64,000 bases of DNA, taken from the NCBI RefSeq assembly GCF_017875465.1, contig NZ_JAGGMQ010000001.1, positions 2,914,001 through 2,978,000 of the forward strand, in the 5' to 3' direction. Position 1 is the stretch's first letter, and the number at the start of each line of letters is the position of its first letter. A program made the translations under genes and the position numbers. This stretch comes from Winslowiella toletana. Its GTDB lineage: Bacteria > Pseudomonadota > Gammaproteobacteria > Enterobacterales > Enterobacteriaceae. Positions 1 to 64,000 of the stretch are shown in pieces. Under the pieces are notes generated by a model, which worked only from the letters and a program-made list of their open reading frames with translations, was not told where the DNA came from and made no database searches.

Positions 1-1
1 G

Positions 2-1480
2 GGCGGTACGCTGCATATTGCCACCGGTGTGGCGCTCTGTAGTGTAATGATTGGCTTGCCGCTTGGCGTCGCGCGCGGCCTGTTCAGGCTGCCCTGCGCG
101 CGCGTATGGGATCTGCTGTTTCTGATCCCCTTTCTGACGCCGCCCTATATCGCCGCACTCTCCTGGACGCTGGTGTTACAAACCCGTGGCTATCTCAGCC
201 AGCTGCTCGGTTTTGATCTTAATAACCTGCTGTTTAGCAGCAGCGGGATTGTGCTGGTGATGACGCTAAATATCTTTCCGGTGGTCTATTTCGCCGTCTC
301 ACGCAGCCTGCTGGCCAGTGGTCAGCGTCTGGCGACGGTGGCGCGGGTGCACGGCGCCAGCGGCTGGCAGGCGTTTCGCCATATCACCTTCCCGATGCTG
401 ACTCCGGCGCTGGCGGCCGGGGGATTACTGGCGTTTACCCTGGCGATTGAGGAGTACGGCGTGCCTGCGGCGCTTGGTTCACGCGCCGGGGTGGTGATGC
501 TGACTGTCAGCATTGAGAGGAAACTGGCCGACTGGCCAATCGATCTGCCGGGCGCTGCGATGTTGTCGCTGCTGCTGGTGGCGATTGCCCTGACGGCCTG
601 GTGGGCGCAGCGCAGGCTGGTCGGTGAGAAGGATGTCACCAGCATTACCGGCAAACCGGTGCAGGAGAGCGCGATTGATCCCGGCGTCTGGCGCGTGCCA
701 TTGCTGCTGGTAATGAGCGCGGTCGTCCTGCTGGCGGTGGTATTGCCGATTGCCTCAATGTTATTAACCGGTTTATCCGCGACCCTGTCCGGTGGTGTCA
801 GCATCGCCAATCTGACCTTTGATCACTATCGCGCGATTGTCAGCCAGCAGGGGGATGCGTCGCAGGCGCTGCTTACCAGCCTCAGTCTGGCACTGGCCTC
901 CGCGCTGATCACCGGGGCGATTGGCCTGCTGGTTTCATGGCTGGTGGTGATGCAGAAAATCCGCGGCAGGCAGCTGCTGGATGCGCTGTCACTGATGCCC
1001 GCCGCGCTGCCTGGCGTAGTGGTGGGAGTAGGATTAATTTTGCTGTGGAATCGATCCTTCTGGCCGGTTTCGCCCTATAACAGCTGGTTTATTCTGTTGC
1101 TCTCCTATTGCTGCCTGCTGTTACCCTGGCCGGTTCGCTATGTGAGTAGCGCCCTGCAGCAGCTGGGAGGGAATCTGGAACCAGCGGCGCGGGTGCATGG
1201 CGCCACGGCGATGCAGGCGCTGCGTTTTATTGTTCTGCCGCTGGTGTTTCCTGCACTGCTGGCGGCAATGTTAATGGTGTTTGCCATCGCTTCGCGCGAG
1301 CTGGTGACCTCATTGCTGCTGGCGCCGGCCGGAACGCAGACCGTTGCGGTATTTATCTGGCGCCAGTTTGAACAGGGGTCGGTCGGGCAGGGCATGGCGA
1401 TGGCAACCCTGACGCTGGTGGTGGGGCTGACGCTGATGCTGACGGCGATTTTTCTGATGCAACGCGGCGTTAAGCGCTAA
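2..1480 (+). CDS. Ferric-iron-type ABC transporter permease (5' end outside window)
   Basis: This is the inner-membrane permease of a binding-protein-dependent ABC importer. The reading frame is open to the left window edge, so the true start lies outside; 492 residues are visible and full-length relatives are roughly 500-550. It is a fused two-half permease: each half ends in an EAA loop with the same core, ARVHGASGWQAFRH at about nt 341-400 and ARVHGATAMQALRF at about nt 1187-1230, each followed by a conserved FP/LP-x-L-x-P-A helix. Many hydrophobic segments fill both halves. This duplicated layout is typical of FbpB/SfuB/AfuB-type iron permeases; putrescine- or thiamine-type permeases are related, so the substrate is inferred. 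The next gene (lpxO) is 156 bp away and unrelated, so any ATPase and binding protein genes must lie upstream. Confidence 0.8.
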   Translation, partial: GGTLHIATGVALCSVMIGLPLGVARGLFRLPCARVWDLLFLIPFLTPPYIAALSWTLVLQTRGYLSQLLGFDLNNLLFSSSGIVLVMTLNIFPVVYFAVSRSLLASGQRLATVARVHGASGWQAFRHITFPMLTPALAAGGLLAFTLAIEEYGVPAALGSRAGVVMLTVSIERKLADWPIDLPGAAMLSLLLVAIALTAWWAQRRLVGEKDVTSITGKPVQESAIDPGVWRVPLLLVMSAVVLLAVVLPIASMLLTGLSATLSGGVSIANLTFDHYRAIVSQQGDASQALLTSLSLALASALITGAIGLLVSWLVVMQKIRGRQLLDALSLMPAALPGVVVGVGLILLWNRSFWPVSPYNSWFILLLSYCCLLLPWPVRYVSSALQQLGGNLEPAARVHGATAMQALRFIVLPLVFPALLAAMLMVFAIASRELVTSLLLAPAGTQTVAVFIWRQFEQGSVGQGMAMATLTLVVGLTLMLTAIFLMQRGVKR

Positions 1481-1636
1481 CCGTGAAACTTTAAAACCCG
1501 GCTAAATGCGCGCTGGGTTGGAATTTTGATCAATAGCGCTGCGCGGTTAAAACAGCGGGTATTACAATCAGCGGGATATCAAGGGGAGCACGCGCACGGC
1601 GTGCTTAATATGTTGTTCATAGGTGCTAAGGCAATT

Positions 1637-2539
1637 ATGAAATACATTATTTTAGTCCTTTTTATTTGCTGCGTTGTGTATGTCCACTACCGGGGCCGCG
1701 TACGTTATAACTTCTGGCGTCAGCTTGCCGATCACTCAACTTTTACTGCGCCGATGAACGTCTTTATGTATCTGTTCTCGCGCGCACCTGTCACGCCTTA
1801 CCTGCAACCGGCGCAGTTTCCTGAACTGGCCTTGCTGCAACAGAACTGGCGAATCATTCGCGATGAAGGGCAAAAGCTGATGGAAATTCAGCAGATTAAA
1901 GCCTCAGATAAATACAATGATGCAGGTTTTAACTCTTTCTTTAAAACCGGCTGGAAGCGCTTCTATCTGAAATGGTATGAGGAAAGCCATCCTTCGGCGC
2001 TGGCGTTATGCCCGCAAACCACCACGTTACTGCGCGGATTGCCGTCAGTAAAAGCCGCGATGTTTGCCGAATTACCGCATGGCAGCCGTTTGCCGCGTCA
2101 CCGCGATCCCTATGCCGGTTCGCTGCGCTACCACCTCGGTCTGATCACCCCTAACGATGATCGCTGCTTTATTGAAGTGGATGGTGAGCGCTACAGCTGG
2201 CGTGATGGCGAAGGGGTACTGTTTGACGAAACCTATCTGCACTTTGCCGAAAATATGAGCGGGCAGAACCGGCTGATTCTGTTTTGTGATATCGAAAGAC
2301 CGATGCGCTACCGCTGGGCGCAGGCGGTGAACCACTGGCTGGGACGCCACCTGATGAGTGCGGCGACGGCGCCGAATGCAGACAGTGACCGCACTGGCGG
2401 CGTGAACCGGCTATTTAAATATATTTATGCAGTGCGCCTGGTTGGTAAGCGACTGAAAGCATGGAATAAACCTATCTATTATCTTATCAAGTGGATTTTA
2501 TTTGGCGGCATAGCGGTGGGGATATTTTTGGCCATTTGA
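1637..2539 (+). CDS. lpxO: LpxO, Fe(II)/2-oxoglutarate-dependent lipid A hydroxylase
   Basis: LpxO adds a 2-hydroxyl to the 3'-secondary acyl chain of lipid A at the cytoplasmic face of the inner membrane. The protein is 300 aa, close to the Salmonella enzyme. It begins with a membrane anchor (residues 3-17) and has a second hydrophobic segment at the very C terminus. The aspartyl/asparaginyl beta-hydroxylase fold is marked by the iron facial triad H155-R-D157 and H202 (in ETYLHFAEN), plus R212, expected to bind 2-oxoglutarate. A frame start 37 codons earlier exists, but ATG at 1637 is preferred because it begins directly with the membrane anchor, as in characterised LpxO. A hairpin terminator follows. 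It stands alone, with no operon partner. Confidence 0.9.
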   Translation: MKYIILVLFICCVVYVHYRGRVRYNFWRQLADHSTFTAPMNVFMYLFSRAPVTPYLQPAQFPELALLQQNWRIIRDEGQKLMEIQQIKASDKYNDAGFNSFFKTGWKRFYLKWYEESHPSALALCPQTTTLLRGLPSVKAAMFAELPHGSRLPRHRDPYAGSLRYHLGLITPNDDRCFIEVDGERYSWRDGEGVLFDETYLHFAENMSGQNRLILFCDIERPMRYRWAQAVNHWLGRHLMSAATAPNADSDRTGGVNRLFKYIYAVRLVGKRLKAWNKPIYYLIKWILFGGIAVGIFLAI

Positions 2540-2896
2540 GCAAAGCAGGGCGGGCGGCCCGGGGAGGCGTTGTAGAATCATCTGATCAGTGTGCTGGCCG
2601 CCTGTTACGGCAAAATATAAACGGGAGGTTTATTAATCTGACAGGTTGCCATTTAACAAAAAGCTGAAAAGCAAAAAGGAGAGCTTACGCTCTCCTTTCA
2701 ACATCATTTCTCTACGACAACATATTATGCTGAAGGGTTAGCCGCTGCCTAACCAACTGGATATTCGTCTTTTACAGACCGACCCCAGCCAGGGTGCCTA
2801 CGCGGGTCTCATCTGGATTTATAGAGCGGGGAGACTCAAGCACACTCTGTGCTGTTCTTTATACACCTGTCCTCATTTATGCTCAAGTGGAGCAGA
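2540..2896. other. Gene-free stretch between lpxO and the PRTase gene
   Basis: No coding region is supported here. It holds one clear terminator hairpin (2675-2698) and two weaker inverted repeats: GGTTAG/CTAACC at about 2737-2753 and GTCTC/GAGAC at about 2806-2835. Together with the AT-richer gene that follows, it looks like the edge of an accessory segment, but no transposase, integrase or direct repeat is visible. Confidence 0.4.
2675..2698. terminator. Hairpin terminator after lpxO, usable in both directions
   Basis: A perfect 10-bp stem AAAGGAGAGC / GCTCTCCTTT with a TTAC loop lies 135 bp downstream of lpxO. The A-run before it and the T-run inside the right arm allow function on either strand, so it could also end transcription of the minus-strand PRTase gene from the other side. 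Confidence 0.6.
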
Positions 2897-3712
2897 TTAC
2901 CTGCCTGAGGAACTAAACAAACAAGCGGCATCAACTGTGGCGCCAGGATATTGCTGCGATATGATATGTGCGGCAGTGCTTAAGGTGGTTCCAGTAGCCA
3001 TCAAATCATCAACAATAAGAATTCTTGTTGGTAGAAATGTTAGCGTTGGAACAATATTTAGCCTTAAAGGAGGAAGAATTCCACGGAATTTCGTCGGGAT
3101 ACTTTTCAGTGAAAATTTGCCATTTAAACCAACCTCTTTGGCTTGTAACTTTATACGGAATTCTATTCTCCGATTATTTTCGATATCAATATCTGCCTTA
3201 TCAAGAAGCATGAAGGCTTCTTCCACCGTAACCTTTCGCAAAAAATCCGTTATATGTCTGGCCTGAAATTTACGCGCAAACCGTCTGCCTGTTATATGGC
3301 TGATATTGTGCGCAGATGGCATAGAAATGATGTGCTGATATCCGGCAGGCTCTTGTGTCGCGATATTGTGTAAAATAAACCCAAAGCTATCGTAAAGCCT
3401 TCTGATACTTGCAATATCGGTGAACAATCCCTCTTTGCGTTTCAGGGCATATATCAGTGGGCAGTTATCACCAGGTTTACGCTGTTGGCGGTCACGTCTG
3501 TGCTTACCTGATAAAAGTTGTCGCCTGAAAACAGAGTAGACTTTTAAGTCGCCTGATTTCTCAATCGTGGGATTTCCTTCGGGGCTGGTCAGTAGCCAAT
3601 CCCGGCAAGAGTGATCAACGATAACATGCTGTCCCTGCAATATTAATCCCACAATACGTTCCCCTGAAAATAAGGAAGCAGCAGTATAACAGCCTGTGAA
3701 TATCAGCTGCAT
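2897..3712 (-). CDS. Orphan ComF-like phosphoribosyltransferase-domain protein
   Basis: The 271-aa protein has a C-terminal type I phosphoribosyltransferase signature, ILIVDDLMATGTT at residues 231-243, which binds PRPP in this superfamily. Earlier segments match the ComF layout: LIYALKRKEG (86-95), like the ComF L-x-LK-x-G motif, and IISMPSAHNISHITGRRFARK (128-148), like the ComF PVP...R-G-F-N motif. The usual N-terminal zinc finger of ComF is not evident. No partner gene is adjacent; the known Enterobacterales neighbours (lpxO side and tRNA-Phe/yjdC side) flank it. Its sequence is clearly AT-richer than the surrounding backbone and it sits beside a tRNA gene, both signs of transfer. No convincing ribosome binding site precedes the ATG, so the start is uncertain. 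Function unknown; PRTase effectors occur in some defence systems such as certain retrons, but no reverse transcriptase or partner is visible here. Confidence 0.6.
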   Translation of the reverse strand: MQLIFTGCYTAASLFSGERIVGLILQGQHVIVDHSCRDWLLTSPEGNPTIEKSGDLKVYSVFRRQLLSGKHRRDRQQRKPGDNCPLIYALKRKEGLFTDIASIRRLYDSFGFILHNIATQEPAGYQHIISMPSAHNISHITGRRFARKFQARHITDFLRKVTVEEAFMLLDKADIDIENNRRIEFRIKLQAKEVGLNGKFSLKSIPTKFRGILPPLRLNIVPTLTFLPTRILIVDDLMATGTTLSTAAHIISQQYPGATVDAACLFSSSGR

Positions 3713-3845
3713 CTGGTTGTGGGGAGTGTCGGGGTGTGGTTTTGCGTGCTGGAGCAGAAATTGTTTTTGGTTGTTAGTCAGGCAGTTTGCCGGCGATAAA
3801 GGGGAAGGCGATCAGAGGGGGTAACATTGTCAGACCCCGGAAAGC

Positions 3846-3869
3846 AAAAAACCAGCCACAGGCTGGTTT
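3846..3869 (-). terminator. Terminator of tRNA-Phe
   Basis: Read on the minus strand, just past the tRNA-Phe gene, a 9-bp stem (AAACCAGCC / GGCTGGTTT, 3-nt loop) runs into a T-run, the expected rho-independent terminator. Confidence 0.8.
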
Positions 3870-3878
3870 CTTTAAAGA

Positions 3879-3954
3879 TGGTGCCCGAACCCGGAATCGA
3901 ACCAGGGACACGGGGATTTTCAATCCCCTGCTCTACCGACTGAGCTATTCGGGC
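3879..3954 (-). tRNA. tRNA-Phe (GAA)
   Basis: A 76-nt tRNA gene with encoded CCA at 3879-3881. The acceptor stem GCCCGAA/TTCGGGC, D arm, anticodon loop TTGAAAA (anticodon GAA) and T arm GGTTCGATTCC are all present and pair well. Its position before yjdC-dsbD matches pheU of E. coli. tRNA-Phe is a common island insertion point, and the AT-rich PRTase gene lies just past its 3' end. Confidence 0.97.
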
Positions 3955-4053
3955 AACGGGGCGCATTAAACCGTAAAGGCCGTCTGGCGTCAACGGCTTT
4001 CTGTGAAAAATACGCCAACTGCCTGATTTTCATTCAGCCAGAGTAAATCTTCA

Positions 4054-4632
4054 TCAGGTCAGGGCGCCATTTTTGCGGCAAAGGGCAAAACGCAGTACAT
4101 CTTCCGCCAGCTGGCGTGCGGTCGCGACATCCTGCACTTTACGTTTTACCAGCAGCCGGCTCAGGCAACCTTCCAGAATTAACTCCATCTGCTCCGCCAC
4201 CAGCGCGGGATTATCCGTCTCCAGTTCACTCAACAGCTGATGGGTGTACTCCCAGGACGCGCGTTTTTGCTGTTCGGCCAGCTGGTGAATCGGATGGTCG
4301 GTTTGCGGATAGAAACTGCAGGCGGCGATAAACAGGCAACCCGGAAAGCGGCCATTATTTACTGACTCTTCCAGTACCTTATAACGTGCCAGCAGCTTGT
4401 CTTCGGCGTTTAGCGTCTCATCCAGCAGCAGCTGGCGGCGCCAGCCATCAATCTGCTGACCATGAAAACGCAGGGCGTCGTACAGCAGGGCATGGCGATC
4501 GGGCCAGAAGCGCTGAAGCTGTTCTTCACTCAGGTTCACGTCGCCAGCCAGCATCGTTAACGATGTGGTGGCTGCCAGTCCGTTTTGCTCAAGCACGTTT
4601 AGCGCATGCTCGAGTACTTGTTCACGTTGCAA
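4054..4632 (-). CDS. yjdC: YjdC, TetR-family transcriptional regulator
   Basis: A 192-aa protein matching E. coli YjdC throughout, ending in the family-typical GALT. Residues 1-50 form a TetR-like helix-turn-helix region ([11 protein letters not shown]...[17 protein letters not shown]). The C-terminal ligand domain carries [13 protein letters not shown] (97-109) and [12 protein letters not shown]. The start is a TTG preceded by GAGGAG, and this exactly aligns with the E. coli N terminus. It sits 31 bp downstream of dsbD in the same direction, so co-transcription with cutA-dsbD is likely. The ligand and targets are not known. Confidence 0.9.
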
Positions 4633-4663
4633 GTGAAGCTCCTCTTGAATGCGTGTTTCTCAT

Positions 4664-6382
4664 TTAGCGCGCGACTTTCTGCAAATGCGCAGCAAAAGTT
4701 GCGGCATTCATATAACCCGTTATACGTGAATCAGGGATCTCATTTCCGTTGGCGTCAAAAAAAAGGATAGTCGGTAATCCCAGTACCTGTAAATGCGCCA
4801 GTAATGCGCTGTCACTGCTGTTGTTGCGCGTTACATCCGCTTGCAGCAGTTGTAACGAAGCCAGTGAGCGCTGCACCTGTGGATCGCTAAAGGTGTACTT
4901 CTCAAACTCTTTACAGGCGACGCACCAGTCAGCATACAGATCGAGCATACTGATTTTAGCCTGATTATTTTGCAGCGCATGACGCAAATCTTCGTTGGTG
5001 GTGATGCGGGTAAAATTGAGATGAGCTGCGTTACTGACACTCTGCGGCGCGCCAAAAGCCCAGTCCTGTAATGGACGCACGCTGATTAGCGCCGCCAGCA
5101 GCAGCAGCAGTTGTAATCCACGCAGCCAGCCTTTAGCTGAACGCAGGCTGATAATAAACGCCCAGCCAAAGAACGCGACGCCCAGCAGGCTCCACAGGCG
5201 CAACCCCCACTGTTCACCGATCACCCGCTCCAGTAAAAATACCGGCAGCGCCAGAATGACAAAGCCAAAACCCTCTTTCACCGTCTGCATCCACGGGCCG
5301 CTTTTAGGCAGCAGTTTATTGCCAAACAGCGTGACCACAATCAGCGGCAGTCCCATCCCGAGGGCATACAGATAGAGGGTTCCCGCCCCCGCCAGCATAT
5401 TGCCGCTCTGGGCGATATACAGCAGGATAGCGCTCAGCGGCGCGGTGGTGCATGGCGAGCAGATTAAGCCCGCCAGCGCCCCCATCAGCAATACGCCCGG
5501 CAGCGAGCCGCCTTGCTGGCGATTACTCCACAACGTCAGGCGGGTTTGCAGCGCAGAAGGCAGTTGCAGGCTGAACAGGCCAAACATCGACAGTGCCAGC
5601 AACACAAACAGCGTCGACAGGCCGATCAGCACATAAGGGTGTTGCAGCGCCGCCTGGAAGCGCAGCCCGGCAGCCGCCACCACCACGCCCATCAGGGTGT
5701 AGGTCAGCGCCATCCCCTGCACATACACCAGCGCCAGAGCCAGCAGACGCGCGAAGGAGAGGCGCTGGCTACCGCCGAGAATAATACCGGAGATCAGCGG
5801 ATACATCGGCAGCACGCAAGGGGTAAACGCCACGCCAATCCCAATCAGCAGCGCCCACAGCGGCGAGAAGGGCAGTTTGCTTACCGGCGCAATGCTGGCC
5901 GGTGCAGGCTGGCGGTTATCAGCGGCAGGCGGTGCGGTATTTGCCGCGACCTTGCTTAGCGGAATATCGCGGCTTTCCGGTGGATAGCAGAAACCGGCGG
6001 CGGCGCAGCCCTGATAAGTCACGCGCAACGTTGCGTCGCCATCAGCCTGTAACAGGGTCAGCGGCAGGGTTATATCATCAGGGTAGATCTCGGTTTTGCC
6101 GTAGAACTCATCCTCATGGGCTTTGCCGGTCGGCAGCGTGTAGGCCGCCAGCCGCGCGGCATGTGGCTCAATGCTAATCTGCTGGCGATACAGGTAGTAA
6201 CCAGGTTTCACCTGCCAGCTAAGGGTTAGCTGACTGGCTTTCTGACTGAAATCAAAAACAAATGCCTGATTGACCGGTACAAACTGGCTGTTGCCTGGTT
6301 GTCCGAACAGCGAGGCGCTGGCCTGAAGGCTGAACAGGCCAATGATCAGAATAAAAGCTAACTTAACGATGCGCTGAGCCAT
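4664..6382 (-). CDS. dsbD: DsbD (DipZ), thiol:disulfide interchange protein
   Basis: DsbD carries electrons from cytoplasmic thioredoxin across the inner membrane to keep periplasmic DsbC, DsbG and cytochrome c maturation proteins reduced. All three cysteine pairs are visible in the 572-aa protein: C126/C132 in the periplasmic alpha domain, C189/C311 in the eight-helix beta domain (TPCVLP and SPCTTAP, with the same 122-residue spacing as E. coli), and C487-VA-C490 in the C-terminal thioredoxin-like gamma domain (ADWCVACK). Residues 1-23 form a signal peptide. The start lies inside the end of cutA (25-bp overlap), as in E. coli, pointing to translational coupling. Confidence 0.97.
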
Positions 6383-6681
6383 GACAGGTAATCACTCTCT
6401 CCATGTTGTACGGGCAAAACCAGCAGTTCCGGCGTCTGGTAAGGATGTGCGGCTTTCAGTAAATCAATCAGCGCCTGCTGATGAGTGACATCACTTTTCA
6501 GCAGCATCTGAACTTCGGCAGTCTGTTCAAGTTTCCCTTCCCAGTAATAGAGTGAAGTGGCGCCAGGCAGCAGGGTGATACAGGCGGCAAGCTTAGCCGC
6601 CAGCGCCTGCTCGGCTAACTCCTGGGCGCTATCTTCATCCGGTGCGGTGCAGAGCACCACCACAGCAGTGGACGGGTTCAT
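6358..6681 (-). CDS. cutA: CutA, divalent-cation tolerance protein
   Basis: A small trimeric PII-like cytoplasmic protein linked to copper tolerance in E. coli. The 107-aa product has the family landmarks [15 protein letters not shown] (9-23), the [19 protein letters not shown] stretch with the copper-ligand cysteine, and the C-terminal [13 protein letters not shown]. It is the first gene of a cutA-dsbD-yjdC run on the minus strand. In E. coli dcuA separates cutA from aspA; here only 147 bp with a terminator lie between them. The exact role of CutA remains poorly understood. Confidence 0.95.
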
Positions 6682-6767
6682 AATGCACTCCTTCAGGGAT
6701 ATCAGCAGACTATATCATGGGCGGTTTGCGCAGGCTTTTTCAGGATGTAAATAGCAGCGACCACAAT

Positions 6768-6802
6768 AAAAAAGGCACGTCGTTCTGAGAACTGACGTGC
6801 CT
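6768..6802 (-). terminator. Terminator of aspA
   Basis: On the minus strand after aspA: a 9-bp stem (AGGCACGTC / GACGTGCCT) with an inner GTTC/GAAC extension, followed by a T-run. It separates aspA from cutA. Confidence 0.85.
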
Positions 6803-6828
6803 GTAAAAATGGCTAAGTAGTCGATGTT

Positions 6829-8265
6829 TTATTGTTCGTTTTCATCGGTATAGCGTTTGGCTTTATAGGCCGGGTGCATCAGGTTCTGGATCGAGAAAAT
6901 ATCGTCGAGTTCCGCTTCGGTCAGCAGGCCGCGTTCCAGCACCACTTCGCGTACGCTCTTACCGGTCTCCGCACAGATCTTACCGACGATATCGCCGTTA
7001 TGGTGGCCAATATACGGATTCAGATACGTCACGATGCCGATGGAGTTAAACACATAGGCTTCACACACCGCTTTATTCGCGGTAATGCCGTTGATGCATT
7101 TTTCCAGCAGGTTGTAACAGGCGTTGGTCAGAATATGGATTGACTCAAACAGCGCCTGGCCAATCACCGGTTCCATCACGTTCAGCTGCAGCTGACCGGC
7201 TTCTGACGCCATGGTGACGGTGATATCGTTGCCAATTACCTTAAAGCACACCTGGTTTACCACTTCCGGCACCACCGGGTTGACCTTGGCGGGCATAATC
7301 GACGAACCGGCCTGCAATTCCGGCAGGTTGATCTCATTCAGACCGGAACGCGGGCCGGAAGAGAGCAGGCGCAGGTCGTTACAGATTTTCGACAGTTTTA
7401 CCGCCAGGCGCTTCAGCGAGGAGTGCACCATCACGTAAGCACCGCAGTCGGAGGTGGCTTCAATCAGATCTTCCGCCGGAATGCAGGGCAGGTTGCTCAC
7501 TTCCGCCAGTTTCTGCACCGCCAGCTGCTGATAGCCTTCCGGGGTGTTCAGACGGGTGCCGATGGCGGTAGCGCCAAGGTTCACTTCCAGCAGCAGTTCC
7601 GCAGTGCGCAGGATGCTGCGGATCTCTTCATTCAGCAGCACGTTAAAAGCATGGAACTCCTGACCAAGCGTCATTGGCACCGCATCCTGCAACTGGGTGC
7701 GGCCCATTTTCAGCACCGATTCAAACTCCACGGCTTTACGCTGGAAGCCTTCGCCTAACTGGCCGATGGCATCCAGTAATTTCAGGATCGAGCTGTAGAC
7801 CGCAATACGAAAACCGGTAGGGTAGGCATCATTGGTTGACTGGCATTTGTTAACATGGTCGTTCGGGTTGAGGAACTGATAGTCGCCTTTCTGATGGCCC
7901 ATCAGCTCAAGGCCAATGTTGGCCAGCACCTCATTGGTGTTCATATTTACCGAGGTTCCGGCGCCGCCCTGGTAAACATCCACCGGGAACTGATCCATAC
8001 ATTTGCCGTTATTCAGCACTTCATCACAGGCCTGAATAATGGTGTTGGCGATATTGCGCGGAATAGTCTGAAGTTCCTTATTCGCCATTGCCGCTGCTTT
8101 TTTCACCATTACCATGCCGCGCACAAATTCAGGGATATCGCTGATTTTGCTGTTACTGATATAAAAATTTTCAATCGCACGCAGAGTATGAACACCATAA
8201 TAGGCATCAGCCGGAACTTCCCGCATGCCTAGCAGGTCTTCTTCGATACGAATGTTTTGAGTCAT
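6829..8265 (-). CDS. aspA: AspA, aspartate ammonia-lyase
   Basis: Converts L-aspartate to fumarate and ammonia in the cytoplasm; in anaerobic growth it supplies fumarate to the fumarate reductase encoded 8 kb away. The 478-aa length equals the E. coli enzyme. The superfamily signature [11 protein letters not shown] is at residues 320-330 and contains the catalytic serine loop; the other active-site regions are [12 protein letters not shown] (101-112) and the [10 protein letters not shown] region (137-146). It is monocistronic, with its own terminator and a 343-bp divergent promoter region shared with fxsA. Unlike E. coli, no dcuA dicarboxylate carrier follows. Confidence 0.98.
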
Positions 8266-8608
8266 GAGAACCTTCTTGTTATAGCTACCGGTTAAAACAT
8301 CACAAACGATGTGATTATTTTGTCGTGGATGGTCTGTGCCGATATTTTATCCATTATCGGTCAGGCGAGCACGATCATATGCTGTTACGTCAGAAATGCC
8401 GCAATCCAGATCACTTTCCGGCAATTTATTAACGAGACGGTGTTAACAATATGTGATCTTAGCCTCAAAAATAAGCCGGTACAGGAAATTCAACATATCA
8501 GGTTGAAAAAGGCGCTTCGCGCTACCATCTATTTGGATACGATCGCAATGATCGCCATTTTCTGCCGTCGCGCATGATGCGGGATGGCCTTACCACCAGG
8601 AGATTACT
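8266..8608. promoter_or_regulatory. aspA-fxsA divergent intergenic region
   Basis: This 343-bp non-coding region must hold the promoters for aspA (leftward) and fxsA (rightward). An inverted repeat TCACA-N5-TGTGA lies at about 8298-8312 and a TGTGA half-site at about 8453; neither has the 6-bp spacing and orientation of a good CRP site, so no operator is claimed. A short open frame here has no ribosome binding site and is not called. Confidence 0.4.
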
Positions 8609-9067
8609 GTGCGCTGGTTACCATTATTAGTGTTTTTTCTGCTGGCCTGGATTGAGATTTCGCTGTTTATCCAGGTGGCACACGTGATGGGCGTACTGCT
8701 CACCATGCTTCTGGTGGTCTTCACCTCCTGCATCGGCGTCTCGCTGGTGAAAAATCAGGGCGTGAAGAACTTTATGCTGATGCAGCAGAAGATGGCGGCG
8801 GGTGAGAGTCCGGCTGCCGAGATGATCAAAAGCGTTTCGCTGATTATCGCCGGTTTCCTGCTGCTGCTGCCCGGCTTCTTTACCGATTTTATCGGTCTGT
8901 TGCTGTTGCTGCCGCCGGTGCAGAAGCACCTGACGATTAAACTGATGCCGCATTTGCGCGTCTGGCGCGGTCCGGGCGCCGGTCCCGATAGCGGACAGAC
9001 GTTTGATGGTGAGTTTGAGCGTAAAGATGTTAACCGCATCGAACATGACGATCATAAGGATCGTTAA
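8609..9067 (+). CDS. fxsA: FxsA, inner-membrane protein
   Basis: A polytopic inner-membrane protein of the FxsA family, known in E. coli for relieving F-plasmid exclusion of phage T7 when overproduced; its normal role is unclear. The 152-aa product has hydrophobic segments at about residues 3-20, 24-46 and 73-106, with family motifs EISLFIQVAHVMG (11-23) and LLLPGFFTDFIGLLLLLPP (85-103), then a hydrophilic tail rich in D, E, H and R. The start is GTG with a good upstream AGGAG. A terminator follows, so it is separate from groESL. Confidence 0.92.
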   Translation: MRWLPLLVFFLLAWIEISLFIQVAHVMGVLLTMLLVVFTSCIGVSLVKNQGVKNFMLMQQKMAAGESPAAEMIKSVSLIIAGFLLLLPGFFTDFIGLLLLLPPVQKHLTIKLMPHLRVWRGPGAGPDSGQTFDGEFERKDVNRIEHDDHKDR

Positions 9068-9084
9068 CATCAACGATATCAATG

Positions 9085-9115
9085 ATGGGTGGAGCATGCT
9101 TCACCCATTTTTTTT
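9085..9115 (+). terminator. Terminator of fxsA
   Basis: ATGGGTG / CACCCAT stem enclosing the self-complementary AGCATGCT, followed by eight Ts. Confidence 0.85.
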
Positions 9116-9176
9116 GGCTGCTTGTCGCGTAAATAGCCGATTATTCGCGTGAAAAGAAAAAAAATATTTTTTTGCC

Positions 9177-9205
9177 CTTGAAAGCGGACGCCGCTGGCCC
9201 TATCT
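9177..9205 (+). promoter_or_regulatory. Sigma-32 heat-shock promoter of groESL
   Basis: CTTGAAA (9177-9183), 14 bp, then CCCTATCT (9198-9205). This matches the RpoH consensus CTTGAAA-N13-15-CCCCATNT, at the place where E. coli groE has its heat-shock promoter, about 80 bp before groES. No CIRCE element is seen. Confidence 0.85.
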
Positions 9206-9284
9206 CTTCCGTCACGAGGCCGAGAGCAAATGTGCGCGGCTTTCATCCCAAAATAGATTGGACTTCTCAAAGGAGAGCTATCAC

Positions 9285-9578
9285 ATGAAAATTCGTCCAT
9301 TGCACGATCGTGTAATTGTTAAGCGTAAAGAAGTTGAATCCAAATCTGCTGGCGGCATCGTTCTGACCGGCTCTGCGGCCGCGAAATCGACCCGTGGTGA
9401 AGTTCTGGCGGTGGGCAATGGCCGCATCCTGGAAAGCGGTGACGTGAAGCCACTGGACGTGAAAGTGGGCGATGTGGTCATTTTCAACGAAGGCTACGGC
9501 GCAAAAACTGAAAAGATCGACAATGAAGAAGTGTTGATCATCTCTGAAAGCGACATCCTGGCGGTTGTTGAAGCGTAA
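9285..9578 (+). CDS. groES: GroES (Cpn10), co-chaperonin
   Basis: Forms the heptameric lid of the GroEL folding chamber. The 97-aa product begins [10 protein letters not shown], has the mobile loop at about residues 17-32 (SAGGIVLTG) and ends in SDILAVVEA. The ATG at 9285 follows a strong AAAGGAGAG; a frame extension nine codons upstream is ignored because it would bury that site and break the conserved N terminus. It is co-transcribed with groEL (48-bp gap) from the RpoH promoter at 9177. Confidence 0.98.
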
Positions 9579-11273
<1,695 letters not shown>

Positions 11274-11293
11274 TCCCCCCTTGCTGTGAAGCG

Positions 11294-11327
11294 AAACCCT
11301 CTGTCAGTAATGGCAGGGGGTTTTTCT
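11294..11327 (+). terminator. Terminator of groESL
   Basis: AAACCCTCTGTCA / TGGCAGGGGGTTT stem with a GTAA loop, then a T-run (TTTTTCTTTTT), 20 bp after the groEL stop. Confidence 0.9.
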
Positions 11328-11462
11328 TTTTCGGGGGAAAATAGTATAAGTAGTGGCGCAGTGATGAAACTGGACGGATGAATTGGCAAGGGATGTTTAA
11401 GAAAACCCTCGGTTTTCTGGTACGCTTCTGCCTGACTCTGATGATAATAAATGGGGAATAAA

Positions 11463-11810
11463 ATGCGGATTAACGTCTTGCTGGGACTCTCTGTCGCGGC
11501 GATGCTGCTGGCAGGTTGTAGTAGCACTAAAGAGCTGGACTCAGCTGGCCAACGCGTGACTTTTACCGATCAGCAACCAGCCAGCAGCTGTCAGCTGCTG
11601 GGTAATGTAACCGGCTCACAAAGTAACTGGCTGAGTGGTTCCGGTGGCGAAGGCAGTTCACTGCGCGGCGCGGCTAACGATCTGCGTAACCGTGCGGCGG
11701 AAATGGGCGGCAATGTGATTTATGGCGCAACCAGCCCAACACAGAATATGTGGTCCAGCTTTGCACCGCTGGATAGTAAAATGAGCGGCCAGGTTTATAA
11801 GTGCCCGTAA
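11463..11810 (+). CDS. yjeI: YjeI-like lipoprotein (DUF4156)
   Basis: Small lipoprotein of unknown role, matching E. coli YjeI in position (after groEL) and length (116 aa here). The N terminus MRINVLLGLSVAAMLLAGC is a lipoprotein signal with lipobox LLAG-C; residue +2 is Ser, predicting outer-membrane sorting. The mature part contains ASSCQLLGNVTGSQ, ANDLRNRAAEMGGNVIYG and a final YKCP, the DUF4156 pattern with two further cysteines. ATG 11463 is chosen over ATG 11451 because GGGGA stands at the right distance before it. It is monocistronic and convergent with epmB across a GC-rich hairpin. Confidence 0.85.
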   Translation: MRINVLLGLSVAAMLLAGCSSTKELDSAGQRVTFTDQQPASSCQLLGNVTGSQSNWLSGSGGEGSSLRGAANDLRNRAAEMGGNVIYGATSPTQNMWSSFAPLDSKMSGQVYKCP

Positions 11811-11821
11811 GAACTCTGTAG

Positions 11822-11840
11822 GGGCGGCTTTTCGCCGCCC
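11822..11840. terminator. GGGCGGC hairpin between yjeI and epmB
   Basis: GGGCGGC / GCCGCCC, 5-nt loop with T-run, between two convergent genes. It is a shortened member of the GGGCGGCG hairpin family found at several other places in the window and may serve as a terminator for both genes. Confidence 0.6.
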
Positions 11841-11850
11841 TGTGCAATTG

Positions 11851-12879
11851 CTATTCCTGACGTAACTGCAAATCCAGCGGCGTTTTACTTGGTTCACCAC
11901 CAATTTCGCGCGCCAGCTTCGGCACCATATAACCCGACACCATCGCCAGTAACTCACGCACAATTGCCCGCGCCTCGCTATCCGGCACGTAAAAGTGCGC
12001 CGCGCCCTGAACTTTATCCAGCACATGCAGATAGTAGGGCAGCACGCCGGCATCAAACAGCGCATTGCTCAGATCCGCCAGCGTGCTGGCACGGTCATTG
12101 ATCCCGCGCAGCAATACACTTTGATTAAGCAGCGTGACGCCCGCGCGTTTCAGCATCTGCATGCCCTGGCGCAGTTCATCGTCAATTTCCTGCGCATGGT
12201 TGATATGGGTCACCAGCAGCACCTGCAAGCGTGACTGCGCCAGACGCTGGCACAGACCTTCAGTAATACGCGCCGGGATCACCACCGGCAGACGGCTGTG
12301 AATACGCAGGCGCTTCAGGTGCGGAATCGCCTCCAGCTGACTAATCAGCCAGTCCAGTTCGTAATCTTTCGCCATCAGCGGATCGCCGCCGGAAAAAATT
12401 ATCTCGTCAAGTTCCGCATGCTGGCGTATATAGTCGATGGCGTTTTGCCAGTTACGCTTATTGCCCTGGTTATCCTGATAAGGGAAATGGCGGCGGAAGC
12501 AGTAGCGACAGTTAACCGCACAGCCACCTTTTACCAGCAGCAAGGCGCGGTTGTTATACTTATGCAACAGTCCCGGCACGACGCTGCTCTGCTCATCGAG
12601 CGGATCAGTACTGTAACCCGGTGCGTCGATAAACTCCTGCTGTGCAGTGAGAACTTGCAGTAGTAGCGGATCCTGCGGATCGCCTTTTTTCATCCGCCAG
12701 ACGAAGGCTCGTGGTACGCGCAGGGCGAAAAGCCGGCGCGCGTCACGTCCTGCAACCAGCTCCGGATGCGAATCCAGCGCTAAAAGTTGCAATAATTCAT
12801 TCGGTTCAGTGATTACATCAGCAAGTTGCTGTAACCAACCTTCTCTGTCAGGGGTATTTAGGGTTACAATGTGTGCCAT
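11851..12879 (-). CDS. epmB: EpmB, EF-P lysine 2,3-aminomutase (radical SAM)
   Basis: Converts (S)-alpha-lysine to (R)-beta-lysine, which EpmA then attaches to Lys34 of EF-P. The 342-aa protein has the radical SAM cluster C120-xxx-C124-xx-C127 (in GGCAVNCRYCFRRHFP), the SGGDPL motif at 163-168 typical of aminomutases, and PLP-site features in the C-terminal half. It is divergent from its substrate gene efp with only 40 bp between starts, so both promoters overlap in that gap or lie within coding sequence. epmA lies 5 kb downstream; all parts of the EF-P modification path except the EpmC hydroxylase are in this window. Confidence 0.97.
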   Translation of the reverse strand: MAHIVTLNTPDREGWLQQLADVITEPNELLQLLALDSHPELVAGRDARRLFALRVPRAFVWRMKKGDPQDPLLLQVLTAQQEFIDAPGYSTDPLDEQSSVVPGLLHKYNNRALLLVKGGCAVNCRYCFRRHFPYQDNQGNKRNWQNAIDYIRQHAELDEIIFSGGDPLMAKDYELDWLISQLEAIPHLKRLRIHSRLPVVIPARITEGLCQRLAQSRLQVLLVTHINHAQEIDDELRQGMQMLKRAGVTLLNQSVLLRGINDRASTLADLSNALFDAGVLPYYLHVLDKVQGAAHFYVPDSEARAIVRELLAMVSGYMVPKLAREIGGEPSKTPLDLQLRQE

Positions 12880-12919
12880 TTTTTTGGCTAAGTACCAGTA
12901 TTAATATTAGAGGGCCTTT

Positions 12920-13486
12920 ATGGCGACTTATTCTAGCAACGATTTCCGTCCCGGTCTTAAAATCATGTTCGAAGGCGAGCCTTACGCTATCGAATCCAGC
13001 GAATTTGTTAAACCTGGTAAAGGTCAGGCATTCGCTCGTGTAAAAATGCGTCGTCTGCTGACCGGTAGCCGCGTTGAGAAGACCTTTAAATCTACCGACT
13101 CCGCTGAAGGCGCTGACGTAGTAGATACCAACCTGAACTACCTGTACAACGACGGCGAATTCTACCACTTCATGCACCCTGAAACCTTCGAACAGCATCA
13201 GGTTGAAGAGAAAGCTGTAGGTGATGCGGCGAAGTGGCTGCTGGATAATGCAGAATGTATCGTCACGCTGTGGAATGGTAAGCCGATTCAGGTTCTGCCA
13301 CCAAACTTCGTTGAACTGGAAATCGTTGATACCGATCCAGGCCTGAAGGGTGATACCGCAGGTACCGGCGGCAAGCCAGCTAAGCTGTCTACCGGCGCAA
13401 CGGTAAAAGTGCCACTGTTCGTGCAGATTGGCGAAGTGATCAAAGTTGACACCCGCTCTGGCGAATACGTGTCACGCGTAAAATAA
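12920..13486 (+). CDS. efp: EF-P, translation elongation factor P
   Basis: Binds ribosomes stalled on consecutive prolines and promotes peptide bond formation. The 188-aa length equals E. coli EF-P. The modified lysine is K34 in [15 protein letters not shown]. The three beta-barrel domains span about 1-64, 65-128 and 129-188, ending [11 protein letters not shown]. The ATG follows AGAGGGCC. It is monocistronic with a terminator directly behind, and codon bias is high. Confidence 0.99.
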
Positions 13487-13497
13487 GATTGCTGAAG

Positions 13498-13525
13498 GGC
13501 GTACTCAGGGTACGCCTCTCTTTTT
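13498..13525 (+). terminator. Terminator of efp
   Basis: GGCGTAC / GTACGCC stem, TCAGG loop, followed by CTCTTTTT, 12 bp past the efp stop. Confidence 0.85.
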
Positions 13526-13543
13526 CAATGTGAGAACCGGACG

Positions 13544-13675
13544 ATGATTAAGTTCGCTAAATTGATCGCCATCGCGTTGTTGATGACTACCGCGCTTAGC
13601 GCCTGCAATACTTTCCATGGCTTTGGCCGCGATGTGGAACACCTTGGCGGCGCCATCTCCCGCGCAGGAAAATAA
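13544..13675 (+). CDS. ecnA: Entericidin A (antidote lipoprotein)
   Basis: A 43-aa lipoprotein with an N-terminal signal (MIKFAKLIAIALLMTTALSAC), lipobox LSA-C at residue 21, and a short mature part NTFHGFGRDVEHLGGAISRAGK. The amphipathic tail and its place directly before ecnB and after efp identify it as entericidin A, described in E. coli as the antidote to the bacteriolytic lipoprotein EcnB. It is a separate reading frame from ecnB, with a 111-bp gap between the two. Confidence 0.92.
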   Translation: MIKFAKLIAIALLMTTALSACNTFHGFGRDVEHLGGAISRAGK

Positions 13676-13738
13676 TTTCCTCAGTTCTGAAAAATTTCCT
13701 TTTAACAGCGAGTAGCAGGCAAAGTCGCCATTCAGCGC

Positions 13739-13747
13739 CTATGCTTA
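13739..13747 (+). promoter_or_regulatory. Candidate sigma-S extended -10 of ecnB
   Basis: CTATGCTTA, 40 bp before the ecnB start, fits the RpoS-preferred -10 (CTAYRCTTA). ecnB is known to be RpoS-dependent in E. coli, which supports but does not prove the site. Confidence 0.5.
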
Positions 13748-13786
13748 GCATGCTGTACTTAGACTTCTACTTAAAAGGAAATTGTT

Positions 13787-13921
13787 ATGTTAAAGAAGAG
13801 TATTGCTGCAATTTTTTCCGTGCTAATCCTTTCCAGCCTGCTTTCTGCCTGTAACACCACGCGTGGCGTTGGCGAGGATGTTGAAGCCGGTGGTCAGGCG
13901 ATTCAAAAAAGCGCAGATTAA
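13787..13921 (+). CDS. ecnB: Entericidin B (bacteriolytic lipoprotein)
   Basis: A 44-aa lipoprotein: signal [22 protein letters not shown] with lipobox LSA-C at residue 22, then the mature [22 protein letters not shown]. This is the toxin half of the entericidin pair, linked to stationary-phase lysis under high osmolarity. The start follows AAAAGGAAAT. An upstream RpoS-like -10 suggests it can be transcribed separately from ecnA. A long perfect inverted repeat follows the stop. Confidence 0.93.
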
Positions 13922-13929
13922 TCTGTTTT

Positions 13930-13956
13930 ACCGGTACGGTGTCTTTCCGTACCGGT
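13930..13956. repeat. Perfect inverted repeat between ecnB and blc
   Basis: A 10-bp stem ACCGGTACGG / CCGTACCGGT with a 7-nt loop between convergent ecnB and blc. There is no T-run on either side, so a factor-independent terminator is possible but not typical. Confidence 0.6.
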
Positions 13957-13967
13957 CACTTCCCGCC

Positions 13968-14492
13968 TTAGCGTTGCTCAACCCAGATTAACTTATCGAC
14001 CGGAAAGTTAGCCTGGCGCGCTTTCTCTGTCAGCTGCTGTTTAACCGTGCTATCCAGCTGCGGTGTGCGCGACAAAATCCACAGATAATCACGATTCGGG
14101 CCACAGACCAGCGCATGCTGATAGTTATCATCCAGCGCAATCACATTGTAGCCACCATAGAACGGGCCAAAGAATGACACTTTCAGCGCCGCCCGCTGTG
14201 GTTCACCGGTGAAATACGCTTTGCCAACGCTCTCTTTCCACTGCTGTTTCTGCAGATTAAAGCCACGATTCACCACTTTCAGGCCACCATCCTCGCGCTT
14301 GCTGTAGGTTGCGGTGACCTGTTCCAGTCCGCGTTCAAAGGGATGGTCAAGACGGGCGATCTCGTACCAGCGGCCAAGATAACGGTCGGCATCAAAGCCT
14401 TCAATCACGGTGACATTTTTCGGCGGGGTGGTGCTACAGGCGACAGAGAGCAGGGTACTGGCAACGGCGACCAGCGTTTTCCACAGTTGCAT
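13968..14492 (-). CDS. blc: Blc, outer-membrane lipocalin
   Basis: A bacterial lipocalin anchored in the outer membrane that binds fatty acids and lysophospholipids. The 174-aa precursor has a lipoprotein signal with the acceptor cysteine C19 (SVAC-S). The mature part shows the lipocalin G-x-W motif in DRYLGRWYEIARLDHPFERG and the later YNVIALDDNYQHALVCGPNRDY and LWILSR blocks. In E. coli blc is followed by ampC and then frd, with sugE on the other side; here both ampC and sugE are missing and blc is read away from frdD's terminator. blc is RpoS-controlled in E. coli; no site is assigned here. Confidence 0.95.
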   Translation of the reverse strand: MQLWKTLVAVASTLLSVACSTTPPKNVTVIEGFDADRYLGRWYEIARLDHPFERGLEQVTATYSKREDGGLKVVNRGFNLQKQQWKESVGKAYFTGEPQRAALKVSFFGPFYGGYNVIALDDNYQHALVCGPNRDYLWILSRTPQLDSTVKQQLTEKARQANFPVDKLIWVEQR

Positions 14493-14533
14493 ATGCTATT
14501 CCTTTACAGATGAATAGCTTGAGTATAGATGAA

Positions 14534-14560
14534 GATAAGCGGCCCGCAGGGCCGCTTATC
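14534..14560 (-). terminator. Terminator of frdABCD
   Basis: An 11-bp stem GATAAGCGGCC / GGCCGCTTATC with a 5-nt loop, 5 bp past the frdD stop on the minus strand, followed by TTCATCTAT, a weak T-run. Confidence 0.75.
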
Positions 14561-14565
14561 GTCGG

Positions 14566-14922
14566 TTACAACGTCAGCACGCCAATCACTGTCACCACAC
14601 TGAGAATGGTCGCCAGACCATAAAACAGCCATTTCCCGGCGGGCAGGTGGATCTGCAAATCATGCATGCAATGATGCAGACGGTGCAGGGCGCACCATAC
14701 TGGCAGGACAATCATCAGCAGAATAAACAGGCGGCCAGACCACGTCTGAGCAAACGCCAGCAGACGCGGGTAGTCGAGCGCGCCATCGGGATAAGCGCCG
14801 AGCGGCAGCAGCACGCCAACGATCAGCAGCAACGCCGGCGTGGCAATGGCCGCCCACATACCGCCAGCGCCAAACAGCCCCCAGAAAATCGGTTCATCAG
14901 AACGATGAGGTTGCGGTTTCAT
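14566..14922 (-). CDS. frdD: FrdD, fumarate reductase membrane anchor subunit
   Basis: One of two integral membrane subunits that anchor FrdAB and bind menaquinol. The 118-aa product has three hydrophobic helices (about 17-45, 60-85 and 97-118) and the family stretch [16 protein letters not shown]. The ATG at 14922 is used instead of an upstream GTG because AAGGAGACAACC precedes it and the protein then aligns with E. coli FrdD (119 aa). It is the last gene of the frdABCD operon, 10 bp after frdC. Confidence 0.95.
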
Positions 14923-14932
14923 GGTTGTCTCC

Positions 14933-15328
14933 TTAAGCAAACAGCGCGATAGCCACAATCGCCAGCGTAAACAGCAACATCACCAGCCAGAGCGCGATCA
15001 CCACCGGCGCAGGTCCCATTTTTTCACCTTTAATCACGATAATTGCCGCTTTCGGCGCCAGATCGAACCAGGTTTTGCTGTGCAGCAACGCGGCCAGCAG
15101 CGCGACAATATTCAGCACCAGCACCACCGGATGTTGCAGGAAACCAACAAAAGCGGTCCAGCTTTCGGCGCCGTTTTTCAGCGCGTACAGACCAAAAATC
15201 AGTTCAATACTGAACCACAGCGCCGGAATGGCGGTGCCTTCACGCAGCATATAGAAACGATAGAATCCCAGCTGCTGCCACCAGTTACGCGGCATGCTGT
15301 GGATCCAGGGTTTACGTTTAGTCAGCAT
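14933..15328 (-). CDS. frdC: FrdC, fumarate reductase membrane anchor subunit
   Basis: Integral membrane subunit of quinol:fumarate reductase. The 131-aa length equals E. coli FrdC. It shares [21 protein letters not shown] and the helix ends [13 protein letters not shown], with three transmembrane helices at about 28-48, 65-85 and 108-128. The E residue in the REGT motif corresponds to the quinone-site glutamate region of E. coli. It lies 10 bp downstream of frdB. Confidence 0.97.
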
Positions 15329-15338
15329 CGGGTGCTCC

Positions 15339-16073
15339 TTATTGTGGCCTCAGCATGGCGATCATAAAGTCTTTACTGCTCTCGACTTTGCCCTGCTGAA
15401 TGGCGGCGGCGGGATCGACATGCTTCGGACAGACTTCCGAGCAGAAGCCGACAAAGGTGCAGCGCCAGACGCCATTTTCACCATTCAGTTGCGGCATGCG
15501 CTGCGCCTTACCTTTATCGCGGCTGTCGAGGTTGTAGCGGTGCGCCAGCGTAATCGCCGCCGGGCCGATAAATTCCGGATTCAGGCCGAACTGCGGGCAG
15601 GCGGCATAGCAGAGACCGCAGTTGATACAGCCGGAGAACTGATGGTATTTCGCCATCTGCGCCGGTGTCTGCTGATGCGCTCCCTGCTCGGGCGTGCGGT
15701 CATTGCCAATAATCCACGGCTTAATCGCTTCGAGGCTCTCGATAAAGTGGGTCATATCGACCACCAGATCGCGCTCGACCGGGAAGTTAGCCAGCGGCTC
15801 CACCCTGATGCCATGCGGGTAATCACGCAAAAAGGTTTTGCAGGCCAGCTTCGGCACGCGATCGACCATCATGCCGCAGGAGCCGCAAATCGCCATCCGG
15901 CACGACCAGCGCCAGGAGAGATCTTGCGCGAGGTTATCTTTGATATAGCCCAGCGCGTCCAGCAGCGAGGTCTGCTCATCGTAAGGCACCTGATAGATCT
16001 CGTTATGCGGCGCCCGATCCTGTTCCGGGTTATAACGCTGGATGGTCACTGGCAGGGTTTTCATCTCAGACAT
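15339..16073 (-). CDS. frdB: FrdB, fumarate reductase iron-sulfur subunit
   Basis: Passes electrons from menaquinol to the FrdA flavin. The 244-aa protein has all three cluster-binding motifs in order: the [2Fe-2S] set [14 protein letters not shown] plus a later C, the [4Fe-4S] motif [13 protein letters not shown], and the [3Fe-4S] motif [17 protein letters not shown]. Its start overlaps the 3' end of frdA by 8 bp, indicating translational coupling. Confidence 0.98.
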
Positions 16074-17856
16074 GATTCTGCTCCTTTTTATCTGCCGCGT
16101 CGGCTTCCCCGCCGTACATCCGCTTCGCTGGCGGTAAACGGGTGATATTTACCGCGTCATACGCCATGCGCGGCGCGCCGTCAGGGGTGTAAAAAGTCAG
16201 GCTATGCTTGAGGAAGTTATGGTCATCGCGTTCGGTGCAGCCTTCATCAAGACGCTGATGCGCGCCGCGCGACTCGGTGCGGTTGATGGCCGAATGCGCC
16301 ATACACTCCGCCACTTCCAGCCCGTGCGCCAGTTCGATGCTGTACAACAGCTCGGTATTAAACACGCTGGAACTGTCGCTGATGCGCACCCGCTGAAAGC
16401 GTTGTTTGAGTTCGGCCAGTTTATCGACGGTTTTTTGCATCAGTTCCGGTGTGCGATAGATGCCGCAACCCTCTTCCATCGCCATGCCCATCTCATCACG
16501 CAGCGTTGACCAGTGCTCGGTGCCTTGCTGATTGACCAGCCCCTGTAAGCGTTGCTGAATATCGCTGGCCTGCGCATCCAGCAGCGCGCCATTAGCCGCA
16601 GCGCTGCTTTGCGCACGCTGTGCCGCCTGCTCACCGGCAAGGCGGCCAAACACCACCAGTTCCGCCAGCGAATTGGAACCCAGACGATTGGCGCCATGCA
16701 GACCCACCGATGAACACTCGCCAACGGCAAACAGCCCCTGAATGCGGGTTTCACACTGCTGATTGGTTTCGATGCCGCCCATGGTGTAGTGCGCGGTCGG
16801 GCGTACCGGGATGGGCGCGCTCACCGGATCGACGCCGACATAGGCTTTGCTTAGCTCGCAGATAAACGGTAAGCGCTCATGCAGCTTTTTCGCGCCGAGA
16901 TGGCGTAAGTCGAGGTACACCACATCGCCCCGCGGCGTGGCGACGGTGCGTCCGGCGCGCCATTCATGCCAGAACGCCTGCGACACTTTATCGCGCGGTC
17001 CCAGCTCCATATATTTATTGCGCGGTTCACCCAGCGGCGTTTCCGGTCCCATGCCGTAATCCTGCAGATAGCGGTAGCCATCTTTATTGACCAGAATGCC
17101 ACCTTCGCCACGACAACCTTCGGTCATCAGGATGCCGGAGCCCGGCAGGCCGGTAGGGTGATACTGCACAAACTCCATATCGCGCAGCGGCACGCCATGA
17201 CGAAATGCCATGCCCATGCCATCGCCGGTAACAATGCTGCCATTGGTGTTATAGCGGTAGACGCGCCCCGCGCCGCCGGTGGCCAGCACCACGGCATTGG
17301 CGCGAATCTGCACCAGGCTGCCCTCCATCATATTCATCGCTACCACTCCGCGCGCCTGGCCATCATCGACCAGCAGATCGAGAACAAAATGCTCATCGAA
17401 GCGCTTAATTTGCGGATATTTCAGCGAGGTCTGAAACAGTGTATGCAGCATATGGAAGCCGGTTTTATCGGCGGCGAACCATGTGCGCTCGATCTTCATA
17501 CCCCCAAAGCGGCGCACATTAACGGAGCCATCGGCTTTACGGCTCCACGGACAACCCCACAGCTCCATCTGGATCATTTCGCGCGGGCAGTGGCTGACGA
17601 AGTAGTCAACCACATCCTGCTCACACAGCCAGTCGCCACCGGCAACGGTGTCGTGGAAATGGGAGTCGAAGCTGTCTTGTTGTTGCGTGACGGCGGCGGA
17701 GCCACCTTCAGCAGCCACGGTATGGCTGCGCATGGGATACACTTTTGATACCAGTGCAATGGTCAATTGTGGACTGGCTTCGGCGGCGGCAATCGCTGCT
17801 CGTAGCCCGGCGCCACCGGCGCCGACGATTACCAAATCAGCATTAAAGGTTTGCAC
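16066..17856 (-). CDS. frdA: FrdA, fumarate reductase flavoprotein subunit
   Basis: Catalytic subunit that reduces fumarate to succinate in anaerobic respiration. It has the N-terminal dinucleotide fold ([13 protein letters not shown]), H45 in [10 protein letters not shown] for covalent FAD, and the active-site stretch [13 protein letters not shown]. The GTG at 17856 is chosen because a strong AGGGAGG lies 6 nt before it and the product then begins like E. coli (x-QTFxADL), giving 596 aa; a 14-codon upstream extension is not supported. A TTGAT half-site lies about 17992 in the frd-epmA gap, but no complete FNR box was found. Confidence 0.97.
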
Positions 17857-18094
17857 GGTTCCCTCCCTGTTAAGGTCGATGTCATCGTAAATATTCACCG
17901 TGAAAGGCTCTTTTCCCGGTGAATTAGCTGGTTAAAGCGTGGAAACTCTTCTTGCGACGCGGGCAGTATAAGCCGGTAAAAAAGCGCGAGATTTGATGTG
18001 TTCGGCTATTTAGGTGGGAAAATGCACAGAAGTTTGTCTGTTTACCCCGATACGGGTAGACTTCATCCCCCTGTTTGACTGAGGAGTAAACCCC

Positions 18095-19072
18095 ATGAGC
18101 GATACGGCAAGCTGGCAGCCGAGCGCATCTATTGCCAATTTGTTGAAACGTGCAGCAATTATGGCTGAAATACGACGTTTCTTTGCCGATCGTGGCGTGC
18201 TGGAGGTGGAAACCCCGGCGATGAGTCAGGCAACGGTGACTGATATTCACCTGTTCCCGTTTCAGACGCGTTTTGTCGGACCGGGCGCTGCTGCCGGACT
18301 GGATCTCTATCTGATGACCAGCCCGGAATACCATATGAAACGCCTGCTGGCGGCGGGCAGTGGCCCGATTTATCAGCTGTGCCGCAGCTTCCGCAATGAA
18401 GAGGCCGGACGTCACCATAATCCGGAATTCACCATGCTGGAGTGGTATCGTCCGCATTACGATATGTATCGTCTGATGAATGAAGTGGACGATCTGATGC
18501 AGCAGGTACTGGAGTGCGACAGCGCGGAAACCCTCTCTTATCAGCAGGCGTTTATTCGTCATCTGGAAGTGGATCCGTTATCGGCGGATAAAACTCAGCT
18601 GCGCGAAGTGGCGGCTAAACTGGGCGTCGGCGATCTGGCGAATGCCGAAGAGGATCGCGATACCCTGCTACAGCTGCTGTTTATGCTGGGTGTGGAACCG
18701 AAGATTGGTCAGGATAAACCAGCGTTTGTTTATCATTTTCCGGCCAGTCAGGCGGCGCTGGCAGAGATCAGCACCGAAGATCATCGCGTCGCTGAGCGCT
18801 TCGAGGTCTACTATAAAGGCATCGAACTGGCGAATGGTTTCCGTGAACTGACCGACAGCCGCGAACAGCGTCAGCGTTTTGAGCAGGATAATCGCCGTCG
18901 CGCGGCGCGTGGTTTACCACAGCAACCCATCGATACCAATCTGCTGGATGCGCTGGCGCATGGCATGCCGGACTGTTCCGGGGTGGCATTAGGTGTCGAT
19001 CGTCTGGTGATGCTGGCGTTAAAAGCCGAGCGCTTAAGTGATGTGCTGGCGTTTTCGGTCGATCGTTGTTGA
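18095..19072 (+). CDS. epmA: EpmA (PoxA/YjeK partner), EF-P-(R)-beta-lysine ligase
   Basis: A truncated lysyl-tRNA synthetase paralogue that attaches (R)-beta-lysine to K34 of EF-P instead of charging tRNA. The 325-aa protein is only a class II catalytic core: motif 1 region [16 protein letters not shown], motif 2 [22 protein letters not shown], motif 3 [14 protein letters not shown]. The tRNA anticodon-binding domain is absent. The ATG follows GAGGAG. It is divergent from frdA across 238 bp and ends with its own terminator. Confidence 0.97.
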
Positions 19073-19079
19073 TTAAATC

Positions 19080-19101
19080 GGCGGTATTGATACCGCCTTT
19101 T
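19080..19101 (+). terminator. Terminator of epmA
   Basis: GGCGGTA / TACCGCC with a TTGA loop and TTTT, 7 bp after the epmA stop. Confidence 0.85.
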
Positions 19102-19228
19102 GTAATTAACAAAAACAAAAAACATTATCATTAATTAAAAAACTAAAAATCTTCCAACCTGCTGGTAACAATATTTTAAACTTTGCGCACTTTTTAATTA
19201 TCATCAAGCAACAAAGTGCAGATTTAAA

Positions 19229-20875
19229 ATGAATAAAGCAACAAAAATCCTCCCTGGGCTTACCTTATCAGCACTGCTGGTGTGTTCAGCGCTACACGCT
19301 GAAACCACACCGCAGAAAACCGACGTACTGTTAGTTGGCGGCGGCATCATGAGCGCCTCACTGGGAACCTGGTTAGAAGAACTGCAGCCAGGCTGGAAAC
19401 AAGTGATGGTCGAGAAGCTTGACGGCGTCGCGCTTGAGTCCTCCAATGGCTGGAACAATGCCGGTACCGGTCACTCCGCCAATATGGAACTCAACTACAC
19501 TCCTGAGCGTCCGGACGGCAGCATTGATGTCAGCAAAGCGCTGGAGATCAACGAAGCCTTTATGATTTCCCGTCAGTTCTGGACGGCGCAGGTTAAAAAC
19601 GGCGTGATGAACAACCCGCACTCCTTTATTAACTCAACGCCGCATATGAGTTTTGTCTGGGGTGATAAAAACGTTGAGTTTCTGACTAAGCGTTATGAAG
19701 CGCTGCAGAAAACCGCACTGTTCCAGGGAATGAAATTCTCTACCGATCACAACCAGATCCAGCAGTGGGCGCCACTGGTAATGGAAGGTCGTGATCCGCA
19801 GCAGAAAGTTGCAGCGACCTGGACGCCGGTCGGCACTGACGTCAACTACGGTGAAATTACCCGTCAGCTGATTGGCAGCCTGAAGAAGAACAGCAACTTT
19901 ACCCTGCAAACCTCGTCAGAAGTCACCGACTTTAAACGCAACAGCGACAACTCCTGGCATGTCACCATTAAAGATGGCAAAAGCGGCGAAGAACGTGCTG
20001 TAGATGCGAAATATGTCTTTATTGGCGCAGGCGGCGGCGCGCTGAAGCTGCTGCAGAAAACCGGTATTCCTGAAGCGGATAATTACGCTGGCTTCCCGGT
20101 GGGCGGTTCCTTCCTGATGACCGAAAATCCGGCCATCACCAGCCGTCATTTGCAGAAAGTATATGGTCAGGCTTCAGTCGGCGCACCGCCGATGTCAGTA
20201 CCGCATATCGATGCCCGCAATCTGGATGGCAAACGCGTGGTGCTGTTTGGACCATTCGCTACTTTCTCCACCAAATTCCTGAAAAACGGTTCGCTGTTTG
20301 ATCTGCTGAGCACCACCACCACCAGCAACTTTATGCCAATGACCCATGTTGGTCTGGATAACTTTGATCTGGTTAAGTATCTGGTTGGTCAGGTCATGTT
20401 AAGTGATGATGACCGCTTTGCTGCGCTGAAAGAGTACTATCCGGACGCGAAGAAAGAAGACTGGAAACTGATTCAGGCTGGTCAGCGTGTGCAGATTATC
20501 AAGAAAGATGCAGATAAAGGCGGCGTACTGAAGCTGGGTACCGAAATTGTTACCGACCAGCAGAAAACCGTGGCGGCATTGCTGGGCGCATCTCCGGGTG
20601 CTTCAACTGCCGCACCGATTGCGCTTAACGTAATGCAGAAGCTGTTCCCGGAAGAGTTCAAATCGCCAGAGTGGCAGAGCAAAATCCGTAAAATTATCCC
20701 GAGCTACGGTCAGAAGCTGAATGACAATGTTGGCCTGACGCAGCAGGTCTGGGATGATACCGCCGCCACACTGGAACTGACCAAACCACCGGTTATCCAG
20801 ATGACTGAGAAAGCAGCCGCAGCGCCGACTCAGGAAAAAGCAGCCAGCAGCCCACAGCACGATATGGCGCTGTAA
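19229..20875 (+). CDS. mqo: Mqo, malate:quinone oxidoreductase
   Basis: Peripheral inner-membrane flavoenzyme that oxidises malate to oxaloacetate and passes electrons to quinone. The 548-aa length equals the E. coli enzyme. It opens with a hydrophobic leader-like stretch (residues 8-24), then the FAD-binding [17 protein letters not shown] and the family block [23 protein letters not shown]. The C-terminal 30 residues are an Ala/Pro/Lys-rich tail. In E. coli mqo sits elsewhere on the chromosome (near 50 min); its place here between epmA and mscM, where E. coli has yjeM and others, is a lineage-specific arrangement. The gene is alone, with its own inverted-repeat end. Confidence 0.95.
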
Positions 20876-20880
20876 GTTAT

Positions 20881-20910
20881 GTTCCCGCGCCGCAACAGCG
20901 GCGCGGGAAC
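20881..20910. terminator. Long GC-rich hairpin between mqo and mscM
   Basis: A 13-bp perfect stem GTTCCCGCGCCGC / GCGGCGCGGGAAC with an AACA loop between convergent genes. No T-run follows on either strand; it probably acts as a strong pause or mRNA 3' end for both. Confidence 0.6.
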
Positions 20911-20922
20911 ACGCTCCTCGTC

Positions 20923-23900
20923 CTACAACCCACCCGACTTAAAGTTTCTTGCCGCTGGTGAACCATTACTGGCCGGTGTTTTGCGTCCCAGCGTTTCCAT
21001 ACGCACCTGGAAAGGCGGGAACGGCATCTCAATACCATGCTCACGGAAACCGTGCAGAATCAGCTGATGCAGCTCATGACGCAATGGCATCCGGTGACCC
21101 ATCTCCGCCGCGTGAATACGCAGTTCAAACAGCTGGATCCCCTGTTGCAGATCGACCAGGAACACTTCCGGCTGCGGCATATCCAGCACGTAAGTACAGC
21201 GCTCCGAGGCCTGTAGCAGGATATTGCTTACCTCTTCACTGTTTGCTGAAGCTGGCGCCGGAATGGTCAGCACCACGCGCGTTACCGAGTCAGACAGCGA
21301 CCAGTTAACAAACTGTTCGGTGATAAAGGCCTTATTCGGCACGATAATCTCTTTGCGGTCCCAGTCGGTAATGGTAGTGGCGCGCGTATTGATGCGGGTA
21401 ATGCTGCCGGTTAAGTCGCGAATGGTGACGGTATCGCCGATACGTATCGGTTTCTCAAACAGAATAATCAGGCCAGAGATAAAGTTGGCGAAGATCTCCT
21501 GCAAACCAAAACCTAATCCAAAACCGAGTGCGGCCACCAGCCACTGCAATTTCGACCACTCCAGGCCGATCATTGAGAACACCGACATGCCGCCAATTAA
21601 CAGCAACAGATACTTGGTCAGAGTGGTAATCGCATAGCCGGTGCCGGGCGTTAAATTCAGATGCTGCAACAGCGCCAGCTCCAGCAGGGCGGGCATATTA
21701 CGTACCAGCTGGGCGGTGATAATAATCACCAGAATGGCGATTAACACTGCGCCAAGGGTGATTGGCTCAATGCTTTCCACTCCCTGCACCGTGGTGCTGG
21801 CATCCCACAGTTTAATATTCTCAAGGAAGCCAAACGCGGAGTGGATCTCCGACCACAACACAATCACCGAAATCAGCGCGATAAGCGTCAGAATCGAACG
21901 CACCAGACGCAGCGACTGGGCGCTAATCGCATCGAGATCAATCACCGGCTCATCAATCTCGACACCATCGGCATTATGCGGCGGCGCCTCTTCTTCGCCA
22001 CGGGCGCGATGGGCCAGCATATCGGCGCGACGCTGACGGGCGCGGTCAAAGGCGATGCGACGGCGCTGGATCAGCATCCAGCGGCGGATAATATGATAGA
22101 TAATCAGCAGCAGGAACCAGATCGCCACTGAGGTTTCCAGCCTTGCCAGCAGCGCCTGCGCGGTGGCCAGATAGCCGACACAGGAGGCGAGGGCGGCGAA
22201 CAGCGGAATGCAGATCATCAGATTCCACAGAATCTTGTTGATGATATTTTCGCTGTTGCCCTCTTTATCGAGATACAGCGGCAGTCCGGCGCGCTTCAGG
22301 CTGATGGTCACCAGGCTTAAGGCGCCGCAAATCAGCACAAAGCACAGACGGCCAAGAGTGGCGGAGAACTGGCGATCGTCCAGGTTATCAAAGGCAATCA
22401 GCAGCATAATCAGCGGCACAATAAAGCCAATCGACAGTGAGTAGTAGCGCATTGCGCGCGCCACCCGCTGTTGCGGCCAGCGGAAATGCACCACAAACAG
22501 ACCCTGCGGCCGGGCAAAGGCGGCGCTGATCATAAATGCCCACAGCACGGGCAGGGTGGCGGTAACGCCATCACCAATCGCCACCGCAATCGGATAGGGC
22601 CAGGCGTGCTGCAGACCGTAACCCAGCGCCGCCCACAGTACCGGCAGCGGCAGGGCGGCGATAATCGACCAGAAGACGGTGCGCACGGTCAGGCTGAACT
22701 GATCCTGCGTCACTTTACCGACGCGGCTGGTGGCCCGCTCAAGAAACGCATGGTAGTGACGACGTGAACTGATACTGATACCGACCAGCAGCAGGGCGGC
22801 AAACACCGGCACCACCGTTTCGCGACTGGTAAACATCATCACAAACGCTCCGCCAAGCTGGCCAAGGGTATCCAGTGACAGCAGGCGATTAAGATCATGC
22901 GCCAGATCGATCGGGAAACTCAGATTGATCGGGCTGACATCGGCGGTCCAGAACAGATAGCGGTGGGTGGCCTCTTTAATTTCCGTCAGCGCGTCTTCCA
23001 GCTGGCTGTTGGCCACTTTCAGTTTGGTCACTTCCAGAATCAGAGTGTCGGAACCCGAGATCAGCGAGCCTAACAGCTCACGCTGGGTGCGCAGCTGGGC
23101 TTCCAGAATACGTTTTTGCTCGCTGGTCAGATCGGCGCCATTTTCCTGCTTCTGCTGTCTGAGCTGCGACTGACGGTTGAGCAGATCTTCGTAGTGCAGA
23201 CGCTGTACCCGCAGCTGACCCATATCGCTGTCCAGCTGCTGAGATTTTGGCATCTCCGGCAGTCGTGCAACCTGCGCGCGCAGCGCTTCACCCAGCAGAT
23301 TGGACGCGCCGAGCCACTGTGACTGTTCGCGGATCGTGCTCAGCGCCTGACGAACCTGAATGGTCTGATTGGTGGCCTGGCGCTGTTGCGAGGCCATCAA
23401 ATCCATCCGTTGCGCCTGCTGATTCAGCGCGCCGGAAAGCTCGCGGTTAACGCGGAACTGTTCGGTGATGCCTGGCGGCAGGTCGCCGCTGTTTTCGGCC
23501 AGCTGCTCGGTGCGTTCCAGCGCCAGCTCAGCTTCGCGCTGGCGCTGACTGTTAAGCTGATTACGCAACGCCTGCAGATAGTTATCCAGCTGGGCGGCGC
23601 GTTTCTGATGGACTTCAGCGCGCATCCGCGCCAGTTCCTGCCGATTATTGGCCGACAGTTGCGCCAGCTCCAGCTCATCCACGCGCGCTTTTTGCGCGGC
23701 GGATTCCGCCTGACGGGCGTAAATCTGCGCCTGCGCCATCGGCGTTGCCGGGCTGGGTTGTCCCTGCAGGCGACGCTCTATTTCACTGAGCGCGCGGCGT
23801 GCTTCGGTCTGCTGCTGCGGAAGTTGTGACAGTGAGTCACTGATTTCGCGTGCGCGATCCTGCTCTTGTTGCGCCTGACGTCCCTCTTCCAGCAGCTGGC

Positions 23901-24249
23901 TGCTGACCTGCAGGATCTCCTGATCCAGTTCCGCGCCGGTCATGCTGGCGCGTACCTGTCTGGTGCTGTCGGTCAGCGTAGTGATTTGCTGGCGCAGTTC
24001 ACGCGACAACTTTGGGAAGTCGTCGATTACCTGCTGATACTGTTCAGTCAGCTCAAGCGAAGCTTTACGTTCGTTGAGCCAGTTAAGGGCGGTTTCCAGC
24101 GTTTGCACCAGCTCCGCCTGATTCGGCGTATTCTTGCCGGATTTGGCCTGGTCAAGCTCTTGCTTAACCTGGGCGTCATCCGGCAGGCTGGCGGCATAAA
24201 CGGGCAAACTTAAACAGCAGCCCAGCAAAAATGAGAAAATCAGGCGCAC
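20923..24249 (-). CDS. mscM: MscM (YjeP), miniconductance mechanosensitive channel
   Basis: A large inner-membrane channel of the MscS family that opens under osmotic downshock. The 1108-aa protein has a signal peptide (residues 1-19), a long periplasmic coiled-coil region rich in Q, E, R and L (about 25-460), then roughly eleven hydrophobic segments, and a C-terminal MscS core with the pore helix FGLGFGLQEIFANFISGLII and the beta domain EKPIRIGDTVTIRDLTG. The length matches E. coli YjeP (1107 aa). It is read 12 bp after psd on the same strand, as in E. coli, and is probably co-transcribed with it. Confidence 0.95.
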   Translation of the reverse strand: MRLIFSFLLGCCLSLPVYAASLPDDAQVKQELDQAKSGKNTPNQAELVQTLETALNWLNERKASLELTEQYQQVIDDFPKLSRELRQQITTLTDSTRQVRASMTGAELDQEILQVSSQLLEEGRQAQQEQDRAREISDSLSQLPQQQTEARRALSEIERRLQGQPSPATPMAQAQIYARQAESAAQKARVDELELAQLSANNRQELARMRAEVHQKRAAQLDNYLQALRNQLNSQRQREAELALERTEQLAENSGDLPPGITEQFRVNRELSGALNQQAQRMDLMASQQRQATNQTIQVRQALSTIREQSQWLGASNLLGEALRAQVARLPEMPKSQQLDSDMGQLRVQRLHYEDLLNRQSQLRQQKQENGADLTSEQKRILEAQLRTQRELLGSLISGSDTLILEVTKLKVANSQLEDALTEIKEATHRYLFWTADVSPINLSFPIDLAHDLNRLLSLDTLGQLGGAFVMMFTSRETVVPVFAALLLVGISISSRRHYHAFLERATSRVGKVTQDQFSLTVRTVFWSIIAALPLPVLWAALGYGLQHAWPYPIAVAIGDGVTATLPVLWAFMISAAFARPQGLFVVHFRWPQQRVARAMRYYSLSIGFIVPLIMLLIAFDNLDDRQFSATLGRLCFVLICGALSLVTISLKRAGLPLYLDKEGNSENIINKILWNLMICIPLFAALASCVGYLATAQALLARLETSVAIWFLLLIIYHIIRRWMLIQRRRIAFDRARQRRADMLAHRARGEEEAPPHNADGVEIDEPVIDLDAISAQSLRLVRSILTLIALISVIVLWSEIHSAFGFLENIKLWDASTTVQGVESIEPITLGAVLIAILVIIITAQLVRNMPALLELALLQHLNLTPGTGYAITTLTKYLLLLIGGMSVFSMIGLEWSKLQWLVAALGFGLGFGLQEIFANFISGLIILFEKPIRIGDTVTIRDLTGSITRINTRATTITDWDRKEIIVPNKAFITEQFVNWSLSDSVTRVVLTIPAPASANSEEVSNILLQASERCTYVLDMPQPEVFLVDLQQGIQLFELRIHAAEMGHRMPLRHELHQLILHGFREHGIEMPFPPFQVRMETLGRKTPASNGSPAARNFKSGGL

Positions 24250-24261
24250 AATATTGATCTG

Positions 24262-25161
24262 CTATGAGTGATGTAACACGGTTTCCGCATCGGTCTTCTG
24301 CAATGAGATCGCCAGCGGTTGACCCAGACGGGTTTTCGCTTCTGGCGTCAGGCTTTCCGCCAGTTTTACCCGACCCGGAGCAAACAGGTTGATAACCGTT
24401 GAGCCTAACTTAAAGCGGCCCATCTCCTGTCCTTTTAACAGTACTACCGCGCCTTCTTCCTCGGCGCCTGGCCAGGTCCAGCGTTTAATCACGCCAGTTC
24501 GCGGCGGCGTGACGGTGCCGGACCAGACGGTTTCGATGCTGCCGACGATGGTGGCGCCAACCAGAATCTGTACCATTGGGCCAAATTCAGTATCGAAGTA
24601 GCAGATGACGCGTTCATTACGCGCAAACAGGTTCGGCACGTTTTGCGCGGTCAGCGGGTTAACCGAGAACAGATCGCCCGGCACATAGATCATTTCACGC
24701 AGGATGCCGTTACATGGCATATGTACGCGATGATAGTCACGCGGCGCAAGGTAAGTGGTGACAAACTCGCCGTCACGGAACTGATCGGCCATCTGGTAGT
24801 TACCGGCCAGCAGGGCTTCCAGTGAATACAGATGTCCTTTCGCCTGGAAAATATTGTCGCCGTCGATATGACCAAGCTGGCTGATAGCGCCATCGGCTGG
24901 CTGCAACAGCAGATTCGGATCGGTATCGAGCGGGCGGGCGTTATCACGCAGCGGGCGCACGAAGAAGTCATTAAAAGTACGGTAGGCGGCGGTATCTGGC
25001 TTCTGCGCTTCAGACATATCGACTTTGTAATACCAGACAAAGCTATCAATCACCGCTTTGGTCAGCCAGCCGGCGCGCTTGCTGGCGCCCCATCCGGCGA
25101 GTTCAGTCAGCCATTTTTTTGGCAGCATATAGTTCAGGCCGAGTTTAATACGATCCAACAC
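24262..25161 (-). CDS. psd: Psd, phosphatidylserine decarboxylase proenzyme
   Basis: Membrane-bound enzyme that makes phosphatidylethanolamine. The 299-aa proenzyme carries the LGST self-cleavage motif, with cleavage between G253 and S254 to form the pyruvoyl group, and the triad residues D90, H147 and S254 at the same numbers as in E. coli. The C-terminal tail after the alpha chain is about 23 residues shorter than in E. coli (322 aa), which is common outside Escherichia. It precedes mscM by 12 bp; rsgA lies 94 bp upstream. Confidence 0.97.
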
Positions 25162-25255
25162 GTTAGCCTCCTGGCTTAATTCACGACGTTGAGAGAAAAA
25201 GGGGGCGAATTGTAGCAGTGCCCCATCCTTGTGGCTATGTAGCAGAAATTAATGC

Positions 25256-26302
25256 TCAGTCATCACTGGCGAAGTTCTTCCGCGTCTTCATTTCCGCCAT
25301 GCTTTCCAGAATACGATGATAATTATAGAAGCGGGACGCATTGATTGTGCCGTTCTCCACTGCCTCACGAATGGCGCAGCCTGGATCGGTATCATGCTTG
25401 CAGTCGCGGAATTTGCAATCGCCCAGAAACTCACGGAATTCGACAAATCCACGGGTGATTTGTTCCGGTTCCAGGTGCCAGAGGCCAAATTCACGCACGC
25501 CGGGGGAGTCGATAACATCGCCGCCGGTCGGGAAGTGATAGAGACGCGCTGCGGTAGTGGTGTGCTGACCAAGGCCGGAGGCATCAGAAATTTCATTTGT
25601 CAGGATCTCATCGCGACCGAGGTCGAGGCCAAGCAGGGCGTTCAGCAGGCTCGATTTGCCGACGCCGGACTGACCGGCAAAGATACTGATGCGATCCGTC
25701 AGCGCCGCTTCCAGCTCTTCCAGCCCCTGTTTTTCATGGCTGGAGACCATCAGCACCTTGTAGCCAATATGGCGATAAATCTCCATCTGCTCATCGACAA
25801 AGGCGCGGCCTTTCGCGTCCAGCAGATCGGTTTTATTCAGCACCAGCAGCGGTTGCACCTCCAGCGTTTCGCTGGCCACCAGATAGCGGTCGATAATATT
25901 CAGCGACAGCTCAGGCAGAATAGCGGAAACAATCACAATCTGATCGATATTGGCGGCAATCGGCTTCACGCCGTCATAAAAGTCCGGGCGTGTCAGTACC
26001 GAGGTGCGTTCATGCACCGCTTCGACAATACCTTTGACCATGGTGCCCTGGCCGGGACGCCAGACGACACGGTCGCCGGTGACCAGTGAACGGAGGGTGC
26101 GACGAATGTTGCAGCGATGCACCGACCCGTCAGCATCCTCGACATCGGCGTGCATGCCAAAACGGCTGATCACCACCCCGTCACGCGCTTCACCAAACAT
26201 ACTGTCGTCTGGTTCTGGCTTGCCTTCACGTTGTTTCAGGCGGCGATCGTGGTTGGCGCTGACGCGACGTTGCTGACCTTTGGACAGTTTATTTTTGCTC
26301 AC
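25256..26302 (-). CDS. rsgA: RsgA, ribosome small-subunit maturation GTPase
   Basis: Circularly permuted GTPase that checks and releases late 30S subunits. The 348-aa protein shows an N-terminal basic tail and OB fold (about 35-105), the G motifs in permuted order NKTD (156-159), GQSGVGKS (210-217) and DSPGVREFG, then a C-terminal zinc-binding domain ([14 protein letters not shown]). It is divergent from orn across 103 bp. The order rsgA-psd-mscM is conserved with E. coli. Confidence 0.98.
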
Positions 26303-26405
26303 TCTTCCTCTCAGGACTGACGGCTTGTTCGCCCATAGCGGGCAAAACGTCTATGATACACCCTTATTCGTTATTATGACGACTTTGGCAACTGCGGGAT
26401 CAACC

Positions 26406-26951
26406 ATGAGCGGAAACGAAAATAACCTGATTTGGATCGACCTTGAAATGACCGGCCTCGATCCGGAGCGCGATCGCATTATTGAAATCGCCACCCTGGT
26501 CACCGACGCCAATCTGAATATCCTGGCGGAAGGCCCGATCATTGCCGTGCATCAGAGTGATGAGCAGCTGGCATTGATGGATGACTGGAATGTGCGCACC
26601 CATACTGGCAGCGGTCTGGTGACGCGGGTAAAAGAGAGCCAGTTTGACGATCATGCCGCGGAGCTGGCGACGATTGCTTTTCTGCAGCAGTGGTGCCCGG
26701 CGAATACTTCACCAATTTGCGGCAACAGTGTCGGCCAGGATCGTCGTTTCCTGTTTAAATATATGCCGCAGCTGGAAGCTTACTTTCACTACCGTTACCT
26801 GGATGTCAGCACCCTGAAAGAGCTGGCGCGCCGCTGGAAGCCGGAGATCCTGCCGGGCTTTAAAAAGCAGGGTACGCACCAGGCGATGGATGATATTCGT
26901 GAGTCGGTGGCCGAACTGGCTTACTACCGCGAGCATTTTATTCAGCTCTGA
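26406..26951 (+). CDS. orn: Orn, oligoribonuclease
   Basis: Essential 3'-5' exonuclease that degrades 2-5 nt RNA and cyclic-di-GMP-derived dinucleotides to mononucleotides. The 181-aa enzyme is nearly identical in layout to E. coli Orn. The DEDDh motifs are D12/E14 in [10 protein letters not shown], the aspartate in [13 protein letters not shown], and the H...D pair in [12 protein letters not shown]. The start is set at ATG 26406, which gives the conserved N terminus [14 protein letters not shown]; a longer upstream frame is not supported. It is followed by a pair of GGGCGGCG hairpins and the tRNA-Gly gene. Confidence 0.97.
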
Positions 26952-26957
26952 GTATGC

Positions 26958-27024
26958 GGGCGGCGAGAACGCTGCCCCTTCGGATCATGATGTTATGTAC
27001 GGGCGGCGTTCTCGCCGCCCGTAC
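26958..27024. repeat. Pair of GGGCGGCG hairpin repeats after orn
   Basis: Two copies of the hairpin family in opposite orientation: 26958-26977 (GGGCGGCG AGAA CGCTGCCC) and 26997-27024, a perfect 12-bp stem GTACGGGCGGCG / CGCCGCCCGTAC with loop TTCT. The second is followed by six As on the plus strand. They resemble REP/BIME elements in placement and pairing and may protect the orn mRNA 3' end. Confidence 0.75.
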
Positions 27025-27062
27025 AAAAAATCCACGTATACTAAATTTTTTCTATTTAGCTA

Positions 27063-27090
27063 TTGCGCACTTACAGAATACTCGTATAAT
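27063..27090 (+). promoter_or_regulatory. Promoter of the first tRNA-Gly gene
   Basis: TTGCGC, 16 bp, TATAAT, followed at once by a GC-rich discriminator (GCGCACCCCG), the layout of stringently controlled tRNA promoters. Confidence 0.8.
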
Positions 27091-27131
27091 GCGCACCCCG
27101 TACCGATGAAGAATTTTATCGGCTACGCTTA

Positions 27132-27208
<77 letters not shown>

Positions 27209-27250
27209 GATTAAGTCTTACAGTGGTGTCTGCCGCTGCAAGCAAAGTGA

Positions 27251-27274
27251 AAAAGGACCTTCGGGTCCTTTTTT
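27251..27274 (+). terminator. Terminator after tRNA-Gly copy 1
   Basis: AAAAGGACC / GGTCCTTTT stem with a TTCG tetraloop and T-run. Its presence means that tRNA-Gly copy 1 forms a complete transcription unit separate from the island behind it. Confidence 0.9.
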
Positions 27275-27552
27275 GCGTTCTGCGTTTAGCTTCATGCCGC
27301 CGATAAATTAAATTATCTCCGCTTATCAGCTTATTTCTCCCTTTCTTATATCCATTATTCAGGTTTAGTTATCTGATTTAATCATTTGCCAGAAAATGGG
27401 ATATGCCTTCAGAATGAATTTCCAGGTAGTTCCTGACTGATCTACCGCGATTAATTCGATTAAAACAGCTCACGCAATTCGGTGTTTTTTTCGTTGTGTT
27501 TATCACGGCGAACGTGATTTCTTTTTGGCTATATCAGGAAAAGGTTCTTCTT
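27275..27552 (+). promoter_or_regulatory. AT-rich region upstream of the island ABC transporter
   Basis: No gene is seen here. It must hold the promoter of the transporter operon. A palindrome ATCACG-N5-CGTGAT at 27502-27518, 35 bp before the start, is a candidate operator for an unknown regulator; no regulator gene lies in the island. Confidence 0.4.
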
Positions 27553-28446
27553 ATGAAGTTATCCACATTAATGCTGCCGCTATTGATGGCGGGAAGTTTA
27601 TCTTCGGCATGGGCGGCAGAACAGAATGTTCCGGCGCACACCACCTTTAACGTTTCCGCAGATAATCAGCTAAAGAGTAAACTGCCCGAAGATATTCTGA
27701 AGCGTGGATATATCCTGGCCGGAACCAATCCAAATACACCACCCACTACCTTTTATCAGGCAGATAATAAAACGCTTGCCGGGCGCGAAATCGATATTAT
27801 GAACGCTGTCGCCGCCCGCTTAGGGGTTGAGGTACACTGGCAGGATACCGGTGGTTTCGACAATATTATTCCAGGTCTGAAATCTGGCCGCTACGATGTG
27901 GCGTTATCTAATATTAATGCCACCAAAAAACGCATGGACCAGGTAGATTTCGTCAGCTATTACGACGCCTCACGGCTTGGGGTGATTTCGCGTAAAGACG
28001 CGAATATCGCGCCTTTTACCTCCTTCCTTGACGTCTGTGGCAAAGAGATTGGCGCGGGGGCTGGCACCACTCAGCTGACACGGCTGGATGACGCCAGCAA
28101 GGCGTGTCAGGCGGCGGGTAAAGAAGCGATTAAAGTTGCGGTATTCCCGGATCGTCCATCAGGTGTGCAGGCGGTAGTCAGCGGACGTGTGCCGCTGTTC
28201 TTTGGTCCGTATGAGGGCCTGACCTGGCAGGTGCAGCAGGTTAAACCGCTGACCATGAGCGGCGAGATCCATGTCAATGACGCGCCGGTCTCCATTGCTT
28301 TCCCGAAAGCGTCTCCGCTGGAAGAGGCGGTGCAGGCTTCACTGAACTCGCTGATCAAAGATGGCACTTATCAGAAGATCCTCGATAAGTGGTCAATTGG
28401 CTTTGGCGCGGTGAAAGAAGCGAAGCGTAACGAAGAGATTCTATGA
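27553..28446 (+). CDS. Amino-acid ABC transporter, periplasmic binding protein
   Basis: A 297-aa polar-amino-acid-type binding protein (SBP family 3). Residues 1-22 are a Sec signal peptide (MKLSTLMLPLLMAGSLSSAWAA). The family core is visible: LAGREIDIMNAVAARLGVEV, FDNIIPGLKSGRYDVALSNINATKKRMDQVDFVSYY, and the C-terminal GTYQKILDKWSI. Two cysteines in the mature part (CGKE... and ...KACQ) could form a disulfide. ATG 27553 is chosen over an upstream frame start because it begins with the signal peptide. It overlaps the permease gene by 4 bp. In the context described for the island it corresponds to YxeM of the B. subtilis S-(2-succino)cysteine operon; the ligand is inferred, not shown. Confidence 0.88.
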   Translation: MKLSTLMLPLLMAGSLSSAWAAEQNVPAHTTFNVSADNQLKSKLPEDILKRGYILAGTNPNTPPTTFYQADNKTLAGREIDIMNAVAARLGVEVHWQDTGGFDNIIPGLKSGRYDVALSNINATKKRMDQVDFVSYYDASRLGVISRKDANIAPFTSFLDVCGKEIGAGAGTTQLTRLDDASKACQAAGKEAIKVAVFPDRPSGVQAVVSGRVPLFFGPYEGLTWQVQQVKPLTMSGEIHVNDAPVSIAFPKASPLEEAVQASLNSLIKDGTYQKILDKWSIGFGAVKEAKRNEEIL

Positions 28447-29375
28447 TGAATGCCGGGCAACCAGAGCAGCAAACTGAAGAGCTACGGATAGTCGGTAAGA
28501 AGTATATCGGGCGCTGGATCAGCGCCCTGTTAGTCGCGCTGGTGCTGTTAGCCATCGCCCACTCAATGATAAACAACCCCCGTTTCGAATGGTCGGTGAT
28601 TGCCGCCAGCTTTACCGAAGAGTCGATTCTGCAGGGGGTGCTGATGACCCTGAAGCTGACAGCGATTTCAGTGGTGCTCGGTTTTGCCGGCGGTACGGTG
28701 CTGGCGCTGATGCGTCTCTCCGCCAACCCGGTGCTGGTGGCCGTCAGCTGGGCTTATACCTGGTTCTTTCGTGGCGTGCCAATGCTGGTACAGCTGTTCC
28801 TCTGGTACAATATTGCGGCGCTCTATCCCACTATTTCCCTCACCCTGCCGTTTGTCGGCGAGGTCTGGAGTGCATCGGCTAACGCCTTAATCAGTCCGTT
28901 TAGCGCGGCGGTGATTGCGCTGGTGATGCACCAGTCCGCTTATGCCGCTGAGATTGTACGCGCCGGTATTCAGAGTGTTGGCGCCGGACAACTTGAAGCC
29001 GCGCGCGCCTTAGGTTATCGCCCGGCGCAGATTTTCCGCCATACCGTATTGCCCCAGGCGATGCGCGCGATATTACCGCCCGCCGGTAATGAAGTTATCG
29101 GTCAGCTGAAAACCACTGCGGTGGTATCGGTGATTTCACTGCAGGATGTATTGTTCTCAGCACAGATTATTTATCAGCGCACCTATGAAGTTATCCCGTT
29201 ATTACTGGTCGCCACGTTGTGGTATTTGCTGATGACTTCGCTACTGTCGATTGGACAATATTATGTTGAGCGTCATTTCAGCCGCAGCAGTACGCAACGC
29301 AAAGTAAAGCGTGAAAGCGTAAACGTCACGACGCCGGCGTATAGCATCGAATCAGGGAGAGCCAGCAATGGGTGA
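28443..29375 (+). CDS. Amino-acid ABC transporter, permease
   Basis: A 310-aa inner-membrane permease of the HisM/GlnP family. It has an N-terminal membrane segment (about 22-43) followed by the family core with the binding-protein-dependent permease motif GAGQLEAARALGYRPAQIFR and the downstream LPQAMRAILPPAGNEVIGQLK. The C-terminal 30 residues are hydrophilic and charged. It starts in an ATGA overlap with the binding-protein gene and overlaps the ATPase gene by 8 bp, so the three subunits are translationally coupled. It corresponds to YxeN in the yxe-like set. Confidence 0.9.
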   Translation: MMNAGQPEQQTEELRIVGKKYIGRWISALLVALVLLAIAHSMINNPRFEWSVIAASFTEESILQGVLMTLKLTAISVVLGFAGGTVLALMRLSANPVLVAVSWAYTWFFRGVPMLVQLFLWYNIAALYPTISLTLPFVGEVWSASANALISPFSAAVIALVMHQSAYAAEIVRAGIQSVGAGQLEAARALGYRPAQIFRHTVLPQAMRAILPPAGNEVIGQLKTTAVVSVISLQDVLFSAQIIYQRTYEVIPLLLVATLWYLLMTSLLSIGQYYVERHFSRSSTQRKVKRESVNVTTPAYSIESGRASNG

Positions 29376-30129
29376 GACGATTCAATTACGTAACGTCACC
29401 AAGCGTTTTTCCGGTAATACGGTGCTGGATGGCATCGATCTCGATATTCCCGCCGGTTCGGTAACGGTGATCCTCGGGCCTTCCGGTTCCGGTAAATCGA
29501 CGCTGCTGCGTTGTATTAATCATCTGGAAAAGCTGGATGGCGGCACCATCCGTATTGGTGGCGAGCTGGTGGGGTATAAACAGGTTGGTCAGTCGCTGTA
29601 TGAACTGAGCAGCCGCCAGATTGCTGAGCAGCGCAGCCGAACCGGCATGGTGTTTCAGCAGTTTAATCTGTTTCCGCATCGCACCGTGCTGCAAAACATT
29701 ACTGATGCGCCGCAGCGGGTGAAAAAGCAGAGCCGTCAGCAGGCGACCGCCAAAGCCCGTTCGCTGCTGCAACAGGTTGGTCTGGCGACGCGTGAAGATG
29801 ACTGGCCGCAACAACTCTCCGGTGGCCAGCAGCAGCGCGTGGCGATTGCGCGCGCGCTGGCGATGGATCCTGAAGTGATGCTGTTTGATGAACCGACCTC
29901 CGCCCTCGATCCCGAACTGGTGGGTGAAGTGTTACAGGTAATCAAAAGACTGGCGCACTCCGGCATTACCATGGTGGTGGTGACCCATGAAGTGGGCTTT
30001 GCCCGCGAAGTGGCCGACAACATTATTTTTATGGAAGAGGGCAAAATTGTGGCGTCCGGGCCGGGTAAAACGGTGCTGGATGACACGCAAAATGTCCGTT
30101 TCCGCCACTTTCTGTCGACGGTGTTATAA
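29368..30129 (+). CDS. Amino-acid ABC transporter, ATPase
   Basis: A 253-aa GlnQ/HisP-type ATPase. Walker A GPSGSGKS is at 37-44, the Q-loop is in [11 protein letters not shown], the signature is [15 protein letters not shown], Walker B is VMLFDEP followed by TSALDP, and the H-loop is VVTHEVGFA. It completes the importer with the two genes before it. The BisC-like gene begins 32 bp downstream and is probably in the same transcript. It corresponds to YxeO in the yxe-like set. Confidence 0.93.
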
Positions 30130-30161
30130 CGCCGTCTGTACCCCTCTGCCGGACCGCCTTG

Positions 30162-32453
30162 ATGACTGACAGATCCCACAGTTCACACTGGGGCGCGTTT
30201 AGCGCCCGCTTGCATGATAATCGTCTGACGATTACTCCTTTCGCCGGCGATCCCGATCCCAGTCCGCTGTTAAAAAACTTTGAAAATGTACTGAATCATC
30301 CGGTGCGCGTTACGCAGCCCATGGTGCGGCGCGGCTGGCTGGAAGATGGCCCGGGTGCTGATGAGCGACGTGGATCCGATGACTATATCGCCATTAGCTG
30401 GGAGCAGGCTTACCAGCTGGCAGCCGACGAGCTGCAGCGCGTCAGTGCGGAATCTGGCCCGCAGGCGGTGTTTGGCGGCTCTTACGGCTGGTCGAGCGCC
30501 GGACGTTTTCATCATGCCCAGAGCCAGGTGCATCGCTTTCTGAATACGGTGATTGGCGGCTATGTCCGTTCGGTCAACAGCTACAGTTCCGGCGCCGCCT
30601 CGGTGATCCTGCCGCATATTGTCGGCGACATGAATGAAGTGGCGCGCCGTGGCGTGAGCTGGGAAGAGATTTCACAACATACTGAGGTGCTGTTGTCGTT
30701 TGGTGGTCTGGCGCTGAAAAACGCCCAGGTTGCCAGCGGTGGCCTGAGTGAGCATACCGAGCGTGGCTTTATCCATGCCGCAGCGACGCGCGGCACGCAG
30801 TTTCTTTCGGTCAGCCCGCTGCGCAGCGATCTGCCACAGGAGGCGCAGGGCGAGTGGATCCCGATTCGTCCCGGCACCGATGCGGCGCTGATGCTGGCGT
30901 TGCTGCATACGCTGGTGGCAAACGACTGGCATGATCAGGCGTTTCTGGATCGTTACTGCGTCGGCTGGGACACGCTGGCGGCCTATATCGGTGGTGAAGC
31001 CGATGGGCAGGTGCGTGATGCCGGATGGGCGGCGGCGATCTGTGGTATTGATGCGCAGCGTATTGTCGCACTGGCGGCGCAGTTGCAGGGCCGCCGGGTA
31101 CTGGTCAGCGTCGCTCACGCCTTACAGCGTGCGCAGCATGGCGAACAGCCGGTGTGGCTGGCACTGGTGCTGGCGGCGGCGTTAGGCCAGCCTGGTTTGC
31201 CGGGCGGGGGTTTTGCCTATGCGCTGGGCGCGCTCGGTCATTATGGTAAGCACCATAATCTGGCGTCGTTTCCCGCGCTGCCGCAGGGCAAGAATGGTAT
31301 TGACCGTTTAATCCCGGTGGCACGTATCGCCGATATGCTGCTGCATCCCGGTAAGTCGTTCCGCTATAACGGCCGCGATCTGACTTATCCGACGATAAAG
31401 CTGGCCTGGTGGGCTGGTGGCAACCCTTTCCATCACCATCAGGATCTGGCGCGTTTACGCCAGGCGTTCAGTAAGCTGGATACCTTAATTGTCCACGAAG
31501 TTGCCTGGACCGCCACCGCCCGCCATGCCGATCTGGTACTGCCCTGCACCATGACGCTGGAGCGCGAGGATATTGGCGGCGCTCCGACCGATCGCCATCT
31601 GGTGGCGATGCAACAGGTAGCGCAGCCGCACGCGCAGGCGAAAGATGACTACACCATTTTTGCCGAACTGGCGCGGCGTTTAGGGCGTGAAGCGGAGTTT
31701 ACCGAAGGACGCACCGCGCGCCAGTGGCTGATTTATCACTATCAGCAGTTGCAGCAACGGCTGGCGGCGCAGGCGGTGGTGATTCCGGACTTTGCGCAGT
31801 TCTGGCAGCAGGGCGTGCTGGCGTTGCCGCAAATCAAGGATGGCGGCCGCATGCTGAAAGCGTTTCGCGCCGATCCGCAGCAATATCCGTTGCCGACCCC
31901 AAGCGGGAAAATTGAGATTTTCTCGGCCACCATCGCCGCTTTTGCCGATGCGGATTGTCCCGGTCACGGCCAGTGGCTGACGCCGCTGGAACAGCCAGAT
32001 GCACAGCATCCGCTGTATCTGATTGCTAATCAGCCCGCGTCGCGTCTGCACAGTCAGCTCGATTATGGTCAGCACAGTGTTGATATGAAGCGGCGTGGTC
32101 GCGAAGTGTGTCGTATGCATCCGCATGATGCGCGCAGTCGCGGCATCAGTGATAACGATGTGGTGCAGATCGTGAATACGCGCGGCATTGCGCTGGCATG
32201 TGTCGATATCAGCGAGGCGATCATGCCCGGTGTGGTGCAGCTGCCGACTGGCGCCTGGTATGATCCGGTTGACCCGCTGGCGGCGCGGCCGATGTGCCGT
32301 CATGGTAATCCGAATGTGCTGACGCTGGATATTGGTACTTCGGCGTTAAGCCAGGGCTGTAGTGGGCAGATTACGGTGGTTGATGTGCTGCCGTTTAACG
32401 GCGAACCACCGGCGGTACAGGCTTTCCTGCCACCGCTGGCAGGAAAACGCTGA
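30162..32453 (+). CDS. BisC/TorZ-like molybdenum sulfoxide/N-oxide reductase
   Basis: A 763-aa bis-MGD oxidoreductase of the DMSO reductase family, biotin sulfoxide reductase branch. The family block [25 protein letters not shown] spans about 104-128; the molybdenum ligand is expected to be S142 in [10 protein letters not shown] (compare YSTG in DMSO reductase). Other marks are [36 protein letters not shown] and the C-terminal cofactor domain with LPTGAWYDP. There is no twin-arginine signal and no N-terminal Fe-S cysteine motif, so it is predicted to be cytoplasmic like BisC. Its transporter-linked position suggests it reduces an S-oxide related to the imported compound (methionine sulfoxide is a known BisC substrate); this is inference. 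Start at ATG 30162; the ribosome binding site is weak. The stop abuts the stop of the convergent MmgE/PrpD gene. Confidence 0.85.
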
Positions 32454-33776
32454 TTACTTTACGCTCAGCAGTGCACAGAGCGCAGGCAGGTCGTCTGCCG
32501 CGCGCAGCTGGCTGCGCGTCACTATCTGCTGTCGCTGGCTTTCGCTGTGGTTCGGCAGGCAGCTGCGCAGCTTGCTGGTCAGATCCAGCGGAATAGCGAG
32601 GCTCTGCTGACGGGTGACGCGCTGCTGCAGACGTTCGCCACTGCTTAACCATAGCGTCACCTGATGGAAGCGCTGGCCGGGATTAAGCGCATCCGGCGGC
32701 GCACTCTCATCCGGGCAACGCACCGCTTTCTCTGCCAGCGCCGCAATCTCCGGGTTTAGCGGTCCTTCGGCAAAATCCTCAACCCGCAGGTTGTCGCGCA
32801 GCAGGGCGATAGCCACCACATACTCCAGACTGAAACGCGCTTCGATACCATTCTGCGGATGGCGGATAAACGCGGCAATATCCCCGCCCGGTGGAAAGGC
32901 GATGTCAATGCGCTGAATCGCCGCCGCCAGCGCCGCGACACTGTGGCCTTGTTGCAGCCAGGCACTGCGCAGCTGACGCGCCGCATCGGCGGCGCTGTGG
33001 GTGCCGGAGCAGGTGGGATAAGGTTTAAACTCCAGCCCCGGCGCGACGATGCGCCATGGCGCGCCCCAGCTGGCGGTCAGTTTTTCCGGTTGTTGTTGCC
33101 CGGCGCAATACGCGTGCAGGAAACTCTCCAGTACCTGTTGCGGCTGCCCATCAAAGCCGGCCAGCGTCAGCAGGATCGCGCTGACCGCTGCCTGCGCGGC
33201 AAGCCCGGCGTGCAGCGGTTTCACCGCGCTGCCAAATTGCGCGCGCAGACCGCTGGCCTGCGTCGCCGCCAGACCGAGGATCACCGCGGTTTGCTCCGCG
33301 CTGGCGTCCAGCAGACACGCGGTTGCCGCCGCTGCCGCGATAACACCAAGGGTGGCGGTATTATGGAAGCCAAGCGTGTAGTGCTGTGGCCCGGCCGCCA
33401 GCCCCAGACGACCGGCCACTTCGACGCCGATGACATATGCATCGAGAAAATCGTCGCCACTGATTTCCGGCCGCTGCGCCGCTAACGCCAGCAGGGCCGG
33501 CAGAATCACCGTGCCCGGATGACCGCGAAAATCGGCATGAAAATCATCAAAGTCCAGCGCGTGCCCGGCGTAGCCCAGCAATAGCGCCTGGCTCAGACTC
33601 TCTTCACCGCGATAAACCTGGCGCAAACTGCGCAGCCCGGAATCGGCAATCTCACCGTTCACAACCGGCAGGGTGACGGCAATAAAATCCAGCAGACCGG
33701 CACGGGCTTTAGCGCGCGCCTCCTCTGATGGGCGGGTGCTGACAATCAGCGTGGCGAGCTGTTGCGCTAAGCTCAT
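32454..33776 (-). CDS. MmgE/PrpD family protein (YxeQ-like)
   Basis: A 440-aa protein of the MmgE/PrpD family, which includes 2-methylcitrate dehydratase and cis-aconitate decarboxylase. The N-terminal helical domain has the family motif YAGHALDFDDFHADFRGHPGTVILPALLALA; the second domain has FKPYPTCSGTHSAADAA. Its reaction is not known. It is the last gene of a four-gene minus-strand operon (lyase, acetyltransferase, deacylase, this gene) and overlaps the deacylase by 4 bp. B. subtilis yxeQ encodes the same family in the same type of operon, also without an assigned step. A hydratase, dehydratase or isomerase role on a dicarboxylate would suit the family. Confidence 0.85.
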   Translation of the reverse strand: MSLAQQLATLIVSTRPSEEARAKARAGLLDFIAVTLPVVNGEIADSGLRSLRQVYRGEESLSQALLLGYAGHALDFDDFHADFRGHPGTVILPALLALAAQRPEISGDDFLDAYVIGVEVAGRLGLAAGPQHYTLGFHNTATLGVIAAAAATACLLDASAEQTAVILGLAATQASGLRAQFGSAVKPLHAGLAAQAAVSAILLTLAGFDGQPQQVLESFLHAYCAGQQQPEKLTASWGAPWRIVAPGLEFKPYPTCSGTHSAADAARQLRSAWLQQGHSVAALAAAIQRIDIAFPPGGDIAAFIRHPQNGIEARFSLEYVVAIALLRDNLRVEDFAEGPLNPEIAALAEKAVRCPDESAPPDALNPGQRFHQVTLWLSSGERLQQRVTRQQSLAIPLDLTSKLRSCLPNHSESQRQQIVTRSQLRAADDLPALCALLSVK

Positions 33777-34924
33777 GCTTTCACCAGCGCCTTAACCGCC
33801 AGTTGCAGCAGATAGCGGGCAGTGGGAAACAGGGCGCGATCGTCGACGCGGAATTCCGGATGGTGCAGGGCAAAAGGGCCACCGGAGCCAACCATCACAA
33901 AAGCGCCGGGGATCTGCTGCTGATAGAACGCAAAGTCTTCGCCAATCGGACTGGCCTCGACGCGCCGCGTCTCAAAACCGACCTCTGACGCCTGCTGTAA
34001 GGCGAAATCCACCCAGTCTGCATCATTGACCACCGATGGCGGACCCGGCTGCCAGTTAAGCGTGATATCGCTGGCGAAAGCCGCGCCGATACCTTGCGTC
34101 ACTTCGCGGAAACGGCGTTCGATCAGCTCACGGGTCTGTTGATCAAAACTGCGCACCGTGCCTTCCAGCCAGGCGCGATCCGGGATCACGTTCCAGGTGC
34201 TGCCGCTGTGGATCTGGGTAATTGATACCACCGCATTTTCGCTGGACTGCACATTCCGCGCGATCAGGGTTTGCAGCGCGGCAATCAGTTGTCCGGCAAT
34301 GACAATCGGATCGTTGCCCTCATGGGGACGCGCGGCGTGGCTGCCGGTGCCTGCAATGGTGATATCGAAGCGATCGACACCGGCGGTCAGTGCCCCGGCT
34401 TTGCTGCCGAGGACGCCGACCGGCAGGGTCGGATCGTTATGGATGCCAAAGATCACCCGCGCATTATCCAGCGCGCCGGTCGCCAGCAGCGTGGGCGCGC
34501 CATGTCCGGTCTCTTCCGCCGCCTGGAACAGAATACGCACGGTGCCGGGCAGGTTCTCTTCCTGCGCTTTCAGCATTATCGCCGCGCCGAGCGCTGCTGA
34601 GGTATGAAAATCATGTCCGCAGGCATGCATCACGCCAGAGTGTTGTGAAACGTACGCCACGCCCGATTTTTCCTCGATCGGCAACGCATCGATATCAGCG
34701 CGCAGCACCACCAGCGGCCCTGTCTGCTGACCGCCGATTTCCGCTACCAGACCGGTGGCGAGCGGCAGATCGAGCACGCGGATATGATGACTTTCCAGCG
34801 CCGCTTTAATCCGTGCAGTGGTAGCAAACTCCTCGTTGGAGAGCTCAGGATAACGATGCATTTCATGGCGGAAATCCTGAATAAAGCGCGCCAGATCCTG
34901 ATGTTGTGAGGGGATAGCTAACAT
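33773..34924 (-). CDS. M20-family N-acyl amino acid deacylase (YxeP/HipO-like)
   Basis: A 383-aa metal-dependent amidohydrolase. Metal-site residues are visible: D77 and the LRADIDALPI block (74-83), C102-G-H104 in HACGHDFHTSAALGAA, and the catalytic pair E137-E138 in FQAAEETGHGAP. A dimerisation (lid) domain fills the middle, and the C-terminal metal ligand lies in FALHHPEFRVDD. The family removes acetyl or other acyl groups from amino acids and cysteine derivatives. Its partner N-acetyltransferase is encoded 1 bp upstream, which suggests an acetylate-cleave-deacetylate route; YxeP performs the deacetylation of N-acetylcysteine in B. subtilis. Confidence 0.88.
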   Translation of the reverse strand: MLAIPSQHQDLARFIQDFRHEMHRYPELSNEEFATTARIKAALESHHIRVLDLPLATGLVAEIGGQQTGPLVVLRADIDALPIEEKSGVAYVSQHSGVMHACGHDFHTSAALGAAIMLKAQEENLPGTVRILFQAAEETGHGAPTLLATGALDNARVIFGIHNDPTLPVGVLGSKAGALTAGVDRFDITIAGTGSHAARPHEGNDPIVIAGQLIAALQTLIARNVQSSENAVVSITQIHSGSTWNVIPDRAWLEGTVRSFDQQTRELIERRFREVTQGIGAAFASDITLNWQPGPPSVVNDADWVDFALQQASEVGFETRRVEASPIGEDFAFYQQQIPGAFVMVGSGGPFALHHPEFRVDDRALFPTARYLLQLAVKALVKA

Positions 34925-34925
34925 T

Positions 34926-35480
34926 TTAAACTCCTGTTAAGGTGCGCGTTTCACGCACTGGCTGACGCGCCAGCCACCCGGCATGGCTGGCGTCATCCAG
35001 CACTTTCTTCATATACAGTGTGATATGGCCTTTGCCGAGATCGGTTTCATGCATTGGCTGAAAACCGCGCTTCAGGTACATCGCGCGCAGCCACGGATGG
35101 CTGGTGGCGGTGCCCAGCGACACCGCAGGCGCTTTCAGCTCGTCACGCAGCACCTCCTGTTCCAGCCAGCTCAGCAGCTGGTTGCCGTAACCCTGGCCGT
35201 TAAACGCCGGATGGGCGCCAAACCAGCCGATATGCGGCAGGCCAAAAGGCCCCGGCAGCGGCCCCCAGGGATAACGAATGGTTACCGAGGCGACCATCTG
35301 CTGATCAATAAACAGGGCATACACCCCATGCTGTTGCAAATGGCCTGTGACTTTCGCCAGGTCCGCCGTCGCCGCATCAAAATGAATCCCCAGTGCTTTG
35401 ACCGGGGCGTAAGCCGCGAGCATCAGCGCCAGATAGTCATCACGGTCAGCAGTGGTAAGCGCACGGTAGTGGGCTGTCAT
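34926..35480 (-). CDS. GNAT N-acetyltransferase (YxeL-like role)
   Basis: A 184-aa GCN5-related acetyltransferase. The acetyl-CoA-binding motif A is HPAFNGQGYGNQLLSWLEQ (90-108, Q/R-x-x-G-x-G/A type), preceded by the beta-4 strand region and followed by MYLKRGFQPM, the typical motif B. It overlaps the lyase gene upstream by 4 bp and is followed after 1 bp by the M20 deacylase, so the three are tightly coupled. By analogy with YxeL it would acetylate the amino group of a cysteine adduct before cleavage; the sequence alone gives only the fold. Confidence 0.8.
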   Translation of the reverse strand: MTAHYRALTTADRDDYLALMLAAYAPVKALGIHFDAATADLAKVTGHLQQHGVYALFIDQQMVASVTIRYPWGPLPGPFGLPHIGWFGAHPAFNGQGYGNQLLSWLEQEVLRDELKAPAVSLGTATSHPWLRAMYLKRGFQPMHETDLGKGHITLYMKKVLDDASHAGWLARQPVRETRTLTGV

Positions 35481-36859
35481 GGGGTAAGTTCCTCTTGCGG
35501 TGATAAATGACCGGACTGACGGGCAAAGTTAATCACCTCATCCACTTTTTGCGGCGCGCTACCGATGTAACTGGCCGGATCGAGCCAGCGCTCCAGCTCG
35601 GCCGGGGTCATGCTGGCGGCAATCACCGGCTGTTCCAGCAGTAGCGCCTGGAAAGATCGCTGTTGCTCCCAGGCCTGCATGGCGCACTGATAAATCAGAT
35701 GATGGGCGCTCTGCTTGCCGAGCTTTTTGCCGGTTTCAAACATCACTTTTTCCGACAGCATCAGACCATCCTGCATTTGCAGGTTGGCCAGCATGCGCGG
35801 CTTATTGACGGTGATATCCGGCAGAATGGCGCGCGCGCTCTGTAACTGGGCCGATAAATAGATGCAGATCTCCGGCAGCGCCAGCCACTCTGCGCGCCAG
35901 CTCATCGCATCGCGTTCGTGTTCAACATGCATCGAGTGATAAATCAGACTGGCGCTGCTCAGCAGCGGCGCGGTTAAGCTGGCTAATCCTTCCAGCGCCG
36001 CCGGATTGCGTTTATGCGGCATGGTGGTGGAGCCAATTTTACCGATGCTGAACGGCTCTTCGATCTCGCTGATCTCCGTGCGCATCAGGTTATAAAGTTC
36101 GTTACCGATCTTGCCCAGCGTGCCGCTGATCAGCACCGCCACTGAAGCAAACTCGGAGAAGCGATCGCGTGCCGCCTGCCAGCCTATATTGGGGGTGTTT
36201 AATCCCAGCTGTTGCAGCGCCAGACGCTCAACCCGTGGACCTGCCTCACCAAGCGCGGCGTGGGTGCATATTGCACCACTGAGATTGCCGGTCAACAGGC
36301 GTGGGGCAATCTGCTGCAGGCGATCAAGATGACGGATAAATTCATCCAGCCAGACCGCGACCTTAAAGCCAAAGGTGGTGGGTTGCGCCTGCATGCCGTG
36401 GGTGCGACCCGCCATCAGGGTATACTGATGCTGTTTCGCCAGCTTTATCAGTGTTTCACTGAGCGCCACACAGTCACGCACAATGATTGCCAGCGCCTGC
36501 TTAAGCTGTAAAACCGTGGCGGTATCGACAATATCCTGGGTGGTGACGCCGTAATGAATATATTCACCAGCCTCGCCGCACTGCTGTTGTAGCGCCTTCA
36601 GCGTCGGCATCAGCGAATGTTTCATCTGCGCCGCGGCGCTGGCGATGGCGTCAATATCCAGCAGGCTGGCGTCCGCCCGGCTGGCAATCGCGTCAGCCGC
36701 CTGTTGTGGAATAATGCCCAGCTTACCTTCGGCTACCGCCAGCGCCACTTCGACGCTGACCTGTTGCGTCAGTCGGTTATGCTCTGACCAGATATTGCGC
36801 ATTTCTGCGGTGCCAAAATTATTGCCAATTAAAAGATAATCGATTGGATGTGAGGCCAT
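35477..36859 (-). CDS. Fumarase/aspartase-superfamily lyase (candidate S-(2-succino) lyase)
   Basis: A 460-aa lyase of the adenylosuccinate/argininosuccinate lyase superfamily, whose members remove fumarate from N- or S-succinyl compounds. The three conserved regions are HYGVTTQDIVDTA (102-114), LMAGRTHGMQAQPTTFGFK (148-166) and the signature GSTTMPHKRNPAALEGL (276-292) with the catalytic loop serine S277. It is not the housekeeping PurB by context: it begins an operon with an N-acetyltransferase and a deacylase. A superfamily lyase named 2SL, cleaving N-acetyl-S-(2-succino)cysteine into fumarate and N-acetylcysteine, has been described in yxe-like clusters of Dickeya and Enterococcus; this gene is the natural candidate. 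A carboxymuconate cycloisomerase-type activity is an alternative. Confidence 0.75.
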   Translation of the reverse strand: MASHPIDYLLIGNNFGTAEMRNIWSEHNRLTQQVSVEVALAVAEGKLGIIPQQAADAIASRADASLLDIDAIASAAAQMKHSLMPTLKALQQQCGEAGEYIHYGVTTQDIVDTATVLQLKQALAIIVRDCVALSETLIKLAKQHQYTLMAGRTHGMQAQPTTFGFKVAVWLDEFIRHLDRLQQIAPRLLTGNLSGAICTHAALGEAGPRVERLALQQLGLNTPNIGWQAARDRFSEFASVAVLISGTLGKIGNELYNLMRTEISEIEEPFSIGKIGSTTMPHKRNPAALEGLASLTAPLLSSASLIYHSMHVEHERDAMSWRAEWLALPEICIYLSAQLQSARAILPDITVNKPRMLANLQMQDGLMLSEKVMFETGKKLGKQSAHHLIYQCAMQAWEQQRSFQALLLEQPVIAASMTPAELERWLDPASYIGSAPQKVDEVINFARQSGHLSPQEELTP

Positions 36860-37215
36860 TAATATCTCATTATTTTAAGGGTTAATTTTACGGTGTCGGA
36901 ATCGATAAATTAATTACGCTTCCGCTACCTGAAATTAGCCTTAGTTTCCTCTATCATTTCTTTGATCCAGCACAGCGCGCAAGTGTTTTACTGGCTATAG
37001 CTGAATTTCATCTATACTTTTGCGAATTTATGAAAAGCAAATGGCCAGTATGTGATTGCTTATTTTTAATTTTCTCGTAGCATAATGAAAAAGAACTCTT
37101 TCTCAGATCATATTTACCCTGATTATTCCTCTTTAATTGGGTCATATTTTTTCTCTCTGCCGGGAACGGGATTTTTATGCCCGTTATTTAATGCATAAAT
37201 AAACAGGTTATTATC
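36860..37215. promoter_or_regulatory. AT-rich divergent region between the lyase operon and the dehydrogenase gene
   Basis: A 356-bp non-coding region that must contain the promoters of the leftward lyase operon and the rightward dehydrogenase-monooxygenase pair. It is much richer in A and T than its neighbours. A small hairpin AACGGG / CCCGTT lies at 37165-37185 in the leader of the rightward gene. No regulator gene and no recognised operator is seen. Confidence 0.4.
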
Positions 37216-38289
37216 GTGCTTGCCATAAAATCACCGCACAGCTATTACCATCAGTCCGGTCTGATTGCCCGGGCGGGTGAATATATCGCGCCGCTGGCGA
37301 CCCGCATCGCTATTATTACCAGCCCGCAAGCCTGGCAGGCGGTTAATCCGCAGCTGGAAACCAGCCTGCGGCAACACAACATTGATTATCAGGTCGATTT
37401 CCTTGCTGGCGCATGCAGCGATGTGGCGGTTGACCACCATCAGGCTCGCACCGGACAGTATGGCGCGAGCTTAGTGCTGGGGGTTGGCGGCGGCCGGGTG
37501 GTGGATTGCGCCAAAGCGGTGGCGAACCGTTTTGCGCAGATGGAACTGGTTACCCTGCCAACGGTGGCCGCGACCTGCGCCGCCTGGTCGCCGGTCAGTA
37601 TTATCTATAACGCACAGGGTGGACAGGAGCGCAGCGTACCGATGGCGCGGATGCCGGCGCGAGTGCTGGTCGATCCGGAAGTGATTGCGCAGAGTGATGT
37701 GCGTTTTCTGAAGGCTGGCATTATTGATGCGCTGGCCAAGTGGTATGAATTTGTCCCTTATCAGCAGCAAGATCCCGACAGCCTGTCGCTGAAGCTGAAA
37801 GTTCAGGCGGCGCGGATGGCGGTAGAGGTGTTTGAGCAATATGGCGCTGAAGCGGTACGTGACAATCAGCAGCATAAAGTGACACCGGCGCTGATTAAAG
37901 TGATTGACGCGAATATTGCGCTGGCCGGGCTGGCCAACAGTATGCGCGATGAAACCCCGACGCCTGGCGTGGCCCATGCGATTCATAACCGTCTTACGCA
38001 CCAGCCGGAATTGCATCACTGGTTGCATGGCGAAAAAGTCGGTTTCTGTCTGCTGGTACAGTCGCTGCTGGAGAGCCAGAACGGTCAGCCCGATGAAAAA
38101 CTGCTGTCACTGCTGCGCCAGTATGATGCGCCGCTGACGCTGTCACCGCTGCATGGCGATCGCGCCGCCGTTCTGGCGACCATTGCGCAGGAAGTAAAAT
38201 TCTCTGCGGCCAATGCTGCGCGCTTACCTTTCTCACTTGCCGCCAGCGCCATTGAACAGGCGCTGCTGGCAACCGATCGCGCTTTTTGA
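37216..38289 (+). CDS. HcxA/GldA-like NAD(P)-dependent dehydrogenase
   Basis: A 357-aa iron-containing-alcohol-dehydrogenase-superfamily protein, closest in visible motifs to E. coli HcxA (YbdH), a hydroxycarboxylate dehydrogenase. The nucleotide site is LVLGVGGGRVVDCAKAVANR, followed by the shared block LPTVAATCAAWSPVSIIYN. The metal ligands are expected to be the aspartate in GIIDALAKWYE and the histidines in GVAHAIHNRLT and HHWLHGEKVGF. The start is GTG at 37216. It is 17 bp upstream of the FMN monooxygenase gene. HcxA reduces 2-oxo acids; if the monooxygenase releases oxaloacetate or another 2-oxo acid, this enzyme could act on the product. That link is inference. Confidence 0.8.
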   Translation: MLAIKSPHSYYHQSGLIARAGEYIAPLATRIAIITSPQAWQAVNPQLETSLRQHNIDYQVDFLAGACSDVAVDHHQARTGQYGASLVLGVGGGRVVDCAKAVANRFAQMELVTLPTVAATCAAWSPVSIIYNAQGGQERSVPMARMPARVLVDPEVIAQSDVRFLKAGIIDALAKWYEFVPYQQQDPDSLSLKLKVQAARMAVEVFEQYGAEAVRDNQQHKVTPALIKVIDANIALAGLANSMRDETPTPGVAHAIHNRLTHQPELHHWLHGEKVGFCLLVQSLLESQNGQPDEKLLSLLRQYDAPLTLSPLHGDRAAVLATIAQEVKFSAANAARLPFSLAASAIEQALLATDRAF

Positions 38290-38306
38290 TTTCCTAAGGA
38301 TCGAAT

Positions 38307-39620
38307 ATGTCTGATACCTCAACCAGCCGCCGTCAGCTGCGTCTTGGACTTTTTGTGCAGCCGCTGGGGCATCATGTCAGTGGCTGGCGTATGACGCAGC
38401 AGCTCGGCTCGCCGACTGATATTGAATGGCTGACGTGGATTGCGCGCAAAGCCGAAGAGGGTACCTTTGATATGTTTTTCGTCGGCGATGCGCTGGCGAC
38501 CAGCGTCTATCGTTTGCCGTCAACCATGGCGCGCCTTGAGCCGCTGACGCTGTTATCGGCGCTGGCGGTGCAGACTAAACATATCGGACTGGCGGCTACC
38601 GCCTCCACCACCTTTAGCGATCCGTTTAATCTGGCGCGTATTTTCTCCTCGCTGGATCATATCAGCCACGGGCGTGCGGCATGGAATGTGGTGACTTCGT
38701 TCTCTACTGATGTGGCGCGCAATTTCAGCCGTGACGATATGCCGGGCCATGCAGAGCGTTATGCCACTGCCCATGAGTTTCTTGAGGTGGCATTCAAGCT
38801 ATGGCAGGGCTGGCAGGAAGGCGCGGTGCAGCCGGATAAACAGAGCGGGCAATATTTTGTCGATGAGAAGATCCAGCCGATCAATCATCAGGGCAAACAT
38901 TTCCAGGTGCAGGGACCGCTGAATATTACCCGCTCGCCGCAGGGGCGTCCGGTGATTATTGAGGCGGGTTCGTCAGCCGATGGACAGAAACTGGCGGCGG
39001 CTACCGCCGAAGTGGTGTTTACCGCTGCGGCCACGCTGGAAGATGCGCAGGCCTTCTACCGTTCGCAGAAACAGCTGGTGGTGGATGCCGGACGTCATCC
39101 CGATCATCTGCTGATCCTGCCGGGCGTGATGCCGATTGTCGGCCACACCCGTGAAGAAGCCTGGGCGACCTGGCGCGAACTCAATCAGCTGGTGGATATC
39201 GATAACGGGATTAAACAGCTCTCCACCCGTTTTGGCATGGACTTAAGCCAGTTTCCGCTGGATGGCCCGGTGCCGGAAGCACCGAATATTGAAGGTGGAC
39301 AGAGCCGGGTAAAATTGCTGACCGATTTAGCCGAGCGCGAAAATCTGACGCTGCGTGAGCTGGCGGCGATCGCCGCCGGGTCCCGTGGGCATCGGGTGCT
39401 GGTCGGCACCGCTGAAGAGATCGCCGATGATTTCCAGCGCTGGCTGGAGCAGGGGGGCGCCGATGGCTTTAATATCATGCCAGCGATTATGCCGGAGCAG
39501 CTGTCGCTGTTTGTCGAGCTGGTGATCCCGGAGTTAAGACGTCGTGGCCTGTTCCGTGAGGAATACCAGTACAGCACGCTGCGGCAAAATCTTGGCTTGC
39601 CAGCGCCAGAAAAGGTCTAA
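38307..39620 (+). CDS. FMN-dependent monooxygenase, NtaA/SnaA/DszA family (YxeK-like)
   Basis: A 437-aa flavin monooxygenase of the bacterial-luciferase fold. Family marks are RLGLFVQPLGHHVSGWR at the start, ARKAEEGTFDMFFVGDA (46-62), PLTLLSALAVQTKHIGLAATASTTFSDPFNLAR, and LDHISHGRAAWNVVTS (FMN site region). The C-terminal half has GTAEEIADDFQRWLEQGGADGFNIM. Such enzymes need a separate flavin reductase, which is not encoded nearby. NtaA/DszA-family enzymes split C-N or C-S bonds; YxeK of B. subtilis cleaves the C-S bond of N-acetyl-S-(2-succino)cysteine to oxaloacetate and N-acetylcysteine. The gene ends the island and is followed by a strong hairpin. Confidence 0.85.
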   Translation: MSDTSTSRRQLRLGLFVQPLGHHVSGWRMTQQLGSPTDIEWLTWIARKAEEGTFDMFFVGDALATSVYRLPSTMARLEPLTLLSALAVQTKHIGLAATASTTFSDPFNLARIFSSLDHISHGRAAWNVVTSFSTDVARNFSRDDMPGHAERYATAHEFLEVAFKLWQGWQEGAVQPDKQSGQYFVDEKIQPINHQGKHFQVQGPLNITRSPQGRPVIIEAGSSADGQKLAAATAEVVFTAAATLEDAQAFYRSQKQLVVDAGRHPDHLLILPGVMPIVGHTREEAWATWRELNQLVDIDNGIKQLSTRFGMDLSQFPLDGPVPEAPNIEGGQSRVKLLTDLAERENLTLRELAAIAAGSRGHRVLVGTAEEIADDFQRWLEQGGADGFNIMPAIMPEQLSLFVELVIPELRRRGLFREEYQYSTLRQNLGLPAPEKV

Positions 39621-39632
39621 CTCTATGATTCT

Positions 39633-39665
39633 GCCCCTCTTCAGCCACTTCGGCTGAAGAGGGGC
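39633..39665 (+). terminator. Hairpin at the end of the island
   Basis: A perfect 14-bp stem GCCCCTCTTCAGCC / GGCTGAAGAGGGGC with a 5-nt loop, 12 bp after the monooxygenase stop. The trailing T-run is poor (GTTAGC), but the stem is strong. Confidence 0.7.
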
Positions 39666-39721
39666 GTTAGCATGCTGTGTCGAACTTTTAGGCGTTCGCA
39701 CTTCCTTTGTGAACAAAGGAC

Positions 39722-39750
39722 TTGCCATCATTTTCGAACAAGGCCATAAT
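39722..39750 (+). promoter_or_regulatory. Promoter of tRNA-Gly copies 2 and 3 with a structured leader
   Basis: TTGCCA, 17 bp, CATAAT, a near-consensus sigma-70 promoter 121 bp before tRNA-Gly copy 2. The leader can form two hairpins, CCATTCC/GGAATGG (39756-39776) and AACCTTTT/AAAAGGTT (39782-39803). It lets these two tRNAs be made although the island separates them from the promoter at 27063. Confidence 0.65.
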
Positions 39751-39870
39751 AGCGTCCATTCCTGATAGGGGAATGGTTAAAAACCTTTTCTAATCAAAAG
39801 GTTAGAGATCGAAATTGGGTCTCGGAATGTAAAAAAATGATTTTCGCTGTTTACAGCAACCAGTTCCAAA

Positions 39871-39946
<76 letters not shown>

Positions 39947-39988
39947 AAATATGATTTTGCTGTCTTACAGCACACCAGTAGTTCCTAA

Positions 39989-40064
<76 letters not shown>

Positions 40065-40092
40065 GGTTTTCTTCTTACCTTTTCCAGATGAA

Positions 40093-40341
40093 TTATCCAC
40101 AGCGATAACCCACCTGCGCATCCGTATGTTTCCAGTTTGTCAAAATGTTTTAAACAGAGTTATCCACAGGCGTACTGTTTTTAATCGCGATCAAACTTAT
40201 CAGCATTTTCTTACATATACTTATTACTTTACTGAATTTAAACGAAAAATTATTATTTCAATTTGTTAGCTGGATCACTTGTTGTGCCTGTGACAGTTGA
40301 ATGACAACGCTTTTTTATTTTTATTCACAGCATGTGGAAAA
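40093..40341. promoter_or_regulatory. DnaA-box cluster, probable datA equivalent
   Basis: The 311-bp gene-free region between tRNA-Gly copy 3 and queG has two perfect DnaA boxes TTATCCACA at 40093-40101 and 40160-40168, a TTATTCACA box at 40321-40329, and a reverse TTTTCCACA (one mismatch) at 40333-40341. Between them is a strongly AT-rich stretch with TTTCAATTTGTTA (40256-40268), one mismatch from the IHF consensus. E. coli datA, a DnaA-titrating site that promotes DnaA-ATP hydrolysis with IHF, lies at the same place beside glyVXY. No other gene or origin feature is seen. Confidence 0.7.
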
Positions 40342-40375
40342 CGTTTTTCTGCCCGCAGCGCAACTAATTGTACAT

Positions 40376-41515
40376 TTATGCATCGCGCGGTAATCCCTTC
40401 TCAATGGCGCGAACCAGTCGTTTTTGCTGTGGGCGTTGTACTTCAATCGTGTGTTCAGCGCGTTTGTTCTGCTGCTGGCTAATCGACCAGTGGATATGTT
40501 CATCCAGCATGGCGTTTTCGCCCAGCCTTGAGCTCAGCGAAGCGATGATTTCCTCATCCCAGGGCGCGTTGCCCATCGCCACCGCCACATTGCGCAGCCA
40601 GCGCAGATGACCAATGCGGCGTATCGCCGATCCTTCGGTAATACGCAAAAATTTTGTTTCATCCCAGGCGAAAAGCTCGGTTAAAGGCGGGGCATGCAAT
40701 ACTGCGCGTGGGCTGAAGTCATCCTCATCAGTGAGCTGGCCATAGCGATTCCATGGACAAATCAGCTGGCAATCATCACAGCCATAGATGCGGTTGCCAA
40801 TCAGCGGGCGAAATTCTTCCGGGATCGCGCCTTCCAGCTCAATCGTCAGATACGAGATACAGCGTCGCGCATCGACCACATAGGGTTCGACAATCGCGCC
40901 GGTCGGGCAGGTGGTGATACAGGCAACGCAGCGGCCACAGTTCTCTTCCTGCGGCTGATCGACCGGTAGCGGGATATCAATTAACAGCTCGCCCAGAAAA
41001 AACCAGGAACCTGCCTCACGATTAAGTATCAAAGAGTGTTTACCGGTCCAGCCTAAACCGGCTTTGGCGGCCAGCGGGCGCTCCAGCAGCGGCGCGGAGT
41101 CGACAAACGGGCGATATTGCGCGTCGCCACAGCGTTCGCGGATCATATCGCCAAGCTTTTTCAGGCGATTGCGCAATACTTTGTGATAATCACGACCCAG
41201 CGCATAACGACTAACATATCCCAGACGCGGATTTTTTAACGTGCTGGCAAACGCTGCTTTGGCGGGCAGATAGTTCATCCGCACGCTAATCACGCGCAGT
41301 GTCCCGGGCAACAGTTCATGCGGACGGGCGCGCATCATGCCATGACGCGCCATCCAGTCCATTTCGCCATGGTACTGTTTGTCCAGCCATGCCTGCAGGC
41401 GCGGTTCTTCCGCGGTTAAATCGGTATCACAAATACCGACTTGCTGAAAACCGAGAGAGAGGCCCCACTGTTTTATATCCAGGGCAAGCTGATGAAGATC
41501 GAGAGGGTGCGACAT
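40376..41515 (-). CDS. queG: QueG, epoxyqueuosine reductase
   Basis: Cobalamin- and Fe-S-dependent enzyme for the last step of queuosine synthesis in tRNA. The 379-aa protein has the N-terminal cobalamin-binding reductase domain (WTGKHSLILNREAGSWFFLGELL) and two [4Fe-4S] motifs, CGRCVACITTCPTGAI and a later set ending CDDCQLICPWN. The C-terminal region has HEAT-like helices. ATG 41515 is used, giving [18 protein letters not shown], as in E. coli. Its start codon overlaps that of divergent nnr within the tetranucleotide CATG, so each gene's promoter must lie inside the other's coding sequence. Confidence 0.96.
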   Translation of the reverse strand: MSHPLDLHQLALDIKQWGLSLGFQQVGICDTDLTAEEPRLQAWLDKQYHGEMDWMARHGMMRARPHELLPGTLRVISVRMNYLPAKAAFASTLKNPRLGYVSRYALGRDYHKVLRNRLKKLGDMIRERCGDAQYRPFVDSAPLLERPLAAKAGLGWTGKHSLILNREAGSWFFLGELLIDIPLPVDQPQEENCGRCVACITTCPTGAIVEPYVVDARRCISYLTIELEGAIPEEFRPLIGNRIYGCDDCQLICPWNRYGQLTDEDDFSPRAVLHAPPLTELFAWDETKFLRITEGSAIRRIGHLRWLRNVAVAMGNAPWDEEIIASLSSRLGENAMLDEHIHWSISQQQNKRAEHTIEVQRPQQKRLVRAIEKGLPRDA

Positions 41516-43037
41516 GACTGACCATAACCAAAAAGAAAACCAGCGCAGTTTACCACACTCTGTCTGGCCTGCGCAGGCGCTGGGCCAGCTGGAAATCAGC
41601 GCCGCCGATACCCTTGGCATTACGCTGTTCGAACTGATGCAACGCGCCGGTGGCGCAGCCTTTGAACATCTTCGCCGTCGCTGGCCCGCGGCGCAGCACT
41701 GGCTGATTTTATGTGGCCACGGCAATAACGGCGGCGATGGCTATATTATTGCGCGACTGGCGCAGGCGGCCGGGTTGCACGTGACGCTGCTGGCCTGTGA
41801 AGGCAGCAAAGCGCTGCCGGAAGAGGCGCAGGCTGCGCGTGACGGCTGGCTGGCGGCGGGCGGAGTGATTCATGCCGCCGATGCCCTGTGGCCAGAACGG
41901 GTTGAGGTGATTGTTGATGCCCTGTTGGGCACCGGCTTAAACCGTCCGCCGCAAGCGCCTTACGACGCGCTGATTGCCAGAGCCAATCAGCATCCGGCGC
42001 CGGTGTTTGCCGTTGATATTCCTTCCGGCTTGCAGGCCAGCAATGGCGTTGCGGCTGGCGAGGCGATGGTGGCGGCAGAGACGCTGACGTTTATTGCGCT
42101 GAAACCTGGCCTGCTGACTGGTAAAGCGCGCGACTATGTCGGGGAATTACACCATCACGCACTGGGGCTGGAAGCCTGGCTGAGCGCGCAGCAGGCACCG
42201 ATGGCGCGTTATGATGCACAACGGTTATCTGACTGGCTGAAACCGCGGCGCGCCACGTCGCACAAAGGCGATAATGGCCGTTTATTGATTATTGGTGGCG
42301 ACCACGGCACTGCTGGCGCCATCCGCATGACCGGGGAAGCGGCGCTGCGTAGCGGTGCAGGATTAGTGCGAGTACTCACTCACAAAGAGAATATCGCTCC
42401 GCTGCTGACCGCAGTGCCGGAATTGATGGTGCAGGATTTAACGGCGCAAAGTCTTGATGACGGGCTGGAATGGGCCGATGTGATCGTTATCGGCCCTGGT
42501 CTCGGTCAGGGAGAATGGGCTAAGAAGGCACTGAAAAAGGTCGAAAATAGCCGTAAACCGATGCTTTGGGACGCAGATGCGCTTAACCTGCTGGCAATCA
42601 GCCCGGAGAAGCGTCAGAATCGGGTGATTACGCCGCACCCGGGCGAAGCTGCACGGTTGCTTAATGTCAAAACAGCTGAAATTGAGAGTGACCGCTTACA
42701 TGCGGCGCAACGCCTGGTAAAACGCTATGGCGGGGTGGTGGTGCTGAAAGGTTCCGGCACCCTTATCGCCAGCCAGCAGGGCGAAATCGCCTTTGCTGAT
42801 GTCGGCAATGCCGGCATGGGCAGTGGTGGTATGGGCGATGTGCTTTCCGGTATCATCGGCGCACTGTTGGGACAGAAACTCTCATTGTATGATGCTGCCT
42901 GCGCCGGTTGTGTGGTGCATGGCGCCGCCGCTGACGCCAGAGCCGCACGCTATGGCACGCGCGGGATGTTAGCGACCGATCTGCTTTCCGAGCTGTACCT
43001 GTTTGTCAATCCTGAGATCTCGAATACTAAAGCATGA
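41514..43037 (+). CDS. nnr: Nnr (YjeF), bifunctional NAD(P)HX epimerase/dehydratase
   Basis: Repairs damaged NADH and NADPH hydrates. The 507-aa protein fuses an N-terminal epimerase (about 1-225, with [17 protein letters not shown] and [16 protein letters not shown]) to a C-terminal ADP-dependent dehydratase (about 235-505, with [38 protein letters not shown] and [22 protein letters not shown]). Start as discussed for queG. It overlaps tsaE by 4 bp and heads the nnr-tsaE-amiB-mutL-miaA-hfq-hflXKC supraoperon known in enterobacteria. Confidence 0.97.
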
Positions 43038-43510
43038 ATACCAGTGTTATCGCATTGCCCGATGAGGCAGCCACCCTTGAACTGGGGGCCCAACTGGCCC
43101 GCGTCTGCGACAGCGCGGCGGTGATCCATCTTTATGGCGATTTAGGTGCCGGTAAAACCACCTTTAGTCGCGGATTTTTACAGGCGCTGGGTCATCAGGG
43201 CAATGTGAAAAGCCCGACCTACACCCTGGTTGAACCCTATACGCTTCCCGCGCGTACGGTTTACCATTTTGATCTCTATCGGCTGGCCGATCCTGAAGAG
43301 CTGGAGTTTATGGGAATTCGTGACTATTTCGCTGAGGATACCATCTGCCTGGTGGAGTGGCCGCAGCAGGGGGAAGGCGTATTGCCGCCGCCTGATTTAG
43401 CCCTGCATCTGCACTATCAGGCGCAGGCGCGCCTGGCGGAAATCACCGCCGTTTCTCCTGCCGGCATGCGTATGTTGCAGCAGTTCACCGCGAACAAGGA
43501 AAGCTCATGA
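43034..43510 (+). CDS. tsaE: TsaE, tRNA t6A37 biosynthesis ATPase
   Basis: P-loop ATPase that, with TsaB and TsaD, forms threonylcarbamoyl adenosine at tRNA position 37. The 158-aa product has Walker [16 protein letters not shown] and the family motifs [30 protein letters not shown] and CLVEWPQQG. It overlaps nnr by 4 bp and amiB by 4 bp. A second tRNA A37 enzyme, miaA, is in the same gene string. Confidence 0.97.
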
Positions 43511-45183
43511 TGTTTCGCGTTAAATTAGCGTTTATTCTGGCATGTTGTCTGGTTTCATTCTCTTCAGTTGCAGCAAATCTGTCTGATATTCAGGTCTCCA
43601 ATGGCGGCAGTCAGGCGACGGTGACATTGAGTTTTAACGGGCAACCCGTTTATGGTTTCTTCCCGCTCAGCAAGCCCGACCGGGTGGTGCTGGATATTCG
43701 TCAAAGCGGCGTAATTAAGGGGATCCCGCTGAACTTTAGCGGCGACAATATCGTCAAGCGCATTCGTTCCAGTACGCCAAAAGACAGCAACAGCATTCGT
43801 CTGGTATTTGAACTGACCCAGCCAGCGCGCACCCGCGCGGTAACGCAGCGTAATGGCAATAATTACAATGTGGTGTTCACCATCAATGGCACGCAAACCG
43901 CGCAACGCAGCAGTTCGCGCCCGGCTGAGGTGAGCAGCGCAACGCGCAATCCGGTGACGTCGAGCGCACCGGCGGAACCCGTCAGTAATCCGTTTAATGG
44001 CAACAAAGTTACGGCGGTGACCAGCGGCAATACGCGCGTGGAGCCAGGCCGTCGCGCCAGTGCTAACGATACCGTGGTGGTGGCGATCGATGCCGGACAC
44101 GGTGGCCAGGATCCGGGGGCGATTGGCGCTAACGGCCTGAAAGAGAAGAATGTCACTATCGCCATTGCGCGTAAGCTGAAAGCGCTGCTGAATGATGACC
44201 CGATGTTTAAAGGGGTATTAACCCGCGATGGCGACTACTTTATTTCAGTAATGGGCCGCTCGGACGTGGCGCGTAAGCAGAACGCCAATGTGCTGGTATC
44301 GATTCACGCTGACGCCGCGCCAAACCGCAGCGCCTCCGGCGCATCGGTCTGGGTGCTGTCTAACCGCCGCGCTAACAGTGAGATGGCCAACTGGCTGGAG
44401 CAGCATGAGAAGCAGTCAGAACTGCTGGGTGGCGCCGGTGATCTACTGGCCAACAGCCAGGCTGACCCCTACCTGAGTCAGGCGGTGCTGGATCTGCAGT
44501 TTGGTCATTCGCAGCGCGTCGGTTATGACGTTGCGGTAAAAGTGATTGCTCAGTTACAAAGTGTGGGTTCACTGCATAAACGCCGTCCTGAGCATGCCAG
44601 CCTTGGCGTGCTGCGTTCGCCAGATATTCCGTCTCTGCTGGTGGAAACCGGCTTTATCAGTAACCCTTCGGAGGAGCGACTGCTTGGCAGTAGCGCGTAT
44701 CAGGAGAAGATTGCCCAGTCGATTTATAAAGGACTGCGTAACTACTTCCTGTCACACCCGCTACAGTCCTTCCCAAAGGAGGAAAACCGACCGTTGCAGT
44801 CAGCAGCGGCGGTTAATGTCGAGGCAAACAGTGCGCCTGCGGGCACCACTTATACTGGCGCGACAACGCGCCATGTAGTGCAGCGTGGCGAAACGCTGTC
44901 CGGGATTGCTGCGCGCTATGGCGTCAGTATGTCGACCATGCGTTCGCTGAATAATCTGAAAAAAGATGGCGTCTGGGTCGGCCAGCGTTTAAAAGTCCCG
45001 GCTGACGCCACCCGCACCGCTGCTGTCAGCAGCAAACCGAAAAAGCATAAAGTGGTGCGCGGTGACTCACTGACGGCGATTGCCGCCCATTATGGCGTCA
45101 GCTCGAAAGCCATTATGCAGGCGAATAATATGAAGAGCGCTAATGTGATGCTGGGGCAGACGCTGACGATACCGGCTTCATAA
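43507..45183 (+). CDS. amiB: AmiB, N-acetylmuramoyl-L-alanine amidase
   Basis: Periplasmic amidase that splits septal peptidoglycan at cell division after activation by EnvC. The 558-aa precursor has a signal peptide (1-23), an AMIN targeting domain (about 25-125), a Ser/Thr/Pro-rich linker, a zinc amidase_3 domain ([18 protein letters not shown], later SIHADAAP and [11 protein letters not shown]), and two C-terminal LysM repeats ([17 protein letters not shown] and [17 protein letters not shown]). E. coli AmiB has one LysM less certain and is 445 aa; the longer C-terminal region with two LysM repeats is typical of many other enterobacteria. A GC-rich hairpin element separates it from mutL. 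Confidence 0.95.
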
Positions 45184-45194
45184 ACCACTAATTC

Positions 45195-45263
45195 ACTGTA
45201 GCGTTCTCGCCGCCCGTGGCAATGCCTCGATATCGGACGGGAGGCGATAACGCCTCCCCTACG
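45195..45263. repeat. GGGCGGCG-family element between amiB and mutL
   Basis: A 69-bp element starting CTGTAGCGTTCTCGCCGCCCGT, a half copy of the hairpin family, and ending in its own 8-bp hairpin GGGAGGCG ATAA CGCCTCCC plus CTACGG. It could end part of the amiB transcript. Flanks GTAG/CTAC are shared with the other copies. Confidence 0.65.
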
Positions 45264-45288
45264 GTTTTACAGATCAAAAGGATTAACC

Positions 45289-47130
45289 ATGCCCATTCAG
45301 GTGTTACCTCCTCAGCTGGCTAACCAAATTGCGGCTGGTGAGGTGGTTGAGCGTCCGGCGTCGGTGGTCAAGGAGTTGGTAGAAAACAGCCTGGATGCCG
45401 GCGCTACGCGGATTGAGATTGATATCGAGAAAGGTGGCGCCAGACTGATTCGCATCCGCGATAACGGCTGCGGCATCAATAAAGATGAACTGGCAATGGC
45501 GCTGGCGCGTCATGCCACCAGTAAAATCACCAGCCTCGACGATCTGGAAGCGATTGTCAGCCTCGGTTTTCGCGGCGAAGCGCTGGCCAGTATCAGTTCG
45601 GTTTCCCGCCTGACGTTAACTTCCCGTACCGAACAACAGAGCGAAGCCTGGCAGGCTTATGCCGAAGGGCGCGACATGGCGGTGACAATCAGGCCTGCGG
45701 CGCATCCGGTGGGCACCACGCTGGAAGTGCTGGATCTGTTTTATAACACGCCGGCGCGGCGCAAATTTATGCGCACCGAAAAAACCGAATTTACCCACAT
45801 TGATGAAGTCGTGCGCCGCATTGCGCTGGCGCGTTTTGACGTTGCCATTGCGCTGACCCATAACGGCAAGCTGGTACGCCAGTATCGTGGTGTCAGCGAA
45901 GTCAGCCAGCAGGAGCGGCGTCTGGGCGCCATTTGCGGCAGTGCTTTTATGACGCATGCGCTGGCGATTGAGTGGCAGCATGGCGATCTCAACCTGCGCG
46001 GTTGGGTGGCGGATCCTGCCGGTTCACGCCAGGTGACGGAGTTGCAGTATTGCTATGTTAACGGCCGCATGATGCGCGACCGCTTAATCAACCACGCCAT
46101 TCGCCAGGCGTATCAGGACAAGCTGGGTGATGACCATCAACCAGCCTATGTACTCTATCTGCAGATCGATCCGCATCAGGTGGACGTTAACGTCCACCCG
46201 GCCAAGCATGAGGTGCGCTTCCATCAGTCGCGACTGGTGCATGATTTTATCTATCAGGGCGTGCTGAGTGTGTTACAGGAGACGGGTGCGCCACAATTAG
46301 AGGCGCTGGCTGACGATCGGGCGCCGGTCGAACGTCGGCAGCCGGAAAATCGTCAGGCGGCCGGTGGCAATCACTTTGCCACGCCATCACCGGCTTCCGT
46401 TCCGCCCGCAAAAAGCAGCGGCGGAACCGGCGGCGGCGCTAACTGGTCGCGTCAGGAGCCGGTTTATCAGCAGCGCGAAGGCGCGGTGTATCAGCAATTG
46501 CTGAAAACACCGGAGCCGCCGCGCGTCCGTGAAGCGACCACGCCTGTTAAGCCGGAAGAGCCATTACAGAGCCACAGCAACAGCTTTGGCCGGGTGCTGA
46601 CGGTGGTGCGTGAGCAGTACGCGGTAATTGAACGTGGCAACGGCCTGGCATTGCTGGCGCTGGTGGTTGCAGACCGCTGGCTGAAACAGGCGCAGCTCGA
46701 TCCCGGTGAAGAGGGGCTGAAGCCGCAACCGTTGTTAATCCCGGTGAGACTGAAAATGGCCAGGCCCGAACGTGAGGCGATTGGCCGCTTTGCCGGATTA
46801 TTAACCATGATGGGCATGGATTTGCAGGTTGACGCGCAGCATGTGACATTACGCGCGGTGCCTTTACCATTACGCCAACAAAATTTACAAAACTTGATTC
46901 CAGAACTGTTAGGCTATCTCGCCCGGCAGCAGGATGTTGCGCCAGCCTCGGTTGCACAATGGTTGGCGCGCCACACGATGGCAGAACATCCGCACTGGAA
47001 TCACTCGCAGGCGATTACGCTGCTGGCGGAAGTCGAACGACTCTGTCCGGCGCTGATTAAATCGCCACCTTCTGGATTAGTGCAACCGATCGATATTGAT
47101 ACGGCGCAGAACGCCCTGAAGCATGAGTGA
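45289..47130 (+). CDS. mutL: MutL, DNA mismatch repair protein
   Basis: ATPase that links MutS mismatch recognition to MutH and UvrD. The 613-aa protein has the GHKL motifs [19 protein letters not shown] and [11 protein letters not shown], with the MutL signature GFRGEAL. The N-terminal domain extends to about 330, followed by a variable Pro/Gly/Gln-rich linker and a C-terminal dimerisation domain from about 430. No endonuclease motif DQHAxxER is seen, as expected for species that use MutH. It overlaps miaA by 8 bp. Confidence 0.98.
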
Positions 47131-48073
47131 CAGAACAATGGCGAGCCTGCCTGAGGCAATTTTTTTGATGGGGCCCACGGCCTCCGGTAAGACCGCGTTA
47201 GCCATTGAGCTGCGCAAACATCTGCCGGTTGAGCTGATCAGCGTTGACTCCGCATTGATTTACCGCGGGATGGATATTGGCACCGCCAAGCCTTCCGCTG
47301 CTGAGTTAGCGCAGGCGCCGCATCGACTGCTGGATATTCGCGATCCTGCGCAAGCTTACTCGGCGGCGGAGTTTCGACGTGATGCATTAGCAGAAATGGC
47401 GGAGATTAGTCGTGAAGGCCGAATTCCGTTGCTTGTTGGTGGTACCATGCTCTACTACAAGGCGTTATTAGATGGGTTGTCGCCGTTGCCCTCGGCCGAC
47501 CCGGAAGTGCGTCAGCGTATTGAGCAGATGGCGAGTGAAAAAGGTTGGGAAGCCTTACACCGTCAATTATGTGAGATAGATCCCGTTGCTGGTAGTCGTA
47601 TTCATCCGAATGATCCCCAGAGACTCTCGCGAGCACTGGAAGTTTTTTTCATTTCGGGTAAAACTTTAACGGAGCTGACAAAAACTTCGGGCGAAGCGTT
47701 GCCTTACAATGTCAGTCAGTTCGCGATCGCGCCACAAAATCGCGAACTGATACACCAGCGTATTGAACTGCGTTTTCAACAGATGTTAGCGTCAGGTTTT
47801 GAAGCGGAGGCTCGGGCACTGTTTGCACGAGAAGATTTGCATACGGACTTGCCTTCCATTCGTTGTGTGGGATATCGCCAGATGTGGTCATACCTTGCTG
47901 GCGAGATCGATTATGACGAAATGGTTTATCGGGGAATTTGCGCGACCCGGCAGCTGGCTAAGCGTCAGATCACCTGGTTACGTGGCTGGCAGAATGTTCA
48001 CTGGCTTGACAGCGAACAGCCTGAATTAGCCCGTGATGCGGTATTACAGGTTCTTAGTGCGAAGCATGGGTGA
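47123..48073 (+). CDS. miaA: MiaA, tRNA dimethylallyltransferase
   Basis: Adds the isopentenyl group to A37 of tRNAs that read UNN codons. The 316-aa protein begins with the P-loop [14 protein letters not shown], then [17 protein letters not shown], the DMAPP site [18 protein letters not shown], and the C-terminal [12 protein letters not shown] and [16 protein letters not shown]. It overlaps the end of mutL; hfq is 103 bp downstream, where E. coli has hfq promoters. Confidence 0.98.
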
Positions 48074-48176
48074 TTGTGTACAATTGGTGCGTAATCGTGC
48101 GCGAATTTTTTACGTAGTATTTCAGAGTCGCAGGGCTCTTAAGTAACAAACAACAAGCATATAAGGAAAAGATAGA

Positions 48177-48491
48177 ATGGCTAAGGGGCAATCATTGCAA
48201 GATCCGTTCTTGAACGCGCTGCGTCGTGAACGTGTTCCGGTTTCGATTTATTTGGTGAATGGTATCAAACTGCAGGGTCAGATTGAGTCTTTTGATCAGT
48301 TTGTTATTTTATTGAAAAACACGGTTAGCCAGATGGTGTATAAGCACGCAATCTCTACCGTGGTTCCGTCCCGTCCGGTTTCCCATCACAGTAATAGTGC
48401 GGGTGGCGGTACCAGCAGCAACTATCATCACAGTGGCAGTACAACGGCAGCGCCTTCGCAGCCACAACAAGACGGTGAGAACGCTGAGTAA
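48177..48491 (+). CDS. hfq: Hfq, RNA chaperone
   Basis: Hexameric Sm-like protein that pairs small RNAs with mRNAs. The 104-aa product has the conserved core [49 protein letters not shown] and the Sm2 motif [14 protein letters not shown]. After residue 66 comes a flexible tail rich in Ser, His, Gly and Gln, of usual length. The start has AAGGAAAAG before it. A hairpin lies between it and hflX. Confidence 0.99.
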
Positions 48492-48512
48492 GCGCGTTTG
48501 CCGTTCTGCCTT

Positions 48513-48546
48513 GACGGGGAGTTCAACATTGGCTGAGTTCCCCGTC
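48513..48546 (+). terminator. Hairpin between hfq and hflX
   Basis: GACGGGGA / TCCCCGTC stem with a long loop, shortly after the hfq stop. The T-run is imperfect (CGGTCCTATTT), so it is likely a partial terminator allowing read-through to hflX. Confidence 0.55.
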
Positions 48547-48577
48547 TCGGTCCTATTTATAATGAGAGGTTCAACGC

Positions 48578-49858
48578 TTGTTTGACCGTTACGATGCCGG
48601 TGAGCAGGCCGTCCTGGTTCACATCTATTTCTCGCAAGACAAAGATATGGAAGATTTGATGGAGTTTGAAACTCTCGTCTCTTCCGCTGGTGTCGAAGCG
48701 CTGCGTGTAGTGACAGGCAGCCGCAAAGCGCCACATCCCAAATATTTTGTCGGTGAAGGAAAGGCAGTCGAAATTGCCGATGCGGTAAAATCCAGTGGCG
48801 CATCGGTGGTGTTATTTGATCACGCCTTAACCCCGGCTCAGGAGCGTAATCTTGAGCGTCTGTGTGAGTGTCGCGTCATCGATCGCACCGGCTTAATCCT
48901 TGATATTTTTGCCCAGCGCGCCCGCACCCATGAGGGTAAATTGCAGGTCGAGCTGGCGCAGCTACGCCATCTTGCCACGCGTCTGGTACGCGGCTGGACG
49001 CACCTTGAGCGCCAGAAAGGCGGTATCGGTCTGCGCGGCCCGGGTGAAACCCAGCTGGAAACCGACCGTCGCTTACTGCGCAACCGCATCACATTGATTC
49101 TTTCTCGTCTGCAACGCGTGGAAAAGCAGCGCGACCAGGGCAGACAAGCGCGCGCCAAGGCCGATGTGCCGACGGTGTCGCTGGTGGGCTATACCAACGC
49201 CGGTAAATCCACACTGTTTAACTGTATTACGGCGGCCGATGTGTATGCGGCCGACCAGTTATTTGCCACGCTGGACCCGACCCTGCGCCGTCTCGACGTG
49301 GCGGATGTTGGCGAAGTCGTGCTGGCGGATACCGTAGGTTTTATTCGTCATCTGCCCCATGATTTGGTGGCGGCGTTTAAAGCGACATTGCAGGAGACGC
49401 GTCAGGCGACGCTGCTGCTGCATATCATCGATGCCGCCGATCAGCGCGTTGATGAAAATATCGAAGCGGTTGATATTGTCCTCGACGAAATCGAAGCGGA
49501 CGAAATCCCGCAGCTGTTGGTGATGAATAAAATCGACATGCTGGAAGATTTTGAGCCGCGTATCGATCGTAATGATGAAAATCTGCCGATTCGAGTCTGG
49601 TTGTCGGCGCAAACGGGCGTCGGCGTGCCGCTGCTGTTCCAGGCGCTGAGCGAACGCCTTGCGGGCGAGATCGCACAGTATGATCTCCGTCTGCCGCCTG
49701 AGGCCGGACGCCTGCGCAGCCGTTTTTATCAGCTACAGGCGATCGAAAAAGAGTGGAATGAAGATGATGGTAGCGTAGGTTTACAGATACGCATGCCGAT
49801 TATTGACTGGCGGCGGTTATGCAAACAGGAACCGGCGCTGGTGGATTACATTGTTTAA
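48578..49858 (+). CDS. hflX: HflX, ribosome-splitting GTPase
   Basis: GTPase that binds and splits stalled or heat-damaged 70S ribosomes. The 426-aa protein has the HflX N-terminal domain with [12 protein letters not shown] and [16 protein letters not shown], the conserved [18 protein letters not shown] glycine-rich stretch, and the G domain with [29 protein letters not shown] and NKID. The start is TTG, as in E. coli, with GAGAGG upstream. It is followed by hflK after 79 bp; the name groups it with HflKC, though the functions differ. Confidence 0.97.
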
Positions 49859-49937
49859 CGGATGTTTGACTGATTTTGCCTGAAACGCGTATCCCGGCCT
49901 GGGATACCACCGCACACACAATTAATGGAGTATAAAC

Positions 49938-51197
49938 ATGGCGTGGAATCAGCCCGGGAATAACGGACAGGACCGCGACCCGTGGGGAAGCAGCAATAAT
50001 CAAGGCGGCAACTCTGGGGGAAATAAAGGAGGGCGTGATAAAGGGCCTCCTGATCTTGATGATATCTTCCGTAAACTGAGCAAGAAGCTCGGTGGACTGG
50101 GCGGTGGTAAGAGCGGCAACGATAACAGTGGCGGTCAACACCGGCCTGGGCGCGGTGCAAGCCGTCTGGTGATTATCGTCGGCGTGGCTGCCGTCGTGGT
50201 TTGGGCCGCGAGCGGTTTCTACACGATTAAAGAAGCCGAGCGCGGTGTGGTTACCCGCTTCGGGAAATTCGACCATCTGGTTGAACCGGGCCTGAACTGG
50301 AAACCGACCTTTATCGATCAGGTACGTGCGGTTAACGTTGAATCGGTGCGTGAGCTGGCGGCATCGGGTGTAATGCTGACCTCGGATGAAAACGTCGTGC
50401 GCGTTGAGATGAACGTGCAGTATCGCGTGACCAATCCGGAACGTTATCTGTTCGCGGTCACCAGCGCAGACGACAGCCTGCGTCAGGCAACGGATAGCGC
50501 CCTGCGTGGGGTGATCGGTCGTTCGACCATGGACCGTATTCTGACGGAAGGCCGTACCGTGGTGCGTAGCGAAACCCAGCGTGAGCTGGAAGAGACGATT
50601 CGTCCATACGATATGGGCATCACGCTGCTTGACGTCAACTTCCAGGCGGCGCGTCCACCGGAAGAGGTGAAAGCGGCATTTGATGACGCCATTGCCGCAC
50701 GTGAAAACCGTGAGCAGTATGTGCGTGAAGCGGAAGCCTATTCGAACGAAGTCCAGCCTCGCGCCAACGGCCAGGCGCAGCGTATTCTGGAAGAAGCGCG
50801 TGCTTATAAAGCGCGTACCGTTCTGGAAGCGCAGGGTGAAGTCGCGCGTTTTGCCAAGTTGCTGCCAGAGTATAAAGCAGCGCCTGAGATTACGCGTGAA
50901 CGTCTGTATATCGAAACTATGGAACGCGTTCTGAGCCATACCCGCAAAGTGCTGGTCAATGACAAGGGCGGCAATCTGATGGTTCTGCCACTGGATCAGT
51001 TAATGCGTGGCGGCCAGTCTGGTACTTCGCCAAACAATTCTCAGGACAGCAGCAGTAATAGCTTGTTGCGCCTGCCGCCAGCGTCCGGCAGTAATGACCG
51101 CGCCAGCAGCAGTTCGTCGTACAATCCAGACAACATCATGGATCAGCGCCGGGCGAATGCTCAGCGCAACGATACCCAGCGCGAAGGGAGAGAGTAA
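49938..51197 (+). CDS. hflK: HflK, FtsH modulator (SPFH/prohibitin family)
   Basis: Forms with HflC a large periplasmic cage around the FtsH protease in the inner membrane. The 419-aa protein has a Gly/Asn-rich cytoplasmic N terminus (1-75), one membrane helix (about 77-97), the prohibitin domain (GFYTIKEAERGVVTRFGKFDHLVEPGLNWK onward in pieces), coiled-coil with REAEAYSNEVQPRANGQAQR, and a Ser/Asn-rich tail. It ends 3 bp before hflC, so the two are translationally coupled. Confidence 0.98.
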   Translation: MAWNQPGNNGQDRDPWGSSNNQGGNSGGNKGGRDKGPPDLDDIFRKLSKKLGGLGGGKSGNDNSGGQHRPGRGASRLVIIVGVAAVVVWAASGFYTIKEAERGVVTRFGKFDHLVEPGLNWKPTFIDQVRAVNVESVRELAASGVMLTSDENVVRVEMNVQYRVTNPERYLFAVTSADDSLRQATDSALRGVIGRSTMDRILTEGRTVVRSETQRELEETIRPYDMGITLLDVNFQAARPPEEVKAAFDDAIAARENREQYVREAEAYSNEVQPRANGQAQRILEEARAYKARTVLEAQGEVARFAKLLPEYKAAPEITRERLYIETMERVLSHTRKVLVNDKGGNLMVLPLDQLMRGGQSGTSPNNSQDSSSNSLLRLPPASGSNDRASSSSSYNPDNIMDQRRANAQRNDTQREGRE

Positions 51198-51200
51198 GCG

Positions 51201-52202
51201 ATGCGTAAGCCATTAATCGTAGTATTGATTGTTGTGCTGGTGGTGCTATACGCGTCACTGTTTGTTGTGCAGGAAGGCCAGCGTGGCATTGTGCTGCGTT
51301 TTGGTAAAGTTCTGCGTGACGATGAGAACAAACCGCTGGTGTTTGCGCCGGGTCTGCACTTTAAGATCCCATTCCTGTCTTCGGTGAAGACGCTGGATGC
51401 GCGTACCCAGACCATGGATAACCAGGCTGACCGCTTTGTTACCAAAGAGAAGAAAGACCTGATCGTTGATTCCTATATCAAATGGCGCATCAGTGACTTC
51501 AGCCGTTACTACCTGGCGACCGGTGGTGGCGACGTTTCTCAGGCGGAAGTACTGTTAAAACGTAAATTCAGTGACCGTCTGCGTTCTGAGATGGGCCGTC
51601 TGGATGTGAAAGATATCGTCACCGATTCGCGTGGCCGTCTGACCACCGACGTGCGTGATGCTCTGAACACCGGCAGCACCGGCGATGCTGAGATTGCAAC
51701 GCCAGCGGCGGATGATGCGATTGCTTCTGTCGCCAAGCGCGTCGAGAGCGAAACCAACAGCAAAGAACCGGCGATTAACCCGAACAGTATGGCGGCGTTA
51801 GGTATCCAGGTCGTTGATGTGCGTATTAAGCAGATTAACCTGCCAGCTGAAGTTTCTGACGCAATCTACAACCGTATGCGTGCGGAACGTGAAGCGGTAG
51901 CGCGTAGTCAGCGTTCACAAGGTCAGGAAGAAGCGGAAAAATTGCGCGCCACCTCAGATTATGAAGTGACGCGTACCCTGGCAGAAGCCCAGCGTACCGC
52001 GCTGATTACCCGCGGTGAAGGCGATGCCGAAGCAGCGAAGCTGTTTGCGGATGCCTTTAGCCAGGATCCTGATTTCTACGCCTTTATTCGTAGCCTGCGT
52101 GCCTATGACAGCAGCTTCAATAGCAATCAGGATGTGATGGTGCTTAGCCCGGATAGTGATTTCTTCCGCTTTATGAAATCGCCATCTAACGCGACGCGTT
52201 AA
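51201..52202 (+). CDS. hflC: HflC, FtsH modulator (SPFH/prohibitin family)
   Basis: Partner of HflK. The 333-aa protein has an N-terminal membrane helix (about 4-22), the prohibitin domain beginning VVQEGQRGIVLRFGKV, the block DLIVDSYIKWRISDFSRYY, and the helical SPFH end region RMRAEREAVARSQRSQGQEEAEKLRA. Length and order follow E. coli. A good terminator closes the hfq-hflX-hflK-hflC string. Confidence 0.98.
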   Translation: MRKPLIVVLIVVLVVLYASLFVVQEGQRGIVLRFGKVLRDDENKPLVFAPGLHFKIPFLSSVKTLDARTQTMDNQADRFVTKEKKDLIVDSYIKWRISDFSRYYLATGGGDVSQAEVLLKRKFSDRLRSEMGRLDVKDIVTDSRGRLTTDVRDALNTGSTGDAEIATPAADDAIASVAKRVESETNSKEPAINPNSMAALGIQVVDVRIKQINLPAEVSDAIYNRMRAEREAVARSQRSQGQEEAEKLRATSDYEVTRTLAEAQRTALITRGEGDAEAAKLFADAFSQDPDFYAFIRSLRAYDSSFNSNQDVMVLSPDSDFFRFMKSPSNATR

Positions 52203-52220
52203 TTCACACAGTTCATACCC

Positions 52221-52249
52221 AGGGCGGCATATTGATGTCGCCCTTTTTT
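52221..52249 (+). terminator. Terminator of hflKC
   Basis: GGGCGGCA / TGTCGCCC stem (one G-T pair) followed by TTTTTT, 19 bp after the hflC stop. Confidence 0.88.
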
Positions 52250-52265
52250 ATGGAAATAATTAAAA

Positions 52266-52466
52266 ATGAACGCAACCATCTTACTGGCGCTGGCCTTAGT
52301 GCTGGTGATTGAAGGACTCGGGCCGATGCTGTTGCCACGCGCATGGCGCAGTATGATCCACGCGATGACCCAGCTGCCCGATCACTTATTACGTCGCTTT
52401 GGCGGCGGCCTGGTAGTGGCCGGAATGGTGATTTACTATATGGTCAGCACCCATATCCAGGGGTGA
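52266..52466 (+). CDS. yjeT: YjeT, small inner-membrane protein (DUF2065)
   Basis: A 66-aa protein of two hydrophobic segments (about 4-20 and 44-62) separated by a short basic loop with PRAWRSMIHAMTQLPDHLLRRFGG, the DUF2065 pattern. It has the same place and size as E. coli YjeT (between hflC and purA). Its function is unknown. It lies after the hflC terminator and may be read at low level by read-through or with purA. Confidence 0.88.
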   Translation: MNATILLALALVLVIEGLGPMLLPRAWRSMIHAMTQLPDHLLRRFGGGLVVAGMVIYYMVSTHIQG

Positions 52467-52587
52467 AATCGTTTCTGCACCTACTACATGCGCTCTGAGC
52501 AAAAAAACTCCGCAATCGTATGCTAAAAGTGCTGAAAGACGAAAATTACGATGGTAGAATCCTTTTTTAAGCAATCGGTGATTTTGA

Positions 52588-53889
<1,302 letters not shown>

Positions 53890-53899
53890 TCTTAGCGCT

Positions 53900-53922
53900 G
53901 GCCGGACAATGTCCGGCCTTTG
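53900..53922 (+). terminator. Terminator of purA
   Basis: GGCCGGAC / GTCCGGCC stem with an AAT loop and TTTGT, 10 bp after the purA stop. Confidence 0.85.
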
Positions 53923-54087
53923 TCTGTCTGGCCTCTTGCTTCCTGCTGATCCCGGTTCCCGCCTTTTTCTATATAATATCAATAGTTGCTTAAAAAATTG
54001 CCCTGAAACTGATGGGCTGGTTTATCATCATTTAAAGAAAATGCATTTGAGCGGACGATGCCACGTCGGTGATTCACTGAGGTATAT

Positions 54088-54534
54088 GTGCAGCTAACCA
54101 GTTTTACAGATTACGGCCTGCGGGCGCTGATCTATCTGGCGTCACTACCCGCTGACCAGATGACCAGCATTACTGAGGTGAGCGAGACTTACGACGTTTC
54201 ACGTAATCATATGGTCAAAATCATCAATCAGCTAAGCCGTACCGGCTATGTTGCTGCCGTGCGCGGTAAAAACGGTGGCATCCGTCTTGGCCGGCCTGCC
54301 GACGAGATTGTGATTGGTCAGGTGGTGCGCGAGATGGAGCCGCTGCAACTGGTGAACTGCTCCAGTGAATTTTGCCATATCACTTCAGCCTGTCGGCTGA
54401 AGAAGGCGCTGTATGATGCGGTACAGTGCTTCCTGCAAGAACTGGATAAATATACCCTCGCCGACCTCGTGGAAGATAACCATCCGCTCTACAAATTACT
54501 GCTGGTTGACCAACCGTCAATCCACAGTCGATGA
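54088..54534 (+). CDS. nsrR: NsrR, nitric-oxide-sensing transcriptional repressor
   Basis: Rrf2-family repressor with an Fe-S cluster that is destroyed by NO, derepressing hmp, ytfE and others. The 148-aa protein has the winged helix N-terminal domain with the recognition region [18 protein letters not shown] and the cluster cysteines C91, C96 and C102 ([16 protein letters not shown]), at the same numbers as in E. coli. The start is GTG at 54088 after TGAGGT. It precedes rnr by 17 bp and they are likely co-transcribed, as in E. coli. Confidence 0.97.
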
Positions 54535-54551
54535 CAACCGGAGGAACCGAT

Positions 54552-56984
54552 ATGTCACAAGATCCTTTTCAGGAACGAGAAGCTGAAAAATACGAAAATC
54601 CCATTCCCAGCCGCGAATTTATTCTGTCGCATTTAGACAAGCGCGAAAAACCGGCCAGCCGTGAAGAGCTGGCGGATGAACTGGGGATGGAAGGAGAAGA
54701 ACAACTTGAAGCCCTGCGCCGCCGTCTGCGCGCCATGGAACGCGACGGTCAGCTGGTCTTTACCCGTCGCCAGTGTTACGCCCTGCCGGAACGTCTCGAC
54801 TTACTGCGCGGCAAAGTGATTGGCCATCGTGAAGGTTATGGCTTCCTGCGCATTGAAGGTCAGAAAGACGATCTCTATCTCTCTGCTGAGCAGATGAAGA
54901 TGTGCATGCACGGTGATGTGATCCTCGCGCAGGCGATGGGTGCGGATCGTAAAGGCCGTCGTGAAGCGCGCGTCGTGCGCGTGCTGGAACCGCGTAACAG
55001 CCAGATTGTGGGTCGCTACTTTACCGACGCTGGCGCCGGATTTGTGGTGCCGGACGACAGCCGTCTGAGCTTTGATATTTTGATCCCGCAGGAGTCGATT
55101 CTCGGCGCCCGTATGGGATCGGTAGTGGTAGTGGAGCTGGAACAGCGTCCGACGCGCCGCAGCAAAGCGATTGGTAAAGTGGTTGAAGTGCTCGGCGAGA
55201 ATATGGGCACCAGCCTTGCCGTCGATATGGCGCTGCGCACCCATGAAATTCCGAACAGCTGGCCAGAACAGGTTGAAGCTGAAATCGCCAGACTGAGCGA
55301 AGAAGTGCCGGAAGAGGCGAAAATCGGCCGTGTTGATCTGCGCGAACTGCCGCTGGTGACTATCGACGGTGAAGATGCGCGTGACTTTGATGACGCCGTC
55401 TACTGTGAGAAAAAGCGCGGCGGTGGCTGGCGCTTGTGGGTGGCGATTGCTGATGTCAGCTACTATGTCCGTCCAGGCACGGCGCTGGATACCGAAGCGG
55501 TTAACCGTGGCACCTCGGTGTATTTCCCGTCTCAGGTAGTGCCGATGCTGCCGGAAGTGCTGTCGAATGGTCTTTGCTCGCTGAATCCGCAGGTCGATCG
55601 CCTGTGTATGGTGTGTGAAATGACCGTTTCCACCCAGGGCAAGCTGACCAGCTATAAGCACTACGAAGCGGTAATGCGTTCGCATGCGCGTCTCACCTAC
55701 ACCAAGGTGTGGCATATTCTCGATGGCGAGCAGTCGCTGCGCGAGCAGTATCAGCAGCAGGTGCCGCATCTGGAAGAGCTGTACAGCATGTATCATGCGC
55801 TGGAGCAGGCGCGCGCGCAACGCGGCGGCATCTCTTTCGAAAGCGATGAAGCGAAGTTTATCTTTAACGCTGAACGCCGCATTGAACGTGTTGAGCATAC
55901 GGTGCGCAACGATGCGCATAAGATTATCGAAGAGTGCATGATTCTGGCGAATATCGCCTCGGCGCGTTTTGTGGAGAAGCATAACGAACCGGCGTTGTTC
56001 CGCGATCACGACCGTCCAAGTGACGACAGCATCACCAGTTTCCGTACGGTACTGAATGAGCTGGGCCTGTCATTACCGGGTGGCACTAAGCCAGAGCCGG
56101 TTGATTATGCCGCCTTGCTGGATCAGATCGCCGATCGACCCGATCATGAAATGCTGCAAACCATGCTGCTGCGTTCGATGAAGCAGGCGGTGTATGACCC
56201 GGAAAACCGTGGCCACTTTGGTCTGGCGCTCTCTTCTTACGCCCACTTTACTTCACCGATTCGCCGCTATCCCGATCTGCTGCTGCACCGTGCGATTAAG
56301 TATCTGCTGGCGCGGGAGCAGGGCACTTTGCAAGGCAACACCACGCCAACCGGTGGTTATCACTATGAACTGCCAGAGATGCTGCAACTCGGTCAGCACT
56401 GTTCGATGGCGGAACGTCGTGCGGATGAAGCAACGCGTGATGTTGCTGACTGGCTGAAGTGCGACTTTATGCAGGATCAGGTGGGCGAGACCTTTACCGG
56501 CGTGATCGCCAGCGTAACGGGTTTTGGCTTCTTTGTGCGTCTGCTTGATCTGTTTATCGACGGCCTGGTGCATGTGTCCACCCTCGACAATGACTACTAT
56601 CGCTATGATGCGGTCGGTCAGCGTCTGATTGGCGAATCCGGCGGCCAGACTTATCGTCTGGGTGACACCGTGGAAGTGCGGGTTGAAGCGGTGCATATGG
56701 ATGAGCGTAAGATTGATTTCGCCCTGATCTCCAGCCAGCGTAAAGTGCGTGGCGCCGGTAAAACTGAACGCGACCGCAGCAAGCAAAACGGTCCGAAAAA
56801 TGGTGGCAACCGTCGTCGCGACGGACGTAAAGGGGCGAGTTCCGCACCTGATGCAGCCAGAGCGAAAGCGGATACTGAAGTGAAAAAAGAGAAAAAAGCC
56901 AAACCGGCTTCGGATAAAACCCGTAAAATCGCCGCTGCCACCCGATCGAAGCGTGCCAGAAAGAAAGCTCCGGCTGGCGAATAA
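54552..56984 (+). CDS. rnr: RNase R, 3'-5' exoribonuclease
   Basis: Processive exoribonuclease that degrades structured RNA and acts in tmRNA-linked decay. The 810-aa protein has an N-terminal helix-turn-helix and cold-shock domains (about 20-230), the RNB domain with catalytic aspartates D272, D278, D280 and D281 ([16 protein letters not shown], numbering as in E. coli), an S1 domain (about 640-725) and a Lys/Arg-rich tail. ATG 54552 with CCGGAGGAA before it gives the conserved [17 protein letters not shown]; a frame start seven codons earlier overlaps nsrR and is not used. Confidence 0.97.
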
Positions 56985-56992
56985 ATCCGTGG

Positions 56993-57195
56993 CACGGGCG
57001 GCGAAAACGCCGCCCCTACAGAAACCGTGATTTCACGCAGGGGCCGGGAAACGCCGCCCTTACAGAAACCGTGATTTCACGCAGGGGCCGGGAAACGCCG
57101 CCCTTACAGAAACCGTGATTCCACGCAGGGGCGGAGGAAACGCCGCCCTTACAGAAACCTCGATTCTACGTAGGGGCGGCGTTCTCGCCGCCCGC
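56993..57195. repeat. Tandem array of 44-bp units with GGGCGGCG hairpins after rnr
   Basis: Units beginning TACAGAAACC start at 57017, 57061, 57105 and 57150 (periods 44, 44 and 45), each holding a CAGGGGC...GAAACGCCGCCC half-palindrome. The array is bordered by two full hairpins, GGGCGGCG AAAA CGCCGCCC (56996-57015) and GGGCGGCG TTCT CGCCGCCC (57174-57193). It fills the rnr-rlmB gap. It has no unique spacers and is not a CRISPR array. Confidence 0.85.
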
Positions 57196-57226
57196 AATGC
57201 AGCATTTTAATTATTGAGTTAACTAC

Positions 57227-57964
57227 ATGAGTGAAATTGTTTTTGGTATCCATGCCGTGCAGGCTTTGCTGGACACTGACCCGCAACGTTTTCAGGAAGT
57301 CTTTATTCTGAAAGGTCGCGATGACCGTCGTCTGCAACCGCTGATCAAAGGTCTGGAAGCGCAGGGGATTGTCATTCAGGTGGCAAACCGCCAGTGGCTG
57401 GATAGCAAAGTCGAAGGCGCGGTGCATCAGGGGATTGTTGCGCTGATTAAACCAGGCCGTCAGTATCAGGAAAACGATCTGCCGGATCTGATTGCCAGCC
57501 TGGAGCAGCCGTTTTTACTGATCCTCGATGGGGTTACCGATCCGCATAATCTCGGCGCCTGCCTGCGTAGTGCAGATGCGGCCGGTGTCCATGCCGTTAT
57601 CGTACCGAAAGATCGTTCTGCCCAGCTGAATGCCACCGCGAAAAAAGTGGCCAGCGGCGCGGCGGAAAATGTGCCATTAATCCGCGTGACTAACCTCGCG
57701 CGCACCATGCGTCTGCTGCAGGAGTCCAATGTCTGGATTGTTGGCACCGCTGGCGAAGCTGACCATACCGTATTCCAGAGCAAAATGACTGGCCCGATGG
57801 CGCTGGTGATGGGCGCGGAAGGTGAAGGTATGCGTCGTCTGACGCGTGAGCATTGTGATGAGCTGATTAGTATTCCCATGGCGGGCAGCGTCTCATCGCT
57901 GAACGTTTCGGTTGCCACCGGCATCTGTCTGTTTGAAGCGGTGCGTCAACGCAGCGTGAAGTAA
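57227..57964 (+). CDS. rlmB: RlmB, 23S rRNA Gm2251 2'-O-methyltransferase
   Basis: SPOUT-class methyltransferase acting on the ribosomal P-loop nucleotide G2251. The 245-aa protein has the N-terminal substrate-binding domain (1-75) and the three SpoU motifs: [28 protein letters not shown] and [23 protein letters not shown], which forms the trefoil-knot SAM site. It is separated from rnr by the repeat array, so co-transcription with rnr, as in E. coli, is uncertain here. Confidence 0.97.
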
Positions 57965-58044
57965 TCCCTCCGGGGCGTGACCTGCGCCCCGAAACTCTCT
58001 GCCGTTTCAGGCATATTTTCTTTCCGGCTGCATACTTTATTGGC

Positions 58045-58064
58045 GGGCGGCGAGAACGCCGCCC
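58045..58064. repeat. GGGCGGCG hairpin between rlmB and aidB
   Basis: GGGCGGCG AGAA CGCCGCCC followed by CTAC, a full member of the hairpin family, 80 bp after rlmB and 26 bp before the aidB start. Confidence 0.75.
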
Positions 58065-58090
58065 CTACAACAGGCCGTAGGGAGAACAAT

Positions 58091-59719
58091 ATGTTGTGGC
58101 ACACCCATACCGTTTTTAATCAGCCACGTCCGCTCAATAACAGCAATCTGTTTCTCTCCGATACGCCGCTGCGCGAAGCACTGATCCGCGAAGGCGCCGA
58201 GTGGGATCTGGAGTTACAGGCATCGGTGGGACAACAGCTCGGCAGTGCCGAATCGCTGGAACTGGGACGGCTGGCCAATGCTTCGCCACCCGAACTGCTG
58301 CGCTACGATGCCTGTGGCGAACGTATTGATGAGCTACGTTTTCATCCGGCCTGGCATCTGCTGATGCAGGGACTCTGCGCCAATCGGGTACATAATCTTA
58401 GCTGGCAGAGCGATGCCCGTTCCGGCGCGTTTGTCGCCCGCGCGGCGCGCTTTATTCAGCATGCGCAGGTTGAAGCGGGCACCCTGTGTCCCGTTACCAT
58501 GACCTTTGGCGCTATTCCGTTATTACAGCAGAGCCTGCCGCCGCTGTTTCAGGCGTGGCTGCCGGGGCTGTTGTCGGATCGCTACGATCCTCATCAGCAA
58601 GCGGGCGAGCAGAAACGCGGTCTGCTGATTGGCATGGGAATGACCGAGAAACAGGGCGGCACTGATGTGCTGAGCAATACCACCCGCGCTGAACCGGTCG
58701 CTGCACGCGGCAACGGCGAGGCTTATCTGCTGACCGGCCATAAATGGTTTTTCTCAGTGCCGCAAAGCGATGCGCATCTGGTGCTGGCGCAGAGCAAAGG
58801 GGGTCTCAGCTGCTTCTTTATGCCGCGCCTGCTGCCGGACGGCAGTCGCAATGCGATCCGTATCGAGCGTCTGAAAGATAAAATGGGCAACCGTTCTAAC
58901 GCCAGTAGCGAGGTGGAGTTCGCCAATGCCAGCGGCTGGCTGCTGGGCGATGAGGGAGAGGGCATTCGCCAGATTCTGAAAATGGGCGGCTACACCCGAT
59001 TCGACTGCGCGCTGGGCAGCCACGGCCTGATGCGCCGCGCCCTGGCGGTGGCGTTGTACCATGCGCATCAGCGCCAGGTGATGGGCAAAAGTCTGGTCGA
59101 TCAACCGCTGATGCGGCAGGTGCTGAGCGCACAGGCCCTGCAACTGGAAGGACAGACGGCGCTGTTAATGCGGCTGGCGCGCGCCTGGTCAACGCCTGCG
59201 GATGAGAGCGAACGCGCTTTTTGTCGGCTGTTCACTCCGGCGGCGAAGTATGTGATCTGCAAAAGCGGTATGCCGTTTGTGGCGGAAGCGATGGAAACCC
59301 TTGGCGGCATCGGCTATTGCGAAGAGAGCGAGCTGCCGCGCCTGTACCGGGAAATGCCGGTTAACAGTATCTGGGAAGGTTCGGGCAATGTGATGTGCCT
59401 CGACGTGCTGCGGGTGCTGGCGAAACAGCCAGGCGTGCTGGAGATGCTGAACCGGCAATTTGAGGCGGTAAAAGGCATCAACCGCCACTTTGATTGCCGC
59501 TGGCGTCAGCTAAAATTACGGCTGGCGAAGCTGCATGAATCGCAGGCGCGTGAAATCACCACGCTGTTGTTTCATCTGGCGGTGGGCGTGCAGGTGCTGA
59601 CGTGGCTCGAACCGCCACTGGCGGACGCCTGGTGTCGTCAGGTGCTGGATACGCGTGGCAGCGCCACGCTAAGTGAAGATGTTTGTACGCGTTTACTGTT
59701 GCGAGCTACCGGCAGCTGA
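58091..59719 (+). CDS. aidB: AidB, acyl-CoA-dehydrogenase-like alkylation response protein
   Basis: Flavoprotein of the acyl-CoA dehydrogenase fold, induced with the adaptive response; it binds DNA and is thought to protect against alkylation. The 542-aa protein matches E. coli AidB: MLWHTHTVFNQPRPLNNSNL, GMGMTEKQGGTDVLSNTTRA (FAD region), GHKWFFSVPQSDAHLVLAQ, LGGIGYCEESELPRLYREMPV and SIWEGSGN. ATG 58091 with AGGGAGAA upstream gives the conserved N terminus; a 38-codon extension is not used. Its last 27 bp overlap the end of the convergent bsmA gene. Confidence 0.95.
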   Translation: MLWHTHTVFNQPRPLNNSNLFLSDTPLREALIREGAEWDLELQASVGQQLGSAESLELGRLANASPPELLRYDACGERIDELRFHPAWHLLMQGLCANRVHNLSWQSDARSGAFVARAARFIQHAQVEAGTLCPVTMTFGAIPLLQQSLPPLFQAWLPGLLSDRYDPHQQAGEQKRGLLIGMGMTEKQGGTDVLSNTTRAEPVAARGNGEAYLLTGHKWFFSVPQSDAHLVLAQSKGGLSCFFMPRLLPDGSRNAIRIERLKDKMGNRSNASSEVEFANASGWLLGDEGEGIRQILKMGGYTRFDCALGSHGLMRRALAVALYHAHQRQVMGKSLVDQPLMRQVLSAQALQLEGQTALLMRLARAWSTPADESERAFCRLFTPAAKYVICKSGMPFVAEAMETLGGIGYCEESELPRLYREMPVNSIWEGSGNVMCLDVLRVLAKQPGVLEMLNRQFEAVKGINRHFDCRWRQLKLRLAKLHESQAREITTLLFHLAVGVQVLTWLEPPLADAWCRQVLDTRGSATLSEDVCTRLLLRATGS

Positions 59720-60019
59720 CGGATTAAACAGCACCGCTGTGGCGTACCACAGGCCAGGCATCACGGTTTCACTGACCATCAGAATTTGATAGTAAGCGGC
59801 GCCGCTGGCGTTGGCTTTGGCGGCAATGGCGCGCTGCACATCATCTGGCGAACCACGCGATGTGGCGCTGATGCTGCCGACCTTCGTCAGGCCAATACTT
59901 TGCGCGCGGGTAATTTCCTGCGCCTGTGAGGCGGGCGGCGGCGGCGCTTGTGGGGTGGTGTTTAATGCGCTGCAACTACTCAGCAACAGCGCCAGCAGAA
60001 AAGTTATCGCAATTCGCAT
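59693..60019 (-). CDS. bsmA: BsmA (YjfO), biofilm/stress lipoprotein
   Basis: A 108-aa lipoprotein of the YhcN/BsmA (DUF1471) family, linked in E. coli to biofilm formation and peroxide or acid stress. The lipobox LLSSC places the lipid on C16; a Pro/Ala-rich linker follows; the family fold has AQEITRAQSIGLTKVGSISATSRGSPDDVQRAIAAKA in part and ASGAAYYQILMVSETV. It is convergent with aidB, overlapping by 27 bp. The short Ser/Gln tail is beyond the usual family end. Confidence 0.9.
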   Translation of the reverse strand: MRIAITFLLALLLSSCSALNTTPQAPPPPASQAQEITRAQSIGLTKVGSISATSRGSPDDVQRAIAAKANASGAAYYQILMVSETVMPGLWYATAVLFNPSAAGSSQQ

Positions 60020-60074
60020 ACCAGACAGCTCCAGGCGGGGACAACCCTTAGTTTACGTCATCCCCGCGCCGTGG

Positions 60075-62009
60075 TTAGCCTTTTAAGCTAAATACGCTGA
60101 CTAAATGGGTGAGATGGTGCCCTTTCTGGCTCAGCTCAGCCGCCGTCTGCTCGGAACGCGCTACCATTTCAGTATTATGGTGCGTTGCCTGACCAATCTG
60201 CGACATCGCGATATTTACCTGACCAATCCCGGCGGACTGTTCGTGTGACGCCACATCGATTTCGCCCATCAACGCTTTGACCTGATCAATACGCGTGACA
60301 ATGTTTTCCATCGCTTCACGCGTCTGTTCTGACAGTTTATGGCCTTCGGTCACTTTACTGATTGAGTCTTCGATCAGGCTGTCGATCTCCTTCGCCGCCT
60401 GCGCGCTGCGCTGCGCCAGACCACGCACTTCGGCGGCAACCACGGCAAATCCTTTCCCGTGTTCACCCGCACGCGCGGCCTCCACCGCCGCATTAAGCGC
60501 GAGGATATTGGTCTGGAAGGCAATTGATTCAATCACATGGGTAATATCAGCAATACTTTGTGAGGAGACCTTAATCGCCGACATGGTATTAACCGAGCGG
60601 GTAACGGTACTGCCGCCATGATGCACCGCACTGGCGGCTTCAGCGACCAGCGTCAGCGCCTGCGAGACGTTATCGGCATTCTGTTCTACCGTTGCGCCCA
60701 GCTGTTCCATACTGGCGGAGGTCTCTTCCATGCTGCTGGCCTGACGTGAAATCTGCTCGCTGATATTGCTGCTGCTGGCGGCAATCGCATCGGTGCCGTG
60801 GCTGATCTCTTCGGCAGCGTGGCGCACCTGCGAAACAATACGTTCCAGACCATCGCCGATACCATTGATTGCGGTTATCAGCTGACCGACTTCGTCCTGA
60901 CGGCGGGTCTGCAGAGTGGCCTGCAGGTTGCCCGCGGCATAGTGTTCGGCGAGGGTAATCACCTGCTGCAGCGGTTTACTTAACCAGCGGCGAGTAACCC
61001 AGACGAAACTCAGCGCAAACAGCAACACCAGCGCCAGACCAACCAGCAGGAAAGTGTTACGCGTGGCGTTAATCGGCGCCAGCAGGCTGGCTTTACTGAT
61101 ATCGCCGGTGATAATCCAGTTCCAGCCGGGTAGCTGTTGCCAGGCGACAATTTCCGTTTCGCCATGCTGATTGCGGATCTCCATGGTGCCCTGTTTTTCC
61201 TGTAACAGGCGCTGCTGATCGGCTGCCGACCACGCCGGGGTCTTGCCTTCAAGCGTGCTGTGGAACAGATACTGGCCCTGAGTTTTCCCGGCTGCACCGT
61301 TAATTACACTGAAAAAGCCGCTGTCGCCAAGGGTTTTATTCAGCACCTTCTCGCGCATCAGATTGAATTGTGGCGTGATATCGACGCCGACAAACAGGAT
61401 GCCTATCACTTCACCTGCAGCATCTTTCACTGGCTGGTATTGGGTGATATAGCGTTTGCCGAACAGCGTCGCCAGACCGCTGTAGGTTTGCGACTGGTTT
61501 GCCAGTGCCCAGGCCGGGCTTGCGCGGTCCAGTTTGGTGCCCATCGCGCGACTGCCATCCTCTTTACGCAGCGAGGTGGCGATACGGATAAAGTCATCAC
61601 CACTTCGCACAAAAATCGTTGAGATAGCGCCGGTGCGATCAAGAAAATCATCCACGGTTCCCTCATCGAGGTTCAGCGTTTTCAGTCCGGCGCGAAAAGT
61701 GGGGGTCGACTCGCTGCCCACCACAACTCTCTGGCTGTTATCACGACTGAAGTTTTTTGGCAGAAAGCTCTGGAACAGTTTGGTGTAATTACCGACTTCT
61801 TCGCTTAAGGTGGCGTTAAACATACCGGCCATATCGCCAATACCTGCCACCTGGTTTTGCATATTATCCAGGGTTAAGCTCTGTAATTGTTTCGCGGCGT
61901 TGTGAGTTAATGAAAGCGTGAGAATAAAAAACAGCACTGCCACGCTTAAAGACGTCAAAACAGACAGCTTTACTCCCAGGCTCCATCTGCTGAGTGAAAG
62001 ACGTTGCAT
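60075..62009 (-). CDS. Methyl-accepting chemotaxis protein with Cache sensor
   Basis: A 644-aa chemoreceptor in the inner membrane. It has a membrane helix at about 15-36, a large periplasmic double Cache-type sensor (about 40-315, including [25 protein letters not shown] and [29 protein letters not shown]), a second helix (319-338), a HAMP domain (about 340-392) and the signalling domain with the conserved hairpin tip [33 protein letters not shown] in two parts. It lacks the C-terminal NWETF-type pentapeptide that binds CheR and CheB. The ligand is unknown; fused Cache domains often bind organic acids. E. coli has no receptor at this locus. Confidence 0.9.
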
Positions 62010-62214
62010 AAGTTATACCTTATTAGAGGGTGTTGTAGAGATACGATCAACGGCAGCAGCAGGTTAAATTTTACCCTGCAATATATAGGGTTAATCACTT
62101 TGGTGATGTTTGTAATAGTCACGTAGAGAAATAACTTATTAATTAACAATATTTTGCCTTTGCAGACAGTTATGCGATTTTATTGAATAAAGATTGGTGC
62201 CGGAGGGAGGCAGG

Positions 62215-62964
62215 ATGATTGAGATTGTGACGGAAACGTTTGCGGGCATTGAATGCCTGCATGCGGCGCCGACAGGCCAGCGGCAGCAGCCGTTGCCGAC
62301 TATTGTGTTTTATCACGGCTTCACTTCATCGAAAGAGGTTTACTCTTACTTTGCCGTGGCGCTGGCGCAGGCCGGTTTTCGCGTGGTGTTGCCCGATGCG
62401 GATCAACATGGTGCGCGTTATAACGGCGACAGCGAACAGCGCCTTAACCACTTTTGGGAGATCCTGCGCAGCAATATTGATGAGCTGCCGCCGCTGGCAA
62501 GCGCGCTGCGTGAGCGCGGGCTGGTGGCCGACGGGCGTTTTGCCGTTGCCGGCGCCTCAATGGGCGGTATGACGGCACTCGGCGCGATGGCGCGTTATCC
62601 GGAGATTCACAGCGTGGCCTGTATGATGGGTTCTGGCTATTTTATGTCGCTGAGTCAGACGCTGTTTCCGCCGCTGGTGGCTGACACCCCTGAGCAACAG
62701 CAGCGCTTAGCGCAGCGACTGGCACCATTACAGGCTTATGATGTGACTCATCAGCTGGAGCAGCTGGCGAATCGACCGCTGCTGCTGTGGCATGGCGAAG
62801 CGGATGAGGTGGTGCCAGCGGCGGAAACCGTGCGGCTGGCGCGGGCGCTGCGTGAGGCGTCGCTCGACACGCATCTGACGTTTTTAACCGAAAGCGGCGT
62901 CGGCCATCGTATTACGCCGCCCGCGTTGAGCGCGATTGTCGCTTTCTTTAAACATCATCTGTAA
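62215..62964 (+). CDS. yjfP: YjfP, esterase (alpha/beta hydrolase)
   Basis: Carboxylesterase active on short-chain esters in E. coli. The 249-aa length equals E. coli YjfP. The oxyanion region is FYHGFTSSKEVYSYF, the nucleophile is S115 in AGASMGGMTAL, the acid is expected in WHGEADEVVP, and the histidine in GVGHRITP. ATG 62215 is chosen because GGAGGGAGG stands just before it; an upstream frame start 7 codons earlier is weaker. It is monocistronic, divergent from the chemoreceptor. Confidence 0.95.
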   Translation: MIEIVTETFAGIECLHAAPTGQRQQPLPTIVFYHGFTSSKEVYSYFAVALAQAGFRVVLPDADQHGARYNGDSEQRLNHFWEILRSNIDELPPLASALRERGLVADGRFAVAGASMGGMTALGAMARYPEIHSVACMMGSGYFMSLSQTLFPPLVADTPEQQQRLAQRLAPLQAYDVTHQLEQLANRPLLLWHGEADEVVPAAETVRLARALREASLDTHLTFLTESGVGHRITPPALSAIVAFFKHHL

Positions 62965-62970
62965 AAAATA

Positions 62971-62995
62971 AAAAGGGCCGGAACGGCTCCGGCCC
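62971..62995 (-). terminator. Terminator of the small secreted-protein gene
   Basis: GGGCCGGA / TCCGGCCC with a 5-nt loop; read on the minus strand it runs into TTTTTATTTTTT. It lies between the convergent yjfP and the 68-aa gene. Confidence 0.85.
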
Positions 62996-63006
62996 TGCAC
63001 ATCAAA

Positions 63007-63213
63007 TCACAGCTGTTGCGATAACTGCTGAGCTGCGGAGAGATGACCGCTGGCAGGGTTACCGGTTGGCGTGGCGATGCGGTTGATATAGACATAACCT
63101 GATGCCGCTTTGCTACTGTTACTTCTAATCTGCTGCGCACAGTCAGTGGTGCTGGCAAGGGCGGATGTAGACAGGAAGAGGCCGAGTAAAGTGGCGAGTG
63201 CGATATTTCTCAT
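63007..63213 (-). CDS. Small secreted protein of unknown function
   Basis: A 68-aa product with a Sec signal peptide, MRNIALATLLGLFLSTSALA, cut after ALA, leaving a 48-residue mature protein STTDCAQQIRSNSSKAASG... with one cysteine and the stretch YVYINRIATPTG. The size and the GYVYIN-like strand recall the small DUF1471 (YhcN/BhsA/YjfY) periplasmic proteins, one of which (yjfY) sits before rpsF in E. coli, but the match is not strong enough to name it. The ATG has GGAG upstream and a good terminator follows, so it is probably expressed. Confidence 0.6.
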   Translation of the reverse strand: MRNIALATLLGLFLSTSALASTTDCAQQIRSNSSKAASGYVYINRIATPTGNPASGHLSAAQQLSQQL

Positions 63214-63969
<756 letters not shown>

Positions 63970-63975
63970 TCAACC

Positions 63976-64000
63976 GTGACGGTTAATCGGCTGCGTCTGT
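63976..64000 (+). CDS. priB: PriB, primosomal replication protein N (first codons only)
   Basis: The GTG at 63976, 6 bp after the rpsF stop, starts a frame that reads MTVNRLRL up to the window edge, matching the N terminus of PriB. The position in the rpsF operon supports it. The rest lies outside the window. Confidence 0.75.

What the first reader, a model, noticed from the sequence alone, without database searches (positions are those of the whole stretch)
27553..39620. Candidate S-(2-succino)cysteine breakdown island that carries both known cleavage enzymes
Seen: within 12 kb are an SBP-3/HisM/GlnQ amino-acid importer, a GNAT acetyltransferase, an M20 deacylase, an MmgE/PrpD protein, a luciferase-fold FMN monooxygenase and a fumarase-superfamily lyase. 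Known: B. subtilis yxeKLMNOPQ encodes the same families (monooxygenase, acetyltransferase, three transporter parts, deacylase, MmgE/PrpD) and degrades S-(2-succino)cysteine by acetylation, cleavage and deacetylation; a lyase (2SL) replaces the monooxygenase in some clusters, including one in Dickeya. Inferred: this island has both the oxygen-dependent and the lyase branch, which would allow aerobic and anaerobic thiol salvage. To my knowledge the two have been presented as alternatives, so co-occurrence would be new.
Basis: partly seen in the sequence, partly recalled or inferred. Interest (0 to 1): 0.82.

Follow-up and report, generated by a model that had tools for sequence, protein, structure and literature searches.

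The report
Two-way succinocysteine salvage gene island
An enterobacterial genome carries a gene cassette that looks made for rescuing cysteine damaged by fumarate, with two different candidate cutting enzymes side by side and a third enzyme that may flip the damaged molecule's handedness so that it can be cut.

Summary
The lyase is a 2SL orthologue by identity (60% to characterised Enterococcus italicus 2SL) and synteny; my tree of it was inconclusive. The monooxygenase has a yxe-type context but is not shown to be YxeK: 47% identical, not the genome's best YxeK match, its own enterobacterial clade, AU tests undecided. Co-occurrence is not new (Hillmann 2022: three of 102 loci) but recurs: 12 of 80 named 2SL loci, in Enterobacterales and Bacillaceae. 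The best lead is the MmgE/PrpD protein (YxeQ type, function unknown). Its active-site pair Arg84/Tyr133 matches iminodisuccinate epimerase (65 of 67 locus rows, 0 of 29 controls), and it tracks the cleavage genes (14 of 15 genomes with them, 2 of 183 without; uncorrected for relatedness). I propose that it epimerises the succinyl carbon of S-(2-succino)cysteine, feeding a stereospecific lyase. Against: Niallia taxi lacks it, and Pectobacteriaceae keep it in another context. No activity was tested.

The parts
27132..27208 (+). tRNA-Gly(GCC) at the left edge of the island
   Evidence: ARAGORN; its 27-bp 3' end is repeated exactly at 39920-39946 and 40038-40064
27553..28446 (+). SBP_bac_3 amino-acid binding protein (YxeM role)
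   Evidence: PF00497 108 bits
28443..29375 (+). ABC permease (YxeN role)
   Evidence: PF00528
29368..30129 (+). ABC ATPase (YxeO role)
   Evidence: PF00005; best NCBIfam TcyN 326 bits, below cut-off 406
30159..32453 (+). bisC-family molybdopterin S/N-oxide reductase, accessory (not in the finding)
   Evidence: TIGR00509 872.8 bits, cut-off 1017.55; at >=50% identity in 5 of 80 named 2SL loci
32454..33776 (-). MmgE/PrpD protein, YxeQ type; proposed succinyl-carbon epimerase
33773..34924 (-). M20 deacylase (YxeP/ScmP role)
   Evidence: PF01546; TIGR01891 364 bits over cut-off
34926..35480 (-). GNAT acetyltransferase (YxeL/ScmL role)
   Evidence: PF00583; GNAT found in 80 of 80 2SL loci, within 60 bp of the lyase in 75 of 80
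35477..36859 (-). S-(2-succino) lyase, 2SL
   Evidence: 59.5% identity to the lyase of E. italicus DSM 15952, 72% to Dickeya lyases
36860..37215 (.). divergent intergenic region between lyase and dehydrogenase
   Evidence: alignment with 7 relatives keeps short conserved blocks; no operator identified
37216..38289 (+). GldA-like iron-containing alcohol dehydrogenase (not in the finding)
   Evidence: PF00465, PDB glycerol dehydrogenases up to 158 bits; >=50% identity in 18 of 80 2SL loci
38307..39620 (+). NtaA/DmoA-family FMN monooxygenase of a separate enterobacterial subfamily (YxeK-like by context)
   Evidence: TIGR03860 543 bits; 47% to B. subtilis YxeK; trees
39871..40064 (+). two tRNA-Gly(GCC) genes (39871-39946, 39989-40064), right edge of the island

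Best explanation
The island is a yxe/scm-type cassette for salvaging cysteine from S-(2-succino)cysteine (2SC). Proposed route: the ABC importer takes up 2SC; the GNAT N-acetylates it; N-acetyl-2SC is cleaved by 2SL to fumarate and N-acetylcysteine and, probably, by the FMN monooxygenase with O2 to oxaloacetate and N-acetylcysteine; the M20 enzyme releases cysteine. Shown here: gene content, orthology of the lyase to characterised 2SL by identity and synteny, and the recurrent pairing of both cleavage genes. Inferred from published enzymes: the reactions. Inferred from context only: that this monooxygenase acts on N-acetyl-2SC. New proposal: chemical succination should give both configurations at the succinyl carbon, 2SL (like other fumarase-superfamily lyases) should accept one, and the MmgE/PrpD protein (YxeQ type) epimerises that carbon so that all of the adduct can be used. 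Two cleavage enzymes plus an epimerase would then cover both stereoisomers with or without oxygen.
Against: No activity was measured. The LLM is no better supported as YxeK than as a separate C-S monooxygenase. Identity to YxeK does not predict context: of 18 Pseudomonadota regions around YxeK-like proteins, 17 gave no GNAT, M20 or PrpD hit (distant genes may be missed). The lyase passes the NCBIfam adenylosuccinate lyase cut-off (TIGR00928, 373.6 against 326.2 bits), though the E. italicus and Dickeya lyases do too; my lyase tree was inconclusive. In Pectobacteriaceae the unlinked PrpD lies beside an AraC regulator, an alpha/beta hydrolase and a TonB receptor, which hints at another role. Niallia taxi (2SL + YxeK-type LLM) has no PrpD match. 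Two locus PrpDs (L139, L142) lack both Arg84 and Tyr133.
Confidence: 0.66

Rival explanations
1. The monooxygenase is a third kind of S-alkylcysteine C-S monooxygenase: the island shares importer, acetylase and deacetylase but splits two substrates, the lyase taking N-acetyl-2SC and the LLM another N-acetyl-S-substituted cysteine.
For: Long stem of the 13- and 20-row enterobacterial clade; YxeK's best match in this genome is another protein; AU test allows union with the YtnJ/NTA group (p 0.594); a cmo-like cluster with acetylase, deacetylase, importer and LLM exists in Pantoea agglomerans.
Against: Outside its own clade the best BLASTP scores are YxeK-clade proteins and L228 (422-431 bits), against 340 for YtnJ, but sulfonate-context proteins follow at 420. 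Its closest outside relative in the tree, L228, also sits beside PrpD and an amino-acid importer. Six of seven LLM-only islands keep GNAT, M20 and PrpD.
Confidence: 0.33
2. The MmgE/PrpD protein is not an epimerase but a dehydratase or decarboxylase that processes a downstream C4-C6 acid or a different adduct.
For: Solved family members include 2-methylcitrate dehydratases and cis-aconitate decarboxylases; 7bra was published as IRG1/CAD (PMC7347537); the Pectobacteriaceae copy has a TonB/AraC context.
Against: CAD residue H277 is Cys in 67 of 67 locus rows; Arg84 and Tyr133 of IDS epimerase are kept in 65 of 67 while 0 of 29 control proteins have both; fold nearer to IDS epimerase than to CAD or dehydratases; 7bra's mechanism was inferred from docking in the parts I read.
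Confidence: 0.4
3. The two cleavage enzymes are plain redundancy left by horizontal assembly, with no division of labour.
For: Both single-enzyme versions of the same island exist: LLM-only (7 islands) and lyase-only (Kosakonia, Enterobacter; L096, L107, L116). None of the other 20 loci checked shares the tRNA-Gly site outside W. arboricola.
Against: The linked pair is kept in seven named genera (lyase 73-95%, LLM 78-97% identity), and a second, differently built pairing exists in Bacillaceae.
Confidence: 0.25

Closest known systems
Bacillus subtilis yxeKLMNOPQ (scm) operon
   Same: FMN monooxygenase, acetyltransferase, single-SBP amino-acid importer, M20 deacetylase and MmgE/PrpD
   Different: The window adds 2SL, a bisC-family reductase and a GldA-like dehydrogenase, is split into divergent units, and its monooxygenase is only 47% identical to YxeK
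2SL-type yxe loci of Enterococcus italicus and Dickeya (PMC9706529)
   Same: Orthologous lyase next to GNAT, with importer and M20
   Different: No LLM at those loci; they use another importer type; the two Dickeya species seen keep PrpD elsewhere in the genome
Niallia taxi / Bacillus sp. B1-b2 2SL operon with YxeK-type LLM
   Same: Both cleavage genes in one locus
   Different: LLM of the Bacillus YxeK clade, in the slot held by PrpD in L138, L141 and L144
Iminodisuccinate epimerase with stereoselective C-N lyase, Agrobacterium BY6
   Same: MmgE/PrpD fold and active-site residues; substrate is the nitrogen analogue of 2SC; partner is a stereoselective lyase
   Different: C-N not C-S substrate; only 28% identity to the window protein in the structural alignment; the analogy is mine
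cmo/ytm-ytn S-alkylcysteine clusters (CmoJ/YtnJ)
   Same: Acetylase, LLM monooxygenase, M20 deacetylase, importer
   Different: YtnJ 42.7% identity; no PrpD or lyase within the stretch seen in the Pantoea example

Membership tests
2SL, S-(2-succino) lyase | Class I lyase with high identity to characterised 2SL | tested here: met
   59.5% to the E. italicus DSM 15952 lyase, 72% to Dickeya; other lyases compared 24-43%
2SL, S-(2-succino) lyase | Sits in a yxe-type locus beside the acetyltransferase | tested here: met
   4-bp overlap with GNAT; 80 of 80 relatives have GNAT in the locus
2SL, S-(2-succino) lyase | Own clade apart from PcaB/PurB-type lyases | tested here: inconclusive
   Long-branch outgroup rows nest inside the set; the NCBIfam purB cut-off is passed by this lyase and by the E. 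italicus and Dickeya lyases alike
2SL, S-(2-succino) lyase | Cleaves N-acetyl-2SC to fumarate and N-acetylcysteine | not testable with these tools
   needs enzyme assay
YxeK | >50% identity to the B. subtilis enzyme (criterion of PMC9706529) | tested here: not met
   47% over 434 aa
YxeK | Best YxeK match of its genome | tested here: not met
   454.7 bits at C1:606628 against 443.2 for the window protein
YxeK | One clade with Bacillus YxeK | tested here: inconclusive
   p-AU 0.488 for it, 0.594 for the rival union
YxeK | Genomic context with acetylase, importer, deacetylase, PrpD | tested here: met
[quoted passage not shown]
   GNAT, importer, M20 and PrpD are present
Iminodisuccinate-epimerase-type MmgE/PrpD | MmgE/PrpD fold close to 2hp0 | tested here: met
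Iminodisuccinate-epimerase-type MmgE/PrpD | Bases H99 and Y145 and active-site Arg kept | tested here: met
   H86, Y133, R84
Iminodisuccinate-epimerase-type MmgE/PrpD | Epimerase activity | not testable with these tools
   needs enzyme assay
cis-aconitate decarboxylase (IRG1/CAD) | His277 (CAD numbering) | tested here: not met
   Cys256 at that column in the window and in 67 of 67 locus rows

The most novel reading that the evidence does not exclude
The YxeQ/ScmQ-type MmgE/PrpD protein, listed as of unknown function in PMC9706529, is an S-(2-succino)cysteine (or N-acetyl-2SC) succinyl-carbon epimerase. Bacterial 2SC salvage is then a stereochemical funnel: spontaneous succination makes both configurations, and cells use an epimerase, or a second cleavage enzyme, or both, so that a stereospecific lyase can consume all of it. 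This would also reassign the structure published as Bacillus IRG1 (7bra).
Probability: 0.42. Interest if true: 0.75.

Novelty: new variant of a known kind. Interest (0 to 1): 0.6.

Why it matters
2SC is a marker of fumarate stress in diabetes, obesity and fumarate-hydratase-deficient tumours (PMC9706529), and the characterised routes for breaking it down are bacterial. If both cleavage enzymes and an epimerase work together, this explains why two 'alternative' enzymes are kept in one cassette, gives YxeQ a function, and predicts that assays with unresolved 2SC have mixed two stereoisomers. The island family gives natural single- and double-enzyme variants for testing.

Tried and rejected
Rejected: 'co-occurrence is new' (PMC9706529). 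Rejected as a proof of YxeK: percent identity, because 17 of 18 regions around YxeK-like proteins (49-58%) in Pseudomonadota gave no GNAT, M20 or PrpD hit (the exception is L228). One more YxeK-like gene, in G432, has PrpD next to it by coordinates; I did not fetch it. Not resolved: the deep place of the LLM clade (long branches). The lyase tree placed long outgroup rows inside the set and was not used. Considered and dropped: PrpD as cis-aconitate decarboxylase (His277 column is Cys). The first control set for the PrpD residues used the longest ORF of each locus, wrong in several, and was replaced; both gave 0 of 29. The controls are the 29 loci that one search returned beside the own-genome one, which are among the strongest Pfam matches, so they lean to canonical dehydratases. 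In one search I dropped two of the first 69 rows because they are not from 2SC loci (L241, the own-genome paralogue, and L034). The other 67 are all rows with a 300-residue match in the loci held; some are the same gene fetched twice, and L228 lacks GNAT and M20. Looked for a shared operator in the divergent promoter: only short conserved blocks, no named site. Niehaus 2018, Matthews 2022 and Cokesa 2004 are not held: nothing read of them except their titles in reference lists.
Full report
1. What is there. Searches confirm all the gene families in the finding at its coordinates, and add two genes it did not name: a bisC-family molybdopterin S/N-oxide reductase (30159-32453) and a GldA-like iron-containing alcohol dehydrogenase (37216-38289). 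The order is importer SBP-permease-ATPase and reductase on the plus strand; PrpD, M20, GNAT and lyase on the minus strand; then dehydrogenase and monooxygenase on the plus strand. The island lies between one tRNA-Gly(GCC) gene (27132-27208) and two more (39871-39946, 39989-40064), that is inside the orn - tRNA-Gly array - queG locus. Winslowiella arboricola (L069) has the same ten genes at the same site at 92-98% identity. Of four other arrays of the genus that I fetched, none holds island genes: G933 has about 15 kb with a chitinase-like protein and type II secretion genes, and G369 has gaps of at most 1.7 kb (labels for the G933 genes are mine, read from the translations). None of the other 20 loci checked has a tRNA-Gly in the stretch fetched, so in other genera the island lies elsewhere. 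It varies between relatives and looks laterally acquired.

2. The lyase. A scan of one genome per species with an alignment of the lyase found 132 relatives, and the best 80 were kept. They include Enterococcus italicus DSM 15952, the strain whose 2SL was characterised (PMC9706529; I read parts 1-3 of 6 and passages), and two Dickeya species. Identity is 59.5% to E. italicus and 72% to Dickeya, against 24-43% to the other lyases compared. GNAT was found in 80 of 80 loci and within 60 bp of the lyase in 75 of 80. I file the lyase as 2SL by orthology and synteny. Against this: it passes the NCBIfam adenylosuccinate lyase cut-off (373.6 against 326.2 bits), but the E. italicus and Dickeya lyases do as well (367.7 and 367.1), so that model does not tell them apart. 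A tree did not separate outgroups cleanly and is not relied on. Activity is not tested. Most named records call it 'adenylosuccinate lyase'.

3. The monooxygenase. It is 47% identical to B. subtilis YxeK (P0308). It forms a strongly supported enterobacterial clade (13 rows 100/100; 20 rows 100/100, some rows the same gene fetched twice) on a long stem. Its nearest outside relative (99/89) is L228, an unnamed Pseudomonadota protein that also lies beside an importer and PrpD. AU tests reject neither union with Bacillus YxeK (p 0.488) nor with the YtnJ/NTA-type group (p 0.594). In this genome YxeK's best match is another protein (454.7 against 443.2 bits). From the window side, outside its clade, the top scores are YxeK-clade and L228 proteins at 422-431 bits, then proteins from other contexts from 420 down, YtnJ 340 and 3sdo 308. 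Of 18 regions around YxeK-like Pseudomonadota proteins, 17 gave no GNAT, M20 or PrpD hit. PMC9706529 applied >50% identity to the B. subtilis enzyme when looking for close YxeK homologues, so its survey may have missed this subfamily (inference).

4. Both enzymes together. PMC9706529 already states that 2SL and yxeK rarely (three times in 102 loci) occur together. In my sample, 12 of 80 named 2SL loci have both within 10 kb: nine Enterobacterales (L069-L073, L086, L089, L094, L126) with the window-type LLM, and three Bacillaceae (L143, L146, L147) with a YxeK-clade LLM. A Niallia taxi megaplasmid (L007) is a further example. Pantoea piersonii, P. latae and Ca. P. deserta hold the LLM outside the lyase locus (3 of 17 genomes tested); in P. 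piersonii it lies beside PrpD, about 295 kb from the lyase on the same contig. LLM-only islands (L009, L206-L211) and lyase-only islands (L096, L107, L116) of the same build also exist. Among the 11 named loci with the window's importer type, 8 have both enzymes. In a draw of 198 family genomes the lyase is in 11, the LLM in 8 and both in 4, less than 3 kb apart in all 4 (Fisher p 3.3e-4, not corrected for relatedness). In this group the two are positively associated rather than alternatives.

6. Proposed mechanism. 2SC is the sulfur analogue of iminodisuccinate. For iminodisuccinate, an epimerase (of the MmgE/PrpD family) and a stereoselective C-N lyase are both needed (title of Cokesa 2004 in the reference list of PMC7347537). 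Fumarate addition to thiols should give both configurations at the succinyl carbon (my inference); a synthesis from maleic anhydride saw three N-acetyl-2SC peaks of one mass (PMC11820211 passages). I infer that 2SL takes one configuration and that the PrpD protein supplies it. The Bacillaceae 2SL operons fit loosely: the slot after the deacetylase holds PrpD in L138, L141 and L144 and a YxeK-type LLM in L143, L146, L147 and L007. Searches of open-licence PMC for YxeQ, iminodisuccinate epimerase, MmgE/PrpD with cysteine and epimerase, succinocysteine with diastereomer (none) and 2-succino with diastereo- gave no title or abstract start that makes this link; I opened passages of PMC9706529, PMC12757645, PMC6302742 and PMC5270733 and found it in none. 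Subscription papers are outside that library.

7. Against this reading. Niallia taxi has 2SL and a YxeK-type LLM but no PrpD match in its genome. Two locus PrpDs (L139, L142) lack the Arg/Tyr pair. The Pectobacteriaceae copy sits by an AraC regulator, an alpha/beta hydrolase and a TonB receptor. The association counts are not corrected for common descent. No enzyme was assayed.

8. Accessory genes. The GldA-like dehydrogenase (>=50% identity) accompanies 2SL in 18 of 80 loci, including lyase-only Dickeya, Brenneria and Kosakonia, and occurs in five of seven LLM-only islands (L009, L206, L207, L210, L211). The bisC-family reductase is in 5 of 80 loci and in LLM-only islands L009, L207 and L210. 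Possible roles (reduction of a 2-oxo acid product; reduction of adduct sulfoxides) are guesses.

Noticed in passing
window 27132-40064; L334-L337: The orn - tRNA-Gly array - queG locus is a variable-cargo site in this genus: here the 2SC island, elsewhere about 15 kb with chitinase-like and type II secretion genes (G933), about 15 kb of unread cargo (G944), or gaps of at most 1.7 kb (G369).
   Followed up: partly
window 37216-38289: GldA-like iron alcohol dehydrogenase conserved with 2SL in 18 of 80 loci, with and without the monooxygenase; function in the pathway unknown.
   Followed up: partly
window 30159-32453: bisC-family S/N-oxide reductase between importer and PrpD in a subset of islands; could reduce adduct sulfoxides.
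   Followed up: partly
L316 5607-8713: In Pantoea piersonii the monooxygenase and PrpD sit together, far from the 2SL locus, next to a TonB receptor.
   Followed up: partly
L308, L310, L317: In Pectobacteriaceae the epimerase-type PrpD lies beside an AraC regulator, an alpha/beta hydrolase and, in the two loci where it was scanned (L308, L317), a TonB receptor.
   Followed up: partly
G000 C1:606628 and C1:4943204: Two further NtaA/DmoA-family monooxygenases in this genome; the first matches YxeK slightly better than the island's enzyme does.
   Followed up: partly
G432 C1:137794-140384: An unnamed Pseudomonadota genome has a YxeK-like gene (55%) next to a PrpD-family gene, like L228; by coordinates only.
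   Followed up: no
L149: Pseudomonas silvicola plasmid record with fragments resembling the LLM-type island (66% LLM in four pieces); left as it is.
   Followed up: no
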